Shown: piece by piece, positions 1 through 64,000 of the stretch
Layout: each line of letters begins with the position of its first letter
Numbering within the stretch: the stretch's first letter is position 1
Assembly (NCBI GenBank): GCA_012517325.1
Contig: JAAYVF010000087.1
Span: 1-64,000 of the forward strand
Source: Myxococcales bacterium
Lineage (GTDB): Bacteria > Lernaellota > Lernaellaia > Lernaellales > Lernaellaceae
DNA length: 64,000 bases
Reading direction: 5' to 3'
Made by a program: the position numbers and the translations under genes
The notes under the pieces: generated by a model
What the model was told of the DNA's origin: nothing
The model's database searches: none
The model's input: only the letters and a program-made list of their open reading frames with translations

Positions 1-110
1 CCATCGACCAATATGTCCGCTGGTACAATGAAAAACGAATCCACTCGGCGCTCGGTTACCGGACGCCGAACGAGGTCGAAGCGGCTTACCTCACCCTAAA
101 AGCCGCCTAA
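1..110 (+). CDS. IS3-family transposase OrfB, C-terminal 36 residues (partial)
   Basis: The reading frame from base 3 to the TAA at 108-110 encodes the end of a DDE integrase-type transposase. The diagnostic tail is the string WYNEKRIHSALGYRTPNEV, shared by OrfB proteins of the IS3 family, where it follows the last catalytic glutamate. The catalytic core itself lies upstream of the window. In the family the full protein is made by programmed frameshifting between orfA and orfB, and it cuts and joins the element's ends. Base composition matches the surroundings, so nothing here shows how recent the insertion is. Confidence 0.85.
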   Translation, partial: IDQYVRWYNEKRIHSALGYRTPNEVEAAYLTLKAA

Positions 111-114
111 ATCT

Positions 115-134
115 GTCTTGCTTTCGGGGGGACA
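115..134 (+). repeat. Probable terminal inverted repeat (right) of the IS3-family element
   Basis: The stretch GTCTTGCTTTCGGGGGGACA sits directly after the transposase stop and ends in the CA dinucleotide typical of IS3-family termini. Its partner would lie left of the window. The assignment rests on position and end bases only. Confidence 0.5.
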
Positions 135-199
135 CTACGAGGGTTTCTGCTTTTAACTAACCTGCAATGCAACGTAAGGAGTGTTCGGCGCGATCCGCT

Positions 200-1405
200 T
201 CACTCCGCTTTTTCGGCGGTCGGCTCGCGCAGTTTTTCGGCCAGCGCCACGGTTCCCCAGCGGATGACCGGATCACCGTACTTTTCGCGCAGGCGGTCGA
301 TGGCGCGGTGCAGGGCGCGCGACTGCTCGCGGGCCGGCGAGTCGCCGAACAGGCCGCGCTGCAAATCCTCGTCGGCGAGTTGCGGAGCCTGCAGGCGCAG
401 ATAACGCAGGCGGACCCGCCGCGCGAACAATTGCGCGGCCGCGGGTTTCAGGACGGCGGCCAGATCGAGATCGAGGTTCGACGGTTCGGCGGGCCGGACG
501 GTGCGCGTCTGGTCGCGGCCGTCGCTGAAGCGCGCCGTCAACTGCAGCGCCAGCGGCAACTTGCCCCGCAACCGTAAATGCCGGCCGAGCTGCTCGGCGA
601 GAATCCACAGCGCGGCGGCGAGTTGGCGGTCGTCGTTGGTGTCCTCGGCCAGCAGGGTTTCGGCCATGGCGTGCGGCACCCGCGCCGGCGGCAGGACCGG
701 CCGCGGATCGATGCCCCGGGACCGCTGCCAAAGCACCGCGCCGAACGCGCCGAAGGCCATTTCCAGGTGCGCCGGATCGACGGCGGCGATCTGGCCGACC
801 GAGCGCAGGTTCAGTTCCTCGAGCAGGCGGCGGGCCTGCGCCGCGCCGATGCCGGGCAGATGCCACGGCGGCAGGGGCGCCAGAAACGGTGCCTCGCCGC
901 CGGGCAGGACGTCCCAGATGCCGTCGCGCACCAGGTCGCCGGCGACCCGGCTGATCAGCTTGTTGGTCGCCAGGCCCAGGTCGCCTGACAGGCGCAGGCG
1001 GTCGGCGATTTCGCGCCGCATCTTCCAGCCGGCGTTTTTCGCCTCGCCCAACAGCCGCCGCGTTCCCGTCAGGTCGATGTACAGGCGACCGTGCGCCTCG
1101 GGCTCGACCAGCGGCGAATAGCGGCCCAGCACGTCGGCCATCGCGGTTTGCGCCCGCTGATAAAGGGCGTCGTCGGGCAACAGGATCTGCAGTTTGGGGC
1201 AATAGCGGCGGGCCAACGGCACGGGCATGCCCTCGTAGACGCCGTCGGCGCGGGCTTCCCGGCTGGCCGCGACGACCACGGCCCGGCTGCCGGTTTTCGG
1301 CACCAGGGCGACGGGCCGTTCGCGCAGGCGGCGATCGCGGATTCGTTCAACCTCGATGGGAAAATCGTGGACGTGAAAGCAGACGATGTGTCGCGGATCG
1401 GCCAT
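200..1405 (-). CDS. Y-family DNA polymerase-like protein, apparently lacking catalytic acids (ImuB-like)
   Basis: This 401-residue protein has the fold order of DinB/UmuC polymerases: N-terminal palm/fingers, a helix-hairpin-helix region near residues 175-205 (HLPGIGAAQARRLLEELN), and a little-finger region after about 240. The metal-binding signatures are altered. The first motif, normally HVDMDCF in Pol IV, reads FHVHDFPIEVE. The second, normally S-[IL]-D-E-A-Y-L-D, reads EAHGRLYIDLTG, so both acidic positions before the conserved Y-[LI]-D are lost. This is the pattern of ImuB, which in known mutasomes is a non-catalytic partner of DnaE2. No imuA or dnaE2 is visible nearby. ATG start at 1405. 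It is probably last in the leftward run from 3326. Confidence 0.75.
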   Translation of the reverse strand: MADPRHIVCFHVHDFPIEVERIRDRRLRERPVALVPKTGSRAVVVAASREARADGVYEGMPVPLARRYCPKLQILLPDDALYQRAQTAMADVLGRYSPLVEPEAHGRLYIDLTGTRRLLGEAKNAGWKMRREIADRLRLSGDLGLATNKLISRVAGDLVRDGIWDVLPGGEAPFLAPLPPWHLPGIGAAQARRLLEELNLRSVGQIAAVDPAHLEMAFGAFGAVLWQRSRGIDPRPVLPPARVPHAMAETLLAEDTNDDRQLAAALWILAEQLGRHLRLRGKLPLALQLTARFSDGRDQTRTVRPAEPSNLDLDLAAVLKPAAAQLFARRVRLRYLRLQAPQLADEDLQRGLFGDSPAREQSRALHRAIDRLREKYGDPVIRWGTVALAEKLREPTAEKAE

Positions 1406-1456
1406 GGCTCGTTTCGCTCGCCCGGAACAACCGCGGGCCCGGCGGTCGCGCGGGCG

Positions 1457-1945
1457 CTACGGCTGCCGCTTGGCCGGCGGCGCTTTCTTGAGCGGCTCGC
1501 CCTCGAGCACCGAGGGTTTGCCGACGACGAACGGCGCGACCGCCAGCACCTGGCCGCGTTCGTCCTGCACCTCGACGCGCCAGGAGCCCGCCTGGGCGGC
1601 GGGAATGTTCATCTGCGCGGTGCCGTTAAAATGATTCTTGTCGAGGGCGAGCGCGATCCGCGAGCGTTCCTCGTCTTCCCGCAGCCAGACCACGTTCACC
1701 TTCAGGGGACGCGACAGGTCGATGGCGTCGACGCGGCAGAAGACGACGCCGACCTCGGCCGGAAAACGCGCCGCCTCGCCCTGCAAGGCGCCGGCTTCGG
1801 TCACGCCCGTGCCGACCGCGGCCTCCACCGAAAAGTCCGGTATCGACAACCAATCCATCGGATCGACGGTCTCTTTTTCCTGGCCCCAGGCGACCGCCGC
1901 GCCCAGCAGGACCAGCGGCAGAATCCACATCCAACGGCAACGCAC
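1457..1945 (-). CDS. Small exported protein of unknown function
   Basis: The protein has about 162 residues with a cleavable signal peptide (core WILPLVLLGAAVAWGQ). It is followed by a probably beta-rich domain containing paired phrases such as VGVVFCRVDAIDLSRPL and GSWRVEVQDERGQVLAVAPF, which suggest an Ig-like or carbohydrate-associated sandwich. I chose the GTG at 1943-1945 because GGAAGGAGAG lies five bases upstream and the extra residues VRCRW give the signal peptide a basic n-region; the ATG at 1930 is the alternative. The C-terminus is lysine/proline rich (LKKAPPAKRQP). It lies between a DUF62 enzyme gene and the polymerase-like gene on the same strand. I do not recognise a family. Confidence 0.6.
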   Translation of the reverse strand: MRCRWMWILPLVLLGAAVAWGQEKETVDPMDWLSIPDFSVEAAVGTGVTEAGALQGEAARFPAEVGVVFCRVDAIDLSRPLKVNVVWLREDEERSRIALALDKNHFNGTAQMNIPAAQAGSWRVEVQDERGQVLAVAPFVVGKPSVLEGEPLKKAPPAKRQP

Positions 1946-2028
1946 GACGGCTCTCCTTCCCGAAAAAAACCTCGCAAAACAATGTACGCCCGCCCCGGAT
2001 CGGAAGCAAGTATTGCCGCGCGGCGAAA

Positions 2029-2802
2029 TCAGGATGCGGGACGGACGCGCACGATCGTGCCGCGCGAAAAACCAAGCGCGGCGGCACTGCCCTCGCGCAC
2101 GGCCAGCTCCAGAAAACCGTGCGAGCCGATCAGCGCCAGCAGCTGACCGTGGGGGACGTCGTCGTAGGTGCGGGAGAGCGGCAGCGGCGGCAGGCCCGGC
2201 GCCTCGACGAGGCAAGGGCCGGGGCCGATTTCCTCCAGCCGGGAGGCGGGCAGCGCGGTGATGCAGTTGCCGAAGCGATCGACGTGCGCGACCGCGACGA
2301 TCAACACTCCGGCCTGCCGACGGATTTCCCAGTCGGGGAGACGGACCGGATCGGTCACCGCGGGGCCGCATTCCGCCACCGGCAAACCGCCGGCCAGCCG
2401 CGCGGCGGCCGGGGCGAACAGGTCGCGGCCGTGAAAGGTCGGCGCGGCGTCGGGCAGCCACAAATCGGGATCGGCCAATTCGCGAACGATCGTCCGATCC
2501 TCCAGAAACGGCGAAAACAGACCGTTGTCGGGGCCGACGAACAACTGGCGCCGCCAGACCGCGACGATCCCCCGCCGCGACCCGCCGACGCCCGGGTCCA
2601 CGACCGCCACATGCACCGTCTCGGGCGGAAAAAACGGCGCCGCCTGGGCCAGCGCGAAAGCGCCGTGGCCGACGTCGAACGGCGGCACTTCGTGGGTGAT
2701 GTCGACCACCGTCGCGCGCGGCACCAGCGAATAGATGACGCCCTTCATCGCCCCGACATAACCGTCGGCCAGGCCGAAATCGGTGGTCAGGGTGATGATC
2801 AT
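2029..2802 (-). CDS. SAM hydroxide adenosyltransferase (DUF62 / chlorinase-fluorinase family)
   Basis: At 257 residues this is full length for the DUF62 family. The family hallmark TLTTDFGLADGYVGAMKG opens the protein, then DITHEVPPFDV, then VVDPGVGGSRR and VGPDNGLFSPF, which build the S-adenosylmethionine pocket at the trimer interface. Characterised members with this signature hydrolyse SAM to adenosine and methionine using activated water; the halogenase insertion is not evident. The start ATG at 2802 overlaps the stop of the upstream DUF4124 gene (ATGA), so the two are translationally coupled. Why a SAM hydrolase is paired with an exported DUF4124 protein is not clear from the sequence. 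Confidence 0.9.
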   Translation of the reverse strand: MIITLTTDFGLADGYVGAMKGVIYSLVPRATVVDITHEVPPFDVGHGAFALAQAAPFFPPETVHVAVVDPGVGGSRRGIVAVWRRQLFVGPDNGLFSPFLEDRTIVRELADPDLWLPDAAPTFHGRDLFAPAAARLAGGLPVAECGPAVTDPVRLPDWEIRRQAGVLIVAVAHVDRFGNCITALPASRLEEIGPGPCLVEAPGLPPLPLSRTYDDVPHGQLLALIGSHGFLELAVREGSAAALGFSRGTIVRVRPAS

Positions 2803-3326
2803 GGCCGGCCGAGGACCTCGATTTTATAGGAGTCGATCTTGGGATTGACCTTGACCATCAGGTGAAATTTCCCGTCCTGTCCCGGCGACAGGACCATCGG
2901 GTCCACCAGCGTGGTTTCGACCATCAGGAAGCGGTCTTCCTCGTCGTAGAAAGTCACCTTCACCTTGACCTGGGTGACCGGCTGGCTGAAGCCGTTCCGG
3001 ACCTTGCCGACGATGTGATAGAAGTTGTCTTCCCGGTAATAGTTATCCTCGGTCAGATCGACCTGACCGGTCGGCTTGGCCGGCTCCTCGCCACGGGGCT
3101 TGGTGGTGGCCTCGGTGGGGACGAAGGAACCCTTGACGGCGGAATTGCGGAAACGTTCGGGAATTTCGTTCAAATTGTCGGTGTAGCGAACGCGGCCCTG
3201 CTCATCGACCCAGCGATAGAGCACGCTGGTTTTCGTGCCGGTCTGCGCTAGGGCGACGCCGACCAGAAAAAACACGAAAAGCCAGACAAAAACGATGACC
3301 GCCCGCAGCTTCAGTTTAAACCTCAC
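2799..3326 (-). CDS. Exported DUF4124 / FxLYD-like protein
   Basis: This is a 175-residue protein with an N-terminal hydrophobic segment (VIVFVWLFVFFLVGVALAQ), either a signal peptide or an anchor. A DUF4124 motif follows at about residues 36-55 (LYRWVDEQGRVRYTDNL). The C-terminal half (FYHIVGKVRNGFSQPVTQVK, then VTFYDEEDRFL) matches the FxLYD pattern, a beta-sandwich found in cell-envelope proteins. The start is GTG at 3326, about 18 bases downstream of a predicted transcription start. Its stop overlaps the DUF62 start. Confidence 0.75.
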   Translation of the reverse strand: MRFKLKLRAVIVFVWLFVFFLVGVALAQTGTKTSVLYRWVDEQGRVRYTDNLNEIPERFRNSAVKGSFVPTEATTKPRGEEPAKPTGQVDLTEDNYYREDNFYHIVGKVRNGFSQPVTQVKVKVTFYDEEDRFLMVETTLVDPMVLSPGQDGKFHLMVKVNPKIDSYKIEVLGRP

Positions 3327-3350
3327 CCGCCTAGCACCCGCGCTTCCGTG

Positions 3351-3378
3351 ATCTTAATGGCCGGACCGCCACTGTCAA
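3351..3378 (-). promoter_or_regulatory. Predicted sigma70-type promoter for the 3326-to-200 gene run
   Basis: On the minus strand TTGACA (3373-3378) and TAAGAT (3351-3356) are separated by 16 bases. This places the transcription start just ahead of the GTG at 3326. Confidence 0.55.
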
Positions 3379-3453
3379 GGAAGACGTGGGGCAAAAACCC
3401 TTTTCCGCTCAAACTTTCGGTGGGACAAGCGACCATCGCCGCTTGTTCCCGCT

Positions 3454-5742
3454 TTATCGGCCGACCGTCCCCAACGGAAACAAGGCATAGCGCAGGGATG
3501 CCGAGCCCGCGTAGGCCGCATGCCCCCAACCGGCGCGATCCAGAGCGAACGAAGTTCGTCCGCTGACCGAGGAACCCGTATCGAGCACCCGGCCGGTCCA
3601 GCCGGCCGCCGGATCGCCCCAGACGTAATCGGTTTGCGCGGGGTCGCCGCTGTAATAAGTCAGATGCGCCGCGCCTTGCCGGTCCGCCGCCAAGGAGGGG
3701 TAATAGAAGTTGCCGCCCTCGCCGATCGTCACGACCTGCCAGGCGGCGAATTCACTGGGCTTATACGCGTACCGCAACCATCCGTCCAGGCCCGTCGCAT
3801 AAACGGCCTGCACCGCGCCGGAGGCGGCGGCGGACAAATCGACGTACCATCCCGGATCGGACTCGCCGTCGACCGTCTCGAAGACCCAGGCCCCGAAACC
3901 GCCGGTCGCATAGCGCAGCCGGCTGAAAGCGGCGTCACGATACGCCAGGTGCACCCGGCCCGCGTCGTCCACCGCCAGCGACGAGTACTCGCCCGCGTCG
4001 CCGCCGGCGTCGACGAACTCAATCCGCCAATCGCCCGTGGCGTTGGTCGCGTACTTTAGTGCCGCGTGGGAATGGTCGCGGTAGGCGATGTGGACGCGCC
4101 CGTCGCCGTCCAGCGCCAGCGACGGGTTCAGGCCGACGTCGCCGTCGGCATCGATGGTCAGGCCGATCCAGCCGCCCAGGAGATTGGTGGCGTAAACGAG
4201 GTCGCCGGCGGCGCGGTCGTAGAAGGCTACATGCGCGAAGCCCCCGTCGTCCACCGCCAGCGACGGGTAATAACCCGTGTCGCCGTCGGCGATCACCGTT
4301 TCGATCGTCCAGCGGTTGCCGAGCAATCGGGCCAGTTTCAGCCGTTTGTTCGAGTAATCGTAGTAGGCGATTTGCGGCCCGCCGTCGCGGTCCAGCGCCA
4401 GCGAAGCGTACAAGCCGACCACGCCGTCGCCGTCGAGGTGCGCGACCGTCCAGGCGGCGCCGTCGTACTCCGCCAGTTGCAACCCGTCGAGGCTGTAAAA
4501 CGAGAGGTACAACCGTTCCGCCGCGGCCAGCAAATGGGTCTGCTCGCCGTAGAGCCGGCCACCGCCGACGGTTTCGACGTTCCAGACGCCTTCCCGCCGT
4601 ACCGCGTGCAGCAGTTGGTCGGCGCCGTTGTCGTAATAGGCGGCGTGGAAATCGCCGGCCTCGTCCGCCGCCAGCGAAACGTAATAGCCCCGGCCGGACG
4701 CCTCGTCGATCCGTTCGCTCTGCCAGAGGCTGCCGTCGCGCCACGCCCAGTAAGGGGCGGTATCCGGCCCGGTGTAACGGTAGGCGATGCCGATCCGGCC
4801 GTCCGCGGCGATCGCCAGCGGATGATAGGTTTCCAGCCGGGCGCTGGTCGCCACGATTTCGGTCCGCCAGGCGTCCGAGCTTTTTTCCGCGTGGTAAAGG
4901 CCCGTCCCGCGGTTGTAGGCGATATGCGGGCCGCCGCCGGCGTCGAACGCGATACCGCTGAACGGGCCGAAGGTTCCCGAGTCGCCGAGCGTCGCGAATT
5001 GCCAGTCGCCGCCGGCGTTGGTCGCGTAGGTCTGCCGGCCGTCCCCGTCGACGTACGTTAAGTGGGCCTGCCGGTCGGCGTCCACCGCCAGCGCCGGCCG
5101 CACCGCCGCGGATTCCGCCGCGTCCACGTCCGTGAATTCCCAGCCGCCGTTCGCGTTGGTGCCGTAAACGATGCGCTTTTCCACGCCGTCGAGCAGGTAG
5201 GCTACGTGCAACGCATCCTGCGCGTCGGCGACCAGCGACGGCGAGCGGGCCTGCTCGGCCAGTTCCTTCATGCTCACGGCCTGGTTTTGCAGCGTGTAGA
5301 GGTACAGCCAGCCTTCCTTGGCCGCGGCGACGGCCAGCGCGCCGGAAGAGAGGCGCGCCACGGAGGTGCCGTCCAGCCCGGGCAGGCCGCCGTCGATCAG
5401 CTCGACGCGTACCGCGAGAGGCGTGTCATCGTTGTCGTTGTCGTCGTCATTGTCATCGTTGTCGTCGTCGTTGTCGTCATTATCGTCATTGTCGTCATCA
5501 TCATCGTCGTCGTCGCCGGAATCGTTGTCGTCGTCGTTGTCGTCGTCGCCCTCGTCCGTGTCGTCGTCAGCGCCGGGATTCGGGGTAGGAGAGGAATCGT
5601 CGTCGGTCGGGATCAAGCCGTCGAGCCAGTCATTTTCCGCCGCGTCGGCAAAGGCATCGGCGAAATCCTGGATGCTGCAGCCGGCGACGGCCAGCAAGCA
5701 AAACGCCACGGCAAGGTGAAACCAGCCCCCAAAGCGGTGCAT
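3454..5742 (-). CDS. D/N-tethered lipoprotein with about 13 beta-propeller-like repeats
   Basis: This 762-residue protein starts with a signal peptide and lipobox (AVAGC, lipidated Cys22). An Asp/Asn-rich low-complexity tether covers roughly residues 45-107. The rest is a tandem array of about 45-50 residue repeats, each with the kernel S-L-A-[VL]-D-x-x-G-x-x-H-[IV]-A-Y-x-D, then a strand such as L-x-Y-A-T-N, then G-x-W. About 13 copies can be read, consistent with one or two beta propellers of the sialidase/FG-GAP kind, but the catalytic Arg triad of sialidases is not visible. It probably sits on the outer membrane and binds glycans or proteins. The gene follows the 711-residue protein gene by 58 bases. 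The kernel is clear, but function is unknown. Confidence 0.8.
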   Translation of the reverse strand: MHRFGGWFHLAVAFCLLAVAGCSIQDFADAFADAAENDWLDGLIPTDDDSSPTPNPGADDDTDEGDDDNDDDNDSGDDDDDDDDNDDNDDNDDDNDDNDDDNDNDDTPLAVRVELIDGGLPGLDGTSVARLSSGALAVAAAKEGWLYLYTLQNQAVSMKELAEQARSPSLVADAQDALHVAYLLDGVEKRIVYGTNANGGWEFTDVDAAESAAVRPALAVDADRQAHLTYVDGDGRQTYATNAGGDWQFATLGDSGTFGPFSGIAFDAGGGPHIAYNRGTGLYHAEKSSDAWRTEIVATSARLETYHPLAIAADGRIGIAYRYTGPDTAPYWAWRDGSLWQSERIDEASGRGYYVSLAADEAGDFHAAYYDNGADQLLHAVRREGVWNVETVGGGRLYGEQTHLLAAAERLYLSFYSLDGLQLAEYDGAAWTVAHLDGDGVVGLYASLALDRDGGPQIAYYDYSNKRLKLARLLGNRWTIETVIADGDTGYYPSLAVDDGGFAHVAFYDRAAGDLVYATNLLGGWIGLTIDADGDVGLNPSLALDGDGRVHIAYRDHSHAALKYATNATGDWRIEFVDAGGDAGEYSSLAVDDAGRVHLAYRDAAFSRLRYATGGFGAWVFETVDGESDPGWYVDLSAAASGAVQAVYATGLDGWLRYAYKPSEFAAWQVVTIGEGGNFYYPSLAADRQGAAHLTYYSGDPAQTDYVWGDPAAGWTGRVLDTGSSVSGRTSFALDRAGWGHAAYAGSASLRYALFPLGTVGR

Positions 5743-5800
5743 GTCCGTCGCCCATCACCTTCATTGCCAAACCGGCCGGATAACTCCGGCCGGAAATTCG

Positions 5801-7936
5801 CTAGCGGATCGCCGCCCGCGGCGGCGCAACCGGTTGCGGCCGGCTGGTGTTGCCGCTGGGATCCTTCAGCCGGATTTGCAGCGCCGCGCTGTTCGGGGTC
5901 ACGGCCGGCAAACGGAACGAATCCAATCTCAGCCACGGCGACCAGGAACCGGCGCCGACCCGTAATTGCATCCGTAGATTGGCGACCGGCGCCACGTAAT
6001 CGTGGGCCCGGACCGCGAGGCCCCGCCCGTCGCGCGCCAACCGGACGCCTTCCAGACGCGGCGCGACGCGATCCAGCACGAAGGTCAGCCGCGCCGGCTT
6101 CGCGGTGGTCATGCCCAACCCGTCGACCGCGACGGCCTCCACCCGGTGGACGCCGTCCAGCAACCCGGCCAACTCGACCCGTCCGTCGCGCTCTTCCAAC
6201 CAGGCGCCGCCGTCCATGCGCACACGGAAGGAATCCGCCGCCGCCCCGTCCAATCGCGCCAGACGCAACACCGGGGCGGCCGTCGCCGACAAGCCGGCGC
6301 GCGCCGATTCGGCGGCGGTCAGCACCCGGTCGGTCACCACGCCGAGGCCGGGCAGGTCGAAGCCCGCCCGCGGGCGGCCGCTCTGCGCCGACTGTTCGAC
6401 GAACTCGCAGTACAGCCCGAAGTAATCGAGGTCATCGCCCACGGCGCCGATCTCGTTGATCTGCAACTGGTAGCCGCTGAACGCCGGCAGCGGAATGGGC
6501 GGCAACGCGGCTGAGAGCATCGGCAGTAAAAAGTTGTTGATGAAGCCGTTGAGCAGGCTTTCGATCAGCGCCGGCGGCAGGATGTTGTATTCGTTGCCGG
6601 TGACGTCGAAGGTCACGTGCGACGCTTCGGTGTCGAGCGCGACGATCAGTTGATTTTCGGCGTCGATCGACAGCGTCAGGGCCAGATCGAGGTCGATGTA
6701 GGCCGTGAGCATCTTCACGTACCGGCCTTCCTTCTGGATGTACCAGTCGAGGCGGTACGGCTGCGCCACCAGCGACAGGTCGGCGTCGCCCTGGCCGACG
6801 ACGATCTGCGGCAGGTCCACCGGGTACAAGTCGATCAGGTTCGCGGCGTCCTCGAGCGCCTGGGGCAGTTCGTAATCGGGAAACAGGCCGGCGAAATCGG
6901 CGAGCGTCAGCTTTTGGTCCAGCTCCCACGGAAACATCAGGCAGAGCTGGCCCTTGAGCAAGAAGCTGTAGACGAGCTGATTGAGCAGGTCGTCGGAAAA
7001 GAGCAGCGCGGCGTCGTAGGGATCACCGTCCGGCGTCGTGGTGCTGAATTCCGGCAGCGGCCCGTCGGTGTAGGGGCTCCCGATCGGGTCGCCCGGATCG
7101 ATGCACGGATCCGCCGTCGTCCCTTCCAAAAACAGCTGGCCGGTCGTCGTCGCGCCGTAGCCGTTGGTATAGCGGGTGAAGTCCGGATCGAACGCGTAGT
7201 CCATCGTGTAGTCGCCGACGGTCGTCGTTCCTTCCAGCACGATGCCGCTCAGTTGTTCCTCGAGCATCTCGTTGATCAGTTCCGGGCCGAGCGTTTCCAC
7301 CAGGTACGGCAGCATGTTGTCGATCAGGGCCAGGAGAATCGATTCGAGCGACGGATCGGGCAGGCCCGTGAAGGAAATCACCAGGTCGTCGTCGTTGATC
7401 AGGGTTTGCAGCACGGTGACCACGAAGCCGTCGGTCGGGTTGTAGTCGAGGGTAAGCGAGGCGGCCAGTTGCACCGGATCGGCGGTGATGGAGGCGGTCG
7501 CGTTGAACTGGGTGGTGCAGCCCAGGCCCCAGTAGCCGTCGATGCCGATGGTCAGCAGGCTTTCGCCCTCGGCCGGATAAAGCGAGATGAGCGCGTACAA
7601 GGCGTTGGCCTGCGGCGTCAGTCCCAGCAGCGGCGTCGTGGAGAGTTGCACGTCGAAGGTCTCGACGGAAAAGTCGGTGATGTTGGCCGAGCCCATGAAA
7701 ATCAGGGAGCAGGACGACACCTCGAAGAGCGGATTGAGCCCCATGAGCACCGGCGTCAGGTCGTAATTGGAAAGAATTTGCGAGGCCATGTCGCCGATGA
7801 AATCCAGGCCGTTCTGCGTCAGGTACATGGCGGCGGCGTCCGGAACGGTGCCTTCAAGCGGAATCACGCCGTCGGCCGCCGTCGCACTCGTCGCCCAACA
7901 TAACGACAAAATCATAATAATCAGGATTCGGCGCAT
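5801..7936 (-). CDS. Large exported protein, possibly TULIP-like lipid-binding plus Ig-like C-terminus
   Basis: The 711-residue protein begins with a signal peptide (IIMILSLCWATSATAADG) and has no lipobox. Residues about 25-510 have an unusual mix of hydrophobic helix segments (LIDNMLPYLVETLGPELINE; LIESLLNGFINNFLLPML) and alternating beta strands, ending in LPAFSGYQLQINEIGAVGDD. That arrangement recalls the closing strand and helix of BPI/LBP-type TULIP domains, which hold lipids. This is inference from pattern only. Residues about 580-711 look like bacterial Ig-like modules (VHRVEAVAVDGLG; LKDPSGNTS). It has a good promoter and SD (GGAGGTG before the ATG at 7936) and is followed by the repeat lipoprotein gene. 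Conserved homologues of known function are not recognised. Confidence 0.75.
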   Translation of the reverse strand: MRRILIIMILSLCWATSATAADGVIPLEGTVPDAAAMYLTQNGLDFIGDMASQILSNYDLTPVLMGLNPLFEVSSCSLIFMGSANITDFSVETFDVQLSTTPLLGLTPQANALYALISLYPAEGESLLTIGIDGYWGLGCTTQFNATASITADPVQLAASLTLDYNPTDGFVVTVLQTLINDDDLVISFTGLPDPSLESILLALIDNMLPYLVETLGPELINEMLEEQLSGIVLEGTTTVGDYTMDYAFDPDFTRYTNGYGATTTGQLFLEGTTADPCIDPGDPIGSPYTDGPLPEFSTTTPDGDPYDAALLFSDDLLNQLVYSFLLKGQLCLMFPWELDQKLTLADFAGLFPDYELPQALEDAANLIDLYPVDLPQIVVGQGDADLSLVAQPYRLDWYIQKEGRYVKMLTAYIDLDLALTLSIDAENQLIVALDTEASHVTFDVTGNEYNILPPALIESLLNGFINNFLLPMLSAALPPIPLPAFSGYQLQINEIGAVGDDLDYFGLYCEFVEQSAQSGRPRAGFDLPGLGVVTDRVLTAAESARAGLSATAAPVLRLARLDGAAADSFRVRMDGGAWLEERDGRVELAGLLDGVHRVEAVAVDGLGMTTAKPARLTFVLDRVAPRLEGVRLARDGRGLAVRAHDYVAPVANLRMQLRVGAGSWSPWLRLDSFRLPAVTPNSAALQIRLKDPSGNTSRPQPVAPPRAAIR

Positions 7937-7976
7937 GGAAACACCTCCCGCGTTCGCCCGATCAACCGGGAATTTG

Positions 7977-8006
7977 ATTATAGAACCCGCTTTCGGGCCC
8001 GGTCAA
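7977..8006 (-). promoter_or_regulatory. Predicted strong sigma70-type promoter for the 7936 gene
   Basis: On the minus strand TTGACC (8001-8006) and a perfect TATAAT (7977-7982) are 18 bases apart, upstream of the ATG at 7936. Confidence 0.65.
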
Positions 8007-8085
8007 ACGAGAGCCCGGGCGGTCCGGCGCCGCCCTTCCGGCCGGGGGATGGGTGGAAATCACCCGGACGGCTCCGGATCGGGCC

Positions 8086-8787
8086 TTACAAATTCCGCTC
8101 GACGAACGCCGTCAGCCATTGGTGCAGCGGCAAGAGGCGGCGATAGATTTTGAAGCAGGTGTCGACGAATTTCGCGGTGTGCAATTCGGGCGGCAGTTTC
8201 AGGCCGGCGCCCGCGTAGAGGCCGTCGTGTTTGAGCAGTTCGGCGTTCGGATGCTCGGCGTCCAGCCCGCGCGGCACGCGCTTGTATTTCAGGCCGCCGA
8301 CCTCGAAACCGGCCTTTTGCACGGCTTTGACGGCGTCGGCCAGTGCCAGCCCGTGCACCGGATGCACCGCGTCCTCCCGAAAGGCGGGCAGCAGGTCGTC
8401 CGGAAAACGGTACATGCCCGTCCCGACGTAGATCTCGGGCGGTTCGAGTTGAAAATAAAAGCCGGAATTTTCCATCCGCGGCCGCGGGCCTTCCCACATC
8501 CAGATGCCCAGATGGGTTTTGTAGGGCGACTTGTCCTTCGAAAACCGCGCGTCGCGGTAGATGCGGAACAGCGACCGGTTGACGCGCGGATCGGCCACGA
8601 GGCCCGGCGCGATCGTCCGCAGCTTTTCGCCCAGCGCCAGGATGAAATCCCGCGCCGGCGCCAGCACCTGCTCCTCGTACTCGCTTTTGTGGGCCTCGAA
8701 CCACTTTTTCTCGTTGTGCCGGGCCAATTCCCGGAAAAAGATCACCGCCGGCTTGGGAAATCCGTTGAATGGTTGCGCTTTTTCCAT
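8086..8787 (-). CDS. DUF2461 family protein (TIGR02453)
   Basis: The protein has about 233 residues, the normal size for DUF2461. Family landmarks are FFRELARHNEKKWFEAHK near the N-terminus, FRIYRDARFSKDKSPYKTH (about residues 75-93), GFYFQLEPPEIYVGTGMY and the C-terminal LPLHQWL. Members are widespread soluble proteins of unknown biochemical role. I chose the ATG at 8787, preceded by AAAGGGCGG, over an ATG 60 bases upstream whose extension (MPRRNRVPILKRN...) would cover the predicted promoter. The gene is divergent from the acyltransferase at 8959. Confidence 0.85.
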   Translation of the reverse strand: MEKAQPFNGFPKPAVIFFRELARHNEKKWFEAHKSEYEEQVLAPARDFILALGEKLRTIAPGLVADPRVNRSLFRIYRDARFSKDKSPYKTHLGIWMWEGPRPRMENSGFYFQLEPPEIYVGTGMYRFPDDLLPAFREDAVHPVHGLALADAVKAVQKAGFEVGGLKYKRVPRGLDAEHPNAELLKHDGLYAGAGLKLPPELHTAKFVDTCFKIYRRLLPLHQWLTAFVERNL

Positions 8788-8818
8788 CGGCCGCCCTTTG
8801 CTGCAATGGTTACGTTTC

Positions 8819-8847
8819 AAGATAGGCACGCGGTTTCGCCTCGGCAA
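8819..8847 (-). promoter_or_regulatory. Predicted promoter for the DUF2461 gene
   Basis: TTGCCG (8842-8847) and TATCTT (8819-8824) on the minus strand have a 17-base spacer, about 30 bases before the ATG at 8787. Confidence 0.5.
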
Positions 8848-8958
8848 GCGCCCGGTCGCCGCCGGATCCGGCTCGCGGTTGAAAAATGGGCTCTTTTTTT
8901 CTTGGCGCGAATGGTTTAGGATGCGCCTCCTTCTTTGATTTAACCTGAGGAAGGTTCA

Positions 8959-10095
8959 ATGCGTAACGTCTGGACAGTGATTCGATCCCTCTATGCCTGG
9001 CTCGGCATTTCGCTCCTGGTGCTGCTGATGCTGCTCGTCGTGGGCATCGTGCGGCTGTTCGATCGCGATCCGGTGCGCTACCGGACCGGCTACGTCTTCC
9101 GCAAAATGGGCAGTTGGCTGACCAAGGTCAATCCCATGTGGGACGTGAAAACCGCCGGCGCCGAACTGGTTAAAAACCCCCGCAACCCTTATGTGGTGGT
9201 CAGCAATCACCAGTCCATGGCCGACATCCCCTGCATTTCCCTCCTCCCCTGGGAAATGAAATGGGTCTCCAAGGCCGTCATTTTCAAGGTGCCGCTCGCG
9301 GGCCTCTTGCTGCGCTTTGCCGGCGACATCGCCGTGGATCGCGGCGACAAGGCCAGCCGCGGCCGCGTGTACGACAAGGCCCGCCGGGTGCTGGAACAAA
9401 AATGCTCGGTGATGTTCTTCGCCGAGGGCACCCGTTCCAAGGACAACCGGGTGCTGCCGTTCCACGACGGCGCCTTCAAGCTGGCGATCGCCACGCAACT
9501 GCCCGTGCTGCCGCTCGTGGTCGACGGCTCGCACAACTGCCTGCCCAAGCATTCCTGGCTGTTCCGCGACAACGCGCGCGTGCGCATCCAGGTGTTGCCG
9601 CCGATCGACGCCAAGGGCCTGACGGAACAGGACCTGCCCGTGCTGCGCAACAAGGTGCGCAACGCCATCATGGACCAGCTCGCCGACTGGCGCGGCGTGA
9701 CGCGCCTGGAGGTCGATTCGCTGATTCCGGTGGCTACCTGGCCGGAGCCAAGCCCGCTCGCGCAACGCTTCAAGGAAGCGATGGCCGCCATGGCGGAGTT
9801 GCAGCAGCGGATTTCGGAAGCCGCCGCGCGGTTGCCGCAGCGCGCGACCGTCGCCGCCGAATCGCTCAACCAGCTCGAACGCCGCGTACTCGCGGCGATG
9901 AACCAACTGCCGCACCTGGCGGCCGAAATCGTCGAGGAACTCCACGAGCGCGTCGCCGCGGTGAAAGCCGCCCTGGCCGATTGGCAGCATCGCGCCGGCG
10001 AGGCCCTGTTCGAAATGCCCCGGCAACTCGCCGAGGCGCTCGAACAGCTTTCCGCCCTGCTCCGGCGGGTCGAGGCGATTTACCAAACGGCGTAG
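8959..10095 (+). CDS. plsC: 1-acylglycerol-3-phosphate O-acyltransferase (PlsC type) with coiled-coil tail
   Basis: This enzyme should add an acyl chain to lysophosphatidic acid at the cytoplasmic membrane in phospholipid synthesis. An N-terminal membrane helix (about residues 16-33) precedes the acyltransferase motifs NHQSMAD (His84, Asp89) and EGTRS (156-160), then a PLVVDGS region. At 378 residues it is over 100 longer than a standard PlsC. Residues about 265-375 form an Ala/Glu/Gln-rich helical tail with heptad character (AAMAELQQRISEAAARL; LNQLERRVLAAMNQL), probably a coiled coil or lipid-surface helix. SD AGGAAGG lies four bases before the ATG. The gene is followed by a good terminator, so it is probably monocistronic. 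Confidence 0.88.
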   Translation: MRNVWTVIRSLYAWLGISLLVLLMLLVVGIVRLFDRDPVRYRTGYVFRKMGSWLTKVNPMWDVKTAGAELVKNPRNPYVVVSNHQSMADIPCISLLPWEMKWVSKAVIFKVPLAGLLLRFAGDIAVDRGDKASRGRVYDKARRVLEQKCSVMFFAEGTRSKDNRVLPFHDGAFKLAIATQLPVLPLVVDGSHNCLPKHSWLFRDNARVRIQVLPPIDAKGLTEQDLPVLRNKVRNAIMDQLADWRGVTRLEVDSLIPVATWPEPSPLAQRFKEAMAAMAELQQRISEAAARLPQRATVAAESLNQLERRVLAAMNQLPHLAAEIVEELHERVAAVKAALADWQHRAGEALFEMPRQLAEALEQLSALLRRVEAIYQTA

Positions 10096-10134
10096 CTCGT
10101 CCCTGCCGATTTTTTCCGATCGTTTTGCAGCCGC

Positions 10135-10186
10135 CACGATTTCGAACCCGCGCCTTCGCGTGGTTCGAGGTCGTGACTGATTTTTT
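10135..10186 (+). terminator. Rho-independent terminator after plsC
   Basis: A long hairpin spans 10135-10175: arms CACGA/TCGTG and TTCGAACC/GGTTCGAG, inner CGCG-CCTT-CGCG, one wobble and one bulge. It is followed after five bases by a run of six T (10181-10186). Confidence 0.65.
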
Positions 10187-10195
10187 GCCCGCGGC

Positions 10196-10223
10196 TTGTA
10201 TTTAATCGCGGGGAGCGGATAAT
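10196..10223 (+). promoter_or_regulatory. Predicted promoter for the MATE transporter gene
   Basis: TTGTAT (10196-10201) and GATAAT (10218-10223) have a 16-base spacer, just downstream of the plsC terminator. Confidence 0.5.
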
Positions 10224-10259
10224 CCCCCGCTTTGCGCGAAGAAAGTTGACGGTTGATCG

Positions 10260-11615
10260 ATGAGTTCGACCACCACCCAATCCCGTACCGCCGCCGACGG
10301 CGTCCTTCAGGTGCTCCTGATGGCGATGCCGCTGGTGGTCTCGTTCGTCTCGTTTTCGCTGATGAGCGTGGTCGATTCGTTCATCATGGGCCGGGTCGGC
10401 ACCGCCGAGCAGGGCGCGGTCGGCCTGGGCGCGTTGCTGGCTTACGGCCTGGCGGCGATTTTCACCGGCACGCTGACGGTCATCAACACCTTCGTGGCGC
10501 AGGATTTCGGCGCCGGCCGCCGGACGGCGATCGCCCGGCACGTCCACGCGGGCCTGCTGCTCGCGCCCGTTTTTTCCGGCCTGGTCTGGTGCGTGCTGCC
10601 CTGGCTGCCCGAATTGATCCGCCTGATGGGCACCTCCGAACCGGTCGCGCCCCTGGTGCGCACCTACCTGTCGATCCGCCTGCTCGGCGTGCCCTGCCTG
10701 TTCGCCAATTTCGCGATCACCAGCTTCCTGCGCGGCCTGGGCGACATGCGCTCGCCGATGATCATCACGCTGATCGCCAACGTGCTCAACGCGATTTTCG
10801 CCGTGGTTCTGGTGTTCGGCCTGCTCGGCCTGCCGGCCATGGGCATCGCCGGCGCCGCGCTGGGCAGCCTGCTGGCCGCCATTTGCGAAGCCGGCCTGTA
10901 CCTGGGCGTGTTCTTCGGCGCGGCCCATCACCGGCAATACGCGACGCGCCGCTGGCATTGGCCGCGCGCGGCGGACTTGTGGCGTTTCCTGCGCGTCGGG
11001 CTGCCGATCGGCTTCACGATGATGTTCGATCTCCTGTCCTGGACGCTGTTCAGCATCTACGCCGCGACCCTGGCCCCGGCGGCGTTGGCGGCGCACGTCA
11101 TCGTATTTCAACTGCTGCACTTCAGCTTCATGCCGGCCGCGGCGGTCGCGATCGCCGGCACGACGCTCGTCGGCCAGCACCTCGGGGCCGGCGAACCCGA
11201 CCGGGCCTACCGCGCCGCCGTCAGCACGGCCCGCCTGGGGGTCGGCTACATGCTGCTGATCGGCCTGTTGATCGGCGTTTTCGGACGGTACCTGGTGGGT
11301 TTGTTCAACCCCGACCCGGAGGTGATCGCCATCGGCGCGGTCCTGTTCGCGATCGCCGGAATGTTTCAGCCGTTCGACGGCCTGGGGATGACGCTCAGCG
11401 GCGCCTTGCGCGGCGCAGGCGACACACGCTTTCCGATGCTGGCGATGCTGGCTTCGGCGGCAATCGTCTTTTTGCCGGGCGTGTACCTGCTGGGCGTGGT
11501 GTTCCAGTGGGAAATCGCCGGCGCCTGGTGGGCCGCCCTCGTGCACATCGTGACCTTCGGCCTGCTGGTCGCCTGGCGGTTCCGGTCGGGCCGGTGGCGG
11601 ACGGCCCGGGTCTAG
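10260..11615 (+). CDS. MATE-family multidrug/toxin efflux transporter
   Basis: A 451-residue integral membrane protein with about 12 predicted transmembrane helices in two halves (break near residue 230). Family features include the N-terminal PLVVSFVSFSLMSVVDSFIM segment, GTAEQGAVGLGALL, and the mid-protein DLWRFLRVGLPIG that opens the second half, then GTTLVGQHLGAGEPDRAYR, the MATE repeat signature. It should export cationic or other organic compounds with Na+ or H+ antiport; the substrate cannot be told. The nearest SD-like sequence before the ATG at 10260 is weak. It converges on a radical SAM gene, with a shared bidirectional terminator between them. Confidence 0.92.
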   Translation: MSSTTTQSRTAADGVLQVLLMAMPLVVSFVSFSLMSVVDSFIMGRVGTAEQGAVGLGALLAYGLAAIFTGTLTVINTFVAQDFGAGRRTAIARHVHAGLLLAPVFSGLVWCVLPWLPELIRLMGTSEPVAPLVRTYLSIRLLGVPCLFANFAITSFLRGLGDMRSPMIITLIANVLNAIFAVVLVFGLLGLPAMGIAGAALGSLLAAICEAGLYLGVFFGAAHHRQYATRRWHWPRAADLWRFLRVGLPIGFTMMFDLLSWTLFSIYAATLAPAALAAHVIVFQLLHFSFMPAAAVAIAGTTLVGQHLGAGEPDRAYRAAVSTARLGVGYMLLIGLLIGVFGRYLVGLFNPDPEVIAIGAVLFAIAGMFQPFDGLGMTLSGALRGAGDTRFPMLAMLASAAIVFLPGVYLLGVVFQWEIAGAWWAALVHIVTFGLLVAWRFRSGRWRTARV

Positions 11616-11622
11616 CCGGGTA

Positions 11623-11651
11623 TTGAAAAAGGCCAGGACGGCCTTTTTCAA
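11623..11651. terminator. Bidirectional terminator between MATE and radical SAM genes
   Basis: Perfect inverted repeat TTGAAAAAGGCC (11623-11634), loop AGGAC, then GGCCTTTTTCAA (11640-11651). The A-run on one side and T-run on the other make it usable by both converging transcripts. Confidence 0.8.
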
Positions 11652-11669
11652 CAGACTGCCAGGTCGCGC

Positions 11670-12764
11670 TCAATCCTCCCGCAAAAAGCAGCATCCCGGG
11701 CAGGTCGCCCCGACGTCTTCGTCGCGCACGGTCCGGCGGAACCGGCGGAAGTTTTCGCCGTTCCACGCCCGGCGGAAGGATTGCGCGACGAGGCTTTCCG
11801 GTTCCGGATGGCGGCACAGGAAGGCGTTGCCGCGCGGTGAGATCATGACGCCGGTCCAGGGAAACGTGCAACGGTAGCGGTTTTGCAGCGGTTCGCCGGT
11901 CAGAAAACGCGCCATCTCGGCCGGCGGAATATCCGGATAAAACCGCACGCGGCCGGACCGGCATTCCGGCGATTCGCGCAGCACCCGCAGACCGGCAAGC
12001 CAGGTTTCCCGGTTCGGCGCCGCGGTCGCGGCCGGCAACGGTTCGCGCCGCCGGGTCGCCGGCTCTTCGGGACGGACGCCTCGGTCGTAATAAGGCGGAT
12101 ACAGCAAATCGTTCGGCAACTGGAACGTCAACACATCGGCCAGGTCGCGCTGCAAAAAGGCCAGGTAACCGGCCGGCGAAATCGCGACATCCCGCCGCAG
12201 CACGATTTTCAGATCGACCAGCGGCCCGGCGCGGCCGATCCTTTCCCGCGCCCGGCGCAACGCTTCCAGGGTTTTCGTTTTTTCGGCCAGGGCGGCAGCC
12301 GCGAGCGGCTCGAACAGCGAGACGCCCAGAATGGTCAGCCCCGCCCCGCCGAAACGGCGCGGCGCCGCCGCGACCAATCGTTCGATCGGGTTGTCGTCCA
12401 GCAGCGTGCCGTTGGTGATCAGCGAAACGCGGTGGTGCCGCGCAGCCAGTTCCACGATGTCGAGCGCGCGCGGATGGCACAACGGCTCGCCGCCGGAAAA
12501 AGAGGCCACGGTCCGGCGGGGCAATTGCGCCAGGATTTTTTCCGCCAGCGCGAAATCGAGATCAACCGTCCGGTCGCCGGTTTCCAGTTCGCGCAGAAAA
12601 CAGAAATCGCAGGCTTGGTTGCAACGGTAGGTCAACAGGAAATACGCGGCCAACGGCAGCGGCGCGCGGCCGCCCGGCCACTGTCGCGCCAACAGCGAAA
12701 CGCCGGCCGCCAGTTTTTCCAGGCGGCGCAACGTTTTCAGGGCGGGCGGGCGGGCGGCGGTCAT
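11670..12764 (-). CDS. Radical SAM protein with SPASM-like C-terminal cysteine cluster
   Basis: This 364-residue protein has the [4Fe-4S]/SAM signature CNQACDFC (CxxxCxxC) at about residues 53-60, followed by SFSGGEPLCHPRALDIVE, the GGEP strand that binds SAM. Near the C-terminus, RYRCTFPWTGVMISPRGNAFLCRHPE and then GATCPGCCFLRED give five more cysteines in SPASM/twitch style, a domain that holds auxiliary clusters in peptide- and sugar-modifying radical enzymes. No small precursor-peptide gene was found next to it. Substrate unknown. The flavodoxin gene 45 bases upstream on the same strand could supply electrons to this enzyme; that pairing is inference from position. Confidence 0.87.
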   Translation of the reverse strand: MTAARPPALKTLRRLEKLAAGVSLLARQWPGGRAPLPLAAYFLLTYRCNQACDFCFLRELETGDRTVDLDFALAEKILAQLPRRTVASFSGGEPLCHPRALDIVELAARHHRVSLITNGTLLDDNPIERLVAAAPRRFGGAGLTILGVSLFEPLAAAALAEKTKTLEALRRARERIGRAGPLVDLKIVLRRDVAISPAGYLAFLQRDLADVLTFQLPNDLLYPPYYDRGVRPEEPATRRREPLPAATAAPNRETWLAGLRVLRESPECRSGRVRFYPDIPPAEMARFLTGEPLQNRYRCTFPWTGVMISPRGNAFLCRHPEPESLVAQSFRRAWNGENFRRFRRTVRDEDVGATCPGCCFLRED

Positions 12765-12808
12765 GCGCCGAGCTTAGCGAAAAATCCGCGGTCCCGACAG
12801 CCGGACGC

Positions 12809-13312
12809 TTACGATAATTGCGTCCGCAGCATCCGCACCCACTCGGCGACCCGCGCGCCGGTCAGGTTCTTCTGGTTGTCCTCGTCGATCCCCAGGCCGA
12901 CCAACCGCCCGTCGCGCAGCGCCTGCGACTTGATGAAGTTGAAGTCCTTGGCCGGCCAGTCGCCGACGACCTGCCCGTTCATGTCCTTGACCCAGCGATA
13001 GAGCGCCATCAGGCCGTCGAGAAACTCGTCCGGGTAGCGCTTCTGATCGCCCAACCCGAACAGCGCCACGCGCCTGCCGCCGAAATCGAGCGGCGAATGC
13101 TTGAAAATGAACGTGTCCCAGTCGTCCTGCACGTCGCCTTCGTACTCGGTCGAAGCGCCCAGGATCAACGCGTCGTAAGCCAGCAGGTCTTCGGGTTTGG
13201 CGCCGGCGATGTCGCGAATTTCCACCTCGCCCGCGAATTGGGACGAGATCATTTCCGCCACGCGGCGGGTCTTTCCGGAACTGCTGCCGTAAAACAAGCC
13301 GATTTTGCCCAT
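12809..13312 (-). CDS. Flavodoxin (long-chain type)
   Basis: A 167-residue flavodoxin, a soluble FMN electron carrier. The phosphate-binding loop is GSSSGKTRRVA at residues 9-19, and the isoalloxazine-binding segments appear as ILGASTEYEGDVQDDWDTF and LFGLGDQKRYPDEFLDGL. The length and the D-F-N-F-I-K insertion fit the long-chain class (FldA/NifF). It sits immediately upstream of a radical SAM gene, an enzyme class that needs low-potential electrons, so it may be the dedicated donor. It has its own promoter at 13387-13414. Confidence 0.92.
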   Translation of the reverse strand: MGKIGLFYGSSSGKTRRVAEMISSQFAGEVEIRDIAGAKPEDLLAYDALILGASTEYEGDVQDDWDTFIFKHSPLDFGGRRVALFGLGDQKRYPDEFLDGLMALYRWVKDMNGQVVGDWPAKDFNFIKSQALRDGRLVGLGIDEDNQKNLTGARVAEWVRMLRTQLS

Positions 13313-13386
13313 GATCGTTTCTCCCGATATCTCCTGTTTGTTTACGGCGATCCGGGCTCAATAAGCCTGGATCGAATCTCAATAAA

Positions 13387-13414
13387 AAGATAGCCACCCG
13401 CCGGCGCCGGTCAA
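13387..13414 (-). promoter_or_regulatory. Predicted promoter for flavodoxin and the radical SAM gene
   Basis: TTGACC (13409-13414) and TATCTT (13387-13392) on the minus strand, 16-base spacer, about 75 bases before the flavodoxin ATG. Confidence 0.55.
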
Positions 13415-13441
13415 TGAAAAGAAAAAATTTAGCGTTCTCAA

Positions 13442-15658
13442 TTAGTTGGATTTATTGTTTTCGTCGGGGTTGCCGGCCGGTTTGTACGAGCCGTCCAGGG
13501 CGGCCTGAATCGTTTCGCGCAGCCATTGAGCGATGCGCGGGTCATCCCGCACCAAGGGGTCGGCCTGACGAAAGCGGGCGACGGCCGTTTCGACCTCATC
13601 GCGGGAAAGCGCGATTTTGCCCAATTCGATCAGCGTCAGGCCGCGCGTTTTTCCCCGCAGGCGATCGAGAAGCGCCAGCAGCCGCTTTTCCGCTTCGGCC
13701 GGTTGAAGCGGCGTCAGTTGAAACAGGGTTTCGGCGAGGAAATCCGCGTCGGCCACCGGCGGCGCCCGGTCGATCAGCCGCCCGGCCTCGTCGGCCTGGC
13801 CGCGCTTGAGCAACAGCCGCGCCAGGGTGAGCACCGAATAGGAATAGGCGTCCGCGTCGTCGATGGGCCGGTCGAGGTTCAGGCGCAGCAGTCGCTCGGC
13901 CTCGGCTTCTTCGCCGAATTGCAGCCGGAGGTTCGCCTCTTCCAGGTTCACGCCCGCGACCTGGTACGGCAGGATGATCTCGCGCAGCCGCTGAACGGCG
14001 ACCAGCGCGTCGTCGCGCCGGCCCTCGATTTTCGCCCGGCGGATTTGTTCGGTGTAGGAATCGTACAGATAGAGCGGATTGGCGGCGAGAGTCGCGGCGC
14101 GGCGGCGATTGACGAAAACGGCGATTCGGGTGCCGTCCGACAGGGTCAGCGGTTTGGCCGGCGCGAATTGCTCGCGGATCCTGGCCAGTTTGTCGGCCGC
14201 GGCGGCCATGTCGAACTTGGGATCGGGAAACTCGAAGCCGTTGGGATCGATCGTCGGCCAACCGGGCGCGGCGGTGTACAGCACGCTGCGGTTCTCGAGG
14301 TCGTTCACGAAAATGACGAGGTGGTTGCGGATGTCGTCGACGATGAGCAACCGGTCGCCGGCCGTCAGGCGCGGTTCTTCGAGCAGGCATTGCTCGCCAA
14401 TGCGGAACAGGTCGGTATTCAGGCCGCGCACATCCAACGCGGCGCGGTCGTTCGGATGCGCCCGCAACTCGGCGATGATCGCGGAAGCCAGCGTCTTTTC
14501 CTGCGGCGTCATCATCAGCGGAATATGAAAATCAAGGATTTCGCGGCCGGTCCATTGCGGGTGCGCGAGGATCGCGCCGACCAGAACGCAATTCGCCGCG
14601 GCCAGCCCCAGATACAACCAGGCCAATCCGCGCAGAACGCGGCGGACGGCCGGCGCGTCCCACAGCCGCCGGCCGAGGTCGAGCGTCCAGACCGGCAGCG
14701 CGGCATAGGCCGGCAGAATGTACCAGGCGCGCTTGGTGCCGACGATGAAGTAAAAAACCAGCGGAATCGCGAACCACGCGGCGAAGGCCGGATCGATGCG
14801 CGTCAACGCCTTTTGCCGCCAGGCGCGCCAAACGAGCCAACCGGCCGCCGCCAACAGCGGCAAGCCCCGATAACCGTAAAGCAGCAGCAAGGGGTAATAA
14901 TAAGGCCCCGGATTCCACGCCTCGTTGTAGAGATCGAACGACAACTCCGGCGCGTATTTTTCTCGGTGGGTCAGAAACCAGAGGATCGCGACGGCGGCGG
15001 CGGTCGCCAGGATCGCCAGGCGGCGGCGGTTGATCGGCCGTTCGCCGGCCAGGCAGAACAACAACCCCGCCGGCAAGGCGAAAATGACGAAGACCGCCTT
15101 GCTCAGCGCCAGGCCGGCGGCAAGCAACAACGCGCCGCCGAGGCGAAGCGGCGAGTTCAGCCGCTCGGCGTAGAGCAGCAGCGCGAAAAACGCCAACACG
15201 CTGGCCAACAGGCTGGCCTCGAGGTTGAAGGAATAGCCGATTTCCCAGGTCGTCGGCGCGGCCAGAAGCACCGCCAGCGGTAGGAACAGTAGCGCCTCGT
15301 CGGTGAAATATCGTTTACCCAAGGCGCGGGCGCCGGTGAGCGCCAGCGCCCAGAATATCAGGACGGTCAGTCCGTAGACACAGGGATACCAGTTCGTGGC
15401 GATGATCAACGCTCCGGCGACGAGGTAGACCAGCGGCGTATAGCGGGCTTCCTGCTGCCGGTACATCTGCGGCAGCACCTTCGGAATGTAGAGATAGGCG
15501 TTGGTCAGATAGGCGGTCTTTGACAAGTGCATGATCGAATCATGCCCCGCCGGGCTGGGCCATTGGGCGTGCCAGGCCAGGAGCAGCGTCACCGCCGCCA
15601 GGATCAGCAGCAGCGCGACACGCGCCGGTTGGGGTGCGATGCGGTTTCGCCGATTCAT
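13442..15658 (-). CDS. GT-C fold membrane glycosyltransferase-like protein with C-terminal repeat domain
   Basis: 738 residues. About twelve transmembrane helices fill residues 13-375, and the first external loop has the motif PAGHDSIMH, with the Asp expected as the catalytic base of GT-C enzymes that use lipid-linked sugars. Residues about 390-735 are soluble and probably periplasmic. They include a segment (DRLLIVDDIRNHLVIFVND) and then helical pairs such as ADAYSYSVLTLARLLLKRGQ that read as TPR-like repeats. The combination resembles predicted oligosaccharyl or mannosyl transferases with TPR tails. Donor and acceptor are unknown. ATG at 15658; the C-terminal NPDENNKSN is Asn rich. Confidence 0.75.
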   Translation of the reverse strand: MNRRNRIAPQPARVALLLILAAVTLLLAWHAQWPSPAGHDSIMHLSKTAYLTNAYLYIPKVLPQMYRQQEARYTPLVYLVAGALIIATNWYPCVYGLTVLIFWALALTGARALGKRYFTDEALLFLPLAVLLAAPTTWEIGYSFNLEASLLASVLAFFALLLYAERLNSPLRLGGALLLAAGLALSKAVFVIFALPAGLLFCLAGERPINRRRLAILATAAAVAILWFLTHREKYAPELSFDLYNEAWNPGPYYYPLLLLYGYRGLPLLAAAGWLVWRAWRQKALTRIDPAFAAWFAIPLVFYFIVGTKRAWYILPAYAALPVWTLDLGRRLWDAPAVRRVLRGLAWLYLGLAAANCVLVGAILAHPQWTGREILDFHIPLMMTPQEKTLASAIIAELRAHPNDRAALDVRGLNTDLFRIGEQCLLEEPRLTAGDRLLIVDDIRNHLVIFVNDLENRSVLYTAAPGWPTIDPNGFEFPDPKFDMAAAADKLARIREQFAPAKPLTLSDGTRIAVFVNRRRAATLAANPLYLYDSYTEQIRRAKIEGRRDDALVAVQRLREIILPYQVAGVNLEEANLRLQFGEEAEAERLLRLNLDRPIDDADAYSYSVLTLARLLLKRGQADEAGRLIDRAPPVADADFLAETLFQLTPLQPAEAEKRLLALLDRLRGKTRGLTLIELGKIALSRDEVETAVARFRQADPLVRDDPRIAQWLRETIQAALDGSYKPAGNPDENNKSN

Positions 15659-15729
15659 CTGGCGACTATCCGTTTGTTGAATGACGGTAAACGAGTCCTG
15701 ATGACCGGCAGATTATGCCATACCGGCGA

Positions 15730-16734
15730 TCAATGCATATCCACCCGGTAGTTCGCCAACAAATACCGGCTGCCGATGGCATCCGAAAGCAGCAATTGCA
15801 AACGATAGAGCTTGACGCGCGGATCGACGTTGTCCTTGAAAATCGCTTTCAGGCGCGGAAGGAAATCGCCGTTGACCGCGTACGAATTGAAACTGCCATA
15901 GGAATAAGTCGAAAATAACAGCGGGTAAAACACGTTGCCATCCCGCAAGCCCCGATGAAAAAGCCCCGCGCAAAGCTCGATCGGCTCGGGCATTCTTTGT
16001 TGAATGGCATTCAATCCTGAATCTGCCGCCGCAGGACCTTCCGCTCCATATTCACTAGGTTCTTTGCAGGTATATGCTTGAGTGACTACTTGCACCAATG
16101 TTTGATCACACTTTTTCAGCTCGATTAACTTTATTTTATTTTTCTTAAATTCGGACCGGATGTAATGTTCCATCCTTTTCTTATTTTTAAATTTGAATGC
16201 GGCATCAATAATTATTTCTATTTTATTTTCAGATTCTTCGCATACTTCATTTCCTTCATCCGGGTCGTGATAATTATTCAATTGCGGCATTTTTTGCTCG
16301 ATACTCTTGGCCGAACCCTTGTTGCCGAAGCTGGGCGTATTATCGGGAAAAACCTGGTAGCCGTTGACGTAGAGCTTGTCGTTTTCCCGCGTCAGGTAAA
16401 ACGGGGGCGTCAGCAGGCGGCCCTTGAGCAGCAGGTAGCAATTCTTGCAATCGAGCCGTTCGCCGCGGCTCGGATCGACCGCGATGTCGGGCTCGGCAAC
16501 CTTGAACGTAGCGAGGATTTCCGCCAGTTCCTCGTCGGAAAATTGCGCCTCGATCGGCAGCCCGGCCACCGTCGCGATTTGTTCGGGCGCCGAGGGCGCT
16601 CGCTCGGGCGCGGCGGCGGTTTCGGGCGCCGGCGACGAAACGGCATGGCCCGCCGCCCGGTCGGACAGCGGGTCGCAACCGGAAAAAACGAGAAACGAAA
16701 TCGCCAGAAGAACGGGAAGGATCGTCAATTTCAT
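15730..16734 (-). CDS. Lipoprotein of unknown function with an AT-rich central segment
   Basis: Signal peptide and lipobox (VFSGC, Cys20) give a 334-residue lipoprotein. I chose the ATG at 16734 because GGAG lies seven bases upstream; the ATG at 16776 adds an unlikely N-terminal extension. An Ala/Pro linker (PAPETAAAPERAPSAPEQ) follows the anchor. The centre includes CKNCYLLLKGRLLTPPFYLTRE and VNGYQVFP, the phrase pattern of short beta-hairpin proteins. The segment encoded by about 16000-16300 (KFKNKKRMEHYIRSEFKKNK) is lysine rich and clearly AT rich compared with both flanks, as if a domain had been spliced in. No family recognised. Confidence 0.7.
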   Translation of the reverse strand: MKLTILPVLLAISFLVFSGCDPLSDRAAGHAVSSPAPETAAAPERAPSAPEQIATVAGLPIEAQFSDEELAEILATFKVAEPDIAVDPSRGERLDCKNCYLLLKGRLLTPPFYLTRENDKLYVNGYQVFPDNTPSFGNKGSAKSIEQKMPQLNNYHDPDEGNEVCEESENKIEIIIDAAFKFKNKKRMEHYIRSEFKKNKIKLIELKKCDQTLVQVVTQAYTCKEPSEYGAEGPAAADSGLNAIQQRMPEPIELCAGLFHRGLRDGNVFYPLLFSTYSYGSFNSYAVNGDFLPRLKAIFKDNVDPRVKLYRLQLLLSDAIGSRYLLANYRVDMH

Positions 16735-16820
16735 CGCCTGCTCCAAGAAAAATTGCCGATGAATAATCATTGACATTAATAAAATAGAAAATCAAGTAAA
16801 TATTTTCGGGACGGGGAAAA

Positions 16821-18242
16821 TCAGCCGCTGAACGCGTAATGGCGCAGGAATTGCCAGGCGGCGCGCAGGAGCAGGCGGCGGCTGCTGGGTTCGCGGAGGC
16901 GGCGGCGGTAATGGCGGAAAACGGCCCGGCGCAGGTAGAAGCTCCGGTAGAGGCGGCGGCGGAACTTTTCGAGTTCGGACGCTTCCAGGCCCGTCGGCAC
17001 GAACGACACCTGGTGCTCGCTCATCGCCTGATAGCCGCCGATTTTCCGGCCGTGCCGTTCGATCTCGTTCGTCAGTTCGGCGCCGGGGAACGGCGCGAAG
17101 AAGCCGATCATCACGTCATCGAGCGGCTCGCCCAGGACGAAATCGCGGGTCGCCCGCAGGGTGTCCGCCGTCTCGCCGGGCGCGCCCAACATGATGAACG
17201 CCTTGGTGGAGATGCCTTCCGCGCGCACCTTGCGCAACGCCTCGCGGGCCTGCTCGACCGTCGTCCCCTTGCCCAGGCGCCGCAGCATGTCGTCGCTGCC
17301 CGATTCGAGGCCGAACGACACCTGCCAGCAGCCGGCCTTGGCCAGTTCGCGCAGGGCGAACGGCGAGATGATCTGGTCGACGCGCGCCTGGCAGGAAAAC
17401 GACAGCGGCAGGCCGCTGCGCTGAATGGCGCGGCAGAGCTCGACCAGCCGCCCCTCGTCGATGAACAGGCTCTCGTCGTGGAAGGCGAAATCGACGATCG
17501 AATGCTGCCGGTAGAGCAGCTCCATCATTTCCCACACGTAGGCCGCGCCGTGCATCCGCAGCTTCTGCCCGAAAACGCCGCGGTCGCAAAACGCGCATTT
17601 GTACGGGCAGCCGCGCGAGGTAAACAGGATCGTGCTCGGCAGCCGGAAGGTCGATTGCGGGCTGGGCCCGTAGGTCGGCGCGAGGGGCGGCAGCAGATCC
17701 CACGCCGGTTGCGGCAAGTCGTCGAGATGCGCGAACAACGGCCGGCGCTTGGCGAAACGCACCATGCCGCCGTCGCGGTACACCACGCCCTTCACCAGGG
17801 CCGGGCTGCCGCCGCGCTCGACTTCCCGGAAGATTTCCCAGGCCGTGGCCTCGCCCTCGCCGACCACGCCGTAGTCGATCGAGCGGTACGATTCGATGGT
17901 TTCCTCGGGCCGGCTGGAAACGTGCGGGCCGCCGAGCACCGTGACGCAATCCGGCGACAACTGCTTGATCTTCGCCGCCAGTTCGGCGGCGGCGCGAATG
18001 CCCAGGGTCGTGGCGGTGAGGCCGCAGACGAGCGGTGCCTGGGCGGCGACGCGCGCGGCGGCGGCGGTGGTGTCCAGGCCGAGGGCGGCGGCGTCGAGGA
18101 TGGCGACGTCCACGCCCTGCGCCCGCAGAAACGCGGCCAGATAGGCCAGCCCCAGATTGGGCAGCCGATTGCCGACCGGCGCCAACTTGCCGTACCGGGC
18201 TTCCGGGCTCAACGGCGGATTGACCAGAACGAAGTCCGCCAC
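16821..18242 (-). CDS. B12-binding domain radical SAM protein
   Basis: 473 residues. An N-terminal cobalamin-binding Rossmann-type domain (about residues 1-150: NLGLAYLAAFLRAQGVDVAI; VTVLGGPHVSSRPEE; VVGEGEAT) is followed by the radical SAM core with SRGCPYKCAFCDRG (CxxxCxxC) at about 211-220 and FHDESLFIDEGR. Members methylate or rearrange unreactive carbon centres in lipids, hopanoids, antibiotics and tetrapyrroles. The start is GTG at 18242, placed by GGAGGT five bases upstream. The gene follows the BtrH_N-type gene with a 27-base gap, so both are probably one transcript. Substrate unknown. Confidence 0.9.
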   Translation of the reverse strand: MADFVLVNPPLSPEARYGKLAPVGNRLPNLGLAYLAAFLRAQGVDVAILDAAALGLDTTAAAARVAAQAPLVCGLTATTLGIRAAAELAAKIKQLSPDCVTVLGGPHVSSRPEETIESYRSIDYGVVGEGEATAWEIFREVERGGSPALVKGVVYRDGGMVRFAKRRPLFAHLDDLPQPAWDLLPPLAPTYGPSPQSTFRLPSTILFTSRGCPYKCAFCDRGVFGQKLRMHGAAYVWEMMELLYRQHSIVDFAFHDESLFIDEGRLVELCRAIQRSGLPLSFSCQARVDQIISPFALRELAKAGCWQVSFGLESGSDDMLRRLGKGTTVEQAREALRKVRAEGISTKAFIMLGAPGETADTLRATRDFVLGEPLDDVMIGFFAPFPGAELTNEIERHGRKIGGYQAMSEHQVSFVPTGLEASELEKFRRRLYRSFYLRRAVFRHYRRRLREPSSRRLLLRAAWQFLRHYAFSG

Positions 18243-18269
18243 GCTACCTCCGGGTAAACATCCCTGCGC

Positions 18270-19262
18270 CTAGCCGCGACATGCCCGCGCGGCCGAATAA
18301 TATTCGCGCTCCGCCCGCGCCAGGCCGGCCAACAGGGCCGCCGCCGGCCGGAAATCGGCCGGGGGTTCCTGTTCGCTGAGCGCCCGCAGTTCGACGCCCA
18401 ACGCGGTCCAGGCGGCGGCGATCCGGCGCATGCGCTCGGGCAGTCCGTGCCATTCGATCGCCGGACAATAGACCGCTCCCTCCGCCAGAAAATCAGCGTA
18501 CATCTTGCGGAAACTGCCGCCGCCCGTGCCGCGCTTTTCGATCACCTGATAGGCGAAGCGCGCGCTCCATTGCCAATCGGCCGCCTCCCGCCACGCGGGC
18601 AGTTCGCGCGCGGCGCGCTCCAGGGCGGCGACGCCGAAAAGCTCGCCGCGATCGGCCAACATTTTCTCCGCCTGGGCGACAATCGCAAGGGGCACCGCGA
18701 CGGCCGGGTCGGCCAGGCGTTCGGGCACGCGAATCTCGAACCAGTCGTTTTGCAATTCGAACGGCGGCGCCGTCTCGGCGCGCGCCCGGGCCAGGCTGTC
18801 GAGCGGCACCGGCTGCAACTGGTCGAACTCGTTGTCGCTGATCGTCGCGGTTTGCTTTTCCTCGTCGTAACCGACGACCAGAATTTTATGCCCGCCGAAG
18901 CGGGTCTTGGTATTGTAATAGTCGAGCCAGCGGATATCGGCCTGGACCATCGCCGGGCGGCCGGCGTCGATTTCGTTTTTGACCCAGCGCCAGGCCTCGG
19001 CGGGATCGGCGGTCTGATGGACGGTGCACGGGACGCCCAGATTGCGAAAGCAGGTCGTTTCCAGGTACGGCCCGCGACCGCCGATGTACCGCGTCGGGTT
19101 GAGACTGGGTCCGGTCAGGTAGACGAATTCCAGCCCCTCGCCCAATCCCAGACACATGGCCTCGGAAATCCGGTGCCCGTGAAAGCGCAGCAGGCGGCTG
19201 ATGGACGTCGTGCCGCAGTGGTTTCCCCTGGCGTGCTCGTATCCCGAAACGGTTACCTGCAT
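18270..19262 (-). CDS. BtrH N-terminal domain protein with DUF4872-like C-terminus
   Basis: 330 residues. The start GNHCGTTSISRLLRFHGH with SEAMCLGLGEGLEFVYL matches the BtrH_N family, a papain-like fold in which Cys16 would be the nucleophile; GGHKILVVGYDEE near residue 130 supplies a His. BtrH in butirosin biosynthesis transfers an acyl chain from an acyl carrier protein to an aminoglycoside; related proteins act in other natural-product loci. The C-terminal half (ALERAARELPAWREA; FRKMYADFLAEGA) matches the helical DUF4872 region usually fused to it. It is the first gene of a pair with the B12 radical SAM gene. No carrier protein gene is adjacent. Confidence 0.83.
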   Translation of the reverse strand: MQVTVSGYEHARGNHCGTTSISRLLRFHGHRISEAMCLGLGEGLEFVYLTGPSLNPTRYIGGRGPYLETTCFRNLGVPCTVHQTADPAEAWRWVKNEIDAGRPAMVQADIRWLDYYNTKTRFGGHKILVVGYDEEKQTATISDNEFDQLQPVPLDSLARARAETAPPFELQNDWFEIRVPERLADPAVAVPLAIVAQAEKMLADRGELFGVAALERAARELPAWREAADWQWSARFAYQVIEKRGTGGGSFRKMYADFLAEGAVYCPAIEWHGLPERMRRIAAAWTALGVELRALSEQEPPADFRPAAALLAGLARAEREYYSAARACRG

Positions 19263-19546
19263 TCACCGACCCGGTGTGAATTGGTCCTTCACTTTCCACG
19301 GTTCGGGGAACGGGGTCAAGCCGGTGGGTCGGCGATGGAAATACTGCGAAACGACGGCGGGTTCGCCGCCAAATCGCCGGCTGGGGGAAGGGGGAAATAC
19401 CTATAGCACCCATTAGTCATTTCTTGGTTTCACGAACTGACGAACCCTAAGCAATCACCACATCCTTGAGGAGGCCCCAGGCCGTCTCGTAAAGAAATGA
19501 CCAATCGGCGCTGGATTGACGCGACCCAATGCCACGATTCTCTATC
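19263..19546. other. Gene-free stretch between the BtrH_N gene and the hairpin element
   Basis: No convincing gene. It contains a 13-base inverted repeat with one mismatch (core GTCATTTCTT at 19416-19425, AAGAAATGAC at 19492-19501). An open frame crossing 19430-19795 on the minus strand has no ribosome site and runs through six hairpins, so I do not call it. Confidence 0.5.
19491..19512 (+). repeat. Imperfect 22-base direct repeat, left copy
   Basis: AAAGAAATGACCAATCGGCGCT matches the copy at 19766-19787 at 18 of 22 bases. The two copies bracket the hairpin cluster. Confidence 0.6.
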
Positions 19547-19685
19547 CCATGGGCTCCCTCCCATGGCTACGACCGTCGCCCGATGGGCGACGGTCGAACA
19601 CCCGCTCAAGCGGGTTTGAAAAAAGCCCGCCGCAAGCGGGCGGCCGATCGCCTTCGCGATCCCAGCCAGAGGCGGAAGCCTCTGG
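19547..19685. other. Cluster of six perfect hairpins (possible structured RNA or small mobile element)
   Basis: Six uninterrupted inverted repeats lie in 139 bases: CCATGGG/CCCATGG (19547-19566), an 11-bp stem with loop GAT (19571-19595), ACCCGC/GCGGGT with loop TCAA (19600-19615), GCCCGC/GCGGGC (19625-19641), GATCGC/GCGATC with loop CTTC (19646-19661), and CCAGAGGC/GCCTCTGG with loop GGAA (19666-19685). Read on the minus strand, the 19625-19641 stem is followed by TTTTTTC and could terminate. It is flanked by 22-base direct repeats. Confidence 0.7.
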
Positions 19686-19765
19686 ATATGTAGCCGCGTA
19701 CGATAAATCATTCCTGGCGTTTCAGGATATTTCGCTTCTCTTGAAAAAGCGGAAGAAAGCAAAGC

Positions 19766-19787
19766 AAAGAAATGGCGAATCGGTGCT
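19766..19787 (+). repeat. Imperfect 22-base direct repeat, right copy
   Basis: AAAGAAATGGCGAATCGGTGCT, partner of 19491-19512. On the opposite strand it runs on into a short tRNA D-arm-like string (GTTGGTTAGAGCACC). Confidence 0.6.
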
Positions 19788-19856
19788 CTAACCAACTATT
19801 GCCGCGGCGCCGGACGATCGCTGCCCCTCGCGGCTCGCTTCCGGCGGCGACGGTAT

Positions 19857-19889
19857 AAAAAAACCGGGGCCCGGCGAAGCCGAGCCCCG
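19857..19889 (-). terminator. Rho-independent terminator of the glutamate dehydrogenase gene
   Basis: On the minus strand a GC-rich hairpin (CGGGGCTCGGC, loop TTCG, then a matching arm; 19864-19889) is followed by seven T (19857-19863), 27 bases past the gdhA stop. Confidence 0.88.
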
Positions 19890-19915
19890 AAAATTTTCTT
19901 TTTCGGCGGAGCCGA

Positions 19916-21202
<1,287 letters not shown>

Positions 21203-21414
21203 CGCGTTGTTCCTTTCGCTATGATTTTGCAGTGGTGAACCGGATTCTCGGCATTCGGGAAGCGGAAAATATCCTCGGGAAGGTCCTCTTCGCCTCCGGC
21301 GAAGTGGGATGACGTCATTTCCACGATGCGGCACATAACCTGTCAATCACCTATGCAGTTGATCACTTGGGCTTCCAATATCCCTAATTTTTCCGTCCAT
21401 GACCTCTTATCGTC
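21203..21414 (-). promoter_or_regulatory. Long 5' leader of the glutamate dehydrogenase gene
   Basis: About 210 bases separate the predicted transcription start from the gdhA ATG. The leader holds a perfect hairpin (CTTCGCC-GGA-GGCGAAG on the minus strand) and a TGACGTCA palindrome, but no riboswitch class I recognise. It could carry attenuation or translational control. Confidence 0.4.
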
Positions 21415-21420
21415 GGCGGC

Positions 21421-21448
21421 AGTGTAGACCTTTAGGTTTGACTGTCAA
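21421..21448 (-). promoter_or_regulatory. Predicted sigma70-type promoter of gdhA
   Basis: Minus-strand TTGACA (21443-21448) and TACACT (21421-21426), 16-base spacer. Confidence 0.6.
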
Positions 21449-21490
21449 GGGAAGGAAAAGCCGATTGTTTTTGGTTTCAGGACGTTCGAT

Positions 21491-23212
21491 TCACGGCGCG
21501 GCGGCCGAATCCGCCGGCGGCTCCTGATCCCAATCGGCGGCATAGATTTGAAATTCACGCTTGTTCGATTGGCTGTCATCGGGAAGCCAGAAAGCCTTTT
21601 CCAACCGGGTGGAATAGCGAAGATGCCGGCCGCGATCCTCTTTCAGCAAACCGAGAAAATGGTCCCATTCCTGAAAGAACAGTAACAGCTTGGGCCGGCG
21701 TCGTTGGAGCAGCTCGTACAGCGGCAGGGCGCGCGGGTTCCGGCCCTTGCAGGTCGAGGGAACCGTCGCGTAAATCCGCGCCACCTCGGGATCGGTCAGG
21801 CCGACCAGGTCCAGAATCGGCCGGTCGGCGAAATAATAAAGCGCCCCGATATCGTGCGTGGCGATCAGGTCGCCCGGCGCCGAGTGTTCCTGCACGTATT
21901 TCACCACCTTGGCGAGATAGCCGTCGATGTCCATGCTCGCGATGGCCGCGCGATAATAAACGTAGGATTTGCTTCCCGTCAGCATCGTGAAAAACAAAAA
22001 CAACACCGCCAGGCCGGCGCCCGCCAGCTTGCCGCCGCCCGGGAATCGCCGGCGCAACCACCCCGCAACCGCCGCGCCGCCCATCCCCAGGCCGGCGAAA
22101 ACCACCGGCAGCAGCGGATGCTGGTAACGGCCGTTGTAATGTTTGAGCGCCCCGGTGAATTGCACCAGGTACGCCCCGTAAAACACCAGCAGAAACAGCG
22201 GCGGATAGATACGACTCCACCACCGGCGCGCGGCCAGCAGCAGCGGCGACAGCAGACTGACGACGCCCAGCAGCAGCCACGGAGCCTCGGCCAAGGTCTG
22301 CCAACGGCGGGACCAGGTTTCGCATGACGACATAAAAAAGTAGCGTTTGGCCGAGACGGTCAGCGGCATGACGTGGCCAATCAGCAGGTAGTTGCTCAAC
22401 AGGTAAGGTAACACGACGACCAGCGTCGCCAGAACGCCCGCCCCGCACCAAAGCCAATCGCGCCGGGCCTTTTTAGCCGCCAACTCACCGCCCCGGACCG
22501 CGAACAACACCGCGGCCAGGAAATAGCCCTCGGGGCGCGTCAGGATCGCCGCGCCGCACAGGGCGCCCAGGCCGATCGTCCAGCACGGGGCAGCTCTGCT
22601 TTTTTCAAAAACGACGAACGACCAGACGATGGCCGCCGCGAACAGGTCGGTTTCCAGGCCGTTGAGCGCGCCAAAGGCCAGCGGCCCCGCCAGGACCGCG
22701 CCCGCCGCCGCGCCGGCCGCCGCCGGCAGGCTGCCGCCCAATTGCCGTACCCAGACGAACAGGCCGCCGACCGCCAGCAAAAACGCGAGCAATCCCCACG
22801 CGCGGTCCGCCGCGATCACGCCGATCGCCTTGCCCGCCAGCCCGACCAGCAGCACGTGCAGCGGGCTGGTGATGCCCGCCACCGGCGCCTGGGGATTGAT
22901 CGCGAAAAGGTTGTGCTCGGCGAGGTTGCGTGCCGCCGTCAGGGTGATGTAGCTGTCGTCGATCGGAAACGCCTCGGCGAGGCCCGCCAGCGGGAACAAA
23001 GTCCAGAAATAAACGATGACGGCGGTCAACAGAACCGCCGCCAGCGCCCACCGCGGCGCGGTCGAATCGTCGGCCTCGAACCGCTCGCCGCGCGCCGCCA
23101 GCCAAAGTAGCCCGGCCGTCCATCCGATAAAAAGCAACAACAACATCCGCTTGCCATCCCCGACTGTTCCAGCGGCATTTAATGACATCGCACCGAAAAT
23201 AACAACGGCCAT
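21491..23212 (-). CDS. GT-C fold membrane glycosyltransferase-like protein
   Basis: 573 residues with about ten transmembrane helices in the first 440 positions and a short soluble tail. The first external loop carries FPIDDSYITLTAARNLAEH, the Asp-Asp motif of GT-C enzymes that use polyprenyl-phosphate sugars, as in arabinofuranosyl- and mannosyltransferases. The tail includes DIGALYYFADRPILDLVGL and LYELLQRRRPKLLLFF, common in this group. It probably glycosylates an envelope polymer or protein. The start is uncertain: ATG at 23212 is used, but ATGs further in (MSLNAAG, MLLLLF) are possible. A divergent promoter region of 116 bases separates it from the next gene. Confidence 0.8.
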   Translation of the reverse strand: MAVVIFGAMSLNAAGTVGDGKRMLLLLFIGWTAGLLWLAARGERFEADDSTAPRWALAAVLLTAVIVYFWTLFPLAGLAEAFPIDDSYITLTAARNLAEHNLFAINPQAPVAGITSPLHVLLVGLAGKAIGVIAADRAWGLLAFLLAVGGLFVWVRQLGGSLPAAAGAAAGAVLAGPLAFGALNGLETDLFAAAIVWSFVVFEKSRAAPCWTIGLGALCGAAILTRPEGYFLAAVLFAVRGGELAAKKARRDWLWCGAGVLATLVVVLPYLLSNYLLIGHVMPLTVSAKRYFFMSSCETWSRRWQTLAEAPWLLLGVVSLLSPLLLAARRWWSRIYPPLFLLVFYGAYLVQFTGALKHYNGRYQHPLLPVVFAGLGMGGAAVAGWLRRRFPGGGKLAGAGLAVLFLFFTMLTGSKSYVYYRAAIASMDIDGYLAKVVKYVQEHSAPGDLIATHDIGALYYFADRPILDLVGLTDPEVARIYATVPSTCKGRNPRALPLYELLQRRRPKLLLFFQEWDHFLGLLKEDRGRHLRYSTRLEKAFWLPDDSQSNKREFQIYAADWDQEPPADSAAAP

Positions 23213-23328
23213 TTCACCCGGCGCGAAAAATTGCCTTCGGCGGCGGGCGGCGCGATTTGCAATTTCCGGGACCTTCGTTAGTATACGAGCGATTTTCCAT
23301 CGGCTTGCGAACAGGGAGATAAAAGGAA

Positions 23329-23691
23329 ATGCCGAATCCCCAAATGATTTTGCTCGGCCTGATCGGGCTCAGCTACCTGCTGATTCTCGGGGTGCTGATC
23401 ACCGGCATTTTACAACTCGTGCAAAAAAACAGCGCTTCCTTGAAAGTCATGCATCGTTGGGCGGTGATCCCGACGATCTTCTTTTGGATCCTGGTGCACA
23501 TCGTCGCGATCCTGTTGACGAAAATGGTGCTGGTGACCTTTCTGCTGTTTTTGGCCCTGGCCTTCGCCGGCGCCCTCAGCGGCTGGCTGGTCAAACCGGG
23601 CGCGCGGCGGATCATGCACATGATCTTCGGGGTGATGACCTTTTTGCTGTTTACCCTGTTCATCTTCCGGTTCCTTCTGGTCGCGGCCTGA
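23329..23691 (+). CDS. Small four-helix membrane protein with several histidines
   Basis: 120 residues, nearly all membrane helices (about 7-29, 43-64, 66-88, 95-119). Histidines fall at helix ends or inside (VMHRWAVIP, LVHIVAI, IMHMIFGVMTF), a spacing that would suit b-type heme ligation as in small cytochrome b561-like or DUF420-like proteins. That is inference only. SD AAAGGA sits before the ATG. It lies 39 bases upstream of mltG on the same strand and may be co-transcribed. Confidence 0.65.
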   Translation: MPNPQMILLGLIGLSYLLILGVLITGILQLVQKNSASLKVMHRWAVIPTIFFWILVHIVAILLTKMVLVTFLLFLALAFAGALSGWLVKPGARRIMHMIFGVMTFLLFTLFIFRFLLVAA

Positions 23692-23730
23692 TCGAACCGG
23701 CCGCGGCCGCTGTCGAAACGAGTCGGAACC

Positions 23731-24774
23731 ATGACCGAAGGGTTGTTCGCTTCCGGGGAACCCCGGAAAATCACCTTTTGGGCGTTTACCGCCTTCCTGC
23801 TGGCCGGCCTGGCCGTCGCCGCGGTGGCCATGGCCTATCTGATGCGCCAGGCGCCGGGTTCGCCGAAAGATCCCCCGATCACGCTGATCATCGCGCCGGG
23901 CGCCGCGCCGGCCGATATCGCCGCTCAACTGGAAAAATCCGCCCTGATCGCCGACCGGCGCGGCTTCCTACTGCTGGCCCGTTACCGCGGACAGGACATC
24001 AAATTGAAGGCCGGCGAATATCAGATCGCCCGCGGCCTGCCGCTTAAGGAAGTGCTGGGCATTCTGGTCGCCGGTAAAACCGTGCTGCATCGCTTTACCG
24101 TGATACCCGGGCAGACCGCCGCCCAGGTGGCCGCCGCCTTGAAAAGCGAGGGCGTCGACCCGCGCAACGAGGCCGCCGCACTGATGAACGACGCCGCCTT
24201 CGCTGCCTCGCTCGGCGTGCCGGCCAAGCGCCTGGAGGGCTATCTCTACCCCGAAACCTACGCCTACGAGCGCGGGGAGGACGCCCGCGCCCTGCTGGCG
24301 CGCATGGTCGCCCAATTCGACAAAATCTGGAAAAGCAAACTGGCCGACACGGCGGCGAAACAGGGCCAAAGCCGGGAACGAATCGTCACCCTGGCGAGCA
24401 TCATCGAGAAGGAAAGCGGTTATTCGCCCGAACGGCCGCTGATCGCCCGGGTCTTTTTCAACCGCCTCGCGGAAAAGATGCCTCTGCAAGCCGATCCGAC
24501 CGTCATTTACGGCCTGGGCGACAAATACAAGGGCGACCTGACCCGCGAACACCTCGCGACCGACACGCCGTTCAACACCTACACGCGGCCGGGGCTGCCG
24601 CCGGGGCCGATCTGCAATCCCAGCCTCGACGCCCTGGAAGCGGCGCTGTCGCCGGCGGAGGGTTCGTGGCTGTATTTCGTCGCCAACGACGAGGGCCGGC
24701 ACGCGTTTTCCACCACTTATGGCGAACACCAGCTCAAGGTGAATCGCTATCAGCGTCAGGGCGCGGGCGAATGA
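23731..24774 (+). CDS. mltG: Endolytic murein transglycosylase MltG (YceG)
   Basis: 347 residues. A single N-terminal membrane helix (about 16-36) anchors a periplasmic LysM-like region (about 48-120) and the YceG catalytic domain. The catalytic glutamate is Glu226 in ASIIEKESG, and RVFFNRL, PLQADPTVIYGLG, FNTYTRPGLPPGPICNPS and YFVANDEGRHAFSTTYGEH are the classic family blocks. The enzyme cuts nascent peptidoglycan strands inside the membrane-proximal wall and sets glycan length. Its stop overlaps the start of a small lipoprotein gene (ATGA). Confidence 0.95.
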   Translation: MTEGLFASGEPRKITFWAFTAFLLAGLAVAAVAMAYLMRQAPGSPKDPPITLIIAPGAAPADIAAQLEKSALIADRRGFLLLARYRGQDIKLKAGEYQIARGLPLKEVLGILVAGKTVLHRFTVIPGQTAAQVAAALKSEGVDPRNEAAALMNDAAFAASLGVPAKRLEGYLYPETYAYERGEDARALLARMVAQFDKIWKSKLADTAAKQGQSRERIVTLASIIEKESGYSPERPLIARVFFNRLAEKMPLQADPTVIYGLGDKYKGDLTREHLATDTPFNTYTRPGLPPGPICNPSLDALEAALSPAEGSWLYFVANDEGRHAFSTTYGEHQLKVNRYQRQGAGE

Positions 24775-25283
24775 GGCGGCAAACGGCCATCCTCCTCGCC
24801 TGGCTGCTGCTCGGCGGCTGCGTGACCATGGCCAAACCGGACCTGACCGATTTTTCCAGCCTCCGAGGCTACGAAGCCGCCGGGGTGAACCTCCGCCTGC
24901 CGAAGTATTTCAAACGCTTCGAGGAAAACGGCGCGTTCCTTTTCCGCCCCGAGCCGCCGGTCCGGCCGTCGCCGGGCGTGTTGGTGAAGCCGGAAAAAAC
25001 CAAGGACGACATGGCGGCGCTGGAAGCCGCCTACAACAAGGTGACCGAAAAAATGGGCGGCATGCCGGTGGTCATCCGGCGGTCGATCGCCGGCCGCGAA
25101 ACCCCCGGTCTGCAAGATCAGTTGATCACCCATTTCATCTGGATTTACGCGCTCAAGGGCGCGGACGGCCAGGTGCGGATTCTGCAGATCATCGCGCCGG
25201 TCCAGTGGACCGACGAACAGGTGCTGGCGTTTCACGACCTGGTGGTGCAAAACCTGACCCTGGTCGATGACGCAGCGCGTTGA
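24771..25283 (+). CDS. Small lipoprotein coupled to mltG
   Basis: 170 residues. The ATG at 24771 overlaps the mltG TGA. The signal peptide ends in a lipobox LLGGC (Cys17). The mature part (YEAAGVNLRLPKYFKRFEE; RQLIT-like HFIWIYALKGADGQVRILQII) looks like a single alpha/beta domain with FLFRPEP at the edge. No family recognised. Coupling to mltG suggests a role in wall metabolism or envelope placement, but this is inference. Confidence 0.72.
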   Translation: MRRQTAILLAWLLLGGCVTMAKPDLTDFSSLRGYEAAGVNLRLPKYFKRFEENGAFLFRPEPPVRPSPGVLVKPEKTKDDMAALEAAYNKVTEKMGGMPVVIRRSIAGRETPGLQDQLITHFIWIYALKGADGQVRILQIIAPVQWTDEQVLAFHDLVVQNLTLVDDAAR

Positions 25284-25368
25284 CGCGCCGCCGGGCAGGC
25301 ATTAAGCTGCCGGCCGGGTTCTCGCTTTCGGAACCGACCTTCTTTCGTATCGCGCGGAGGTTTTCGGC

Positions 25369-26424
25369 ATGGCGATTTTCGAAATCCTTTCGGGCCTCGG
25401 CGGCGTGGCGGTGCTGGATGTGCTGGCCGCCAAGGTGTTCGAGCGGTTCTACCGCAACGAACGCCGCCCCGAGGCGGTGCATTTCACGACCACCGAAGAC
25501 GGCTGGACGCTGGCGCTGCACCAGTACGATCCGCCCGCCGGCGTCGCCCGGAAACGGCCGGTGATCTGCTGCCACGGCCTGTCGGGCAATCACCACGGCT
25601 TCGACCTGACCGCCCGCACGAGCCTGGCGCGGTTTCTGGCCGCGGCCGGCCATCCGACCTTCCTGCTGGACCTGCGCTGCGCGGGCTTGTCGGACAAGGG
25701 CCGCGTCCTCGGCGGCAAGGCCATCGCCTGGAAACTCTCGGACCACTACCGCTTCGACGCGCCGGCCGCGATCCGCAAGGTGCTCGAACTGACCGGCGCC
25801 GACCGCCTGCACTGGATCGGCCACAGCATGGGCGGCATGATCGCCTACGCCTTCTTGCAGACGCCGCTCGCCGATCAAATCTCGCGCTGCGTCATCCTGG
25901 CCAGCCCGGCGAAATTCGACGCCATGCGCCCGCTTCACCGGTTCGGCTTCCTGCTCAAGGCGATTCCCGCCGTCCCGCTGCGAACCTTCACGCAGAGCAC
26001 CGCGCCGCTGTTCGAGTCGGTGAAGTTTCTGCAAAAAATGAGCGGCAACCTCAATCTGCTGCCCGGCCACGCCGCGCTGTCGGCGGTCAACTGCCAGGAC
26101 CAGACTCCGTCGGCGCTGCTGCGCGACTTCACGCGGTTCATCGACGCCGGCCATTTCGTCGGCGACGACGGCGCCGACCTGGTGGCGGGCCTGGACCGCG
26201 TCCGGACGCCGATGCTGTTCATGGTGGGCGCGGCGGACGAGTTGGCCGCGAACGGTTCGATCCAGGCCGCCTACGAAGCCTGCGGCGCCGCCGAGAAGGA
26301 CCTGGTCCTGCTCGGGACGCGGCACGGGCAGCGCACCGAGTACGGCCACCTGACGATCCTCCTGGGCGGAAACGTTTACGAGGAAGTCTTCCCGCGCATC
26401 ACCGCCTGGCTGGCCAAGGGTTGA
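25369..26424 (+). CDS. Alpha/beta hydrolase
   Basis: 351 residues with an alpha/beta hydrolase fold: oxyanion region CCHGLSGNHHGFDL (about 67-80), nucleophile elbow GHSMGG with Ser153, a lid-like middle section (about 175-270), and a late HLTILLG with the likely catalytic His. An N-terminal helix precedes the strand HFTTTEDGWTLALHQYDPP, as in lipase/esterase and polyhydroxyalkanoate-related hydrolases. Substrate unknown; an acyl or ester bond is likely. ATG at 25369. Its stop is 52 bases before the next lipoprotein start. Confidence 0.85.
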   Translation: MAIFEILSGLGGVAVLDVLAAKVFERFYRNERRPEAVHFTTTEDGWTLALHQYDPPAGVARKRPVICCHGLSGNHHGFDLTARTSLARFLAAAGHPTFLLDLRCAGLSDKGRVLGGKAIAWKLSDHYRFDAPAAIRKVLELTGADRLHWIGHSMGGMIAYAFLQTPLADQISRCVILASPAKFDAMRPLHRFGFLLKAIPAVPLRTFTQSTAPLFESVKFLQKMSGNLNLLPGHAALSAVNCQDQTPSALLRDFTRFIDAGHFVGDDGADLVAGLDRVRTPMLFMVGAADELAANGSIQAAYEACGAAEKDLVLLGTRHGQRTEYGHLTILLGGNVYEEVFPRITAWLAKG

Positions 26425-26476
26425 TTCCCGGTCCGCCGCGCCCTAAGCTTGAGCCGCACTAACCCGGAGGGGAACC

Positions 26477-26926
26477 TTGCGTTTCCGTTGGCTGATGCTT
26501 GGCTTGCTAATGGCGGCGGCGCTGCTGGCGCTCGGCGGTTGCGACGACGGTTCGGACGACGACGAGGATTCCTGCCCGTCGTTCGCCGATATGCAACTCC
26601 TGCCCGAGACCGGCGTCGCCGACACCCAATTCGTGCTGTGGATCAAGATGCGCGACAAACAGGTCAACCGCGAACTCGACCGCGTGATCGCGCAGCTTTA
26701 CCTGGTCGACGGCCGGTCCAACAACAAGACCTTCGATCTGGTGCGGGTCGAGGACGACCCCTACAAATACATCCGCACGTTCAACGGCGACGAGGTGTGC
26801 GAAACGGGCACCTGCACGCTGTTTTTCCGCGTGATCGCCGAACACAAGGACGGCTGCAAGAAATCCTTCGACACCCCCCTCTTCCAAGTCGTGATCGACC
26901 AGGGAGCGGATGACGACACCGAATAG
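26477..26926 (+). CDS. Small D-rich lipoprotein, TTG start
   Basis: 149 residues. The start is TTG at 26477, decided by GGAGGGGAA ending three bases upstream; no ATG is as well placed. Signal peptide and lipobox ALGGC (Cys22) precede a short acidic stretch DDGSDDDED, a brief version of the long tethers elsewhere in the window. The mature domain has four cysteines (SCPSF; VCETGTCTLFF; DGCKKS) that could form two disulfides. It ends before the prenyl synthase gene, separated by 16 bases. Unknown family. Confidence 0.75.
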   Translation: MRFRWLMLGLLMAAALLALGGCDDGSDDDEDSCPSFADMQLLPETGVADTQFVLWIKMRDKQVNRELDRVIAQLYLVDGRSNNKTFDLVRVEDDPYKYIRTFNGDEVCETGTCTLFFRVIAEHKDGCKKSFDTPLFQVVIDQGADDDTE

Positions 26927-26942
26927 ACACGACGGGACGACC

Positions 26943-27836
26943 ATGGATCTGAACCAATACCTGGCGAACGGCGCGGCGCGAGTGGAAACGCGGCTGCGGG
27001 AATTGACGGTGGGCGACGCGGGACCGTTCCATCTGGTCAAGGAAGCGATGGAATATTCGCTCTTCGCGGGCGGCAAACGGATCCGTCCGATCCTGTGCCT
27101 GGCCGCCTGCGAGGCCTGCGGCGGCGACGAGGACGTCGCGCTGACCATCGGCTGCGCCCTGGAGATGATTCACACCTACACGTTGATCCACGACGACCTG
27201 CCGGCGATGGACAACGATGATCTGCGGCGCGGCCGGCCCTCGAACCACGTGGTCTACGGCGAAGCCCAGGCGCTGCTGGCCGGCTGCGGCCTGCTGACGT
27301 GGGCTTACGAGGTGCTGACCCTGCCGGGCCGCCAGGGCCGGATGCCCGCCGCGACGGCGCTGCGCCTCATCGCCGAAACCAGTCAGGCGATCGGCTGGCA
27401 GGGCACGATGGGCGGCCAGAGCCTCGACATGATCTTCACCCAACGCGGCCATTCCACCCGCGACGAATTGCAATTCATGGAACAGGCCAAAACCGGCAAG
27501 CTCATCGTGACCGCGATCCGCGACGGCGCCCTTGCCGCCGGCGCCGATGAAACCGCCGTCGAGCGGCTGACCCGCTTCGGCGATCTCATCGGCCTCGCCT
27601 TCCAGGTCGCCGACGACATTCTCGACGTCGTCGCCGAGGAGGGCAAACTGGGCAAGCCGATCGGTTCCGACCTGCGGCAGGGCAAGACCACCTGGGTCGA
27701 CCACCTGGGCCTGGACGAGGCTCGCCGGTATTTGCAAAGCCTGCTGGCCGAGGCCCTGATCGCCATCGAATCGTTCGACGACCAAGCCGCACATTTGCGC
27801 GGCCTGGCGCATTTCATCGTCGAGCGCGCCTACTGA
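26943..27836 (+). CDS. ispA: Geranyl/farnesyl diphosphate synthase (IspA type)
   Basis: 297 residues, typical of short-chain trans-prenyl synthases. The first aspartate-rich motif is DDLPAMD (84-90) with NDD following, and the second is DDILDVVAEEGKLGKPIGSD. The FAGGKRIRP block and the KTGKL motif are conserved. It condenses isopentenyl diphosphate with allylic diphosphates for quinones, undecaprenyl carriers and hopanoid-type lipids. I start at the ATG 26943 rather than 26910, because the earlier one would overlap the lipoprotein gene. The xseB and dxs genes that often flank ispA are absent here. Confidence 0.93.
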   Translation: MDLNQYLANGAARVETRLRELTVGDAGPFHLVKEAMEYSLFAGGKRIRPILCLAACEACGGDEDVALTIGCALEMIHTYTLIHDDLPAMDNDDLRRGRPSNHVVYGEAQALLAGCGLLTWAYEVLTLPGRQGRMPAATALRLIAETSQAIGWQGTMGGQSLDMIFTQRGHSTRDELQFMEQAKTGKLIVTAIRDGALAAGADETAVERLTRFGDLIGLAFQVADDILDVVAEEGKLGKPIGSDLRQGKTTWVDHLGLDEARRYLQSLLAEALIAIESFDDQAAHLRGLAHFIVERAY

Positions 27837-27933
27837 TTCTTTCGCCGCATCCGCGTTCCGCCGACTCATCATTTACAGGATCGATAGGGATGTGCCACAC
27901 CTTTTATCCTGCAAAAAAGCCACTCTTTGGTGC

Positions 27934-27967
27934 CACGGTCGTCGATCCTTCAGGATCGATGGCCGTG
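27934..27967. terminator. Hairpin downstream of ispA (possible terminator or processing site)
   Basis: CACGG...CCGTG outer arms with inner CGATCC-TTCA-GGATCG, one two-base mismatch. No clear T-run follows, so it may act with Rho or as an RNA stabiliser. Confidence 0.4.
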
Positions 27968-27996
27968 AGGGTTTAAGATCAAGGCGCGAGTGCCGC

Positions 27997-28026
27997 TTGA
28001 AAAACAATCATTTTAGGAAATAATTA
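27997..28026 (+). promoter_or_regulatory. Predicted promoter for the 28077 lipoprotein gene
   Basis: TTGAAA (27997-28002) and TAATTA (28021-28026), 18-base spacer, in a locally AT-rich stretch. Confidence 0.4.
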
Positions 28027-28076
28027 TTCAGGCGGGCATTCAAGCCACCCATCGAGGCATTTTTGGAGAAATGGCA

Positions 28077-28856
28077 ATGAACAACCGGCTGATGATTTGT
28101 TTTCTTTTTCTTCTTCTCGGCGCCTTTTTCACCGTTTCCTGCGACCATTCCAGCGACAATGACGATGACGACAATAACGACTCGGGAACGGATGACGACG
28201 CATTTGTCTACCCGCCGGTCTGCACCGAACCCTACGTGGAAAACGCCGCCTGGCTCGACCCGGAGTATTTCTACTTTCAAGCCGAGGAATTCGACGAGTT
28301 GTACGGCAGGACCTTCGTCCCGGCGACCGTGACGCCGGACGGCGAGAAAATCATTTTCGCAACCGCCGATTGGCAACTATCCTTCAAATGGAAAACCGAC
28401 CGGCCACATCCGTTTACCGATCAAATGGAGGTTTTGCTGTTTGCCGGATCGCAACCTCTGCACGACTGGGCGGATACGCACGAGCCATTGCTCTGGGTGC
28501 TTGACCCGGCCGGCGATTTGTTGCTGTATCACGACCCAAATCTGATCGCGGAACCGATCGACAGTCGACCGCTTTCCTTCACCTTCGAAGAACAGTGCCG
28601 ATATTCCTCCGGCCAACAACCTCCGACCGGTCCCGGTGTGAATTGGCTTTATGTTGACGCCATGTCGTTGACCGGGCAGGTCGGTGAAGTGTCCTTTTCC
28701 GCTTCACCCGGCGGCGAGCCGACGATCAGCGACGACGGCCTTTACGATGTCTACTTGCCCGTCAGCTATTACGGCAAAAACGATGCCGACTGCGACGACT
28801 GTTCCAACTATGTTCGGAGGGCGTTGCTCGAAATCGTCCGGCGCCCGGCCGACTAG
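28077..28856 (+). CDS. D/N-tethered lipoprotein of unknown function
   Basis: 259 residues. I prefer the ATG at 28077 because GGAGAA lies eight bases upstream; the ATG at 28071 is too close to it. Signal peptide, lipobox TVSC (Cys22), then an acidic tract SDNDDDDNNDSGTDDDD. The mature domain (AEEFDELYGRTFVPATVT; LLWVLDPAGDLLLYHDP) appears beta-rich and includes a Cys pair ADCDDCSNY near the end. The stop codon overlaps the stop of the convergent GxGYxYP gene by three bases. Family not recognised. Confidence 0.75.
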   Translation: MNNRLMICFLFLLLGAFFTVSCDHSSDNDDDDNNDSGTDDDAFVYPPVCTEPYVENAAWLDPEYFYFQAEEFDELYGRTFVPATVTPDGEKIIFATADWQLSFKWKTDRPHPFTDQMEVLLFAGSQPLHDWADTHEPLLWVLDPAGDLLLYHDPNLIAEPIDSRPLSFTFEEQCRYSSGQQPPTGPGVNWLYVDAMSLTGQVGEVSFSASPGGEPTISDDGLYDVYLPVSYYGKNDADCDDCSNYVRRALLEIVRRPAD

Positions 28857-30535
28857 CGCGCCCAGCCGCGCTCGCGCGCGGCGCGCATCGCGGCGAACAG
28901 CGCATCGGGCCGCACCACCCGGTAGCGGTCGTCCAGGCCGGCGACGAACGATTGGATATAGGTCGGCGAGGTGACCCACCCGTTGACGCCGATGAACACG
29001 AACGTCGGCACATCCGGATAGAAATATTCCTTGGCGATCGCGGCCTCCGCCAGGATGTCGCCGATCTGCTCCGGCCCGACCAGGTAGGTGTACTGGCTGT
29101 GCACCACCGGCGTGCCGTTCGTCGAAAAATACCAACCCTTGTCGGCCGTCGGCCAGTAATCCATGTAGATGCCGAGCAGATCGAGCGCCGCGCCGTAGCG
29201 GTTGGCGAGATCGTCGGACAGGGTCAGGTCGTCGTTGAGCAGCCACAGCGTGCGCATCGCCGCGCGATCGAGGCAGGTTTTCGATTTGGCCAGAAACGGG
29301 TCGAGGTCGGGGTAGCGGTTGGGATAGATGTAGCCGACGCCCGACACCGGGCCGAGGACGAAATCGTTTTCGTCCATCCGGTCGTAGTAGAAACCGAGCA
29401 CGTCCGGGGCCAGATCGTACAGGCTGCACGACAGCTCCCAGCCGATCGGCAGTTCGCCGTAGGCCGGGTCATCGAACCAGTCGGGCATCCAGCGGTTGGC
29501 GTAGGCCAGCGAATCGCCGTCGGTGTAGGCGAACGCCACGTGAATCCGGTTTTCGACCTCCGGCCAATCGACGACGTGCTCCTGGGTGATCGGCAGCGGC
29601 GGCAGGCCGGAATGCGCGCTGAGGTTCGGCGTGTAATCGGCCGCCACCAGGTACTTGCCGTACTGCGAGAAGAGTATCACGCCGAGCAATTCGTCGAGCG
29701 GCCAGCCGAGGATCGGGATATCGCGCGGGGTGGCGGCGAGGATTTCCTCGAGCAGCGGCCGTTCGGCGTAATGGTGCGGGTCCAGTTGCAGGGTGAAGAC
29801 GCGCTGGGCGATCAGGTAATCGCGCAGCGGCATCAGCCCGTCCTGCAGAAACGCCATGATCTCGTGGTTGCAGTCGAGCCAGAGTTCCGCGAACGCCCAG
29901 GTATAAAGTTCGACGTGGTCCGCGAAGCGCCCGCGCAGATCCTCGACGAGCGGCAGGCCGCGCCCCTCGAGCGCCGGAATCAGATCCGGGTGGGCGATCA
30001 CCGCCTGACGCAATCCGGCCAGTGTCGTCGCCACGTTCACCGTTTGCGGCAAATCCGGATCGTAAACGACGTAGCCCGAAACATCGCCGAGGAAGCCGTC
30101 GAACACGGCCCAGGGATCGGCGGCTGTCTCGCTGGTGACGCCCCATTTGGTCTGCATTTCCGTCAGCCAGCGGCCCTCTTCCTCGTGCGTGCCGTCGTTG
30201 TAGGGCAGCGGCGACGGGTCGAAATAAAGGCGCGGCTCGGTCTGCGCAAGCACGCCCTGCAACGAAACGAACAGCAGCCGCTCCGCGTCCGTCAGATTCA
30301 GGCCGTCGATCACGATCAGGTGGTGCGGCTCCGGCGACTTGGGAAAGAGCGGCGAGGCGTCATCGTCGTCGTCATCGTCGTCCGCCACCGACACCGCCGC
30401 CGGATCGCCCGCCGGTCGTTCGTCCGTGGCGCCGGCGGACCGGCTGGAGTGATGATCGTCGCCGAACCACGAACCGGCGCAGCCCGCCAGACACAACAAG
30501 GCCGCCAGCCAAGCGAGGCAAACCGCGCGCTTCAT
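28853..30535 (-). CDS. Lipoprotein with GxGYxYP domains (putative glycoside hydrolase)
   Basis: 560 residues. The lipobox is CLAGC (Cys19), with a short Asp tract at residues 52-59. The N-terminal domain (VIDGLNLTDAERLLFVSLQG, then EPRLYFD) matches GxGYxYP_N. The C-terminal domain carries the naming motif GVGYIYPN (399-406) with an upstream AFAYTDGDSLAY that supplies acidic residues. In Pfam this family is labelled a putative glycoside hydrolase, but the reaction is not established. Its ATG overlaps the stop of the 665-residue lipoprotein gene (ATGA), so the pair is coupled. The two products may share a glycan or surface target. Confidence 0.85.
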   Translation of the reverse strand: MKRAVCLAWLAALLCLAGCAGSWFGDDHHSSRSAGATDERPAGDPAAVSVADDDDDDDDASPLFPKSPEPHHLIVIDGLNLTDAERLLFVSLQGVLAQTEPRLYFDPSPLPYNDGTHEEEGRWLTEMQTKWGVTSETAADPWAVFDGFLGDVSGYVVYDPDLPQTVNVATTLAGLRQAVIAHPDLIPALEGRGLPLVEDLRGRFADHVELYTWAFAELWLDCNHEIMAFLQDGLMPLRDYLIAQRVFTLQLDPHHYAERPLLEEILAATPRDIPILGWPLDELLGVILFSQYGKYLVAADYTPNLSAHSGLPPLPITQEHVVDWPEVENRIHVAFAYTDGDSLAYANRWMPDWFDDPAYGELPIGWELSCSLYDLAPDVLGFYYDRMDENDFVLGPVSGVGYIYPNRYPDLDPFLAKSKTCLDRAAMRTLWLLNDDLTLSDDLANRYGAALDLLGIYMDYWPTADKGWYFSTNGTPVVHSQYTYLVGPEQIGDILAEAAIAKEYFYPDVPTFVFIGVNGWVTSPTYIQSFVAGLDDRYRVVRPDALFAAMRAARERGWAR

Positions 30536-32529
30536 GGCCGGCCTCCTTTCCCGAGCCCAACCAGCAAAGCCGAAAGGATCCGGTTCACCGCGTCGTGTGG
30601 GTCCAATCCTTCCCAGCCGCCGCCGAGGGTCAGCGCGCCGCCGAAGGTCGGATCGGCGAAATAGAAGTAGTAGGGCTCGTACGCGCCGTCCGCGGCGTAG
30701 CTTCGGCCGTCGTAGGCATGGTCCGCGTCGAGCAGGGTGTCGATTCCCGGATCCCAGACGCCGTTGTCGTTGTTGTCGATGAAACTCTCGGTGCGGTCGA
30801 CGACGAAGTAATGCAGTTCCGGATCGCCGGCCGCCAGATCGAACAGCGGCAGGATGTCGCGGACGCTGACGAGGTTGTCGTAGATCGCCGCCAGAAACAG
30901 GCCCGTCGCGGCGTCCGCCGGCACGTAGGACGCCGTGAACAGGTTCAGGAGCAATGACAAGTCCAGCGGACGGTCGTCGACCATGCCGTCGCCGATCGAG
31001 TAGGTATCGCCTGCGGCGGCCACGGCGGTGAGGTCGCCCGCGACCGTCACCGCGGTCGCGGTGTTGGCGGTGATGGCGAACACCTGCAACGCCTCGTATT
31101 GCTCGGCCTGCTCGACGTTCGGGTTGAGCACGGCGCCGACCAGCGCGCCGGGCGTCCAGGCGGCCGTGGCGTCGGTCAACGTGGTCGCGGTCAGCGCGGT
31201 GGATTGGCCAAGCGCGAAATCGTTGTCGTAGCCGTCGTCGGCCTGCTCTTCGGGCGGGTCGCTGCCGAACCAGCTTTGCGCGACCGCCGTCAGGGCGTCG
31301 TCGGTCATCAGCGCCAAGACGGCATTGAGCAGGGCGTTGGTTTCACCGCCGATCAACTCGCCGTCGAGCCGGATGTTCAGCGCCAGCCGGTCGTTCCGCC
31401 AGCGCACGACATCGTCGGTCTGATCGTCGGTCTCCCGGCGCAGGGCGTCGAGCCAGTCGTCGCCGATCTCCCCCGGATCGACGAAATCGTCGAACGGATT
31501 GAGCGGCGTGTCGTTGTCGTCCAACCAGTAATGCCCGTCGCCGTCGTTGTCGTCGGTCAGCGCGCCCAGCGCCAGTTGCGTGTCCCGCTTGGCGCCGGCC
31601 AGCAGCGCGTAGCAGTCGATACCGTCGGGATCGGCCGGGTCGTGCAGCGTCAGAAAATTCGGAAAGCGGTCCATTTCCTGGACCAGCAGATCCAGGTTTT
31701 GCAGCAGCGCCAGCCAGTAATCGATGTTCATCGCGCCGTTGTCCAGGTCGTGCGCCGCGACGTGCCGCAGCACCGCGCGCGCCTCGTAGCACAGCGCGGC
31801 CAGCAGGTGCGCCTCGGCGCGATCGTGCTCGCCCCGGCCATCGACCGTCTCGCCCGGCAGCTCGATCGCGTGGTCGAACCAGACGAACCGGATCGGCGGC
31901 AGGCGGTAGACAAAGTTCTCGTCGGCCCGCGCCGGCGCGAGGTCCGCGATCATCTCGTCGAACATCGGCAGGATGATTTCAAGCAGGTAGACGGTGATCA
32001 GCGAGGTCGGGAGGTCCTTCCACCCCGTTTCCGATTTGGCCGGATCGAGAAAGTCGCCGATGAAATCCTCGATCAGCGGCAGCGGGACGATCAGTTGCAT
32101 CAGCGTCCGGCCGTACCGGCAACGAGCGAGGTCCATGGGCTCGACGGGGCCGTCGTTGTCCGGATCGGCGTCGGTCAGTTTGGCGATCGCCACGCGGTAG
32201 TCGGTGAGGGCAATCGAAAAATTGGCCGCGGCGATATTGGCCTCGGCGCGCTTCATGTCTTCCCACGCCGTTCCCGCGGTGGTCGTGTCGTCGTCGTTGT
32301 CGTCGTTGTCATCGTTGTCGTCATCGTCGTCGTTGTCGTCATCATCGTCGTCGTCGCCCGGCGATTGATCGTCGTCGTTGTCGTCGTCGTCCGGCGTCTG
32401 GTCATCGTCATCATCCGCGGTTTGATCCGAATCGGAATCGGAGTCCTCGCCGGCGCAACCGCCCGCCGCGCCGACCGCCAAAAACAACAGCAAAACGAAC
32501 GGGAAACCCCGCCGAAGAATGGCCGACAT
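30532..32529 (-). CDS. Large D/N-tethered lipoprotein with helical repeats and Ca-binding-like loops
   Basis: 665 residues. Lipobox GAAGGC (Cys25) is followed by an Asp/Asn/Ser tract to about residue 88. The mature region begins with TPR-like helices (AWEDMKRAEANIAAANFSIAL; LARCRYGRTLMQLIV). Two loops resemble EF-hand or dockerin-type calcium sites (TDDNDGDGHYWLDDND; DNNDNGVWDPGIDTLLDADH). A beta-rich insert with ALTATTLTDATAAW lies near residue 450. It is a distant paralogue of the 447-residue lipoprotein at 54179, sharing the CRYG helix, a FLTL[HK]D block and a DD-x-N-x-x-x-x-W-D loop. First gene of the pair with the GxGYxYP lipoprotein. Confidence 0.75.
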   Translation of the reverse strand: MSAILRRGFPFVLLLFLAVGAAGGCAGEDSDSDSDQTADDDDDQTPDDDDNDDDQSPGDDDDDDDNDDDDDNDDNDDNDDDTTTAGTAWEDMKRAEANIAAANFSIALTDYRVAIAKLTDADPDNDGPVEPMDLARCRYGRTLMQLIVPLPLIEDFIGDFLDPAKSETGWKDLPTSLITVYLLEIILPMFDEMIADLAPARADENFVYRLPPIRFVWFDHAIELPGETVDGRGEHDRAEAHLLAALCYEARAVLRHVAAHDLDNGAMNIDYWLALLQNLDLLVQEMDRFPNFLTLHDPADPDGIDCYALLAGAKRDTQLALGALTDDNDGDGHYWLDDNDTPLNPFDDFVDPGEIGDDWLDALRRETDDQTDDVVRWRNDRLALNIRLDGELIGGETNALLNAVLALMTDDALTAVAQSWFGSDPPEEQADDGYDNDFALGQSTALTATTLTDATAAWTPGALVGAVLNPNVEQAEQYEALQVFAITANTATAVTVAGDLTAVAAAGDTYSIGDGMVDDRPLDLSLLLNLFTASYVPADAATGLFLAAIYDNLVSVRDILPLFDLAAGDPELHYFVVDRTESFIDNNDNGVWDPGIDTLLDADHAYDGRSYAADGAYEPYYFYFADPTFGGALTLGGGWEGLDPHDAVNRILSALLVGLGKGGRP

Positions 32530-32729
32530 CTGGAAACCCCCTATCCCGCACCGAGGTGGAGAAGGATATTTTACGCCGAAGACGAAGGTTTTTCACCAGC
32601 CCGGCCGCTCCGGGCGAGGCGCGCGTTTTTCGGCCGCCGACGGCCGAAACCTTTCGCTTGCGAAAAACCCCTTCGGTATCGTATCGTTAACAAACTTATG
32701 GCCTTTGACAGGCAAAGGAGTGGTGTACG

Positions 32730-33284
32730 TTGAAACGGTTTGTGCCTCATATCGCGATCGCCCTGGTGGGGATCGTTTGCCTGGCGGTGATCTGGCATCT
32801 CGAGCCGCCGATTACCATGCTCAAAAAAACGCCGCGGCCGCAGCCGGCCGACAACGCCGCCGTCCGCGACTTCTTCGTGCGCCTGGAAAGCAACCGGCCG
32901 CTGGAACTGACCGAGCTGCGGGTGACGATCGCCTGGGACCGTGCGCGGCTCGTCGCGCCGCGTGTCTGGCACGCCAATCAGACCCGCGCCTATCGCCCGC
33001 AGACGGAAATCAAACCCGGCCGGATGACGCTGACCTTCCAAAATCCGCGGCGCCCGGAAAGCCGCATCGTCGGCCCGGGCCGGCTGGCGCGCCTCGCCTT
33101 CCGGCAGGTCGACCGCCGGCGGCCGCTCGACCTGGACGCCCTGCGCATCGTTTCGGCCGAAGGTCTGACGGCGGACGGGCGCCGGGTGCCGGTGCGTGAT
33201 TTGTCCTTCGTGCGCTACGAACCGCGAGCGAAGCACCGCCGGGGCGGTCCTTCGCTCCCACCGGGTAGGGAGATCGAGATTTGA
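32730..33284 (+). CDS. Membrane-anchored cohesin-like protein, TTG start
   Basis: 184 residues. The TTG at 32730 is supported by AAGGAG nine bases upstream. One N-terminal transmembrane helix (about 8-24) leads to a domain with the cohesin-type strand pattern: FFVRLESNRPLELTELRVTIAWD, then GRMTLTFQN, GPGRLARLAFRQV and LRIVSAEGLTADG. Cohesin domains bind partner modules or cover exported proteins; in envelope polysaccharide loci they often occur with Wzz. The TGA stop overlaps the TTG start of the Wzz gene, so the two are translated together. Confidence 0.7.
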   Translation: MKRFVPHIAIALVGIVCLAVIWHLEPPITMLKKTPRPQPADNAAVRDFFVRLESNRPLELTELRVTIAWDRARLVAPRVWHANQTRAYRPQTEIKPGRMTLTFQNPRRPESRIVGPGRLARLAFRQVDRRRPLDLDALRIVSAEGLTADGRRVPVRDLSFVRYEPRAKHRRGGPSLPPGREIEI

Positions 33285-34846
33285 ACGACATCGTCACGTC
33301 AAACAGCCTGGGCGCCGAACCGAGCGTCAAAAAGTTCGCCCTGGAGGAATACATCTCCATTTTGCGTTACCGCAAATGGCTGCTGGTCATTCCCGTGGTG
33401 ACCCTGACGATCGTGACCGCCTTCGCCAGCCTCTTCATGAGTAACATCTACCGCGCCCAGACGACGATCCTGGTTTCCGGCGGCGACGTCTCGGGCGAAC
33501 TGGTGCCGTCCACCGTCACCAACGCCATTGAAGACCGCGTGCGCACCGTGCGCGAACAGATCCTCTCCGAAACCCTGCTGCTCAACGTCATTCAGACCTA
33601 CGAACTGTTTCCCGAGATGGCCAACGGGCCGACCGAGGACCGGATCGGGCGGATGCGCTCGAACATCAAGATCACCGTCAACGGCAAGGACATGTTCGCC
33701 ATCAGCTACACCGGCGACGACCCCCTGACCGTGCAGAACGTCACCAACCGCCTCGCCCAGATGTTCATCAGCGAAACCTACGGCGACCGGCAGAAGGCCG
33801 CCACCGCCACGGCCGAGTTCCTGGCGCAACAATTGAACGAAATCAAGGAACAGCTCGACAAGCAGGAGCAGAAGGTCGCCGCGTTCAAGCGGGAGCACAT
33901 CGGCGCGCTGCCCGAGCAGATGGAAGCCAACCAGCGCACCCTCGACCGCCTGCAGGCGCAATTGCAAAGCCTCGGCGAGCAGATGGCCGCCGCCGAGGAC
34001 CGGAAGGTGCTGCTCGAAACGCAGATGGCGCAGGTGCAGGGCCAGTTGATGGCCGCGGGTTCGGGCCAGATCGTCACCATGCAGGATCAGCTCGAACAGC
34101 TTCAGGCGCAACTGACGCAGATGGAACAGACCCTCACCGCCGAGCACCCGGACGTGAAGGAACTCAAGTCCAAGATCGCCAAGCTGAAAAGCGACATCGG
34201 CAGCGACCAGACGGTGGACGGCAAGCAATACCACGTCAATTCGGTCAACCGCATGATGTTCGAACGGCTGCAGCAGACCACCCTGGAAATCCGCTCGATG
34301 GAGAAGCAGCGCGGCAGCATCATGGGACAGGTGGCCGAACTGACCAACCGCGTTTCCGGCTCGCCGGCCGTCGAACAGGAACTGTCGGTGCTGGAACGCG
34401 ACCTGACGAAACTGCGCGAAACCTACCAGGACCTGCAGAAGAAACACATGGAAGCCAAGCAGTCCGAGGAACTGGAATCGCAGCAGAAGGGCCGCCAGTT
34501 CAAGATCATCGACGAAGCGCGCTTCCCGGAAAAACCCTACAGCCCGAACCGCCCGCGGCTGGTCGCCCTCTCCTTCACCCTCGGCCTGATCATCGGCCTG
34601 ATCGCCATTTTCGTCGCCGAGCACCTCGATCACAGCTTCCGCGACGACGACGACCTGTCGCGGTTCGCCAACCAGTCGGTGCTGGCGACCATCCCGCGCT
34701 TCACGCTCGAAGCCGATCAGATCCGCCGCGCGGGCATCATCAAGATCGTCCTGGCCGTCGCGGCGGCGCTGGGCTTTTTGCTCACGCTGTTTCTGATTCT
34801 CAAGATCGGCTTCGGCTTCAATCCGTTCGCCTTGCTGAAAAAGTAA
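33281..34846 (+). CDS. Wzz/GumC-type polysaccharide co-polymerase (chain-length determinant family)
   Basis: 521 residues. TTG start at 33281, with GGGAG eight bases upstream, overlapping the previous stop. The Wzz N-terminal domain with the first membrane helix (KWLLVIPVVTLTIVTAF, about 27-46) is followed by a long coiled-coil region (about 175-400: LNEIKEQLDKQEQKVAAFKR and LDRLQAQLQSLGEQ). A GNVR-like end (FPEKPYSPNRPRL) and two C-terminal hydrophobic helices follow, the last ending in FNPFALLKK. There is no tyrosine kinase domain. It should control export or length of a surface polysaccharide together with polymerase genes elsewhere. Confidence 0.87.
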   Translation: MNDIVTSNSLGAEPSVKKFALEEYISILRYRKWLLVIPVVTLTIVTAFASLFMSNIYRAQTTILVSGGDVSGELVPSTVTNAIEDRVRTVREQILSETLLLNVIQTYELFPEMANGPTEDRIGRMRSNIKITVNGKDMFAISYTGDDPLTVQNVTNRLAQMFISETYGDRQKAATATAEFLAQQLNEIKEQLDKQEQKVAAFKREHIGALPEQMEANQRTLDRLQAQLQSLGEQMAAAEDRKVLLETQMAQVQGQLMAAGSGQIVTMQDQLEQLQAQLTQMEQTLTAEHPDVKELKSKIAKLKSDIGSDQTVDGKQYHVNSVNRMMFERLQQTTLEIRSMEKQRGSIMGQVAELTNRVSGSPAVEQELSVLERDLTKLRETYQDLQKKHMEAKQSEELESQQKGRQFKIIDEARFPEKPYSPNRPRLVALSFTLGLIIGLIAIFVAEHLDHSFRDDDDLSRFANQSVLATIPRFTLEADQIRRAGIIKIVLAVAAALGFLLTLFLILKIGFGFNPFALLKK

Positions 34847-35157
34847 AACGAAGCCTTCCCGGCCGGAATGGCCGACTTTTATCTCGTCCTATCAAGCGAG
34901 CCCGCGCCTCGCGGGCGAGTCGAGAAATCGCTTTCCTTTGAAAAGGATAAAGTTCACTCCACTTGCCGCCAAAGACTCACTCGGCCGGAAGTGCAGATTT
35001 TTGTCTCGCCCTCGACAGCAACCCGTTTGGTCGCGATCATGAACATATCAAATCTTTGATATAAATATGTTTGTTATTGACAATATTTATCACCGAGATA
35101 TACTTGTTTTGCGTCTTCTCTTGACCGAATAGGGGATTTTTTCAATGGAGGGGAACA
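34847..35157. other. Gene-free stretch with small hairpins, ending in a promoter
   Basis: No supported gene. Hairpins occur at 34860-34874 (CGGCC/GGCCG then ACTTTT, a weak terminator candidate for Wzz), 34900-34916 (GCCCGCG-CCT-CGCGGGC, perfect) and 34934-34947 (TCCTTT/AAAGGA). The composition turns sharply AT rich from about 35040. Confidence 0.5.
35077..35104 (+). promoter_or_regulatory. Predicted strong sigma70-type promoter for the AT-rich gene group
   Basis: Consensus TTGACA (35077-35082) and TATACT (35099-35104), 16-base spacer, 53 bases before the GTG at 35158. Confidence 0.7.
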
Positions 35158-35835
35158 GTGGTGAAGCGTTGCTTTCTTATTTTCCTTCTTCTCTTTCCGG
35201 TTTTCGGCGTGATCGCGCTGGTCAACCATGAAACCAATTCTCAAAGCGCCGAAAACGAGAAGTCCTCGACCGTTTCACTCATCAACCATCGTGACAAAGT
35301 CGATGTTTTCGAGGACGAACAACTGGGCGACGGCGCCTTTGCCGAATGGTCGGCAAAAGGATGGTGTGATTGGGATGCCAAGGAAGCCTGCGACGTTTCC
35401 ACGCTAAAAATCACCGGCTCGAAAATAAAAGATAAATCGCTTCGCCTTACGGTCAGGGATCGCATTGGATCGCTGGAAAAGGAAATCGCCGCGACCGAAA
35501 TTTTTTTGCCGAAGAATCAAGTTCTTTATGTTCCCTTGGACGCATTACCCGCGTTGACCCTGCACGACAAACAATATGAATACACCACGACCATCAAGGT
35601 CGATTTGTTCGTACCGGCCATCGAATCGGGCGGAAATAAGTATCACCAAATGCTCGCGCCGCTTTTCGTGGCGATCAACGAAGATGAGGCGCGCGTCGAA
35701 ATCATGGATTTTTCCGCTCGCGAGGAAATTTATCCTTATGGCTTTACCACCGACCAAGGGCAGGCCGAGGTCACCCGAATATTGGCCGAGAACCATGACG
35801 GCGAATGGATTGAGGATATCGGCCCCGGCATCTAG
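35158..35835 (+). CDS. Exported protein of unknown function
   Basis: 225 residues. GTG start at 35158 (followed by a second GTG), set by GGAGGGGAAC four bases upstream. The signal sequence FLIFLLLFPVFGVIALVNH has no cysteine, so it is either cleaved by signal peptidase I or remains as an anchor. The mature part begins with a Ser/Asn/Glu linker, then a segment WSAKGWCDWDAKEACDVSTLKITG with two cysteines, and beta strands (LRLTVRDRIGSLEKEIA; YEYTTTIKVDLFVPAIES). Codon use is more AT rich than in the flanks. No family recognised. Confidence 0.7.
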   Translation: MVKRCFLIFLLLFPVFGVIALVNHETNSQSAENEKSSTVSLINHRDKVDVFEDEQLGDGAFAEWSAKGWCDWDAKEACDVSTLKITGSKIKDKSLRLTVRDRIGSLEKEIAATEIFLPKNQVLYVPLDALPALTLHDKQYEYTTTIKVDLFVPAIESGGNKYHQMLAPLFVAINEDEARVEIMDFSAREEIYPYGFTTDQGQAEVTRILAENHDGEWIEDIGPGI

Positions 35836-35873
35836 AGGGTAGGTCGACGACTATTTAGGAGGGATAACCAGAA

Positions 35874-37043
35874 ATGAGAACACACTTGGCAACCGTTGTC
35901 GTTTCGTCGATATTGTTGTTCCTGTCGACATCGGCCGAAGCGTTTACCCGCAATTTCGACATTTGCTTCAAATACGACGTGGAATTCAGCAACGCCGCCC
36001 AAGGCGATTACTATGAAAACAACGCGGTCGATCAAAAGGCATACGGAATTCATGCGATCTTTACGGACATCACCGACTCGGGAAACCCGATCACGGTCAA
36101 GAGCGATTATACGGATTTCGACGGTTGCGTGAACCTCAATCTCGACACGGCCAAAACCTATCGGATCAAACTGACCGCGAAGGCGCAATTGCACAATTCC
36201 AATTATATCTATGCGAAAAGCGCCTACGAAGGTGGCGTTCAACATACGCAGATCGTCGCCACTGCTTTTCATCCACCGATTTCCGGCGACGCTGGACCTT
36301 TTGTCTATTCCTATAACAGTACGTGGAAAGTTTCGAATGTGATGGCGGCGGCTGGCTTTTCGGTCGATCGGCGGCCGGCGGGAGTATCTGGTCATAGTGT
36401 TTATTATTACACCGAACCATGCGATCCTCTCGAACCGGATTCTGCTTGTCATCGTAGTGAGCAAGGTTGTTTTCTTGGTGCGGGTTGCCGCGACAATAAG
36501 TTTTGTGTCTCACATGAAACCGGCCATGACTTACTCGATGAAAGAAAATTCAATGTGGATCATCACAACACTTACCTTCTTAACGATCCCGATTGCCCTT
36601 GCGTAAATAATGGTAATATTTGCGATCATCGATATCATTCTCTGGAGTGGAAATCCGCCGCTGTTTGGGAAGGATTTGCCGATTTCTATGGATCAGCCGC
36701 CTGGAATGACGCCGCCTATCCTGATGATTGCGAATATGGCAGCAACGATTGCGGCACTAGTGGTAGTTACATCACAACCGTACCCTGTTGCGTCGATTCA
36801 GATTGCGATGGAAAAGGTGTGGAAGGCGATGTGACCAATTTCCTTTGGGATTTATATACCGCGGTAGAACTAACGCTCAGCGAAATCGCCGACATTTACG
36901 TCTGGTCCGACACACCAAATTGGGTGCAGGAAACCATCTATGAAGACCTGATGGAATCGGCGGTCGAGACTCTCTCCTATCTCGGTCAAAACGATTGGGA
37001 TGGATATGCCTCTGATAACGGCGTCGATTATGGGGAGGAATAA
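35874..37043 (+). CDS. Exported protein with HExxH motif, probable zinc metallopeptidase
   Basis: 389 residues with a cleavable signal peptide (VVSSILLFLSTSAEAF). The N-terminal half (about 25-135) is a beta-type domain. At residue 214 HETGH gives the HExxH zinc and catalytic signature. Glu266 in AVWEGFADFYGS, 48 residues after the second His, fits the third ligand of gluzincins, and NFLWDLYTA (about 322-330) is the helix that commonly follows in such peptidases. Fourteen or more cysteines cluster around the site (CPCVNNGNIC; VPCCVDSDC), implying an extracellular disulfide-rich protein. SD AGGAGG precedes the ATG at 35874. I know of no exact family; protease activity is inferred. Confidence 0.7.
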   Translation: MRTHLATVVVSSILLFLSTSAEAFTRNFDICFKYDVEFSNAAQGDYYENNAVDQKAYGIHAIFTDITDSGNPITVKSDYTDFDGCVNLNLDTAKTYRIKLTAKAQLHNSNYIYAKSAYEGGVQHTQIVATAFHPPISGDAGPFVYSYNSTWKVSNVMAAAGFSVDRRPAGVSGHSVYYYTEPCDPLEPDSACHRSEQGCFLGAGCRDNKFCVSHETGHDLLDERKFNVDHHNTYLLNDPDCPCVNNGNICDHRYHSLEWKSAAVWEGFADFYGSAAWNDAAYPDDCEYGSNDCGTSGSYITTVPCCVDSDCDGKGVEGDVTNFLWDLYTAVELTLSEIADIYVWSDTPNWVQETIYEDLMESAVETLSYLGQNDWDGYASDNGVDYGEE

Positions 37044-37047
37044 CCAA

Positions 37048-37680
37048 ATGTCAGATAAATACACTGTCAGTCTAATATTTTTTACATTGGTGGGTATAAC
37101 AATCGGCCTTGCCTGTTTCGCCGACGATGACGATGACAACGATAACGAGGACCATGACAGCGATCAGGACAATGATTACGAGGACGATGATGATTCTTCC
37201 AGTTCCGCGGATGACGACAACGGCGGCGATGACGATGACGATAACGATTCTGCGGATTATTGCGAGGAACATCAGGGCGACTTATGGGAACCGGCGCTGT
37301 TTAACGCAACTTTGATGGTGAACGGAATTGCGGTAGAAATGCCGGCAACCGTTCACCTGTCCGATACCCTCGCGCTGGCGATCGAATACGATGATCCTGA
37401 TTGCGATCTCTGGAAGGCAGGGATTACACCAGAACCGAATGAACCATACAATGAGGAAATGCTGGAGATCATCCAAAACCCATACCTACTTCCAGACATT
37501 GGCTGTTCCAGTGTCATCGACGGAGAACCCTATTATCTGCCGTTGGAAACAAGCCACTTCTATTTTCCGGCATCAATCGAACGGATCAATCCATTACGTT
37601 TGGTTCTGGTGGATGATTGTCTCAACATCAACGATAATGACGAAATTCAATATCTCGATTTCACGGTGGTGGAAGATTAG
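37048..37680 (+). CDS. D/N-tethered lipoprotein, tandem copy 1
   Basis: 210 residues. The ATG at 37048 has GGGGAGGA nine bases upstream. Signal peptide with Cys23 (IGLAC), then an Asp/Asn/Glu/Ser tether to about residue 68. The mature domain starts with YCEEHQGDLWEPALF and contains VEMPATVHLSDTLALAIEY, then a Cys-bearing loop (DIGCSSV) and the ending IQYLDFTVVED, probably a small beta sandwich. The next gene encodes a clear duplicate. AT-rich context apart from one GC-rich shared block. Function unknown. Confidence 0.78.
   Translation: MSDKYTVSLIFFTLVGITIGLACFADDDDDNDNEDHDSDQDNDYEDDDDSSSSADDDNGGDDDDDNDSADYCEEHQGDLWEPALFNATLMVNGIAVEMPATVHLSDTLALAIEYDDPDCDLWKAGITPEPNEPYNEEMLEIIQNPYLLPDIGCSSVIDGEPYYLPLETSHFYFPASIERINPLRLVLVDDCLNINDNDEIQYLDFTVVED
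37336..37391 (+). repeat. 56-base exact direct repeat inside tandem lipoprotein genes, copy 1
   Basis: Identical to 37988-38043 over 56 bases. It encodes the EMPATVHLSDTLALAIEY block and is noticeably GC richer than the bases around it. Confidence 0.85.
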
Positions 37681-37702
37681 ACAAAGGCAAGTCGGATAAG
37701 CA

Positions 37703-38350
37703 ATGAAACGCAAAGGCCTGTTCGTGATATTCTTAGCAATGGTTATAGGACTTTACCTCTCCTTCGCTTGTTCAACCGATGACGACGACAATGACGATAA
37801 CAATAACGACAGCAATTTGGATGATGACGATAACGATAACGACAATGATGATACTTCAAGCAGCATGGATGACGACAGCGGCGATGACACGGATGATGAT
37901 ACGTCGGATTATTGCAGTGAACATCAAGGAGATGATTGGGAACCGGCGTTGTTCAGTACAACCCTCTTGGTGAATGGCGAGGAAGTCGAAATGCCGGCAA
38001 CCGTTCACCTGTCCGATACCCTCGCGCTGGCGATCGAATACGAGGATCCGGATTGCAATCTGATCGGCGGCCGCATTACCATTAATCCAAATCCTAATGA
38101 GATATACCGGTATGAAATCGAAAAAATTCTTCCCGGAGCGTACATTCTTGAGGATATTGGCTGTTCGAGCAATGAGGAAGGAGAACCATATAATCTGAGT
38201 CTCGATACCAATAATTTTTATTTCCCATCTCCGATCATTCGCTCGTATCCGCTCATTCTTTATATGAGTGATGTCTGCGGCAATATAAACGACAAAGAAG
38301 AAGCTCAATATCTCGACTTCACGGTGGTGGAGGATTATCGCGCCGATTGA
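37703..38350 (+). CDS. D/N-tethered lipoprotein, tandem copy 2
   Basis: 215 residues, a duplicate of the gene 22 bases upstream. Signal peptide, Cys23 (SFAC), an Asp/Asn/Ser tether to about residue 70, then the same mature domain: YCSEHQGDDWEPALF, EMPATVHLSDTLALAIEY, DIGCSSN and QYLDFTVVED. The tethers and the signal peptides have drifted more than the domain. There is only a weak ribosome site before the ATG, so translation may depend on the first gene. Function unknown. Confidence 0.78.
   Translation: MKRKGLFVIFLAMVIGLYLSFACSTDDDDNDDNNNDSNLDDDDNDNDNDDTSSSMDDDSGDDTDDDTSDYCSEHQGDDWEPALFSTTLLVNGEEVEMPATVHLSDTLALAIEYEDPDCNLIGGRITINPNPNEIYRYEIEKILPGAYILEDIGCSSNEEGEPYNLSLDTNNFYFPSPIIRSYPLILYMSDVCGNINDKEEAQYLDFTVVEDYRAD
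37988..38043 (+). repeat. 56-base exact direct repeat inside tandem lipoprotein genes, copy 2
   Basis: Partner of 37336-37391. Confidence 0.85.
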
Positions 38351-38486
38351 GCTTATCAAACCCTGCGAGGGCTTCTGTTTTTCATTAAGGCAATACCGGT
38401 TTTTCCCGGATCGATCCTCGCCAATCCGATCGATGATTTCCCTTTTTAAAAATCCTCTACTTGCACCTTTTTTCAAATCCCGCTAG

Positions 38487-40004
38487 ATGAAACCCATGAT
38501 TCGACGCGTCAGCCTTTTCTGCGCCCTGGTGGGCCTGGCCTGGGCCGTTTCGGCCGCCGGCGAGGACCTGGCGGCGCTGTATCAAAAAGCGCTCAAGGCC
38601 TTTTACGCCGGCGAGTACGTCGACGCCGAAAGCGATTTCGCCACGGTCTATCGCCTGGCGCCCCAGGCGCCGTACGCGGCGGACGCGGCGTTCAAGGCGG
38701 GCGAGGCGGCGTTTCGCCAGGAACGCTACGCGGCGGCGGTGCGGCATTTCAGCCACTACCTGCGCGCCTACCCGATCGGTTCGTCCGCCGACGAGGTGAA
38801 AATCCGCCTGGCGCAGGCGCGGCAAAAGGCCGACCGGATCGACCAAATCCTGCCGCTGCCGGAGGTGCGGACCGAGTGGCCCCGGCTCGTCGCCGCCTGG
38901 GCCGACCAACTGCCGCTCGACTACGGCAAGGACGTCGAAAAATACCTCGGCTCGCTGGCCAAGAACGGTTACAACGCCGTGGTGATCAACGCCTACAAGC
39001 TGCCCGGCGCCGCGCCGCTCACCCGCGAGGAAGGGCCGGCCTGCCCGGCGGGCGCCTATTTCGCCTCGGCGACCGTGCCGGTCTGCCGCGATCAACTCGA
39101 CGATTGGATCGCCAACGCCCACAAGTTCAACCTGCGGCTGATCGCCGTGCTGCCGGTCCGTACGCTGGTGCAGAACGCCGCGCCGGAGCAGTGGGATCGC
39201 CGCTTCGACCCGAAAACCAACGAGCTGGCAGCCGATCCCCGGGCGCTGGACCTGTTCGCCCCCGGCGCGCCCGAGCGTCTGGCGCAAATCGCCGCCGAGC
39301 TGGCCGCCGCCGGTCCCGACGCCATCTGGTTCGGCGGCGACCTCGAATTCGCGCCCGACGAGGGTTATTCCGCCGGCGCGATCGCCGCGGCCGAACAGAG
39401 TTTCAATCGCCCCATCGACGCGCCGAAATTGCTGGCCGCGCTGTCCTTCGACTCCGGCGGCCGCGCCCGGCAGGGGCTGGCCGATCCGGCGTTTGCCGCC
39501 TTGTGCGAAGCCCGCTCCGGCCGCCTGGTGGCGGTGCTCGGGCAGTTGATCGCGGCGGTGAAAAAGGTGCACCCGTCCTGCCGCCTGGGGGCGATCGTGT
39601 CGGCGGCGGCGGTCGCCGACCCGATGGCCGCCCTGCGCGACGACGGGCTGGACCTCGACGGCCTGGCGGGCCTGCCGCTCGACCAACTGGCGGCGGACCT
39701 CGACTGGCGGTCGTGGAAACTGACGCGCGGTTTGACAGCCCAAAAGGCCTATGCTTCGATGAGCGATCTTTCCGCCCAACTGGCCCGCGTCGTCGGGCGT
39801 CCCGAACGGGGCGCGGCGATCTTCCGCGGCCAGTCGGCCAGCGCCGCGCGGCCGTTGCCGCGCTGGGAAATCGAGGGCGGCATCGCGGCCTTCATGGCCG
39901 GCCGGACGTTCGGCCTGGTGCTGGCGCCGCCGCTGGCCGGACCCGTCGCCGGGCTGCTGACCGCGCCGGCCGAACCGGGCGGCGAACCGGGGAAAACCGA
40001 ATGA
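38487..40004 (+). CDS. Exported TPR protein with PgaB-C/GH-like domain
   Basis: 505 residues with a signal peptide (SLFCALVGLAWAVSAAGED). Residues about 28-120 hold YbgF-style TPR units (LYQKALKAFYAGEYVDAESD; AFRQERYAAAVRHFSHYL). Residues about 145-480 have the cadence of a TIM-barrel glycosidase: YLGSLAKNGYNAVVINAY, DDWIANAHKFNLRLIAVLP and AAAGPDAIWFGGDLEFAPDEGY, recalling the C-terminal domain of PgaB that cleaves poly-glucosamine. That match is by pattern only. There is no good SD before the ATG. Its TGA overlaps the start of the next gene; it heads a five-gene overlapped cluster. Confidence 0.7.
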   Translation: MKPMIRRVSLFCALVGLAWAVSAAGEDLAALYQKALKAFYAGEYVDAESDFATVYRLAPQAPYAADAAFKAGEAAFRQERYAAAVRHFSHYLRAYPIGSSADEVKIRLAQARQKADRIDQILPLPEVRTEWPRLVAAWADQLPLDYGKDVEKYLGSLAKNGYNAVVINAYKLPGAAPLTREEGPACPAGAYFASATVPVCRDQLDDWIANAHKFNLRLIAVLPVRTLVQNAAPEQWDRRFDPKTNELAADPRALDLFAPGAPERLAQIAAELAAAGPDAIWFGGDLEFAPDEGYSAGAIAAAEQSFNRPIDAPKLLAALSFDSGGRARQGLADPAFAALCEARSGRLVAVLGQLIAAVKKVHPSCRLGAIVSAAAVADPMAALRDDGLDLDGLAGLPLDQLAADLDWRSWKLTRGLTAQKAYASMSDLSAQLARVVGRPERGAAIFRGQSASAARPLPRWEIEGGIAAFMAGRTFGLVLAPPLAGPVAGLLTAPAEPGGEPGKTE

Positions 40005-41191
40005 AAAAAATCCTCTTCGTGGTGCTCGTGTCGTTGCTGGGCGCGCTCGCCGGCTGCACGCCGGAAAAACCGCCGCGCGGCGCGGTGACGCTCGCCTTCA
40101 CCAACGACGCCCGCGGCGGGCTGGCCGATTGCGGTTGCGCGAATCAACCGCTCGGCGGGCTGGCGCGGCGCATCGGCTACCTGAAAAAATTGCGCGCCGC
40201 AAACGCCGACCGGACGCTCCTGGTCGAAAGCGGCGATTTCCTCTATCCCGAGGAACCGGCGCCCTGGGGCGAACCGGAAAAGGCGGCCGCCCGCGCCGAA
40301 ACCATCGCCAACGCCTACCGCATCGCCGGCTACGACGCCGTGCTGTTCGGCCAGCGCGATTACGCCCTCGGCGTGGCGCCGCTGAAAAAGCTGGCGGAAA
40401 AGATGGCCGTGCCGATCCTCGGCGCCAACGTCCTGGACAAGCAGACCGGCAAACACTTCTGGCGCGAATCGCTGATCGTCCAACGCGGGGGCCTGCGCAT
40501 CGGCCTGATCGGCGTGATCGGTCTGCCGCGCGAGCCGGCGACCGTGTGGCGGTCGGAAGTGGAGGTCGTTTCGCCGATCGACGTCACCCGGCGGGTCGTC
40601 GCGGAACTGCGCCCGCAGGTCGATCTGATCGTGCTGGCGGCCAACCTGGACGCCGCGCTGCTCAAGGAATTGCTCGGCCAGGTGCCGGGCATCGATTTCG
40701 TCCTGCGCAGCAACGACGCCGGCAAGATCACCCACCGGGTCGAGATCATGCACGACGTGCCGACCGCCTGCCTCTTTGCCGGCGGCCAGTACGTCGGCCG
40801 GTTCGACATCACCTTCGTCGAGCCGAAAAAGCTGTTCCAGGATCTGAGCGAACGCGACATCCTGCAGCGGAAGATCGACCAGTACCAGGCCTACGTCACG
40901 GCGATGGAAAAGGAAGCCGGCGGGTCGAATCGCGTCGCGCAATTTTTCCAGGGCCAGACCGAGCGGCTGGAAAATTACCGCAAATATCGCCTGGGCATCG
41001 CGGACTGGAAAAAGGAACTGGCCAAAATCAAGGAAAAGGGCAACCGGTACGCCTACGAAATGGCGGAGCTGAACGACGCCGTCGCGCCCGACCCGCTCGT
41101 CGCCGCGCAAGTGGAATATTTCGTCCGCACCGGCCAATTCGGCCCGGTCGCGGCCGGCGACCCGGAACCCGTGATCAAGAGCAAGCAATGA
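40001..41191 (+). CDS. Metallophosphoesterase/5'-nucleotidase-like lipoprotein with degenerate ligands
   Basis: 396 residues. Lipobox ALAGC (Cys19). The fold follows UshA-type phosphoesterases: LAFTNDARGGLADCGC at the first strand, VESGDFLYPE, then GQRDYALG, and VPILGANV. Normal enzymes have D-x-H and GNHE at the first and third sites; here they read NDARG and GQRD, so metal binding may be altered. A CGC-x4-LGGLARRIGYL motif replaces the usual first loop, as in a lipoprotein subgroup often seen near cytochromes. The C-terminal 110 residues are a helical coiled-coil tail (LQRKIDQYQAYVTAMEKEA). It is coupled by ATGA on both sides. Confidence 0.78.
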   Translation: MKKILFVVLVSLLGALAGCTPEKPPRGAVTLAFTNDARGGLADCGCANQPLGGLARRIGYLKKLRAANADRTLLVESGDFLYPEEPAPWGEPEKAAARAETIANAYRIAGYDAVLFGQRDYALGVAPLKKLAEKMAVPILGANVLDKQTGKHFWRESLIVQRGGLRIGLIGVIGLPREPATVWRSEVEVVSPIDVTRRVVAELRPQVDLIVLAANLDAALLKELLGQVPGIDFVLRSNDAGKITHRVEIMHDVPTACLFAGGQYVGRFDITFVEPKKLFQDLSERDILQRKIDQYQAYVTAMEKEAGGSNRVAQFFQGQTERLENYRKYRLGIADWKKELAKIKEKGNRYAYEMAELNDAVAPDPLVAAQVEYFVRTGQFGPVAAGDPEPVIKSKQ

Positions 41192-41772
41192 CCGACCGTT
41201 TCGGCAAATGGCTCGGCAACCGCCGGCTGGCCGTGGCGCTCCTCGCCGCCGCCGTCTTGCTCGGCCTGCCGCTGCACCTGGCGGTCAAACGCCTCGCCGA
41301 ACGCGACCTGCTGGCCGAAGGGCGGCGCGCGCCGGTGCTGCAAGGGCCGACGCTGGCCGGCGGGGCGTACGATTCGTTCCGCGACCGCGGCCGGGTGCTG
41401 GTGATCGTCTTCCTCGACCCGACCCTGGCCTCGAGCGACGAACAAGGCAAGGCGCTGGCCGCCTGGCGCGACAAGTACAACGACGACCGGGCGGTTTTTA
41501 TCACCGTGCTGACCGACGGCGCGCCGGAAGCGGCCAGCCGTTTCGCCGCGCGCTACGGCCTGAACGAGGCCGAGGTGGTGATCGATCGCGGCGCGACGCG
41601 GCGGCAGCCGTTTAAAGTCAAACGCTATCCAACCGTTTACGTGATCGACCGGATCGGCGTGGTCCGCTACGCCCGCGAGGGCGTGGTCGGAGCGCGCAAA
41701 GGCGCGTTTCTCCGCGCCCTGGAAGACGCGCTGCCGCCGGCCGGCAGCCGCTTGGAGCCGCGTCAACCATGA
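41188..41772 (+). CDS. Membrane-anchored thioredoxin-fold protein without cysteines
   Basis: 194 residues. One N-terminal membrane helix (about 14-31) followed by a redoxin/AhpC-type domain: RAPVLQGPTLAGGAYDSFRD, VLVIVFLDPTLASSDEQ, FAARYGLNEAEVVID and the cis-proline strand KRYPTVYVIDRIGVVRYA. Where thioredoxins carry WCxxC the sequence reads FLDPTLASS, and the whole protein has no cysteine at all. It cannot be a dithiol oxidoreductase, so a binding or chaperone role is likelier. It overlaps both neighbours by ATGA. Confidence 0.75.
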   Translation: MTDRFGKWLGNRRLAVALLAAAVLLGLPLHLAVKRLAERDLLAEGRRAPVLQGPTLAGGAYDSFRDRGRVLVIVFLDPTLASSDEQGKALAAWRDKYNDDRAVFITVLTDGAPEAASRFAARYGLNEAEVVIDRGATRRQPFKVKRYPTVYVIDRIGVVRYAREGVVGARKGAFLRALEDALPPAGSRLEPRQP

Positions 41773-42692
41773 ACGAACCGCTCATCGAATTGGTCGAAGC
41801 AACCAAAATCTTTCGCGCGCGGCGCGGCGCGGTGCGGGCGCTGGACCAGGTTTCCTTCACCGTGCGGGAAGGCGACGTCTTCGGGCTGCTGGGCGCCAAC
41901 GGAGCCGGCAAAACCACCGCCCTGCGTTGCATCCTCAACCTGACGCGGCTGAACGCCGGCCGGCTGCTGGTCCTGGGGCGCGAACGGCCCGACCGGCGGA
42001 CGCTGTTCGCCCGGGCGGCGTATCTGCCCGAGGAACCGCAATTCTTCCAAGGCGCCACCGGACGCGAACACCTGGCCTACTTCGGCCGCCTGTGCGGCCT
42101 GCGCGGCCCCGAACTGCGCGGGCGGGTCGCGGAGGTTTTGCGCCTGGTCGGACTGGAAAGCTCGGCCGACCGGCCCATCGCCACTTACAGCAAGGGCATG
42201 AAGCAGCGGGCGGGCATCGCCGGCGCGATCCTGCACCGGCCGAAGCTGTTTTTCCTCGACGAGCCGACGCGCGGCCTGGACCCTATCGGGCGGCGCGAGA
42301 TTCGCGACCTGTTGCAAAAGCTGGCCGCCGACGGCGTGACCCTGTTCCTCAACAGCCATCTGTTGGGCGAGGTCGAACGGCTGTGCAACCGCATCGCCAT
42401 ACTGGATAAGGGCCGGTTGCGGGCCGAAGGTCTGCTGGCCGACCTGTTGACGAAGACCGAGTTGATCGACGTGCGCTTTTCGCTGCCCGAAAGCGTGCCG
42501 CCCGCGGCTTTTCCCGAGGCCGAACGGGCCCCGGGTGGGCTATGGAAGGAGGCGGTGCCCGATACGGCGGCGCTGGCGGCGCTGGCCGGGCGGATCGCGG
42601 CGGCCGGCGGGCGCGTCGTCTCGGCCCAGGCGGCGCGCGTCGAACTGGAAGACTACTTCATTCGCGTCGTGCGGGAAGGAGAACCGGCATGA
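41769..42692 (+). CDS. ABC transporter ATP-binding subunit
   Basis: 307 residues. Walker A GANGAGKTT (about 38-46), the Q-loop region PEEPQFF, signature YSKGMKQRAG (standing for LSGGQ), Walker B LFFLDEPTRG and the switch His in NSHLLGE. The shape is that of CcmA/NosF-type ATPases of ABC-2 exporters, with a C-terminal extension of about 75 residues. It should power the permease encoded immediately downstream; ATGA overlaps link it to both flanks. Cargo unknown. The presence of exported partners in the same cluster suggests an envelope-assembly task. Confidence 0.93.
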   Translation: MNEPLIELVEATKIFRARRGAVRALDQVSFTVREGDVFGLLGANGAGKTTALRCILNLTRLNAGRLLVLGRERPDRRTLFARAAYLPEEPQFFQGATGREHLAYFGRLCGLRGPELRGRVAEVLRLVGLESSADRPIATYSKGMKQRAGIAGAILHRPKLFFLDEPTRGLDPIGRREIRDLLQKLAADGVTLFLNSHLLGEVERLCNRIAILDKGRLRAEGLLADLLTKTELIDVRFSLPESVPPAAFPEAERAPGGLWKEAVPDTAALAALAGRIAAAGGRVVSAQAARVELEDYFIRVVREGEPA

Positions 42693-43456
42693 GAATGCTC
42701 GCCGTTTCCCGCTTCACGCTGCTGCGCCTGTCGCGGACGCGCTACATCCTGGCCGGTTTGATCCTCATCGCCCTGATTCTGCTGACGTACCTGGCCAACG
42801 CCGCGGGCGGCGCCCCGGCGAGCCTCAACGACCTGGTCTGGCCGCACAACCTGGCGCGCTGGCTGCTCTGGCTGGCGGCGATCTGGCTCGGCATCAACCT
42901 GGTGCACGACGACCGGGCCGACGGTACGCTGCGCAGTACGCTGACCCGGCCGATCAGCCTGCTGGAAACCCTTTTCGGCAAACTGCTCGGCGGCTGGCTC
43001 GCGCTCGCCCTGCTGGCGGCAGGCGTCGCCGTCGCCCTGACCGTCGCGGCCCTGCTCAAGGGCGTGCCGTTCCATCCGGCGATGCTGACCTTCCAACTGG
43101 CGCTGCTGCCGGGGCATTTGCTGGTGCTGTCGCTGGCGCTCTGCCTGGGGCAGGCGATGCCGCGTTTCGCGGCGGCGGTGCTGGTGCTGTTCGCCGACGA
43201 CGGTTTTTACACCGCCAAGGCCCTGGCCCGGGCGGCGGAATGGTTGCCGGGCGGCCTGGTCGCGACGATCACCCCGATCGCCAAGGCGCTGTATTGGCTG
43301 AGCCCGTCGGTTTCGCTGTTTTACCTTTCTTTCCGCGACTTTGTGTACCAGCCGCCCGAGGCCGCCGTCTGGCTGCTCGGCCTGCCCTACACGATCCACT
43401 ACGCCTTTCTGGCCGGCCTGCTGGCCGCCGCCCTCCTCGGCCGGAAAGAGTTGTAA
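42689..43456 (+). CDS. ABC-2 type transporter permease
   Basis: 255 residues, six predicted helices, in the NosY/ABC-2 style: an N-terminal cytoplasmic start (MRMLAVSRFTLLRLSRTRYIL), a helix, then GTLRSTLTRPISLLETLFGKLL, the coupling segment that follows the second helix in this family. ATG at 42689 overlaps the ATPase stop, with SD GGAAGGAG. It ends the cluster begun at 38487. It probably forms the membrane channel for the ATPase; substrate not deducible. Confidence 0.85.
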   Translation: MRMLAVSRFTLLRLSRTRYILAGLILIALILLTYLANAAGGAPASLNDLVWPHNLARWLLWLAAIWLGINLVHDDRADGTLRSTLTRPISLLETLFGKLLGGWLALALLAAGVAVALTVAALLKGVPFHPAMLTFQLALLPGHLLVLSLALCLGQAMPRFAAAVLVLFADDGFYTAKALARAAEWLPGGLVATITPIAKALYWLSPSVSLFYLSFRDFVYQPPEAAVWLLGLPYTIHYAFLAGLLAAALLGRKEL

Positions 43457-43533
43457 CCGCCGCGCTTGAACCTCCACCGGCGGCGGGTTGTCCAATTAAC
43501 AGCGTCTCGGCGAAAGCTCCTCGTTTGTTTTGA

Positions 43534-43562
43534 TTGACAAGCTCCAAATTGCCGTTCTATCG
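43534..43562 (+). promoter_or_regulatory. Predicted promoter for the DUF3108 gene
   Basis: Consensus TTGACA (43534-43539), 17-base spacer, weak CTATCG (43557-43562). Confidence 0.45.
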
Positions 43563-43600
43563 TCACCTCCGGACCGATCCGCCTACAAGGAGTCATTGGT

Positions 43601-44590
43601 TTGAAAACCGATCAGATAAAAAACGAGTGTTGTCGGGACGAAGTGGCCCGGGATCGCCGCGGCTTTCTCCAGGGCGGCCTCGCGGCCCTCGCCGGCCTGT
43701 GGCTGCTGGGCGAACCCGGCTTGGGCTCGCTGCTGAAAATCGACTGGCGCAACGCCCAGGCCGAGGAAACGGCCACCGCGCCCGATGCGACCGAGCCGAC
43801 CGGCCTGGCCAAGGCCGTCCGCTTCAACACGTCGATCCAAAAACCCTTCCTCAACGAAAAGCTGGCGTTCGACATCACCTTCGCCGGCGCCAAGACCGCG
43901 TCGGGATTGATCACCTTCAAGCAGACCGACAACAACGAGTACACCGCCTCGGTCGAGGGCACCATCAGCGGCCTGGTCGGCGCGATGACGCCTTTCCAAA
44001 AGGTCGTCATGACCTCGGTGATGCACCCCATCAAAACCAAGGCGGGCGAACGGTTCGTCACCAAGACGTTTTACCGTAAGACGATCCGCACCTCGGGCAC
44101 GACGGAAAGCCGGCACGAGTTCGATTACCTGCGCCGCAAATGGACGTACACGCGCGTGAAGGACGGCAAACGCGACAAGGGGCCCGTCAACCGCAAGATC
44201 AAAGAGGGCGTGTACTACGACGATTTCGTCAACATCCTGTACAACTTCCGCGCCCAGGCCTACGGCGCCGTCAAACCGGGCCTGAAAATGACCCTGAACA
44301 CGATGCCGTGGGATCGCTCGCTCAAGATCAACGGGAAAAACGTCAAGAAAACCGCGACGGTCGTCGATGTTTTCGTGCCCGCCGACGGCCAGATGAGCGA
44401 GAAAGATCGCGCCTGGTTGAAGGAAGTGGGCGGCGATCTGCTGGTGATCGTCACCCTCGACCCGGACGTTTACGAAATCAAATCCGGCCAGGCCAAACTG
44501 GCCGGCGTCCGCAACGGCCTGACGCCCCGCGGCGCCTGGATCGAGGACGCCCTGCTCTTCGGCGACGTGAAGGCCAAGTACAAGGGGTAA
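43601..44590 (+). CDS. DUF3108 protein with twin-arginine-like signal, TTG start
   Basis: 329 residues. TTG at 43601 is set by AAGGAG eight bases upstream. The N-terminus NECCRDEVARDRRGFLQGG followed by a hydrophobic run (LAALAGLWLLGEPG) resembles a Tat signal (R-R-x-F-L). The mature part has the DUF3108 pattern: FLNEKLAFDITFAGAKTASG, HEFDYLRRKWTYTRVKDGK, YYDDFVNILYNFRAQ. It is a beta-sheet periplasmic domain seen in many Gram-negatives, function unknown. Using Tat would mean export in a folded state, maybe with a cofactor; neither is visible. Confidence 0.78.
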   Translation: MKTDQIKNECCRDEVARDRRGFLQGGLAALAGLWLLGEPGLGSLLKIDWRNAQAEETATAPDATEPTGLAKAVRFNTSIQKPFLNEKLAFDITFAGAKTASGLITFKQTDNNEYTASVEGTISGLVGAMTPFQKVVMTSVMHPIKTKAGERFVTKTFYRKTIRTSGTTESRHEFDYLRRKWTYTRVKDGKRDKGPVNRKIKEGVYYDDFVNILYNFRAQAYGAVKPGLKMTLNTMPWDRSLKINGKNVKKTATVVDVFVPADGQMSEKDRAWLKEVGGDLLVIVTLDPDVYEIKSGQAKLAGVRNGLTPRGAWIEDALLFGDVKAKYKG

Positions 44591-44670
44591 GTACCGCTGC
44601 TTTCGGCGAAAAATCGCTGCCCGACGATTCCGTTCACTGGATCGCTTCCGACCCGCTTTCCGATCGCCGG

Positions 44671-44698
44671 TTGACTACCGGCTGCTTTTGGCTATTCT
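44671..44698 (+). promoter_or_regulatory. Predicted promoter for the ileS-lspA-lgt operon
   Basis: TTGACT (44671-44676) and TATTCT (44693-44698), 16-base spacer, 46 bases before the ileS ATG. Confidence 0.6.
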
Positions 44699-44743
44699 CT
44701 GAAATTCCATTCTCGCGCCGCGCAAGAAAGGAAAGGCGTTATC

Positions 44744-47545
44744 ATGAGTGGAGAGAAAGTGAACTATAAGGAAACGCTGTATTTGCCGTCCACCGGCTTT
44801 CCGATGAAGGCCAACCTGGCGCAACGCGAGCCCGAGATGTTGGCCGCCTGGGACCGGTCGGACATTTACGCCAAATTGCAGGCCGCGCGGGCCGGCCGGC
44901 CCAAATTCGTGCTGCACGACGGTCCGCCGTACGCCAACGGGCACATCCACCTTGGCACGGCCATGAATAAAATTCTGAAGGACATCATCGTCAAATCCAA
45001 GAGCATGGAGGACTTCCTGGCGCCCTACGTGCCGGGGTGGGACTGCCACGGCCTGCCGATCGAAAGCGCGATGCTCAAGGAACTGAAAGAGACCAAGCCC
45101 AAGACCGGCGAGGAAGGCGATTTCCGCCGCCGCTGCCGCCAATACGCCGAGAAGTACATCGATGTGCAACGCGCCGAGTTCAAGCGCCTGGGCGTGCTGG
45201 GCCAGTGGGCCAAGCCGTACATCACGATGGACCCGCGGTACGAGTCGATCACCCTGCGCGAGCTGGGCAAGTTCGCGGCGGCCGGCAGCGTCTACAAAAG
45301 CCGCAAGCCGGTCTACTGGTGCGCGCAGTGCGTCACCGCCCTGGCCGAGGCCGAGGTGGAATACGACGAGCACCACACGCCGAGCATTTACGTGAAATTC
45401 CCCCTGGTCGACGACGTCACCGACGTCATCCCCGCCGCGCAGGGCTACCAGGTCAGCGTGGCGATCTGGACGACCACTCCCTGGACGATCCCGGCCAACC
45501 TGGCCCTTGCCTTCCACCCCGAGTTCGACTACGTGCTGGTCGACGCCGGCGGCGGCGAGGCCCTGATCATGGCCGAACGGCTGGCGGCGATCTGCATGGA
45601 AACCTTCGGCAAACCGCTGAAGATCCTGGCCACGTTCAAGGCGCCGCCGCTCGAACGCCGCCGCGCCCGGCACCCGCTGGGCTACCGCGACAGCCTGATC
45701 CTGCTGGCGGATTTCGTCACGCTGGATTCCGGCACCGGCATCGTCCACATCGCGCCGGGCCACGGCCAGGAAGACTACGAGATCAGCCTGCAATACGGTC
45801 TGCCCGCCTACGCGCCGGTCGACGATCACGGCAAGTTCACCGCCGAGGTTCCCGAGTGGGAAGGCCGCTTCGTCTTCGACGCCAACGCGGACATCAACAA
45901 AGCGCTGAAGGAAAAGGGCTTCCTGCTGGGCGAACACGACGAAACGCACCAGTATCCCTACTGCTGGCGCTGCAAGCAGCCGATCATCTTCCGCTCGACC
46001 GAACAATGGTTCATCTCGATGGCCGAGGGCGATCTGCGCGGCAAGGCGCTGGCCGAAATCGACGCCACCCGCTGGATCCCCGCCTGGGGCCACGACCGCA
46101 TCCACGGCATGGTCGAAAACCGGCCCGACTGGTGCATCAGCCGCCAGCGCAGTTGGGGCGTGCCGATCGTGGCCTTCACCTGCGCGAAATGCGGCGAACT
46201 GCACTTCTCGCGGGAATTGATCGACCGCGTGGCCGACATTTTCGAACAGGAAACCGCCGACGCCTGGTTCGACCGCGACGTGAAGGACCTGCTGCCGCCC
46301 GGCTTCACCTGCCGGAAGTGCGCCGCCGCGGAATTCAAGAAGGAGCGCGACATTCTCGACGTCTGGTTCGACTCGGGCGTCTCCTACGCCGCCGTGTGCG
46401 AAACCGATCCGCAGCTCGGCGCGCCGGTCGATCTGTACCTCGAGGGCAGCGACCAGCACCGCGGCTGGTTCCACAGCACCCTGCTGGCGGCCGTCGGCAC
46501 GCGCGGCCGGGCGCCCTACAAAACCGTGCTGACCCACGGCTTCGTCGTCGACGGCGAAGGCCGCAAGATGTCCAAGAGCCTGGGCAACACCATCGCCCCC
46601 GACGAGATCATCAACCGGTACGGCGCGGAAATCCTGCGCCTGTGGTCGGCCAGCAGCGATTACCGCGACGACATCCGCATCAGCGACCAGATCGTCGCCG
46701 GCCTGGTCGACGGCTACCGCAAGGTGCGCAACACGATCCGCTTCCTGCTCGGCTGCCTGGGCGATTTCGACCCGGCGGCGCACGCGGTGCCCGAGGACCG
46801 GCTCGAAGACCTCGACCGCTACATCCTCGCCGTGTGGGAAGGCGTCAAGCAACGCCTGTACAAGGCCTACGACGACTACGATTTCCACCTCGTCTACCAC
46901 CAACTGCTCAATTTCTGCTCGGTGGAACTGTCGAGCTTCTACCTCGACGTCAGCAAGGACACGCTGTACGCCGATCGGGCCGACGCGCCGCGCCGCCGCA
47001 GCGCGCAGACGACGATCCGGCTGTTGACCGACGAGATGCTGCGCGTCATGGCGCCGATCTTCTCGTTCACCGCCGACGAGGCCTGGCAATTCCTCCCCGG
47101 CCGCGAGGGCGAAAGCGTCCACCTGGCGCGGTTCGCGCCCGCGCAACCCGCCCGCCTCGACCGGGATCTGCTGGAACGCTGGCGGCAACTGCTCGAGGTC
47201 CGCGCCGTGGTCACCAAGGCCGTCGAGGTCGCCCGCGACAAGGGCCTGGTGCGCGCCAGCCTCGAGGGCGAGCTGACCATCGCCGCCCCGGCCGCCGCGC
47301 GGGACCTCCTGGCCGGCTACGGCGACCGGCTCGACCGGATTTTCCAGACCGCGGCCGTCCATCTGGTCGAGACGCTGCCCGGCGCGGCCGACGCGACCGG
47401 CGAAACGCTCGGCGGGGTCCAGGTGAAGGTTGAACCGACCTGGGCGCCCAAGTGTCCTCGTTGCTGGAATCGCGACGAATCCGTGGGCCGCGATCACCCG
47501 GAAGTCTGTTCCCGTTGCGCGGCGGTACTGACCGCCCGCGGCTGA
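44744..47545 (+). CDS. ileS: Isoleucyl-tRNA synthetase
   Basis: 933 residues, full length for the bacterial class I enzyme that charges tRNA-Ile and edits valine. The ATP site motif is HLGT (69-72) in the block DGPPYANGHIHLG, a known variant of HIGH, and KMSKS occurs in GRKMSKSLGNTI. The CP1 editing domain has the TTPWTIPANLAL region. The C-terminal zinc ribbon has Cys904, 907, 922 and 925 (CPRC and CSRC). It leads directly into lspA, the common ileS-lspA order in bacteria. Confidence 0.97.
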   Translation: MSGEKVNYKETLYLPSTGFPMKANLAQREPEMLAAWDRSDIYAKLQAARAGRPKFVLHDGPPYANGHIHLGTAMNKILKDIIVKSKSMEDFLAPYVPGWDCHGLPIESAMLKELKETKPKTGEEGDFRRRCRQYAEKYIDVQRAEFKRLGVLGQWAKPYITMDPRYESITLRELGKFAAAGSVYKSRKPVYWCAQCVTALAEAEVEYDEHHTPSIYVKFPLVDDVTDVIPAAQGYQVSVAIWTTTPWTIPANLALAFHPEFDYVLVDAGGGEALIMAERLAAICMETFGKPLKILATFKAPPLERRRARHPLGYRDSLILLADFVTLDSGTGIVHIAPGHGQEDYEISLQYGLPAYAPVDDHGKFTAEVPEWEGRFVFDANADINKALKEKGFLLGEHDETHQYPYCWRCKQPIIFRSTEQWFISMAEGDLRGKALAEIDATRWIPAWGHDRIHGMVENRPDWCISRQRSWGVPIVAFTCAKCGELHFSRELIDRVADIFEQETADAWFDRDVKDLLPPGFTCRKCAAAEFKKERDILDVWFDSGVSYAAVCETDPQLGAPVDLYLEGSDQHRGWFHSTLLAAVGTRGRAPYKTVLTHGFVVDGEGRKMSKSLGNTIAPDEIINRYGAEILRLWSASSDYRDDIRISDQIVAGLVDGYRKVRNTIRFLLGCLGDFDPAAHAVPEDRLEDLDRYILAVWEGVKQRLYKAYDDYDFHLVYHQLLNFCSVELSSFYLDVSKDTLYADRADAPRRRSAQTTIRLLTDEMLRVMAPIFSFTADEAWQFLPGREGESVHLARFAPAQPARLDRDLLERWRQLLEVRAVVTKAVEVARDKGLVRASLEGELTIAAPAAARDLLAGYGDRLDRIFQTAAVHLVETLPGAADATGETLGGVQVKVEPTWAPKCPRCWNRDESVGRDHPEVCSRCAAVLTARG

Positions 47546-47556
47546 TAAGGCGACGC

Positions 47557-48054
47557 ATGCACTGGTTGAAGGAGAAATACGGGGTCTTGGCGGTCGGCAC
47601 GGTGGCGAGCCTGCTGCTGGATCAACTGACCAAGGCGCTGGTGATTTTCCATTTTCCCAAGGACGGGAGCACGGCGATCATCCCCGGCTTTTTCGACCTT
47701 TATCACGCGCACAATCAGGGCGCGGCGTTCGGCCTGTTCCGCGGCAACCCGATTCTCTTCTTTCTGATCGTCAACCTGCTGGCCATCGGGTTCATCATTT
47801 ACTACTTCGTCAAACTGGACCGGGGCAACCTGCTGCTGGCGGCGGCGCTGTCGCTGATCATGGGCGGCGCCCTGGGCAATCTGCTGGACCGGCTGCGCCA
47901 CGGCTTCGTCGTCGATTTTCTGCGCTTTTACGTCAACGATTATTCCTGGCCGACCTTCAACGTGGCGGACATCGCCATCGTGATCGGCGTGGGGATTTTC
48001 GCCCTGGACATCATCCGGACGGAGATCCGCCTGCGAAAATCGCCGGGCAGATAG
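47557..48054 (+). CDS. lspA: Lipoprotein signal peptidase II, copy 1
   Basis: 165 residues with four membrane helices. This aspartic protease cuts the signal peptide in front of the lipidated cysteine of prolipoproteins. Family motifs are complete: DQLTK (22-26), HNQGAAF (52-58), GGALGNLLDR (103-112), and the catalytic aspartates Asp120 (VVDF) and Asp138 (FNVADIA). The ATG at 47557 lies 12 bases after the ileS stop. A second full copy follows 14 bases downstream; the two proteins align without gaps, with 117 of 165 residues identical by my count. Confidence 0.95.
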   Translation: MHWLKEKYGVLAVGTVASLLLDQLTKALVIFHFPKDGSTAIIPGFFDLYHAHNQGAAFGLFRGNPILFFLIVNLLAIGFIIYYFVKLDRGNLLLAAALSLIMGGALGNLLDRLRHGFVVDFLRFYVNDYSWPTFNVADIAIVIGVGIFALDIIRTEIRLRKSPGR

Positions 48055-48068
48055 GTGAAAGGCACGGC

Positions 48069-48566
48069 ATGCGCTGGCTGAAAGAGAAATACGGCGTGCT
48101 GATTTTGGGCCTGACGGTCAGCCTGGTGCTGGATCAACTGACGAAGATGCTGGTCATCTTTCAGCTTCCCAAACACGCCGGCCGGGCGATCATTCCCGGC
48201 ATTTTCGACCTGTACCACGTCCACAACACGGGTTCGGCCTTCAGCCTGTTCCGGGACAACCCGGTGACTTTCTTTCTGATCGTCAACCTGGCGGCCATCG
48301 GCTTCATTCTGTACTTCTTCGCCAAGCTGGAGCGCGGCGAGTTGCGGCTGGCCGCGGCGTTTTCGCTGATCATGGGCGGCGCCCTGGGCAACCTGCTGGA
48401 CCGGCTGCGCCACGGCTTCGTCATCGACTTTTTCCGCCTTCACTTCAACGACCTTTCCTGGCCGGTCTTCAACGTGGCGGACATCGCGATTTTCAGCGGC
48501 GTGTGCCTTTTCGCCCTGAATCTCATTCGTTCGGAGCTGCAGCTCCGGAAATCGCAAGGGGCTTGA
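48069..48566 (+). CDS. lspA: Lipoprotein signal peptidase II, copy 2 (tandem duplicate)
   Basis: 165 residues, same length as copy 1. All required positions are intact: DQLTK, HNTGSAF, GGALGNLLDR, Asp120 (VIDF) and Asp138 (FNVADIA), so it should be active. Differences concentrate in the first periplasmic loop (FQLPKHAGRA against FHFPKDGSTA) and the second membrane half, around the substrate groove, which would allow different substrate preference. Lgt is encoded next, three bases on. A tandem lspA pair is unusual; its meaning is discussed in the findings. Confidence 0.94.
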   Translation: MRWLKEKYGVLILGLTVSLVLDQLTKMLVIFQLPKHAGRAIIPGIFDLYHVHNTGSAFSLFRDNPVTFFLIVNLAAIGFILYFFAKLERGELRLAAAFSLIMGGALGNLLDRLRHGFVIDFFRLHFNDLSWPVFNVADIAIFSGVCLFALNLIRSELQLRKSQGA

Positions 48567-48569
48567 ACT

Positions 48570-49532
48570 TTGCATCCGATGATCCTCCAACTGGGGCCGC
48601 TCAAGGTTCACTCCTACGGCTTCATGCTGGCCCTGGCGTTTCTGGTCGGCATCTACCTCGCCGGCCGCGCGGCGCGCCGCGTCGGCGAAACGCAGGACCA
48701 CGTCACCGACCTGTCGTTCTGGATCATCGTCGCGGCGGTGATCGGTTCGCGGCTGTTTCACGTGCTGGTGTTCTGGAGCGAACTGCAGCCGCCCCGGCTG
48801 CTCTCGGCGTTCAAGATCTGGGAAGGCGGGCTGGTTTATTACGGCGGGTTCATCGGCGCGGTGACGGCCAGCGTGCTGTTCTGCCGCCTGAAAAAAATCG
48901 ACTTCTGGCAGATGGCCGACATCATCACGCCCTCGATCGCGCTGGGCCTGATGTTCGGCCGCATCGGCTGCACCCTGGTCGGTTGCTGCTACGGCAAGGC
49001 CTGCCCGGCCGATTACCCGCTGGCCATCGTCTTCCCGCCCGAAACGATCGGCGTGGCCGGCGTGCCGCTCTACCCCACCCAGCTCCTCGAGGCGGCCGGC
49101 TGCCTGGCCATCGCCCTGTTCCTCTGGTTTTACCTGCAATACCACCGCCGCTTTCGCGGCCAGTTGTTGCTGGTGTTCATCGTGCTGTATTCCGCCCTCC
49201 GCTTCACCCTCGAATTCTGGCGCGACGACCCGCGCGGCTTCGCCGACCTGTTCACCTTCGCCGCCGCGGCGGGGCAGACGCCGGCGATCGGCGGGCTCCG
49301 GGGTTTCCTGCTCTGGAGCGGCACCATTCACGAGATTTCCAGCGGAATTTACGGTTTTTACCTGTCGGAAAGCCAGCTCGTCAGTCTGGTGATGACCCTG
49401 GCGGTCGTCCCGCTCTGGATTTGGAAAAGCCGCCGCGACCGGCGGTTGGGGGTTTCGGTCGCACCGGCGCCGGTTCCGGACCAAACGCCGAAACGCGCGC
49501 CTCACTCCAAGGGAAAGGCCAAGCGAAAATGA
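48570..49532 (+). CDS. lgt: Prolipoprotein diacylglyceryl transferase, TTG start
   Basis: 320 residues. Lgt attaches diacylglycerol to the lipobox cysteine before LspA cuts. Conserved blocks: HSYGFMLALAFLVG near residue 15, EGGLVYYGGFIGA, and the signature FGRIGCTLVGCCYGKAC (GRIGCxxxGCC). LYPTQLLEA and the C-terminal membrane helix complete the fold. TTG at 48570 is preferred because AAGGGG lies nine bases upstream, while the ATG nine bases later has none. An insertion of about 30 residues (about 225-260: FTFAAAAGQTPAIGGLRG) precedes the last helix. The C-terminus is basic (KGKAKRK). Confidence 0.95.
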   Translation: MHPMILQLGPLKVHSYGFMLALAFLVGIYLAGRAARRVGETQDHVTDLSFWIIVAAVIGSRLFHVLVFWSELQPPRLLSAFKIWEGGLVYYGGFIGAVTASVLFCRLKKIDFWQMADIITPSIALGLMFGRIGCTLVGCCYGKACPADYPLAIVFPPETIGVAGVPLYPTQLLEAAGCLAIALFLWFYLQYHRRFRGQLLLVFIVLYSALRFTLEFWRDDPRGFADLFTFAAAAGQTPAIGGLRGFLLWSGTIHEISSGIYGFYLSESQLVSLVMTLAVVPLWIWKSRRDRRLGVSVAPAPVPDQTPKRAPHSKGKAKRK

Positions 49533-50011
49533 AACGCGCCTTGCCGTACCTGTTTTTGTGTGTGTTTTTGCTGCTCTGCGCCTCGTGCACCGTCACCACG
49601 ACCAATCTGCGCCTCGATCAGCTCAACGAGCCGGGGTTGCCGGAAAACGAGACCGTCGACGACAGCACGGCGTTGCGCGCCCGCGCCGAGGGCCTGTGGC
49701 AAAGCCTCGAAAAGGCCAAGCTGACGACCTACATCACCAAGGACCGGATCGCCGGGTATTTCGAAAACGAGCAGGAACGCAGCGATTTCATTGCGATTTA
49801 CGCCAGTATGTTCCGCGAAAAGCGGTTCGAGCGCGAATACGTGCAAAAATTCCAGGTCGGCAAGATCGTCATCGAGCCCAACGGCGTCCTGGCCAAGGTC
49901 GAAGTGACCATCTGGGGCAAGATCTACTTCATCTGGCGCCACCGCATCCACGAAGTGCAAACCTGGAAGAAAACCGACGGCGGTTGGATGATGAAGCCGC
50001 AAGCGAGCTGA
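49529..50011 (+). CDS. Small lipoprotein coupled to lgt
   Basis: 160 residues. The ATG at 49529 overlaps the lgt TGA. Lipobox LCASC (Cys20). The mature domain (ALRARAEGLWQSLEKAKLTTY; FQVGKIVIEPNGVLAKVEVTIWG; WKKTDGGWMMKP) has an NTF2-like rhythm, a helix followed by a curled sheet. There is no D/N tether. Unknown role; its place after the lipoprotein-processing genes is suggestive only. Confidence 0.75.
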   Translation: MKRALPYLFLCVFLLLCASCTVTTTNLRLDQLNEPGLPENETVDDSTALRARAEGLWQSLEKAKLTTYITKDRIAGYFENEQERSDFIAIYASMFREKRFEREYVQKFQVGKIVIEPNGVLAKVEVTIWGKIYFIWRHRIHEVQTWKKTDGGWMMKPQAS

Positions 50012-50020
50012 ATTGGTCGC

Positions 50021-51292
50021 CTACTCCTCCTCCCCGATCATGTCGCCCGCGGTGCCCTGATCGGCAAAACCATAGATTTTCCATAGCCTCGGCCCGGGGA
50101 TCTGTTTCCATTTTTCGCCGTTGTAATGCATGACGCCTTCGTATGGACCAACAACATAAACATTCCCGCCAAGAGAGACCCACATGTCTTCTAAGCGAAA
50201 GCTGTTCTTTTGCGTCGGTAAATCAATATTAATAAAATTCTCTCCATTATATAAATATACTTTTTTACCGTCACCGGGACTTGAAAAGGAGAAAAAAACA
50301 TAATTTCTGTCCACTCCCATAATATTGTTAACGAAATATGACTCACCAATTTCGTCGGGCATTGATATTGTCTCAAGATTTTGATCATTATAGTGATAAG
50401 CACAAGGGTAATAAATGGGTAATATATTAGATACAGTATGTTGATATCCGCCAAGGAAGATGTCATTTTTTGATGCAGCCCATATTTTGTTTATATGGCA
50501 TATATTATTATCATATGTATATTCACCCCAGTTGGTCCCATTATAATGAACTAAAAGCAAATCAAATGATTCACTCGTCTTTTTATAGTCGCCAACAACA
50601 TACACTTCCCCGGATTCGTCGACCCATATTCCTTCCAGCGTTTTGCCGCTTTCGCCAACAAGGATTTCTTCGATGTTTTGCCCATCATAATGATAAATGA
50701 TATAATGATCCAAATCCGTAATATCGGGATCGATATTCTTGTCGACATTCGCGACAATATAGATGTTTTCTCTAGATGATCCTCCGATACCATAACATTC
50801 GACAAATGGATAATTAAATTTATCATCAATAACCCATGAGCCATCGCCATAGGTAATGAGATGGGATGTTTGATATATAAACGTGCCAATTGCTTCCCAT
50901 CTTCTGCCCACCATCAGAATATGATTGCGATCAAAACCCCAAATTTGTTCAACTTCATCATTTCTAGGTGATTGAAAAAGAAACTCATTATTCCACTTCT
51001 GTTGACTGTATCTGCGAATAGTAATATCGTAATAACCATCACCATATGGATAACTCGGACTATCCCAATAATTATAGTTGATACCAACAAATTCTAGATT
51101 GGTTTCGGGATATATTGATGTAAATGCGTTTATTTCCTGATAGATATCGTCATCACTTAAATCGTCATCCGATTCTGAATCATCATCATTCAAATCATCG
51201 TTGTTATCATTTTCTGCTTTTTCTTCCTCGACACATGAAAGGATCAAGGGCATCATGACAGTCATAATAACAACATATACAATTGTTTTCAT
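50021..51292 (-). CDS. D/N-tethered lipoprotein with beta-propeller-like repeats, AT rich
   Basis: 423 residues. Lipobox LILSC (Cys20), then a tether NDNNDDLNDDDSESDDDLSDDD. The mature part is a repeat protein with units carrying W-V-D-E-S-G-E-V-Y-V-V-G-D or similar (LEGIWVDESGEVYVVG; KIWAASKNDIFLGG; EDMWVSLGGNVYVVG) and HYNG or HYDGQ phrases, about seven units, a likely propeller. Codons are far more AT rich than the window average. Its ATG overlaps the TGA of the broken gene upstream. Confidence 0.75.
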   Translation of the reverse strand: MKTIVYVVIMTVMMPLILSCVEEEKAENDNNDDLNDDDSESDDDLSDDDIYQEINAFTSIYPETNLEFVGINYNYWDSPSYPYGDGYYDITIRRYSQQKWNNEFLFQSPRNDEVEQIWGFDRNHILMVGRRWEAIGTFIYQTSHLITYGDGSWVIDDKFNYPFVECYGIGGSSRENIYIVANVDKNIDPDITDLDHYIIYHYDGQNIEEILVGESGKTLEGIWVDESGEVYVVGDYKKTSESFDLLLVHYNGTNWGEYTYDNNICHINKIWAASKNDIFLGGYQHTVSNILPIYYPCAYHYNDQNLETISMPDEIGESYFVNNIMGVDRNYVFFSFSSPGDGKKVYLYNGENFINIDLPTQKNSFRLEDMWVSLGGNVYVVGPYEGVMHYNGEKWKQIPGPRLWKIYGFADQGTAGDMIGEEE

Positions 51293-52398
51293 TTTTCTCT
51301 CCCCGACACCGCAGAAAGGCGATAGATACGGATATCGTATGCCTTTAGGGTGATATTAAAGGTGTGCTGAAGAATACCGTTTTGGGAGATTAGGCGTTCA
51401 GCCCAAGGATGCCAAGAATTCCAGGTGTTTTCCTTAGTGAATGACATATGCAGTTGTTCTACTTTCACCTCACTTTTTCCAAATAAGTCACTGACAACTT
51501 GATAATCGAAGGTCAATTCCTTATCGCATGAGTTGGCAACCATGAATATTGCACGCGGAGTTATGCCAATGGAATAATCCAACTGGTCTTTCCATGCCGA
51601 CACAATGAGCGGTCTGGCACGCCAATACCAATAGGTTGAGTCTTCCATATTCTTTTTCCAAAAATATGTACTATGTTCTCTTCTCCAACCGTTCATGGAT
51701 TGGAAAAAATCAAAGTCGTATTCATAGACTTTGTTTTGTTCATTTGGAATTATTCCCGGACGTATCATCTCTCCGTAAACAAGAAATTCCGGCACGATCT
51801 GGGTTCGCATATAGGACAACATGCGAAGGTATTTTATCTTTTTCGCGTGGGCATAAGTGCGGTTCAAGGTATCGAAATCAGCATCTTGGCCTGCCGGATG
51901 TTTTCCGGGATTGGGATCGCCGTGTTTTTTCATCGCATTATCTGGAGATGTTTCCGGATATATCGAATTTCTGTACCAATCCAAAATATAGGTTGGCGTA
52001 TCGGCAGGCATTTCCGGAAAAATATCGACCAGCACCTTGTCGTAATCAAGCCGAGTGATCATGCCGTAAAGATAGGAACATGCGACAACCCAATGAAACG
52101 CCTCGCCAAGATGTTGTGGATCAATCGAAAGATTAATCCCCGTCGCGTTGGGATCGTCTTTCGCTTTCAAGACGGTCCCCGCAGGATCGTTGGTCGCATG
52201 TTTCCCAGTCCGGAAATCGTCGCCGGCTATGCTGTCAGAGGATTGAACGATTTCGACCGTGGTGAAAACCCCCCTTTAAAATTAACCCCCATCAAAAACG
52301 TCTTTCGAACGCCAATCATCAAGCAGGTAATTTTCGCGGTTAGAGAGGTCATCGTTTCACCCATGAATGAGGTCTTCCAAGTTGCGAGAGGACAAATA
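51289..52398 (-). pseudogene. Broken gene: C-terminal part of a carbohydrate-active-type exported protein
   Basis: From 52275 down to 51289 the frame is open for about 328 codons and reads as a real protein (GVFTTVEIVQSSDSIAGDDF; GEAFHWVVACSYLYGMI; WYWRARPLIVSAW; ending AYDIRIYRLSAVSG, like the terminal sandwich of glycosidases). No ATG or GTG with a ribosome site opens it; the only early start is a TTG at 52170 without an SD. Further upstream in the same frame the sequence still looks coding (SSRNLEDLIHG, NDDLSNRENYLLDDW) but is cut by TGA at 52357-52359 and TAA at 52282-52284 and 52276-52278. I read this as a 5'-decayed gene. Family uncertain. Confidence 0.6.
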
Positions 52399-52561
52399 GC
52401 ATAAATTATTGGATGAGGAAAAGAGTAATATTCCAAAACAACCCAACTTGATTCTCTTCCTTTTTTCAACGCTTTCCATTCTTGTCCGATCCGGTTCGGG
52501 CTCTCAGTTCACCTTTTTCAAACCCGGTTTTCAGCCCGATTCGGGGCGGTAAAAAACACGC
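52399..52561. other. Gene-free stretch between the decayed gene and rplS promoter
   Basis: No gene or clear repeat is seen. Composition moves back from AT rich to GC rich at about 52480. Confidence 0.4.
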
Positions 52562-52590
52562 TTGACAAACCGGCCGGTTTCAAGGATATT
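52562..52590 (+). promoter_or_regulatory. Predicted promoter of rplS
   Basis: Consensus TTGACA (52562-52567), 17-base spacer, GATATT (52585-52590); 41 bases before the ATG. Confidence 0.6.
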
Positions 52591-52631
52591 TACGCCCTCT
52601 TTTTGATCGATGAATGGTCAGGAGTGAAATC

Positions 52632-52979
52632 ATGGACGTCATTACGTCATTCGAAAAAGGCCAGAAAAAGGCAGAGATTCCCGAATTCGCCATCGGCGAC
52701 ACCGTTCGCGTCAGCCTTCGCATCAAGGAAGGCGACAAAGAGCGTTTGCAGCCTTTCGAGGGCGTCGTCATCGCCAAGCGCAACGCCGCGGCCCGTTCCA
52801 GCTTCACCGTCCGCAAGGTGAGCTACGGCATCGGCGTGGAGCGCCTCATTCCGCTGTGCAGCCCGGCGCTCGACAGCCTGAAGGTCATCCGCAAGGGCGA
52901 CGTCCGCCGCGCCAAGCTGTATTACCTGCGCGAACTGCGCGGCAAAGCGGCCCGCATCAAGGAAAAGACCGACTGGTAG
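52632..52979 (+). CDS. rplS: Ribosomal protein L19
   Basis: 115 residues, the normal size of bL19, a 50S protein at the subunit interface. Blocks [52 protein letters not shown] and [19 protein letters not shown] are diagnostic. ATG at 52632 with AGGAG eight bases upstream. The gene is alone under its own promoter; the usual partners rpsP, rimM and trmD are not adjacent. Confidence 0.97.
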
Positions 52980-52988
52980 GCCGCCGTT

Positions 52989-53012
52989 CCGGCCGTGTCC
53001 GTCCGGTTTTTT
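52989..53012 (+). terminator. Possible terminator after rplS
   Basis: A short CCGG/CCGG stem (52989-52992, 53003-53006) precedes six T (53007-53012). The stem is weak. Confidence 0.35.
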
Positions 53013-53098
53013 CTCCCGGTCCCCCCAGGGGGCTTTAGTCGTTCGTCCCTCTCGTGTTATATAATAGGTAAAATTGTGTCTTAATCGAGGACTCGGCC

Positions 53099-54103
53099 AT
53101 GCGCAATATCCGCATCCCGCTGATTTTTTCCCTGCTGACAGCCTTGTTCGCCGGCCTGTATCTCCTGCTGCCGTCCTGCAGCGTCGAAGACAGCACCCCC
53201 AAAAACGACGTCGAAAAACTGGCGTTGGCCGAGCAAATGGTCGACCGCTACCTGGCGGGTTGGACCGCTCGCGACGTCGACGCGCTGCTCGAGTTGTACG
53301 GCGAAGGCGCCACCATCATTCTTCCCGGCCGCGGCTCGTTTTCGCCGACCGATTTCCGCGCCTACCTCGAAAACCTGTTCGCCGCGCTGGATACGCTCGA
53401 CACCAAGGAAACCGGCCGCGAGGTCCTGCTGACCAGCAGCAATTCCGCCACCGCCAAGTTCCGGCACTGGCTGCTGACCGTCGACAAAAGCGGCGCGGTG
53501 TTCGCCGAAAAAACCTGGGTCAAGCTGCAGATGTCGTATTCGTATTCCAAGAACTGGCGGATCGTCTACCAGAACGGCGAGGACCAGATCGTGCTCAACG
53601 ATCAGCTCGGCACGATGTTCAGCCTATGGGTCAACGCCTGGCGGTCGCGGAGCGTCGACGGCATTCTCGTCGTGTACGCTCCGCAGGCGACGATCGTCGA
53701 GGCCGACGGCGAAACCCTGACGCTCGACGATTACCGCGCCAGGCTCGCCGAGTTGTTCGCCGGCCTGCAATCCGCCCAGGTCAATTACTACGATTACACG
53801 CTGAAAAACATGGACTGGGAAACCGCGCGCCTCGCGTTCCGCCTGAGCAATTTCTACACCGATCTCGAAGGCGGCACCGCCACGGTTTCCACCGACTACA
53901 CCTGGGATCTGAGCATCAAGGACGACGACACGGGGTGGCTGGTGACCGCGCAGACGGCCGCCAACGAATCGTCGACCGATGACGACGATGACGACGACGA
54001 CGACAACGACGACAACGATACCACGCCCGGCGACGACGACGATGATGACGACGACGATAACGACGACAACGACGACAACGACACCTCGCCGGATACGGTT
54101 TAG
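53099..54103 (+). CDS. Lipoprotein with two SnoaL/NTF2-like domains and a C-terminal D/N tail
   Basis: 334 residues. Lipobox LLPSC (Cys27). Two copies of an NTF2/SnoaL-type domain follow: LAEQMVDRYLAGWTARDVDALLELYGEGATI (about 43-75) and LGTMFSLWVNAWRSRSVDGILVVYAPQATI (about 175-205), each continuing with sheet strands. The Asp/Asn tract, which sits just after the lipid anchor in the other lipoproteins here, lies at the C-terminus (about 295-334). A near-perfect TATAAT (53060-53065) with poor -35 precedes the gene. Ligand unknown. Confidence 0.78.
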   Translation: MRNIRIPLIFSLLTALFAGLYLLLPSCSVEDSTPKNDVEKLALAEQMVDRYLAGWTARDVDALLELYGEGATIILPGRGSFSPTDFRAYLENLFAALDTLDTKETGREVLLTSSNSATAKFRHWLLTVDKSGAVFAEKTWVKLQMSYSYSKNWRIVYQNGEDQIVLNDQLGTMFSLWVNAWRSRSVDGILVVYAPQATIVEADGETLTLDDYRARLAELFAGLQSAQVNYYDYTLKNMDWETARLAFRLSNFYTDLEGGTATVSTDYTWDLSIKDDDTGWLVTAQTAANESSTDDDDDDDDDNDDNDTTPGDDDDDDDDDNDDNDDNDTSPDTV

Positions 54104-54178
54104 CGCGCCTTGGCGGCCGCCATTGCGGCCGGACGCGCCGGCTTTTATAGTTTTCTTCTAACCCGCATCGAGGTTGCC

Positions 54179-55522
54179 ATGTCTGGGTCGGCCGAATGGA
54201 AAAAAATGCTGGTGCTGTTGTTCGCGCTTTGCCTGGGGTTGACCCTGGCGGGTTGCGACTGCGGCGACGATGACGACGACAACGACGACAACAATCCCGT
54301 CGATGACGACGATACCTCGCCCGGCGACGACGACAACGACGACGCCTCGCCCGACGACGATGACGACGACAACGACGACAACGACGACGACGACACCACG
54401 CCGTCGCCCGCGGAACCCTACTGCACCGAGGGCAAGGATTTGCTGCAGGCGGCCGCCGGCGGCCTCGCCGCGCAAAAATTCCGCGCCGGCCTGGACCTCG
54501 ACGACGGCGCGGTGAACTGCCGCTACGGCCTGCTGCTGGCCGACACCCTGACCCAGTTCGACACGATCTCCGTTGCCGTCTCGTACATCGAGTCGTTCAT
54601 CGAAGGGTATCAACCGCCCGCCAAAGACGATTGGCCCCAAACCGGCCAGGGCTTCCTCGACGAAGTGCTCAGCCGCATCCTCGACGGGCTGCTGTTCGAG
54701 GCCTCCGACGAGGCCATCGAGCAGGCGGAATGGCTGCGCGAAAACGAGCCGGACGTCGTGTATCCGGTCGATACCCTGCCGATCATCCTCAATTTCTCCC
54801 AGGTCGCCGACGCGGCGGGCGATTACGACCTGCCCGACGCCGTGGCCGCCGAGGGCTTCGCGGGCATGTTGCCGGGCCTCGCGGCGCACCTCACCGCGCT
54901 GAATCTCGATTTCGACATCGGCCTGATTTTCGAGGTGGTCAACCTCGATTTCGGCATGCCGATCGAGGATTTGCTGGGCGTCCTGGTCGACGACCTGCTG
55001 CGGCTGTTCAACAACCCGCTGTATCCCGACTTCTTCACCCTCAAGGACGACGCCGCGCCGTTCAAGGCGGCGGGGTTGAAGACCGGCCTCGGCTTCCGCC
55101 ATACCGAAGAAACCCTTAAGCTGATCCTGGCCGAGGAGGGCGATCAGAGCAACGAGGTGTTGGGCTACGACGACCAGAACGGCAATCAGCAATGGGACGA
55201 GGGCGAAGGGCTGATCGCGCCGCCCAACGGCGTGCTGACCGACGAGGAAAACGTCCAAGCCTTGGCGATCGCGCAACTGGCCGGCCATCTGGCCGACAGC
55301 TTCCTCGATTACACCGACTACGACAACAACCCCGCGGAGTCGCAACCGTTCCGGCTGGCGTATCTGAACGACGTGCTCACGGCGTTCGGGCTGCCGGCCC
55401 TGATTCCCGATCTGGACGCGCTGGTCATCGACTTCGGCGCCGCCTATCGCGACGCGAACCCGACCTCGCTGCGCAACACGATCCGCACGATTCTGTTGTT
55501 GCTGGATTCGTTCCTGCCCTGA
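54179..55522 (+). CDS. D/N-tethered lipoprotein, paralogue of the 30532-32529 product
   Basis: 447 residues. I use the ATG at 54179 (MSGSAEW), with GAGG six bases upstream; the frame is open further 5' without a good site. Lipobox TLAGC (Cys26) and a tether to about residue 76. The mature part is mainly helical: CTEGKDLLQAAAGGLAAQKF, NCRYGLLLADTLTQFDTISV, DLLGVLVDDLLRLFNNPLYP and a calcium-site-like loop DDQNGNQQWDEGEG. The order of these blocks repeats that of the 665-residue lipoprotein at 30532, which has an extra beta-rich insert. Function unknown. Confidence 0.77.
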   Translation: MSGSAEWKKMLVLLFALCLGLTLAGCDCGDDDDDNDDNNPVDDDDTSPGDDDNDDASPDDDDDDNDDNDDDDTTPSPAEPYCTEGKDLLQAAAGGLAAQKFRAGLDLDDGAVNCRYGLLLADTLTQFDTISVAVSYIESFIEGYQPPAKDDWPQTGQGFLDEVLSRILDGLLFEASDEAIEQAEWLRENEPDVVYPVDTLPIILNFSQVADAAGDYDLPDAVAAEGFAGMLPGLAAHLTALNLDFDIGLIFEVVNLDFGMPIEDLLGVLVDDLLRLFNNPLYPDFFTLKDDAAPFKAAGLKTGLGFRHTEETLKLILAEEGDQSNEVLGYDDQNGNQQWDEGEGLIAPPNGVLTDEENVQALAIAQLAGHLADSFLDYTDYDNNPAESQPFRLAYLNDVLTAFGLPALIPDLDALVIDFGAAYRDANPTSLRNTIRTILLLLDSFLP

Positions 55523-55633
55523 GAGGCAAACGCCGGCGAACCGACAACGCGACAAGCATTTGAAGCGACGGCGGTCGTTCGCGCCGGTGTTTTTCGGCGA
55601 CACAATCCCATAAGTCCATGAAACATCTTTGGA

Positions 55634-55662
55634 TTGTACAATAATAAAAAATATTGTATTAT
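55634..55662 (+). promoter_or_regulatory. Predicted promoter for the 55689 lipoprotein gene
   Basis: TTGTAC (55634-55639) and TATTAT (55657-55662), 17-base A/T spacer, 27 bases before the ATG. Confidence 0.55.
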
Positions 55663-55688
55663 TTCTCGTCGGCGCACAGGAGTCTTCG

Positions 55689-57170
55689 ATGAAGATGAAC
55701 TCCCCGTGGGCAATGGTTTTCTTCCTTTCCTGTCTTTTTTTCTGCGGCTTGTCCTGCGACCAAAACTCGAATGATGATGACTCGTCCGACGACGATCAGA
55801 CAAGTGACGACGATAATGACAACAACGACGATAACGACAATATTGCCGATGATGATGACGATGACGATGACGATGATAACGACGATGATGATGACAACGA
55901 TGATGACGACGACGATGACGATGACGATGATAACGACGACGATGATAACGACGACGATGACGACGATGACGATGATAATGACGACAACGATAACGATAAC
56001 GATAATGACAGCGCCTTCACCTGCGACGAATTGGTCAGCGATCAATTCAATTTCGGATTTACCGGCGCCGAATTGTTTTTCGATTCCGGCGGGAGATTGC
56101 GGTTGGCGTACAGCCGCAGCCGGATGGGAGACGATTGCACGAGCGAAGGCATCTTTTATGCATTGAAGGATTACGGTTTCTGGACCATCTACCAGATCGG
56201 CGCGACGGATTACTGCGACTACGACAACGAATACCACTACTACCGCTGGGAATATCTGGAGACGGGCGATTCCTACGATTTCGCCTGGGGAGCGGACGAC
56301 CGGTTCCAAACGGCTTACCAACAAAAAACCCAGGTGGCCTATCGAATTTTGTACGATCCTTATTATTGCAATTCCACGGGCGCGCTCAGATATTCATCCG
56401 GCCTGGGGACGTCCCTCGAACTGGATTACGAAGCCGGCTCCTACGGCGGAACGTCGTCCTGCGAATCGTCCAATGCGTCCGGGGTCGCCATGGCGCTGGA
56501 TTCGTCCGGCGCGGCGCACATCATCGCCCAGAACATCGACACGCAGTTCGTCGATCCGCCCTCGCTGCGGCATTACACGATCAAGGGCGACGAGCCCTGC
56601 GAGGAAATCGTGGCCGAGCTGCCCTGCCAATACGACGCGATCCAACGAAGCTTTTTGTTCGCCGACAGCGGAGATCGCCTGCGCGCGGCCGCGATCTGTT
56701 CCGATTCGTCCGATCTGCTGCTCTATGACGGCGACGAAACCGGCTGGACCGCCGGGACGCTGCCCGCGGTTCTATTCGGCGGCACGCCGCAAATCCGGCT
56801 GCTCTTGGGCCACGACGACCGGCTGCGTCTCGTCTACGCGGATGCCGACGATCTGTGGCTGTTGACCGAAACGGCCGGCGGCTGGGACGAGGAAATCATT
56901 CCCACCGCCAGCGGCGCCGAAAACCTCGAAGCCTTCCTGCTCGACGACGCCGACCACGCTTTCGTCGTTTACGCCGAAACGGCCGACAGCGGCGCGGCGA
57001 TCCTCGCCACGAACCGCGGCGGCACCTGGACCGGGACGCCGCTCGCCGCCGATTTGGAGGTGCTGGCCATTGGCTTGGACGAAAGCGACGTGCTGCACCT
57101 GATTTACCGGCGCGGCGATCCGTGGATGCAACTCTTGCGCCACGCCTGCTACCCGCTCGGCGTGGATTGA
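55689..57170 (+). CDS. Lipoprotein with the window's longest D/N tether and a propeller-like domain
   Basis: 493 residues. ATG at 55689 with AGGAG six bases upstream. Lipobox GLSC (Cys23). The tether spans about residues 28-108, over 80 positions made almost only of Asp and Asn. The mature part has loose repeats typical of FG-GAP/sialidase-like propellers (GGRLRLAYSRSR; SSGAAHIIAQNI; DDRLRLVYADADDLW; DDADHAFVVYAETA; ESDVLHLIYRRGD) and several cysteines in the first third. Related in style to the 3454-5742 lipoprotein. Ligand unknown. Confidence 0.75.
   Translation: MKMNSPWAMVFFLSCLFFCGLSCDQNSNDDDSSDDDQTSDDDNDNNDDNDNIADDDDDDDDDDNDDDDDNDDDDDDDDDDDNDDDDNDDDDDDDDDNDDNDNDNDNDSAFTCDELVSDQFNFGFTGAELFFDSGGRLRLAYSRSRMGDDCTSEGIFYALKDYGFWTIYQIGATDYCDYDNEYHYYRWEYLETGDSYDFAWGADDRFQTAYQQKTQVAYRILYDPYYCNSTGALRYSSGLGTSLELDYEAGSYGGTSSCESSNASGVAMALDSSGAAHIIAQNIDTQFVDPPSLRHYTIKGDEPCEEIVAELPCQYDAIQRSFLFADSGDRLRAAAICSDSSDLLLYDGDETGWTAGTLPAVLFGGTPQIRLLLGHDDRLRLVYADADDLWLLTETAGGWDEEIIPTASGAENLEAFLLDDADHAFVVYAETADSGAAILATNRGGTWTGTPLAADLEVLAIGLDESDVLHLIYRRGDPWMQLLRHACYPLGVD
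55770..56010 (+). repeat. GAC/GAT/AAC trinucleotide-type repeat tract
   Basis: About 240 bases consist almost only of Asp and Asn codons (GAC, GAT, AAC, AAT) in the lipoprotein gene. The tract is prone to slippage; length variation would keep frame in steps of three. Confidence 0.8.
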
Positions 57171-57247
57171 GCCGGCCCCCGCTCCTTCTCTTTTGCCGCG
57201 ACCTTTTCTAGAATGAACCTCATTCCACCCGGTATCAGGAGAAGCGC

Positions 57248-59107
57248 ATGAAAACGAAGTTCCTCGGGCCGCGAACCATCGGCTTCCTCCTCGTTTTGTG
57301 TTTCTTGTGCGCCGCCTGCGGCGGCGACGACGATGACGACGACGCCAGTGGCGGGGCGGACGACGATGCCGACGACGACGCGGGCGACGACGACGATGCC
57401 GCGCCGATCGTCGATCTGCGGGCGGACGTGAACCGCGACGGAACGGTGGATTTGGACGATCCGGCCGAGGACGAGAACGAGGATACGTGGGACGCCGCGC
57501 ACGGCGCGATCTTTCTGGCCAACCTCGACGACGACACGCGGCGCTGCCCGACCCAGGCCGCGTTGAGCGACGCCGAGCTGGCCGCCTGCAACGACGCGAC
57601 CGACGAGGTCGTCAACGGCGAGGACGACCTGCTCGATCTGGCCCCGCTGCGCGTGGCCGCCTGGCCGGACGCGCCGGACGACGCCGTCGCCACGCTCGCC
57701 GCCGATCCGGCCGCGGTCGTGCGCCTCTTCGTCCAGGACGGCCAGAGCTGGCGGGCGGTCGCGTTCGGCGATACGCAATTCGTCGCCGCCGACCTGCGCG
57801 CGGGCCTCATCCTGGCGTTGGAAGGCCTGGACATCGTGCGCGATCCGGACGTCTGGGACGGTTTCGTCGACCTGACCCTGCGCGTCCGGTCCGGCGGGAA
57901 GGAAGTCGGCGCCGATACGGTGCGCCTGCGGGTCGCGCCGATCATGACCTTCCATCACCTGTTGCCCGAGGAAAGCGTTTACGCGCTGCGGATCCCGAGC
58001 CAGCAGGCATCGCTGGACTTCTTCGCCGACCTGCAACCGGCGGTCGATGAGATCGGCGTGCCGCTGGACGACATGGCCGAACAACTCGACATCAACGCGA
58101 TCGACCAGTGGACGCAGGACTTCATGGAATTCGGTTACATGAGCAGCCCGGCGGCCGGCGGCGCCCAGCACGTGATTCGCGTGGCCTACCGCGCGGCGAA
58201 CCTCGAGGGGCTGCTGCCGAAGTATCCGTTGCGCAAGGCGGGCCGGGTGGTGTTCACCAAGTTTCGCGGCCCCGATTTCGCGGGCATCCAGGAATACGAT
58301 CCGAATCACAACCTGTCCGCCGACAGCCTGAATTCCTTCGGCAACTGGGAAACGATCCCGCCGCACGAGTACGCCGGCGCGACCTATCCCCTCGGCCGCT
58401 TAATGGTCGGGGCCGTCGACGGTTTCGCGCCCGATCCGGCCTTCCTGGGCATGGTCGAGGCGCAGGGCTGGCAGCCCGCGGTGCATCTGGATACCTCGTG
58501 GCTGGCCGTGGGGCACGTCGACGAAACGCTCTCCTTCGCCAAGGCCGACAACGAGCGCGGTTGGATTCTGCTGATCAACGATGCGGCCATGGCCAGGCAG
58601 ATGCTCGAGGACGAAAGCGCGGCCGGGCACGGCGATACGCCGCTCTTCGCCGGCATGAAGACGATGTACGGCCTGTCCGCCGAACGGACGATCGACGAGG
58701 TGTTGGCCGATACCGAGGTGATGAGCGAAAGCGCCGTATCCGCCGTCGAGGTGCAGGGCCAACTGCAAACCTTGCGCGACGAGATCGGCGTCGCCGACGA
58801 GCAACTCGTCTGGATTCCCTACCTGCACGAGCGCGTCCTGGGCAAGTCGCTGGCCTACAACCCGGGCACGGTCAACTCGCTTTACCTCGCCGACGATCTG
58901 TACGCCGCGCCCGAAACGCACGGCCCGGTGATCGACGGCGTCGATATCTTTAAAGAGCAATTCGAGGCCGCGCTGGCCGATTGGGGCATCGGCGTCGCCT
59001 GGATCGAGGATTGGGACCTGTATCACATCCTCTGGGGCGAGGTGCATTGCGGCACCAACTCGCAACGCGCCGTCCCCGACGTGAAATGGTGGGAGGTGGA
59101 ACCATGA
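57248..59107 (+). CDS. Lipoprotein with peptidylarginine deiminase (PAD) middle and catalytic domains
   Basis: 619 residues. The signal peptide ends at a lipobox-like CAAC (Cys24) and an Asp-rich tether (27-50). Residues about 54-232 match the PAD middle domain, including the calcium-loop string DVNRDGTVD. Residues about 233-619 match the catalytic domain of vertebrate PADs. From remembered PAD4 numbering, Asp350, His471, Asp473 and Cys645 correspond to Asp291 (WTQDFMEFGY), His423 and Asp425 (VGHVDETLSF) and Cys601 (GEVHCGTN). Trp288 and calcium-1 ligands Gln290, Glu294 and Glu368 also match; the residue for Glu351 is Phe292. The PAD N-terminal domain is replaced by the lipid anchor. It should convert peptidyl-arginine to citrulline outside the cytoplasm. 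Coupled to the next gene by ATGA. Confidence 0.9.
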   Translation: MKTKFLGPRTIGFLLVLCFLCAACGGDDDDDDASGGADDDADDDAGDDDDAAPIVDLRADVNRDGTVDLDDPAEDENEDTWDAAHGAIFLANLDDDTRRCPTQAALSDAELAACNDATDEVVNGEDDLLDLAPLRVAAWPDAPDDAVATLAADPAAVVRLFVQDGQSWRAVAFGDTQFVAADLRAGLILALEGLDIVRDPDVWDGFVDLTLRVRSGGKEVGADTVRLRVAPIMTFHHLLPEESVYALRIPSQQASLDFFADLQPAVDEIGVPLDDMAEQLDINAIDQWTQDFMEFGYMSSPAAGGAQHVIRVAYRAANLEGLLPKYPLRKAGRVVFTKFRGPDFAGIQEYDPNHNLSADSLNSFGNWETIPPHEYAGATYPLGRLMVGAVDGFAPDPAFLGMVEAQGWQPAVHLDTSWLAVGHVDETLSFAKADNERGWILLINDAAMARQMLEDESAAGHGDTPLFAGMKTMYGLSAERTIDEVLADTEVMSESAVSAVEVQGQLQTLRDEIGVADEQLVWIPYLHERVLGKSLAYNPGTVNSLYLADDLYAAPETHGPVIDGVDIFKEQFEAALADWGIGVAWIEDWDLYHILWGEVHCGTNSQRAVPDVKWWEVEP

Positions 59108-60048
59108 ACCGCCGTCGCTGGTTGATCGGACTGCTGGTGTTGTGGCTCGTCGCCGCCGGAAGCGCGAGCGCCGACGCCGCCGCGGGCATGCTCGTCTCCG
59201 GTTCGCAATTGGCGGCCGCGACGGCGCAATCCCTGCAAGCGCGGATCGCCCAGGCCCGCGCGGCCGATCCGGATTCGTTCGTCGCGGTGCGGCGGGTGAT
59301 CGAGGACGCGCCCCGCTTCGCCGAACAAGCGCGCCATCGGCGGGCGCTGATCACCCCGGCACTGCGGGCGATCGGCCCGCGGGCGCTCTGGCCGCTGGTG
59401 GAATACATCGCCTTCGCGTCGCCGGACCGCGCCGCTTTCACCGATCAGCAATGGCTGGACGTGCGCTGCGGCGTTTTGGAGGCGGCGGGGATGATCCGCG
59501 ACGCGCAAGCCCTGCCGGCGTTTGACGCCGTGCTGGCTGACCCGGCGCAACCGCCGATCGTGACGCGGTTCGCGGCCGAGGCGGTGGGCCGGATCGGCGA
59601 CGACGACGCGGTGCGCGCGTTGCAAACCCGCCTCGCCGCCGCGGGCGGCGAACGGCGCTCGGCGATCCTGGCCGGTATGGGCCAATGCCGGCGGGCGGCC
59701 GTCGCCCGGTTGCTGGCGGCGGAATTGCGGGCGAGCGCGCCTGGCGAGACGCGCTCGGCGTTGATCGAGGCGCTGCGCGATGTCGGCAACTCCTGGGCCT
59801 GGAATACGCCGGCGATCGCGGCGAGCGGTGAAGGCGAAACCGTCCGCCGAGTCGCGGCCGAGGCGCTGGTGGGACAATTCACCCGCCTGACCGCGCCGGA
59901 ACAGGAAGCGGCGACCAAGGCGTTACTGGTGATCGATCACCCGGCGACGCCGGCCCTGGTCGCGGGCGTCCGGGCGGTCGGTCCGGAAGACCGGGCCGCC
60001 CTCGACCGGCTGCTCGCGCGCCTCCAGGACAACCCGCTCCATCACTGA
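59104..60048 (+). CDS. Exported HEAT-repeat-like protein coupled to the PAD gene
   Basis: 314 residues. The ATG at 59104 overlaps the PAD stop. Signal peptide WLIGLLVLWLVAAGSASADA, then helical repeats resembling HEAT or Armadillo units: LITPALRAIGPRALWPLVEY, FAAEAVGRIGDDDAVRALQ, RSAILAGMGQCRRAAVARLL, ALIEALRDVGNSWAW, VAAEALVGQFTRL. HEAT solenoids usually bind proteins. Translation coupling to the deiminase suggests it presents, inhibits or recognises the deiminase's targets; that is inference. No enzymatic motif is seen. Confidence 0.78.
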   Translation: MNRRRWLIGLLVLWLVAAGSASADAAAGMLVSGSQLAAATAQSLQARIAQARAADPDSFVAVRRVIEDAPRFAEQARHRRALITPALRAIGPRALWPLVEYIAFASPDRAAFTDQQWLDVRCGVLEAAGMIRDAQALPAFDAVLADPAQPPIVTRFAAEAVGRIGDDDAVRALQTRLAAAGGERRSAILAGMGQCRRAAVARLLAAELRASAPGETRSALIEALRDVGNSWAWNTPAIAASGEGETVRRVAAEALVGQFTRLTAPEQEAATKALLVIDHPATPALVAGVRAVGPEDRAALDRLLARLQDNPLHH

Positions 60049-60139
60049 CCGGCCGACCGGCCCGCCGGCCCGGCTTCCGTCGCGCCGCGACCCGGGTTAA
60101 AAGGGTTGTCGCGAAACCGTCAACCAATCGGGAGATCCC

Positions 60140-61441
60140 ATGCCCAATTCTCGCGCGGACGTGATCGTGGCGGGCGGCGGCCCGTTGGGCGCTTACGCGG
60201 CGTGGCAATTCGCCGCGCGCGGCCTGGAAGTGCTGGTGCTGGAAAACCGAAGCGAAAAGCAGGACCCCTCGGACGTGGGTGTGTTTCACTTCGAGCGCAT
60301 CGCCTTCGATCGCACGGGCGTGCCGCTGCCGCCGCCGAAAAAGGTGGTCTGCACGTATCCCGGCGTGACGCTCCACGCGCCCGATCCACGCTTCAATCTC
60401 CAAGTCGACGACGTGGAGACCTGGGCGATGGACCTGTCGCCGTTCATCCGCGATCTGCGCGCCATGGCCGTCATCGCCGGCGCGGAGTTCCAATACGGCG
60501 CGCTGGTGACCGACGTCGTCCGCGAGGGCGGCCGGATCGCCGGCGTGCGGGCCCGCGTCGGCAAGACCGAACGCGAATTCCGCGCCCCCGTCGTCGTGGA
60601 CGCCACCGGCCTGGCCCGCGCCGTGCGCCGCCACGCGCCGGACCTGAACGAACCGGGCGCCGACCGTTGCTTCAGCGTGTACATGGAATACTGGGAACAG
60701 GCCGATCCGCCGCTGCCCGACGGCATTCATTCGTACATGGGCGCCAACGCCTGGACCGCCCGCTATCCCGGTTACTGGGTCGTCGGCATGGGCAAGCCGG
60801 TGCCTATGGAAGCGCTCAAAATCCTGCACGCCGACTGGGTCCGCGCGCACCACCCCGGCGCCCGCCGGATTCGCCGCGTCGTCGCCGGCGCGATCCCTTA
60901 CGCGTTTCCCCCCGCGACCCTGGTCGATGACGGCCTGCTGGTGCTCGGCGACGCCGCCGCGACCAACAAGCCGTTCAACGGCGAAGGCATCGCCTCGGGC
61001 ATGGTGCTGGCCCGCCTCGCCGCCGAGGTGCTCCCCGCCGCGGTCAAGGCCGGCGGAACCCGGGCGGCCTTGTGGGAGATCAACCGCCGCTACTTCGGCG
61101 AACAAGGAGCCAAGTTCGCCTTCCTGCAGGCGATGGGCTTTTCGCTGCTCACGCTGAACGAGGCCGAACTGAACACCGCCGTCGAAATCGGGCTGGTCAC
61201 CGCCCGCGACCTGCAACAGACTTTCTACCATTACGAGGTGAAGAAGCCGCTGGCGGAGTGGCTGCTGCCGGTGACCCGCCTGCTCCGGCGGACCGCGATG
61301 GCCCGCAAATATGGAGCGGCGATCTACCGGGCGGTGCGGGTCGGCAACCTCTTTCAGCACTACCCGTCGCCCGAACGCTTCGCCGCCTGGCGCGACGGTT
61401 ACCGGCGGCTCGTCGTGCCGCTGCAAAACGAAAAATCCTAG
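60140..61441 (+). CDS. FAD-dependent oxidoreductase of the geranylgeranyl reductase family
   Basis: 433 residues. The FAD dinucleotide-binding start is VIVAGGGPLGAYAAWQFAARG (GxGxxG) with the acidic end LEVLVLEN. The second flavin motif is LLVLGDAAATNKPFNGEGI, where this family has GDAAG-x-x-x-P. The centre (VVDATGLARAVRR) matches the ATG motif. Members reduce isoprenoid double bonds or hydroxylate aromatics. The C-terminal 100 residues are basic and helical (LLRRTAMARKYGAAIYRAV). SD GGGAG precedes the ATG. With ispA in the same window an isoprenoid substrate is possible, not shown. Confidence 0.85.
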   Translation: MPNSRADVIVAGGGPLGAYAAWQFAARGLEVLVLENRSEKQDPSDVGVFHFERIAFDRTGVPLPPPKKVVCTYPGVTLHAPDPRFNLQVDDVETWAMDLSPFIRDLRAMAVIAGAEFQYGALVTDVVREGGRIAGVRARVGKTEREFRAPVVVDATGLARAVRRHAPDLNEPGADRCFSVYMEYWEQADPPLPDGIHSYMGANAWTARYPGYWVVGMGKPVPMEALKILHADWVRAHHPGARRIRRVVAGAIPYAFPPATLVDDGLLVLGDAAATNKPFNGEGIASGMVLARLAAEVLPAAVKAGGTRAALWEINRRYFGEQGAKFAFLQAMGFSLLTLNEAELNTAVEIGLVTARDLQQTFYHYEVKKPLAEWLLPVTRLLRRTAMARKYGAAIYRAVRVGNLFQHYPSPERFAAWRDGYRRLVVPLQNEKS

Positions 61442-61576
61442 AAACACGACCGCGAATCACTCGGCGGATACCCCGTTTCGCCGACGTGCCACACTTTCAG
61501 CCGAGGAACGAGACGGGAGGTGTGCCGATTTTTTCCGGGGGGCGGGTTCACGGCCGCGCTTGCTTCAGCCCGCGGG

Positions 61577-62998
61577 TCACGCCTGCGTCGCGTCGGGGTC
61601 TTCGAGCGCCAGCCCGCGCAGCAGCCAAACGGCGTCGGCCGCCGAGACGACGCCCTGCTCGAGCCGCTCGGCGACCAGCAGCAGATTCTGCCGCACGGAT
61701 TGGCAAACGTTCTCGGCCCGCAACAAGCGCGAACTGGTCAGTTCGATGCGTTCGGAGATGTCGGTCAGAATCGCCTGCATCAGGTCGGGATTTTTCGTCA
61801 GGAAGATCGTCAACTCGTCGGCGCCGATCCGCAGAACCTCGCAAGCCGTGATCGCCCGCAGCGTAGCGGAACGCAGCGTGCCCTTGATGATGGCCATTTC
61901 GCCCAACACCTTGCGCGGCTCGGCGATCACCGCCAGCCGGCGGCCGCCGCGCAAAACCTCGACGCGGCCGTCGATCAGCCAGTAGACGGCGTCGGCCACG
62001 TCGTCCTCGTAAAACAGCACCCGCCCGGCCTTCAGGTGCAGAATCCGCCGGCGATCCTCGGGCAACTGCAAAGCGGGAAAACTTTTTTTCAGCGCGCGGC
62101 CGCGGCGAACCTTGTTGTTGGCGCGCGCCCGGAAAACAGCCGTTTGCAGCGGCGACGGTTTTTCGCCGCGCACCCAGTCCAGATCGGCCTGCGTTTCGGC
62201 CAGATCCTGGTAGCGCGCCGCCGGGTCCTTCGCCGCCATGCGCTCGATCAGCCGGGCCAGCCGCTTTTGCGTTTCGCCGGTCCAATGAGCGGGAAATTTC
62301 ACCCGGTCGGTCAGTTGCCGGGTCAGCACGACGGGGATGCTGTTGCCCTTGAATGGCGGTTCGCCGACGAGCAGAAAATACAGCGTCAGGCCGAGGCTGT
62401 AGATGTCGGCCCGCCGGTCCACCTGGCCGCGACCGTCGATCTGTTCGGGCGCCAGATAGTGCGGGGTGCCCAGCACGCCGCCGGCCAGGGTGATCGTCGG
62501 ATCGTGATGGGTCTTGGCCAGGCCGAAATCGCTCAGCTTGGCCCGGCCGTCGCTCGTCAGCAGAATGTTCGACGGCTTGATGTCGCGGTGGACGTAGCCT
62601 TGCTCGTGCATGTACCGCAACGCGTCGGCGATCTGGGAAAAAACGGCCAGCGCCTCGTCCACCGGCAGCGGGCCGTCGAGGTGCACCTTCTGGTCGGCGG
62701 AGAGGCCGTCGACGTATTCCATGATCAGGTAAGGTCGGCCATGGATCTGGCCCGTCTTGTAGGCTGCCACCAGGTTCGGATGTTGGAGCGACAGCGCGGT
62801 GCGGCATTCGCGCTCGAACCGCTCGGCGTAATCGCAGCCCGGGCCCTGGCAGGCCGCTTCGTTGAGCACCTTCACCGCCACGGGCCGCTTCGGCCGCGCC
62901 TGCCGCGCCCAGTACACCTCGGCCATCCCGCCGCTGCCGATGGGGCGGATGTCCGACAGGCCGGGAATCTCCCGCACCGACGGTTGAAACGGTCGCAT
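61577..62998 (-). CDS. Serine/threonine protein kinase with C-terminal cyclic nucleotide-binding-like domain
   Basis: 473 residues. Hanks-type kinase: glycine loop GSGGMAEVY (21-29), Lys43 in VAVKVL, Glu64, catalytic HRDIKPSN (137-144), DFG (157-159), GTPHYLAPEQ. No membrane helix, so it is soluble. Residues about 330-440 form a cNMP-type domain (KAGRVLFYEDDVADAVYWLIDG; LGEMAIIKGTLRSAT) whose phosphate-binding cassette keeps Gly-Glu and Arg-x-Ala. It may be gated by cAMP, cGMP or a related ligand, like eukaryotic PKG in reverse order. A helical tail ends the protein. SD GGAAGGGA lies before the ATG. Target proteins unknown. Confidence 0.92.
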   Translation of the reverse strand: MRPFQPSVREIPGLSDIRPIGSGGMAEVYWARQARPKRPVAVKVLNEAACQGPGCDYAERFERECRTALSLQHPNLVAAYKTGQIHGRPYLIMEYVDGLSADQKVHLDGPLPVDEALAVFSQIADALRYMHEQGYVHRDIKPSNILLTSDGRAKLSDFGLAKTHHDPTITLAGGVLGTPHYLAPEQIDGRGQVDRRADIYSLGLTLYFLLVGEPPFKGNSIPVVLTRQLTDRVKFPAHWTGETQKRLARLIERMAAKDPAARYQDLAETQADLDWVRGEKPSPLQTAVFRARANNKVRRGRALKKSFPALQLPEDRRRILHLKAGRVLFYEDDVADAVYWLIDGRVEVLRGGRRLAVIAEPRKVLGEMAIIKGTLRSATLRAITACEVLRIGADELTIFLTKNPDLMQAILTDISERIELTSSRLLRAENVCQSVRQNLLLVAERLEQGVVSAADAVWLLRGLALEDPDATQA

Positions 62999-63066
62999 GA
63001 GTCGGTCCCTTCCTGCTTTTTAGGGTGATTGTCCGAACGTCATTTTACGCGTTTTGTCGGAAAAAC

Positions 63067-63657
63067 TCACGCCGTCGGTGGATCGGGAAGCGAGTCGCCG
63101 GCCGCCGGCGGTTTCGCCTTTTGCCGGTTCGCCAGGCGGTACCAGATCGCCTCGGCGAGCAGCACCAGGGCGCAGACGGCGAGCAGCGGCACGCCGTACT
63201 GGCGCACCAGGCGCACGGCGTCGTCGGGCAAAATCAGCAGCGGCAAGGCCTGGGTGCCGCCGAGAAGCACGGCCACGACGAGCAATCCGCGCCGCCAGGC
63301 GGCTTTGCGCCGCCCGAAGATCAGGTAGGAAAACGCACCAATGCCCATCAGCCCGAGCATCAACGCCAGCCATTTCTGCGCGATGTGGATCAATTGCAGT
63401 TCGGTGCGGATGGAAACCGCCTCGGGCAGGTCGCCGAATTCGGCCTGGAGCAAGCGCTCGCGGGTGGCGGGAAAGCCGGCGATCAGGCGCCGGCGCGCGT
63501 CGCGCTGGCCGATGTGCTCCAGATCGTTGGCCCGGATGCCGCGATAGCCGGCCAGTTCCAAATCGAGCAGCCGGTCGTAGCCATAGCCGGCCCCGGCGGC
63601 CAGCAGCAACACCGCCAGAATCCGCAACAACATTTTGGCGCCAGCCGGAACTTTCAC
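63067..63657 (-). CDS. Membrane protein of unknown function, GTG start
   Basis: 196 residues. I choose GTG at 63657 because GGGGGAG lies a few bases upstream; the ATG at 63633 is an alternative. A first helix (LLRILAVLLLAAGAGYGYD) is followed by an extracytoplasmic loop of about 60 residues (GIRANDLEHIGQRDARRRL; ERLLQAEFGDLPEAVSIRTE) and three helices (LALMLGLMGIGAFSYLIFG; GLLVVAVLLGGTQALPLLIL; YGVPLLAVCALVLLAEAIWY). The C-terminus is cytoplasmic and Pro/Lys rich. No family recognised. Confidence 0.65.
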   Translation of the reverse strand: MKVPAGAKMLLRILAVLLLAAGAGYGYDRLLDLELAGYRGIRANDLEHIGQRDARRRLIAGFPATRERLLQAEFGDLPEAVSIRTELQLIHIAQKWLALMLGLMGIGAFSYLIFGRRKAAWRRGLLVVAVLLGGTQALPLLILPDDAVRLVRQYGVPLLAVCALVLLAEAIWYRLANRQKAKPPAAGDSLPDPPTA

Positions 63658-63704
63658 GCGACTCCCCCGGTGATTCGCCGGAAATGGTAGCCGAATCCGG
63701 CGGG

Positions 63705-64000
63705 TCAGGCCAGCGCCTCGGCCAGGATTTCCACCGGATGGCGGGCCGCGACGCCGGTCAGGGCGGTGATTTGCATCCGGCAGCCCTCGCATTCGGAAAG
63801 CACGAGTTCGGGCTTCCACTCGGCGACCCGCTCGGCCACGCCGCGGCCGATTTCGCGGGCCAGACCGCCGGTCTTCTGCTTGAAACCGTACGTTCCCGCC
63901 AGGCCGCAACAGCCGGCGTCCAGCACCCGCACCGAAAACTCGGGAATCTTGCCCAGCACCCGCACGGCGTTGGCGCCGCCGCCCAGGGCGGTCAGGTGGC
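63705..64000 (-). CDS. CCG-domain Fe-S oxidoreductase subunit, C-terminal part (cut by window edge)
   Basis: The visible ~98 residues are the end of a GlpC / glycolate oxidase iron-sulfur subunit or a fused FAD-linked oxidase. A cysteine-rich CCG module is clear: VLDAGCCGLAGTYGFKQ, then LSECEGCRMQITALTG, and the ending HPVEILAEALA. In this family the CCG motif holds a heterodisulfide-reductase-type cluster. The N-terminal ferredoxin or flavin part lies beyond 64000. Confidence 0.85.
   Translation of the reverse strand, partial: HLTALGGGANAVRVLGKIPEFSVRVLDAGCCGLAGTYGFKQKTGGLAREIGRGVAERVAEWKPELVLSECEGCRMQITALTGVAARHPVEILAEALA

Follow-up and report, generated by a model that had tools for sequence, protein, structure and literature searches.

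Genes and Features of the Locus

The window, i.e., the whole stretch of 64,000 nucleotides that was analysed (contig JAAYVF010000087.1, assembly GCA_012517325.1), carries a gene for a putative lipoprotein peptidylarginine deiminase (PAD) and, overlapping its stop codon, a gene for a HEAT-repeat protein, here called the partner (Table 1). The first-pass annotation of this DNA described the PAD but missed both its middle domain, PAD_M, and the overlapping downstream HEAT gene.

Table 1. Features of the PAD-HEAT locus (positions are those of the window)
Feature	Position	Strand	Basis
AGGAGA, Shine-Dalgarno-like, before PAD ATG	57237..57242	+	Read from sequence
Putative lipoprotein PAD gene, 619 aa, ATG start	57248..59107	+	PF03068, human PAD matches, invariant catalytic residues
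Signal peptide and lipobox-like LCAAC, Cys24 codon 57317-57319	57248..57319	+	Cys aligned with relatives' signal-end Cys
Asp-rich tether, residues ~27-51	57326..57400	+	Sequence; such runs common in genome
PAD_M (middle, Ig-like, calcium-binding) domain, residues 55-220	57410..57907	+	Bacterial PAD profile vs. PAD4
PAD_C catalytic domain, residues 221-616	57908..59095	+	Pfam
Catalytic Asp291 (= PAD4 Asp350)	58118..58120	+	Alignments
Phe292 at PAD4 Glu351 (calcium-2) position	58121..58123	+	Alignment
Catalytic His423 and Asp425 (= PAD4 His471, Asp473)	58514..58522	+	Alignments
Catalytic Cys601 (= PAD4 Cys645)	59048..59050	+	Alignments
GGGAGG, Shine-Dalgarno-like, within PAD coding end, seven bases before partner start	59091..59096	+	Read from sequence
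Secreted HEAT-repeat partner, 314 aa; start overlaps PAD stop (ATGA)	59104..60048	+	HEAT_2, AF2, PAD adjacency
HEAT partner signal peptide, without lipobox	59104..59184	+	Sequence; Sec-like N-termini in aligned partners

The source genome has one PAD copy. Pfam family PF03068 (PAD) matches the window protein with 281 bits (cut-off 25; E 1.7e-83), covering the profile from position 3 to 395 (of 395), and the best PDB matches are human PAD3, PAD1, and PAD4 with E of about 1e-45, human PAD1-4 being the best solved relatives. Taken together, these values exclude a chance match, and the Pfam check for PAD_C that had been set beforehand is significant. PAD and PAD_M are the only Pfam domains matched. 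In an L-INS-i alignment, W347, D350, H471, D473, and C645 of PAD4 correspond to W288, D291, H423, D425, and C601 of the window protein, and these five residues are invariant across 20 aligned diverse bacterial PADs. The catalytic core claimed earlier is thus confirmed by the full-length PAD_C match with all four catalytic residues (Asp291, His423, Asp425, and Cys601) intact, and the motifs quoted in its support are all found: WTQDFMEFGY (288-297), DSLNSFGNWE (359-368), GPDF, YPLGRLM, VGHVDETLSF (421-430), and GEVHCGTN (597-604). KWW is also present, but it is not the ending, since the true C-terminus reads KWWEVEP. An AF2 model of the PAD, for which the input was two sequences (window and L002), has a pLDDT of 30.8.

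Residues 1-23 form a signal peptide, Cys24 closes the sequence LCAAC, and an Asp-rich run comes next. A signal-end Cys is found in 38/40 HEAT-linked PADs, and Cys24 aligns there; the window PAD is predicted to be lipidated at this residue. The lipobox of the first-pass annotation stands in so far as a lipoprotein-type signal and an Asp tether are present, but LCAAC is non-canonical, with a Cys at -3 that lies outside the usual lipobox. Surface tethering turned out not to be new here: lipid anchoring is usual among bacterial relatives (the same 38/40 with this gene pair), and the Asp tether was rejected as a special feature on the grounds of 208 DDDDDNDD-encoding sites across the source genome vs. 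0 in a reversed control. The source genome encodes Omp85, therefore the cell has an outer membrane. Before the PAD gene, at 53099-57170, three consecutive ORFs encode exported proteins with Asp/Asn-rich runs, one of these proteins being SnoaL/DUF4440-like with a C-terminal run.

A profile built from 20 bacterial PADs aligns to PAD4 residues 111-660 as one stretch with E 1.5e-130; Pfam PAD_M, searched with the window sequence alone, gives E 0.0021, under the cut-off. Similarity begins at PAD4 residue 111, residues 1-54 being signal and tether, so the N-terminal domain PAD_N, which among PADs is confined to the late cyanobacterial/animal clade, is absent. The earlier statement that the PAD N-terminal domain is replaced is therefore correct for PAD_N, but PAD_M is retained. 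PAD4 residues are assigned here to the calcium sites as in PAD structures generally. By L-INS-i alignment with PAD4, the calcium-1 ligand positions are kept (Q290, E294, F364, and E368), which agrees with the first reading. Most PAD_M ligands of calcium 3-5 are likewise retained (N92, D94, D96, D116, D119, D127, D130, and E192), PAD4 E170 being V121 in the window PAD. All four calcium-2 ligands are gone: E351F (F292), D369R (R315), S370A (A316), and N373L (L328). Of these, the change of Glu351 to Phe had been reported before, and the loss now extends to Asp369, Ser370, and Asn373. The calcium-switch Asp (PAD4 Asp388) is retained as D343.

As for the partner, HEAT_2 (PF13646) matches 17/18 members of its family, the score of the partner being 28.1 bits vs. 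27.7. The AF2 model of the protein is an all-helical alpha-solenoid with a pLDDT of 80.7 and a pTM of 0.80. Foldseek with this model retrieves HEAT/ARM solenoids, several of which are designed Arg/Lys-peptide binders; an argument for substrate binding from these matches was set aside, since they are generic scaffolds and none has E <0.001. A signal-end Cys is absent in most HEAT partners. A consensus promoter scan gave no match. Further along the window, at 61577-62998 on the minus strand, lies a gene for a fusion of a Ser/Thr protein kinase with a cyclic-nucleotide-binding domain.

Type of the PAD

The PAD tree comprises 70 rows and 558 columns and was made with a quick method; it holds one human row and few cyanobacterial rows, fungal rows being left out. 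In this tree, human PAD4 and a cyanobacterial PAD (L015) group together with an SH-aLRT of 99, and the window PAD belongs to a separate clade (support 100) with Streptomyces PADs and the PADs of one large sampled phylum. A tree with cyanobacterial and metazoan PADs, as the first-pass annotation had proposed, thus leaves the window PAD outside the animal/cyanobacterial grouping.

Cummings et al. 2021 (PMC8826395) distinguish an animal/late-cyanobacterial type, having PAD_N and calcium-2, from a fungal/actinobacterial type, which has neither, carries a histidine motif in a linker strand, and has Gly at the calcium-switch position. By its clade, its His motif, and its calcium-2 loss, the window PAD belongs to the fungal/actinobacterial type, so the earlier term "vertebrate-type" is wrong; the absence of PAD_N and of the calcium-2 site speaks against it as well. 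The window PAD is like the fungal/actinobacterial enzymes in consisting of PAD_M and PAD_C and in the His-rich strand between the domains (FHHLL in the window, HHHL in L002). It differs in keeping the switch Asp343, vs. the Gly reported for the type (PMC8826395), although this Asp is also present in 2/3 Streptomycetaceae rows.

The Streptomyces PADs share 36% identity with the window PAD over residues 53-618, but they have non-lipid export signals, whereas the window PAD has a lipoprotein-type signal and a coupled HEAT partner. Two same-clade Streptomyces PADs (L012 and L013) lie on linear plasmids, with non-lipid export signals and no adjacent HEAT gene. A plasmid search yielded only four PADs, all from Streptomycetaceae, and no HEAT partner. 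A viral contig scan and a phage search found no PAD, so a phage link is unsupported.

The human enzymes PAD1-PAD4 (e.g., structures 3apn, 4n2c, and 7d4y) belong to the other clade and possess PAD_N and calcium-2, whereas the window PAD lacks both and appears to be exported and tethered. PPAD of Porphyromonas gingivalis, an envelope or secreted protein-citrullinating enzyme, lacks PAD_M and belongs to the extended agmatine-deiminase type. The window protein may resemble it as a bacterial enzyme of this kind, but it shows only PAD and PAD_M in Pfam and no PAD_porph/agmatine deiminase-type domain. PPAD is cited as a bacterial citrullinating enzyme in PMC8826395.

Pairing and Co-Inheritance of the Two Genes

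The same overlapping PAD-HEAT pair is present in L002 (a Zodletone spring MAG), L003/L018 (genome G096), and L007/L017 (genome G252); the pair is found in the phylum of the window, in the phyla of G096 and G252, and in the Zodletone MAG. Among 40 pairs examined, the spacing between the two genes is exactly -4 in 26, and 32 are within 5 nt or overlapping. Single-frame PAD-HEAT fusions were not seen.

PAD occurs in 83 of the 331 genomes of the phylum of G252. The HEAT partner is present in 49/83 PAD-positive genomes of this phylum vs. 0/248 PAD-negative ones (Fisher 1.9e-36). Of its 58 copies, 54 immediately follow a PAD in the same orientation, two immediately precede one (in one genus), and two lie on contigs other than that of the PAD, whose match sits at a contig end. 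Linkage by chance is rejected by these genome counts and by the 56/58 copies adjoining a PAD; the view that the partner is a general housekeeping HEAT protein was rejected as well. In multi-copy genomes, PAD and partner numbers agree, e.g., four and four in G662. In searches of 386 genomes across bacteria, where the first look scored 5-6 candidates per genome and rare divergent copies may escape, a near-full-length partner was found only in three genomes, all with a PAD of this clade, and one further genome gave a partial match of 64 bits.

The PAD and HEAT trees of 40 pairs have 20/37 splits in common (random maximum 3), and PAD and HEAT distances correlate at 0.62 (maximum under permutation 0.30). 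With partners reassigned only among paralogous pairs within a genome, the true pairing was in the top 2 of 1536. Species history alone does not account for this tracking of paralogues. Movement of specific pairs as units is consistent with the result, but so is physical linkage by itself.

The pair was likely acquired by the source genome through horizontal transfer, given that the nearest PADs (54% identity) belong to the phylum of G252 and that PAD is absent from the six further genomes of the source genome's own phylum. The HEAT protein nearest to the window partner belongs to a different row from that of the nearest PAD.

A Second PAD Group with Its Own HEAT Protein

PADs of the phylum of G252 that lack a HEAT partner of the window type form a separate group, termed group B (L077, L080, L081, L083-L085, L087-L089, L091-L094, L096, L097, L099, L100, L103-L105, L107, and L110). 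In the two rows checked, L092 and L080, the calcium-2 ligands E351, D369, and S370 are retained. A coupled secreted protein lies directly downstream in 22/23 group B loci, and nearly all of these proteins are mutually homologous; the exception, L094|40, is one of a tandem pair of PADs in L094, with the second PAD downstream instead. HEAT_2 matches all 20 group B downstream proteins scanned. When compared by profile with the family of the window partner, the group B HEAT proteins reach a probability of 95.5%, a value that HEAT proteins generally would be expected to give. Since group B has its own coupled HEAT protein, both groups of exported PADs in this phylum are associated with a HEAT protein.

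In one genus (g384; L111-L114), several genomes have a stand-alone group B HEAT protein and no PAD, e.g., L112 at 4301-5195 on the plus strand, where the gene adjoins an RND-type efflux operon. This may reflect either PAD loss or a different use of the protein.

Possible Function of the Gene Pair

The data make it probable that the locus is a two-gene module for citrullination in the cell envelope, composed of a lipoprotein PAD and a dedicated alpha-solenoid partner. The PAD would be exported through Sec, lipidated at Cys24, and held by the flexible Asp tether, with the outer membrane as its probable site, where it would convert peptidyl-arginine to citrulline by the Asp/His/Asp/Cys pentein mechanism and bind calcium at site 1 and at the sites in PAD_M, but not at calcium-2. 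The translationally coupled second gene would provide a soluble exported HEAT-repeat solenoid, which may control or direct the enzyme by binding either to it or to its arginine-rich substrates. HEAT proteins bind many things, and the role given here to the partner is a guess. Three observations run against the module: LCAAC departs from the canonical lipobox at -3, same-clade Streptomyces PADs lack an adjacent HEAT gene, and a group B HEAT protein occurs in one genus in the absence of a PAD. The second of these also means that the partner is not needed for the PAD fold as such.

The loss of calcium-2 along with the presence of a dedicated partner makes control by the partner an attractive idea. 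The two need not be linked, however, because group B retains calcium-2 ligands and yet has a HEAT partner. A wider reading, which we regard as somewhat doubtful, is that PAD and HEAT protein together constitute a widespread, mobile, and dedicated citrullination system of the bacterial envelope, in which substrate choice or switching of the enzyme by the secreted solenoid takes the place of the calcium-2 control found in animal PADs. The distribution of the pair suggests that many bacteria run two-part citrullination outside the cytoplasm.

The HEAT protein could instead be a general helper in folding, export, or anchoring of the PAD, being neither a regulator nor a substrate adaptor. Its strict dependence on PAD genes, the tight translational coupling, and its own export signal would all suit a helper, as would its sequence, which diverges faster than that of the PAD (longer branches). 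We consider this unlikely, if still deserving of attention: the Streptomyces PADs of the same clade manage without HEAT, and group B uses a distinct HEAT protein. A different resemblance is to the SitBAI cassettes of Myxococcus xanthus (PMC5562445), where a lipoprotein enzyme is likewise followed by a small coupled partner gene and several cassettes occur per genome. By analogy with SitA-SitI, the PAD would be a contact-delivered lipoprotein toxin that other cells receive on the outer membrane, while the producing cell would be protected by its HEAT protein. The gene order, the several paralogous pairs that a genome often has, and the way in which these pairs track each other agree with such a pair of toxin and immunity protein. 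SitA toxins, however, are polymorphic, with unrelated C-terminal domains, whereas the enzyme of the PAD-HEAT pairs is always the same conserved PAD with two domains, its C-terminus being conserved in all members; furthermore, the partner has its own signal peptide and is predicted to be exported. Because the C-terminus is not polymorphic and the Streptomyces relatives lack the partner, delivery as a toxin is the weaker reading and seems distinctly unlikely.

A scavenging role for the PAD, with free arginine, guanidino compounds, or short peptides as substrates and the partner as a structural component, is also rather improbable. The pentein fold does serve small-molecule enzymes too, and the PAD4 R639 substrate-contact position is Leu in the window PAD, but PAD3 has Leu there as well. 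In addition, the window PAD shares with protein-acting PADs both PAD_M and a full PAD_C, including W347- and R374-type residues, and a cyanobacterial PAD citrullinates proteins (PMC8826395). The view of the first-pass annotation, that a lone vertebrate-type PAD was moved to the surface of one bacterium, draws on motif identity with human PADs. It is hardly tenable now that vertebrates are seen to group with cyanobacteria and the window PAD elsewhere, that the calcium-2 site proves to be wholly lost, that the architecture is common in relatives, and that a coupled HEAT partner exists.

No paper describing a PAD paired with a HEAT-repeat protein was found among the open-licence literature, and lipoprotein PADs are not mentioned in the searched text of Cummings et al. 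2021 (PMC8826395) or of the microbiota paper PMC11121387. If true, partner-controlled citrullination would be a mechanism absent from the papers found among that literature. In one sampled phylum, PADs occur in 83/331 genomes, where they appear to be exported, lipid-anchored, and coupled to a dedicated partner. Should the pair be a working module, it would offer a bacterial setting for asking what purpose citrullination had before animals acquired it, how calcium control arose, and whether PADs are open to steering by a protein partner. Such steering, if true, would bear on the control of human PADs.

Other PAD-Like Sequences

A cyanobacterial-type PAD (L006/L016) appears to be disrupted, with an in-frame TGA and several shifts of frame, and is probably a pseudogene. 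Two other lineages (L008-L011 and L019-L021) have shorter exported PAD-like pentein proteins that score 38-100 bits, one of them matched in two pieces, and show little or no PAD_M. These proteins may form a separate secreted deiminase family.
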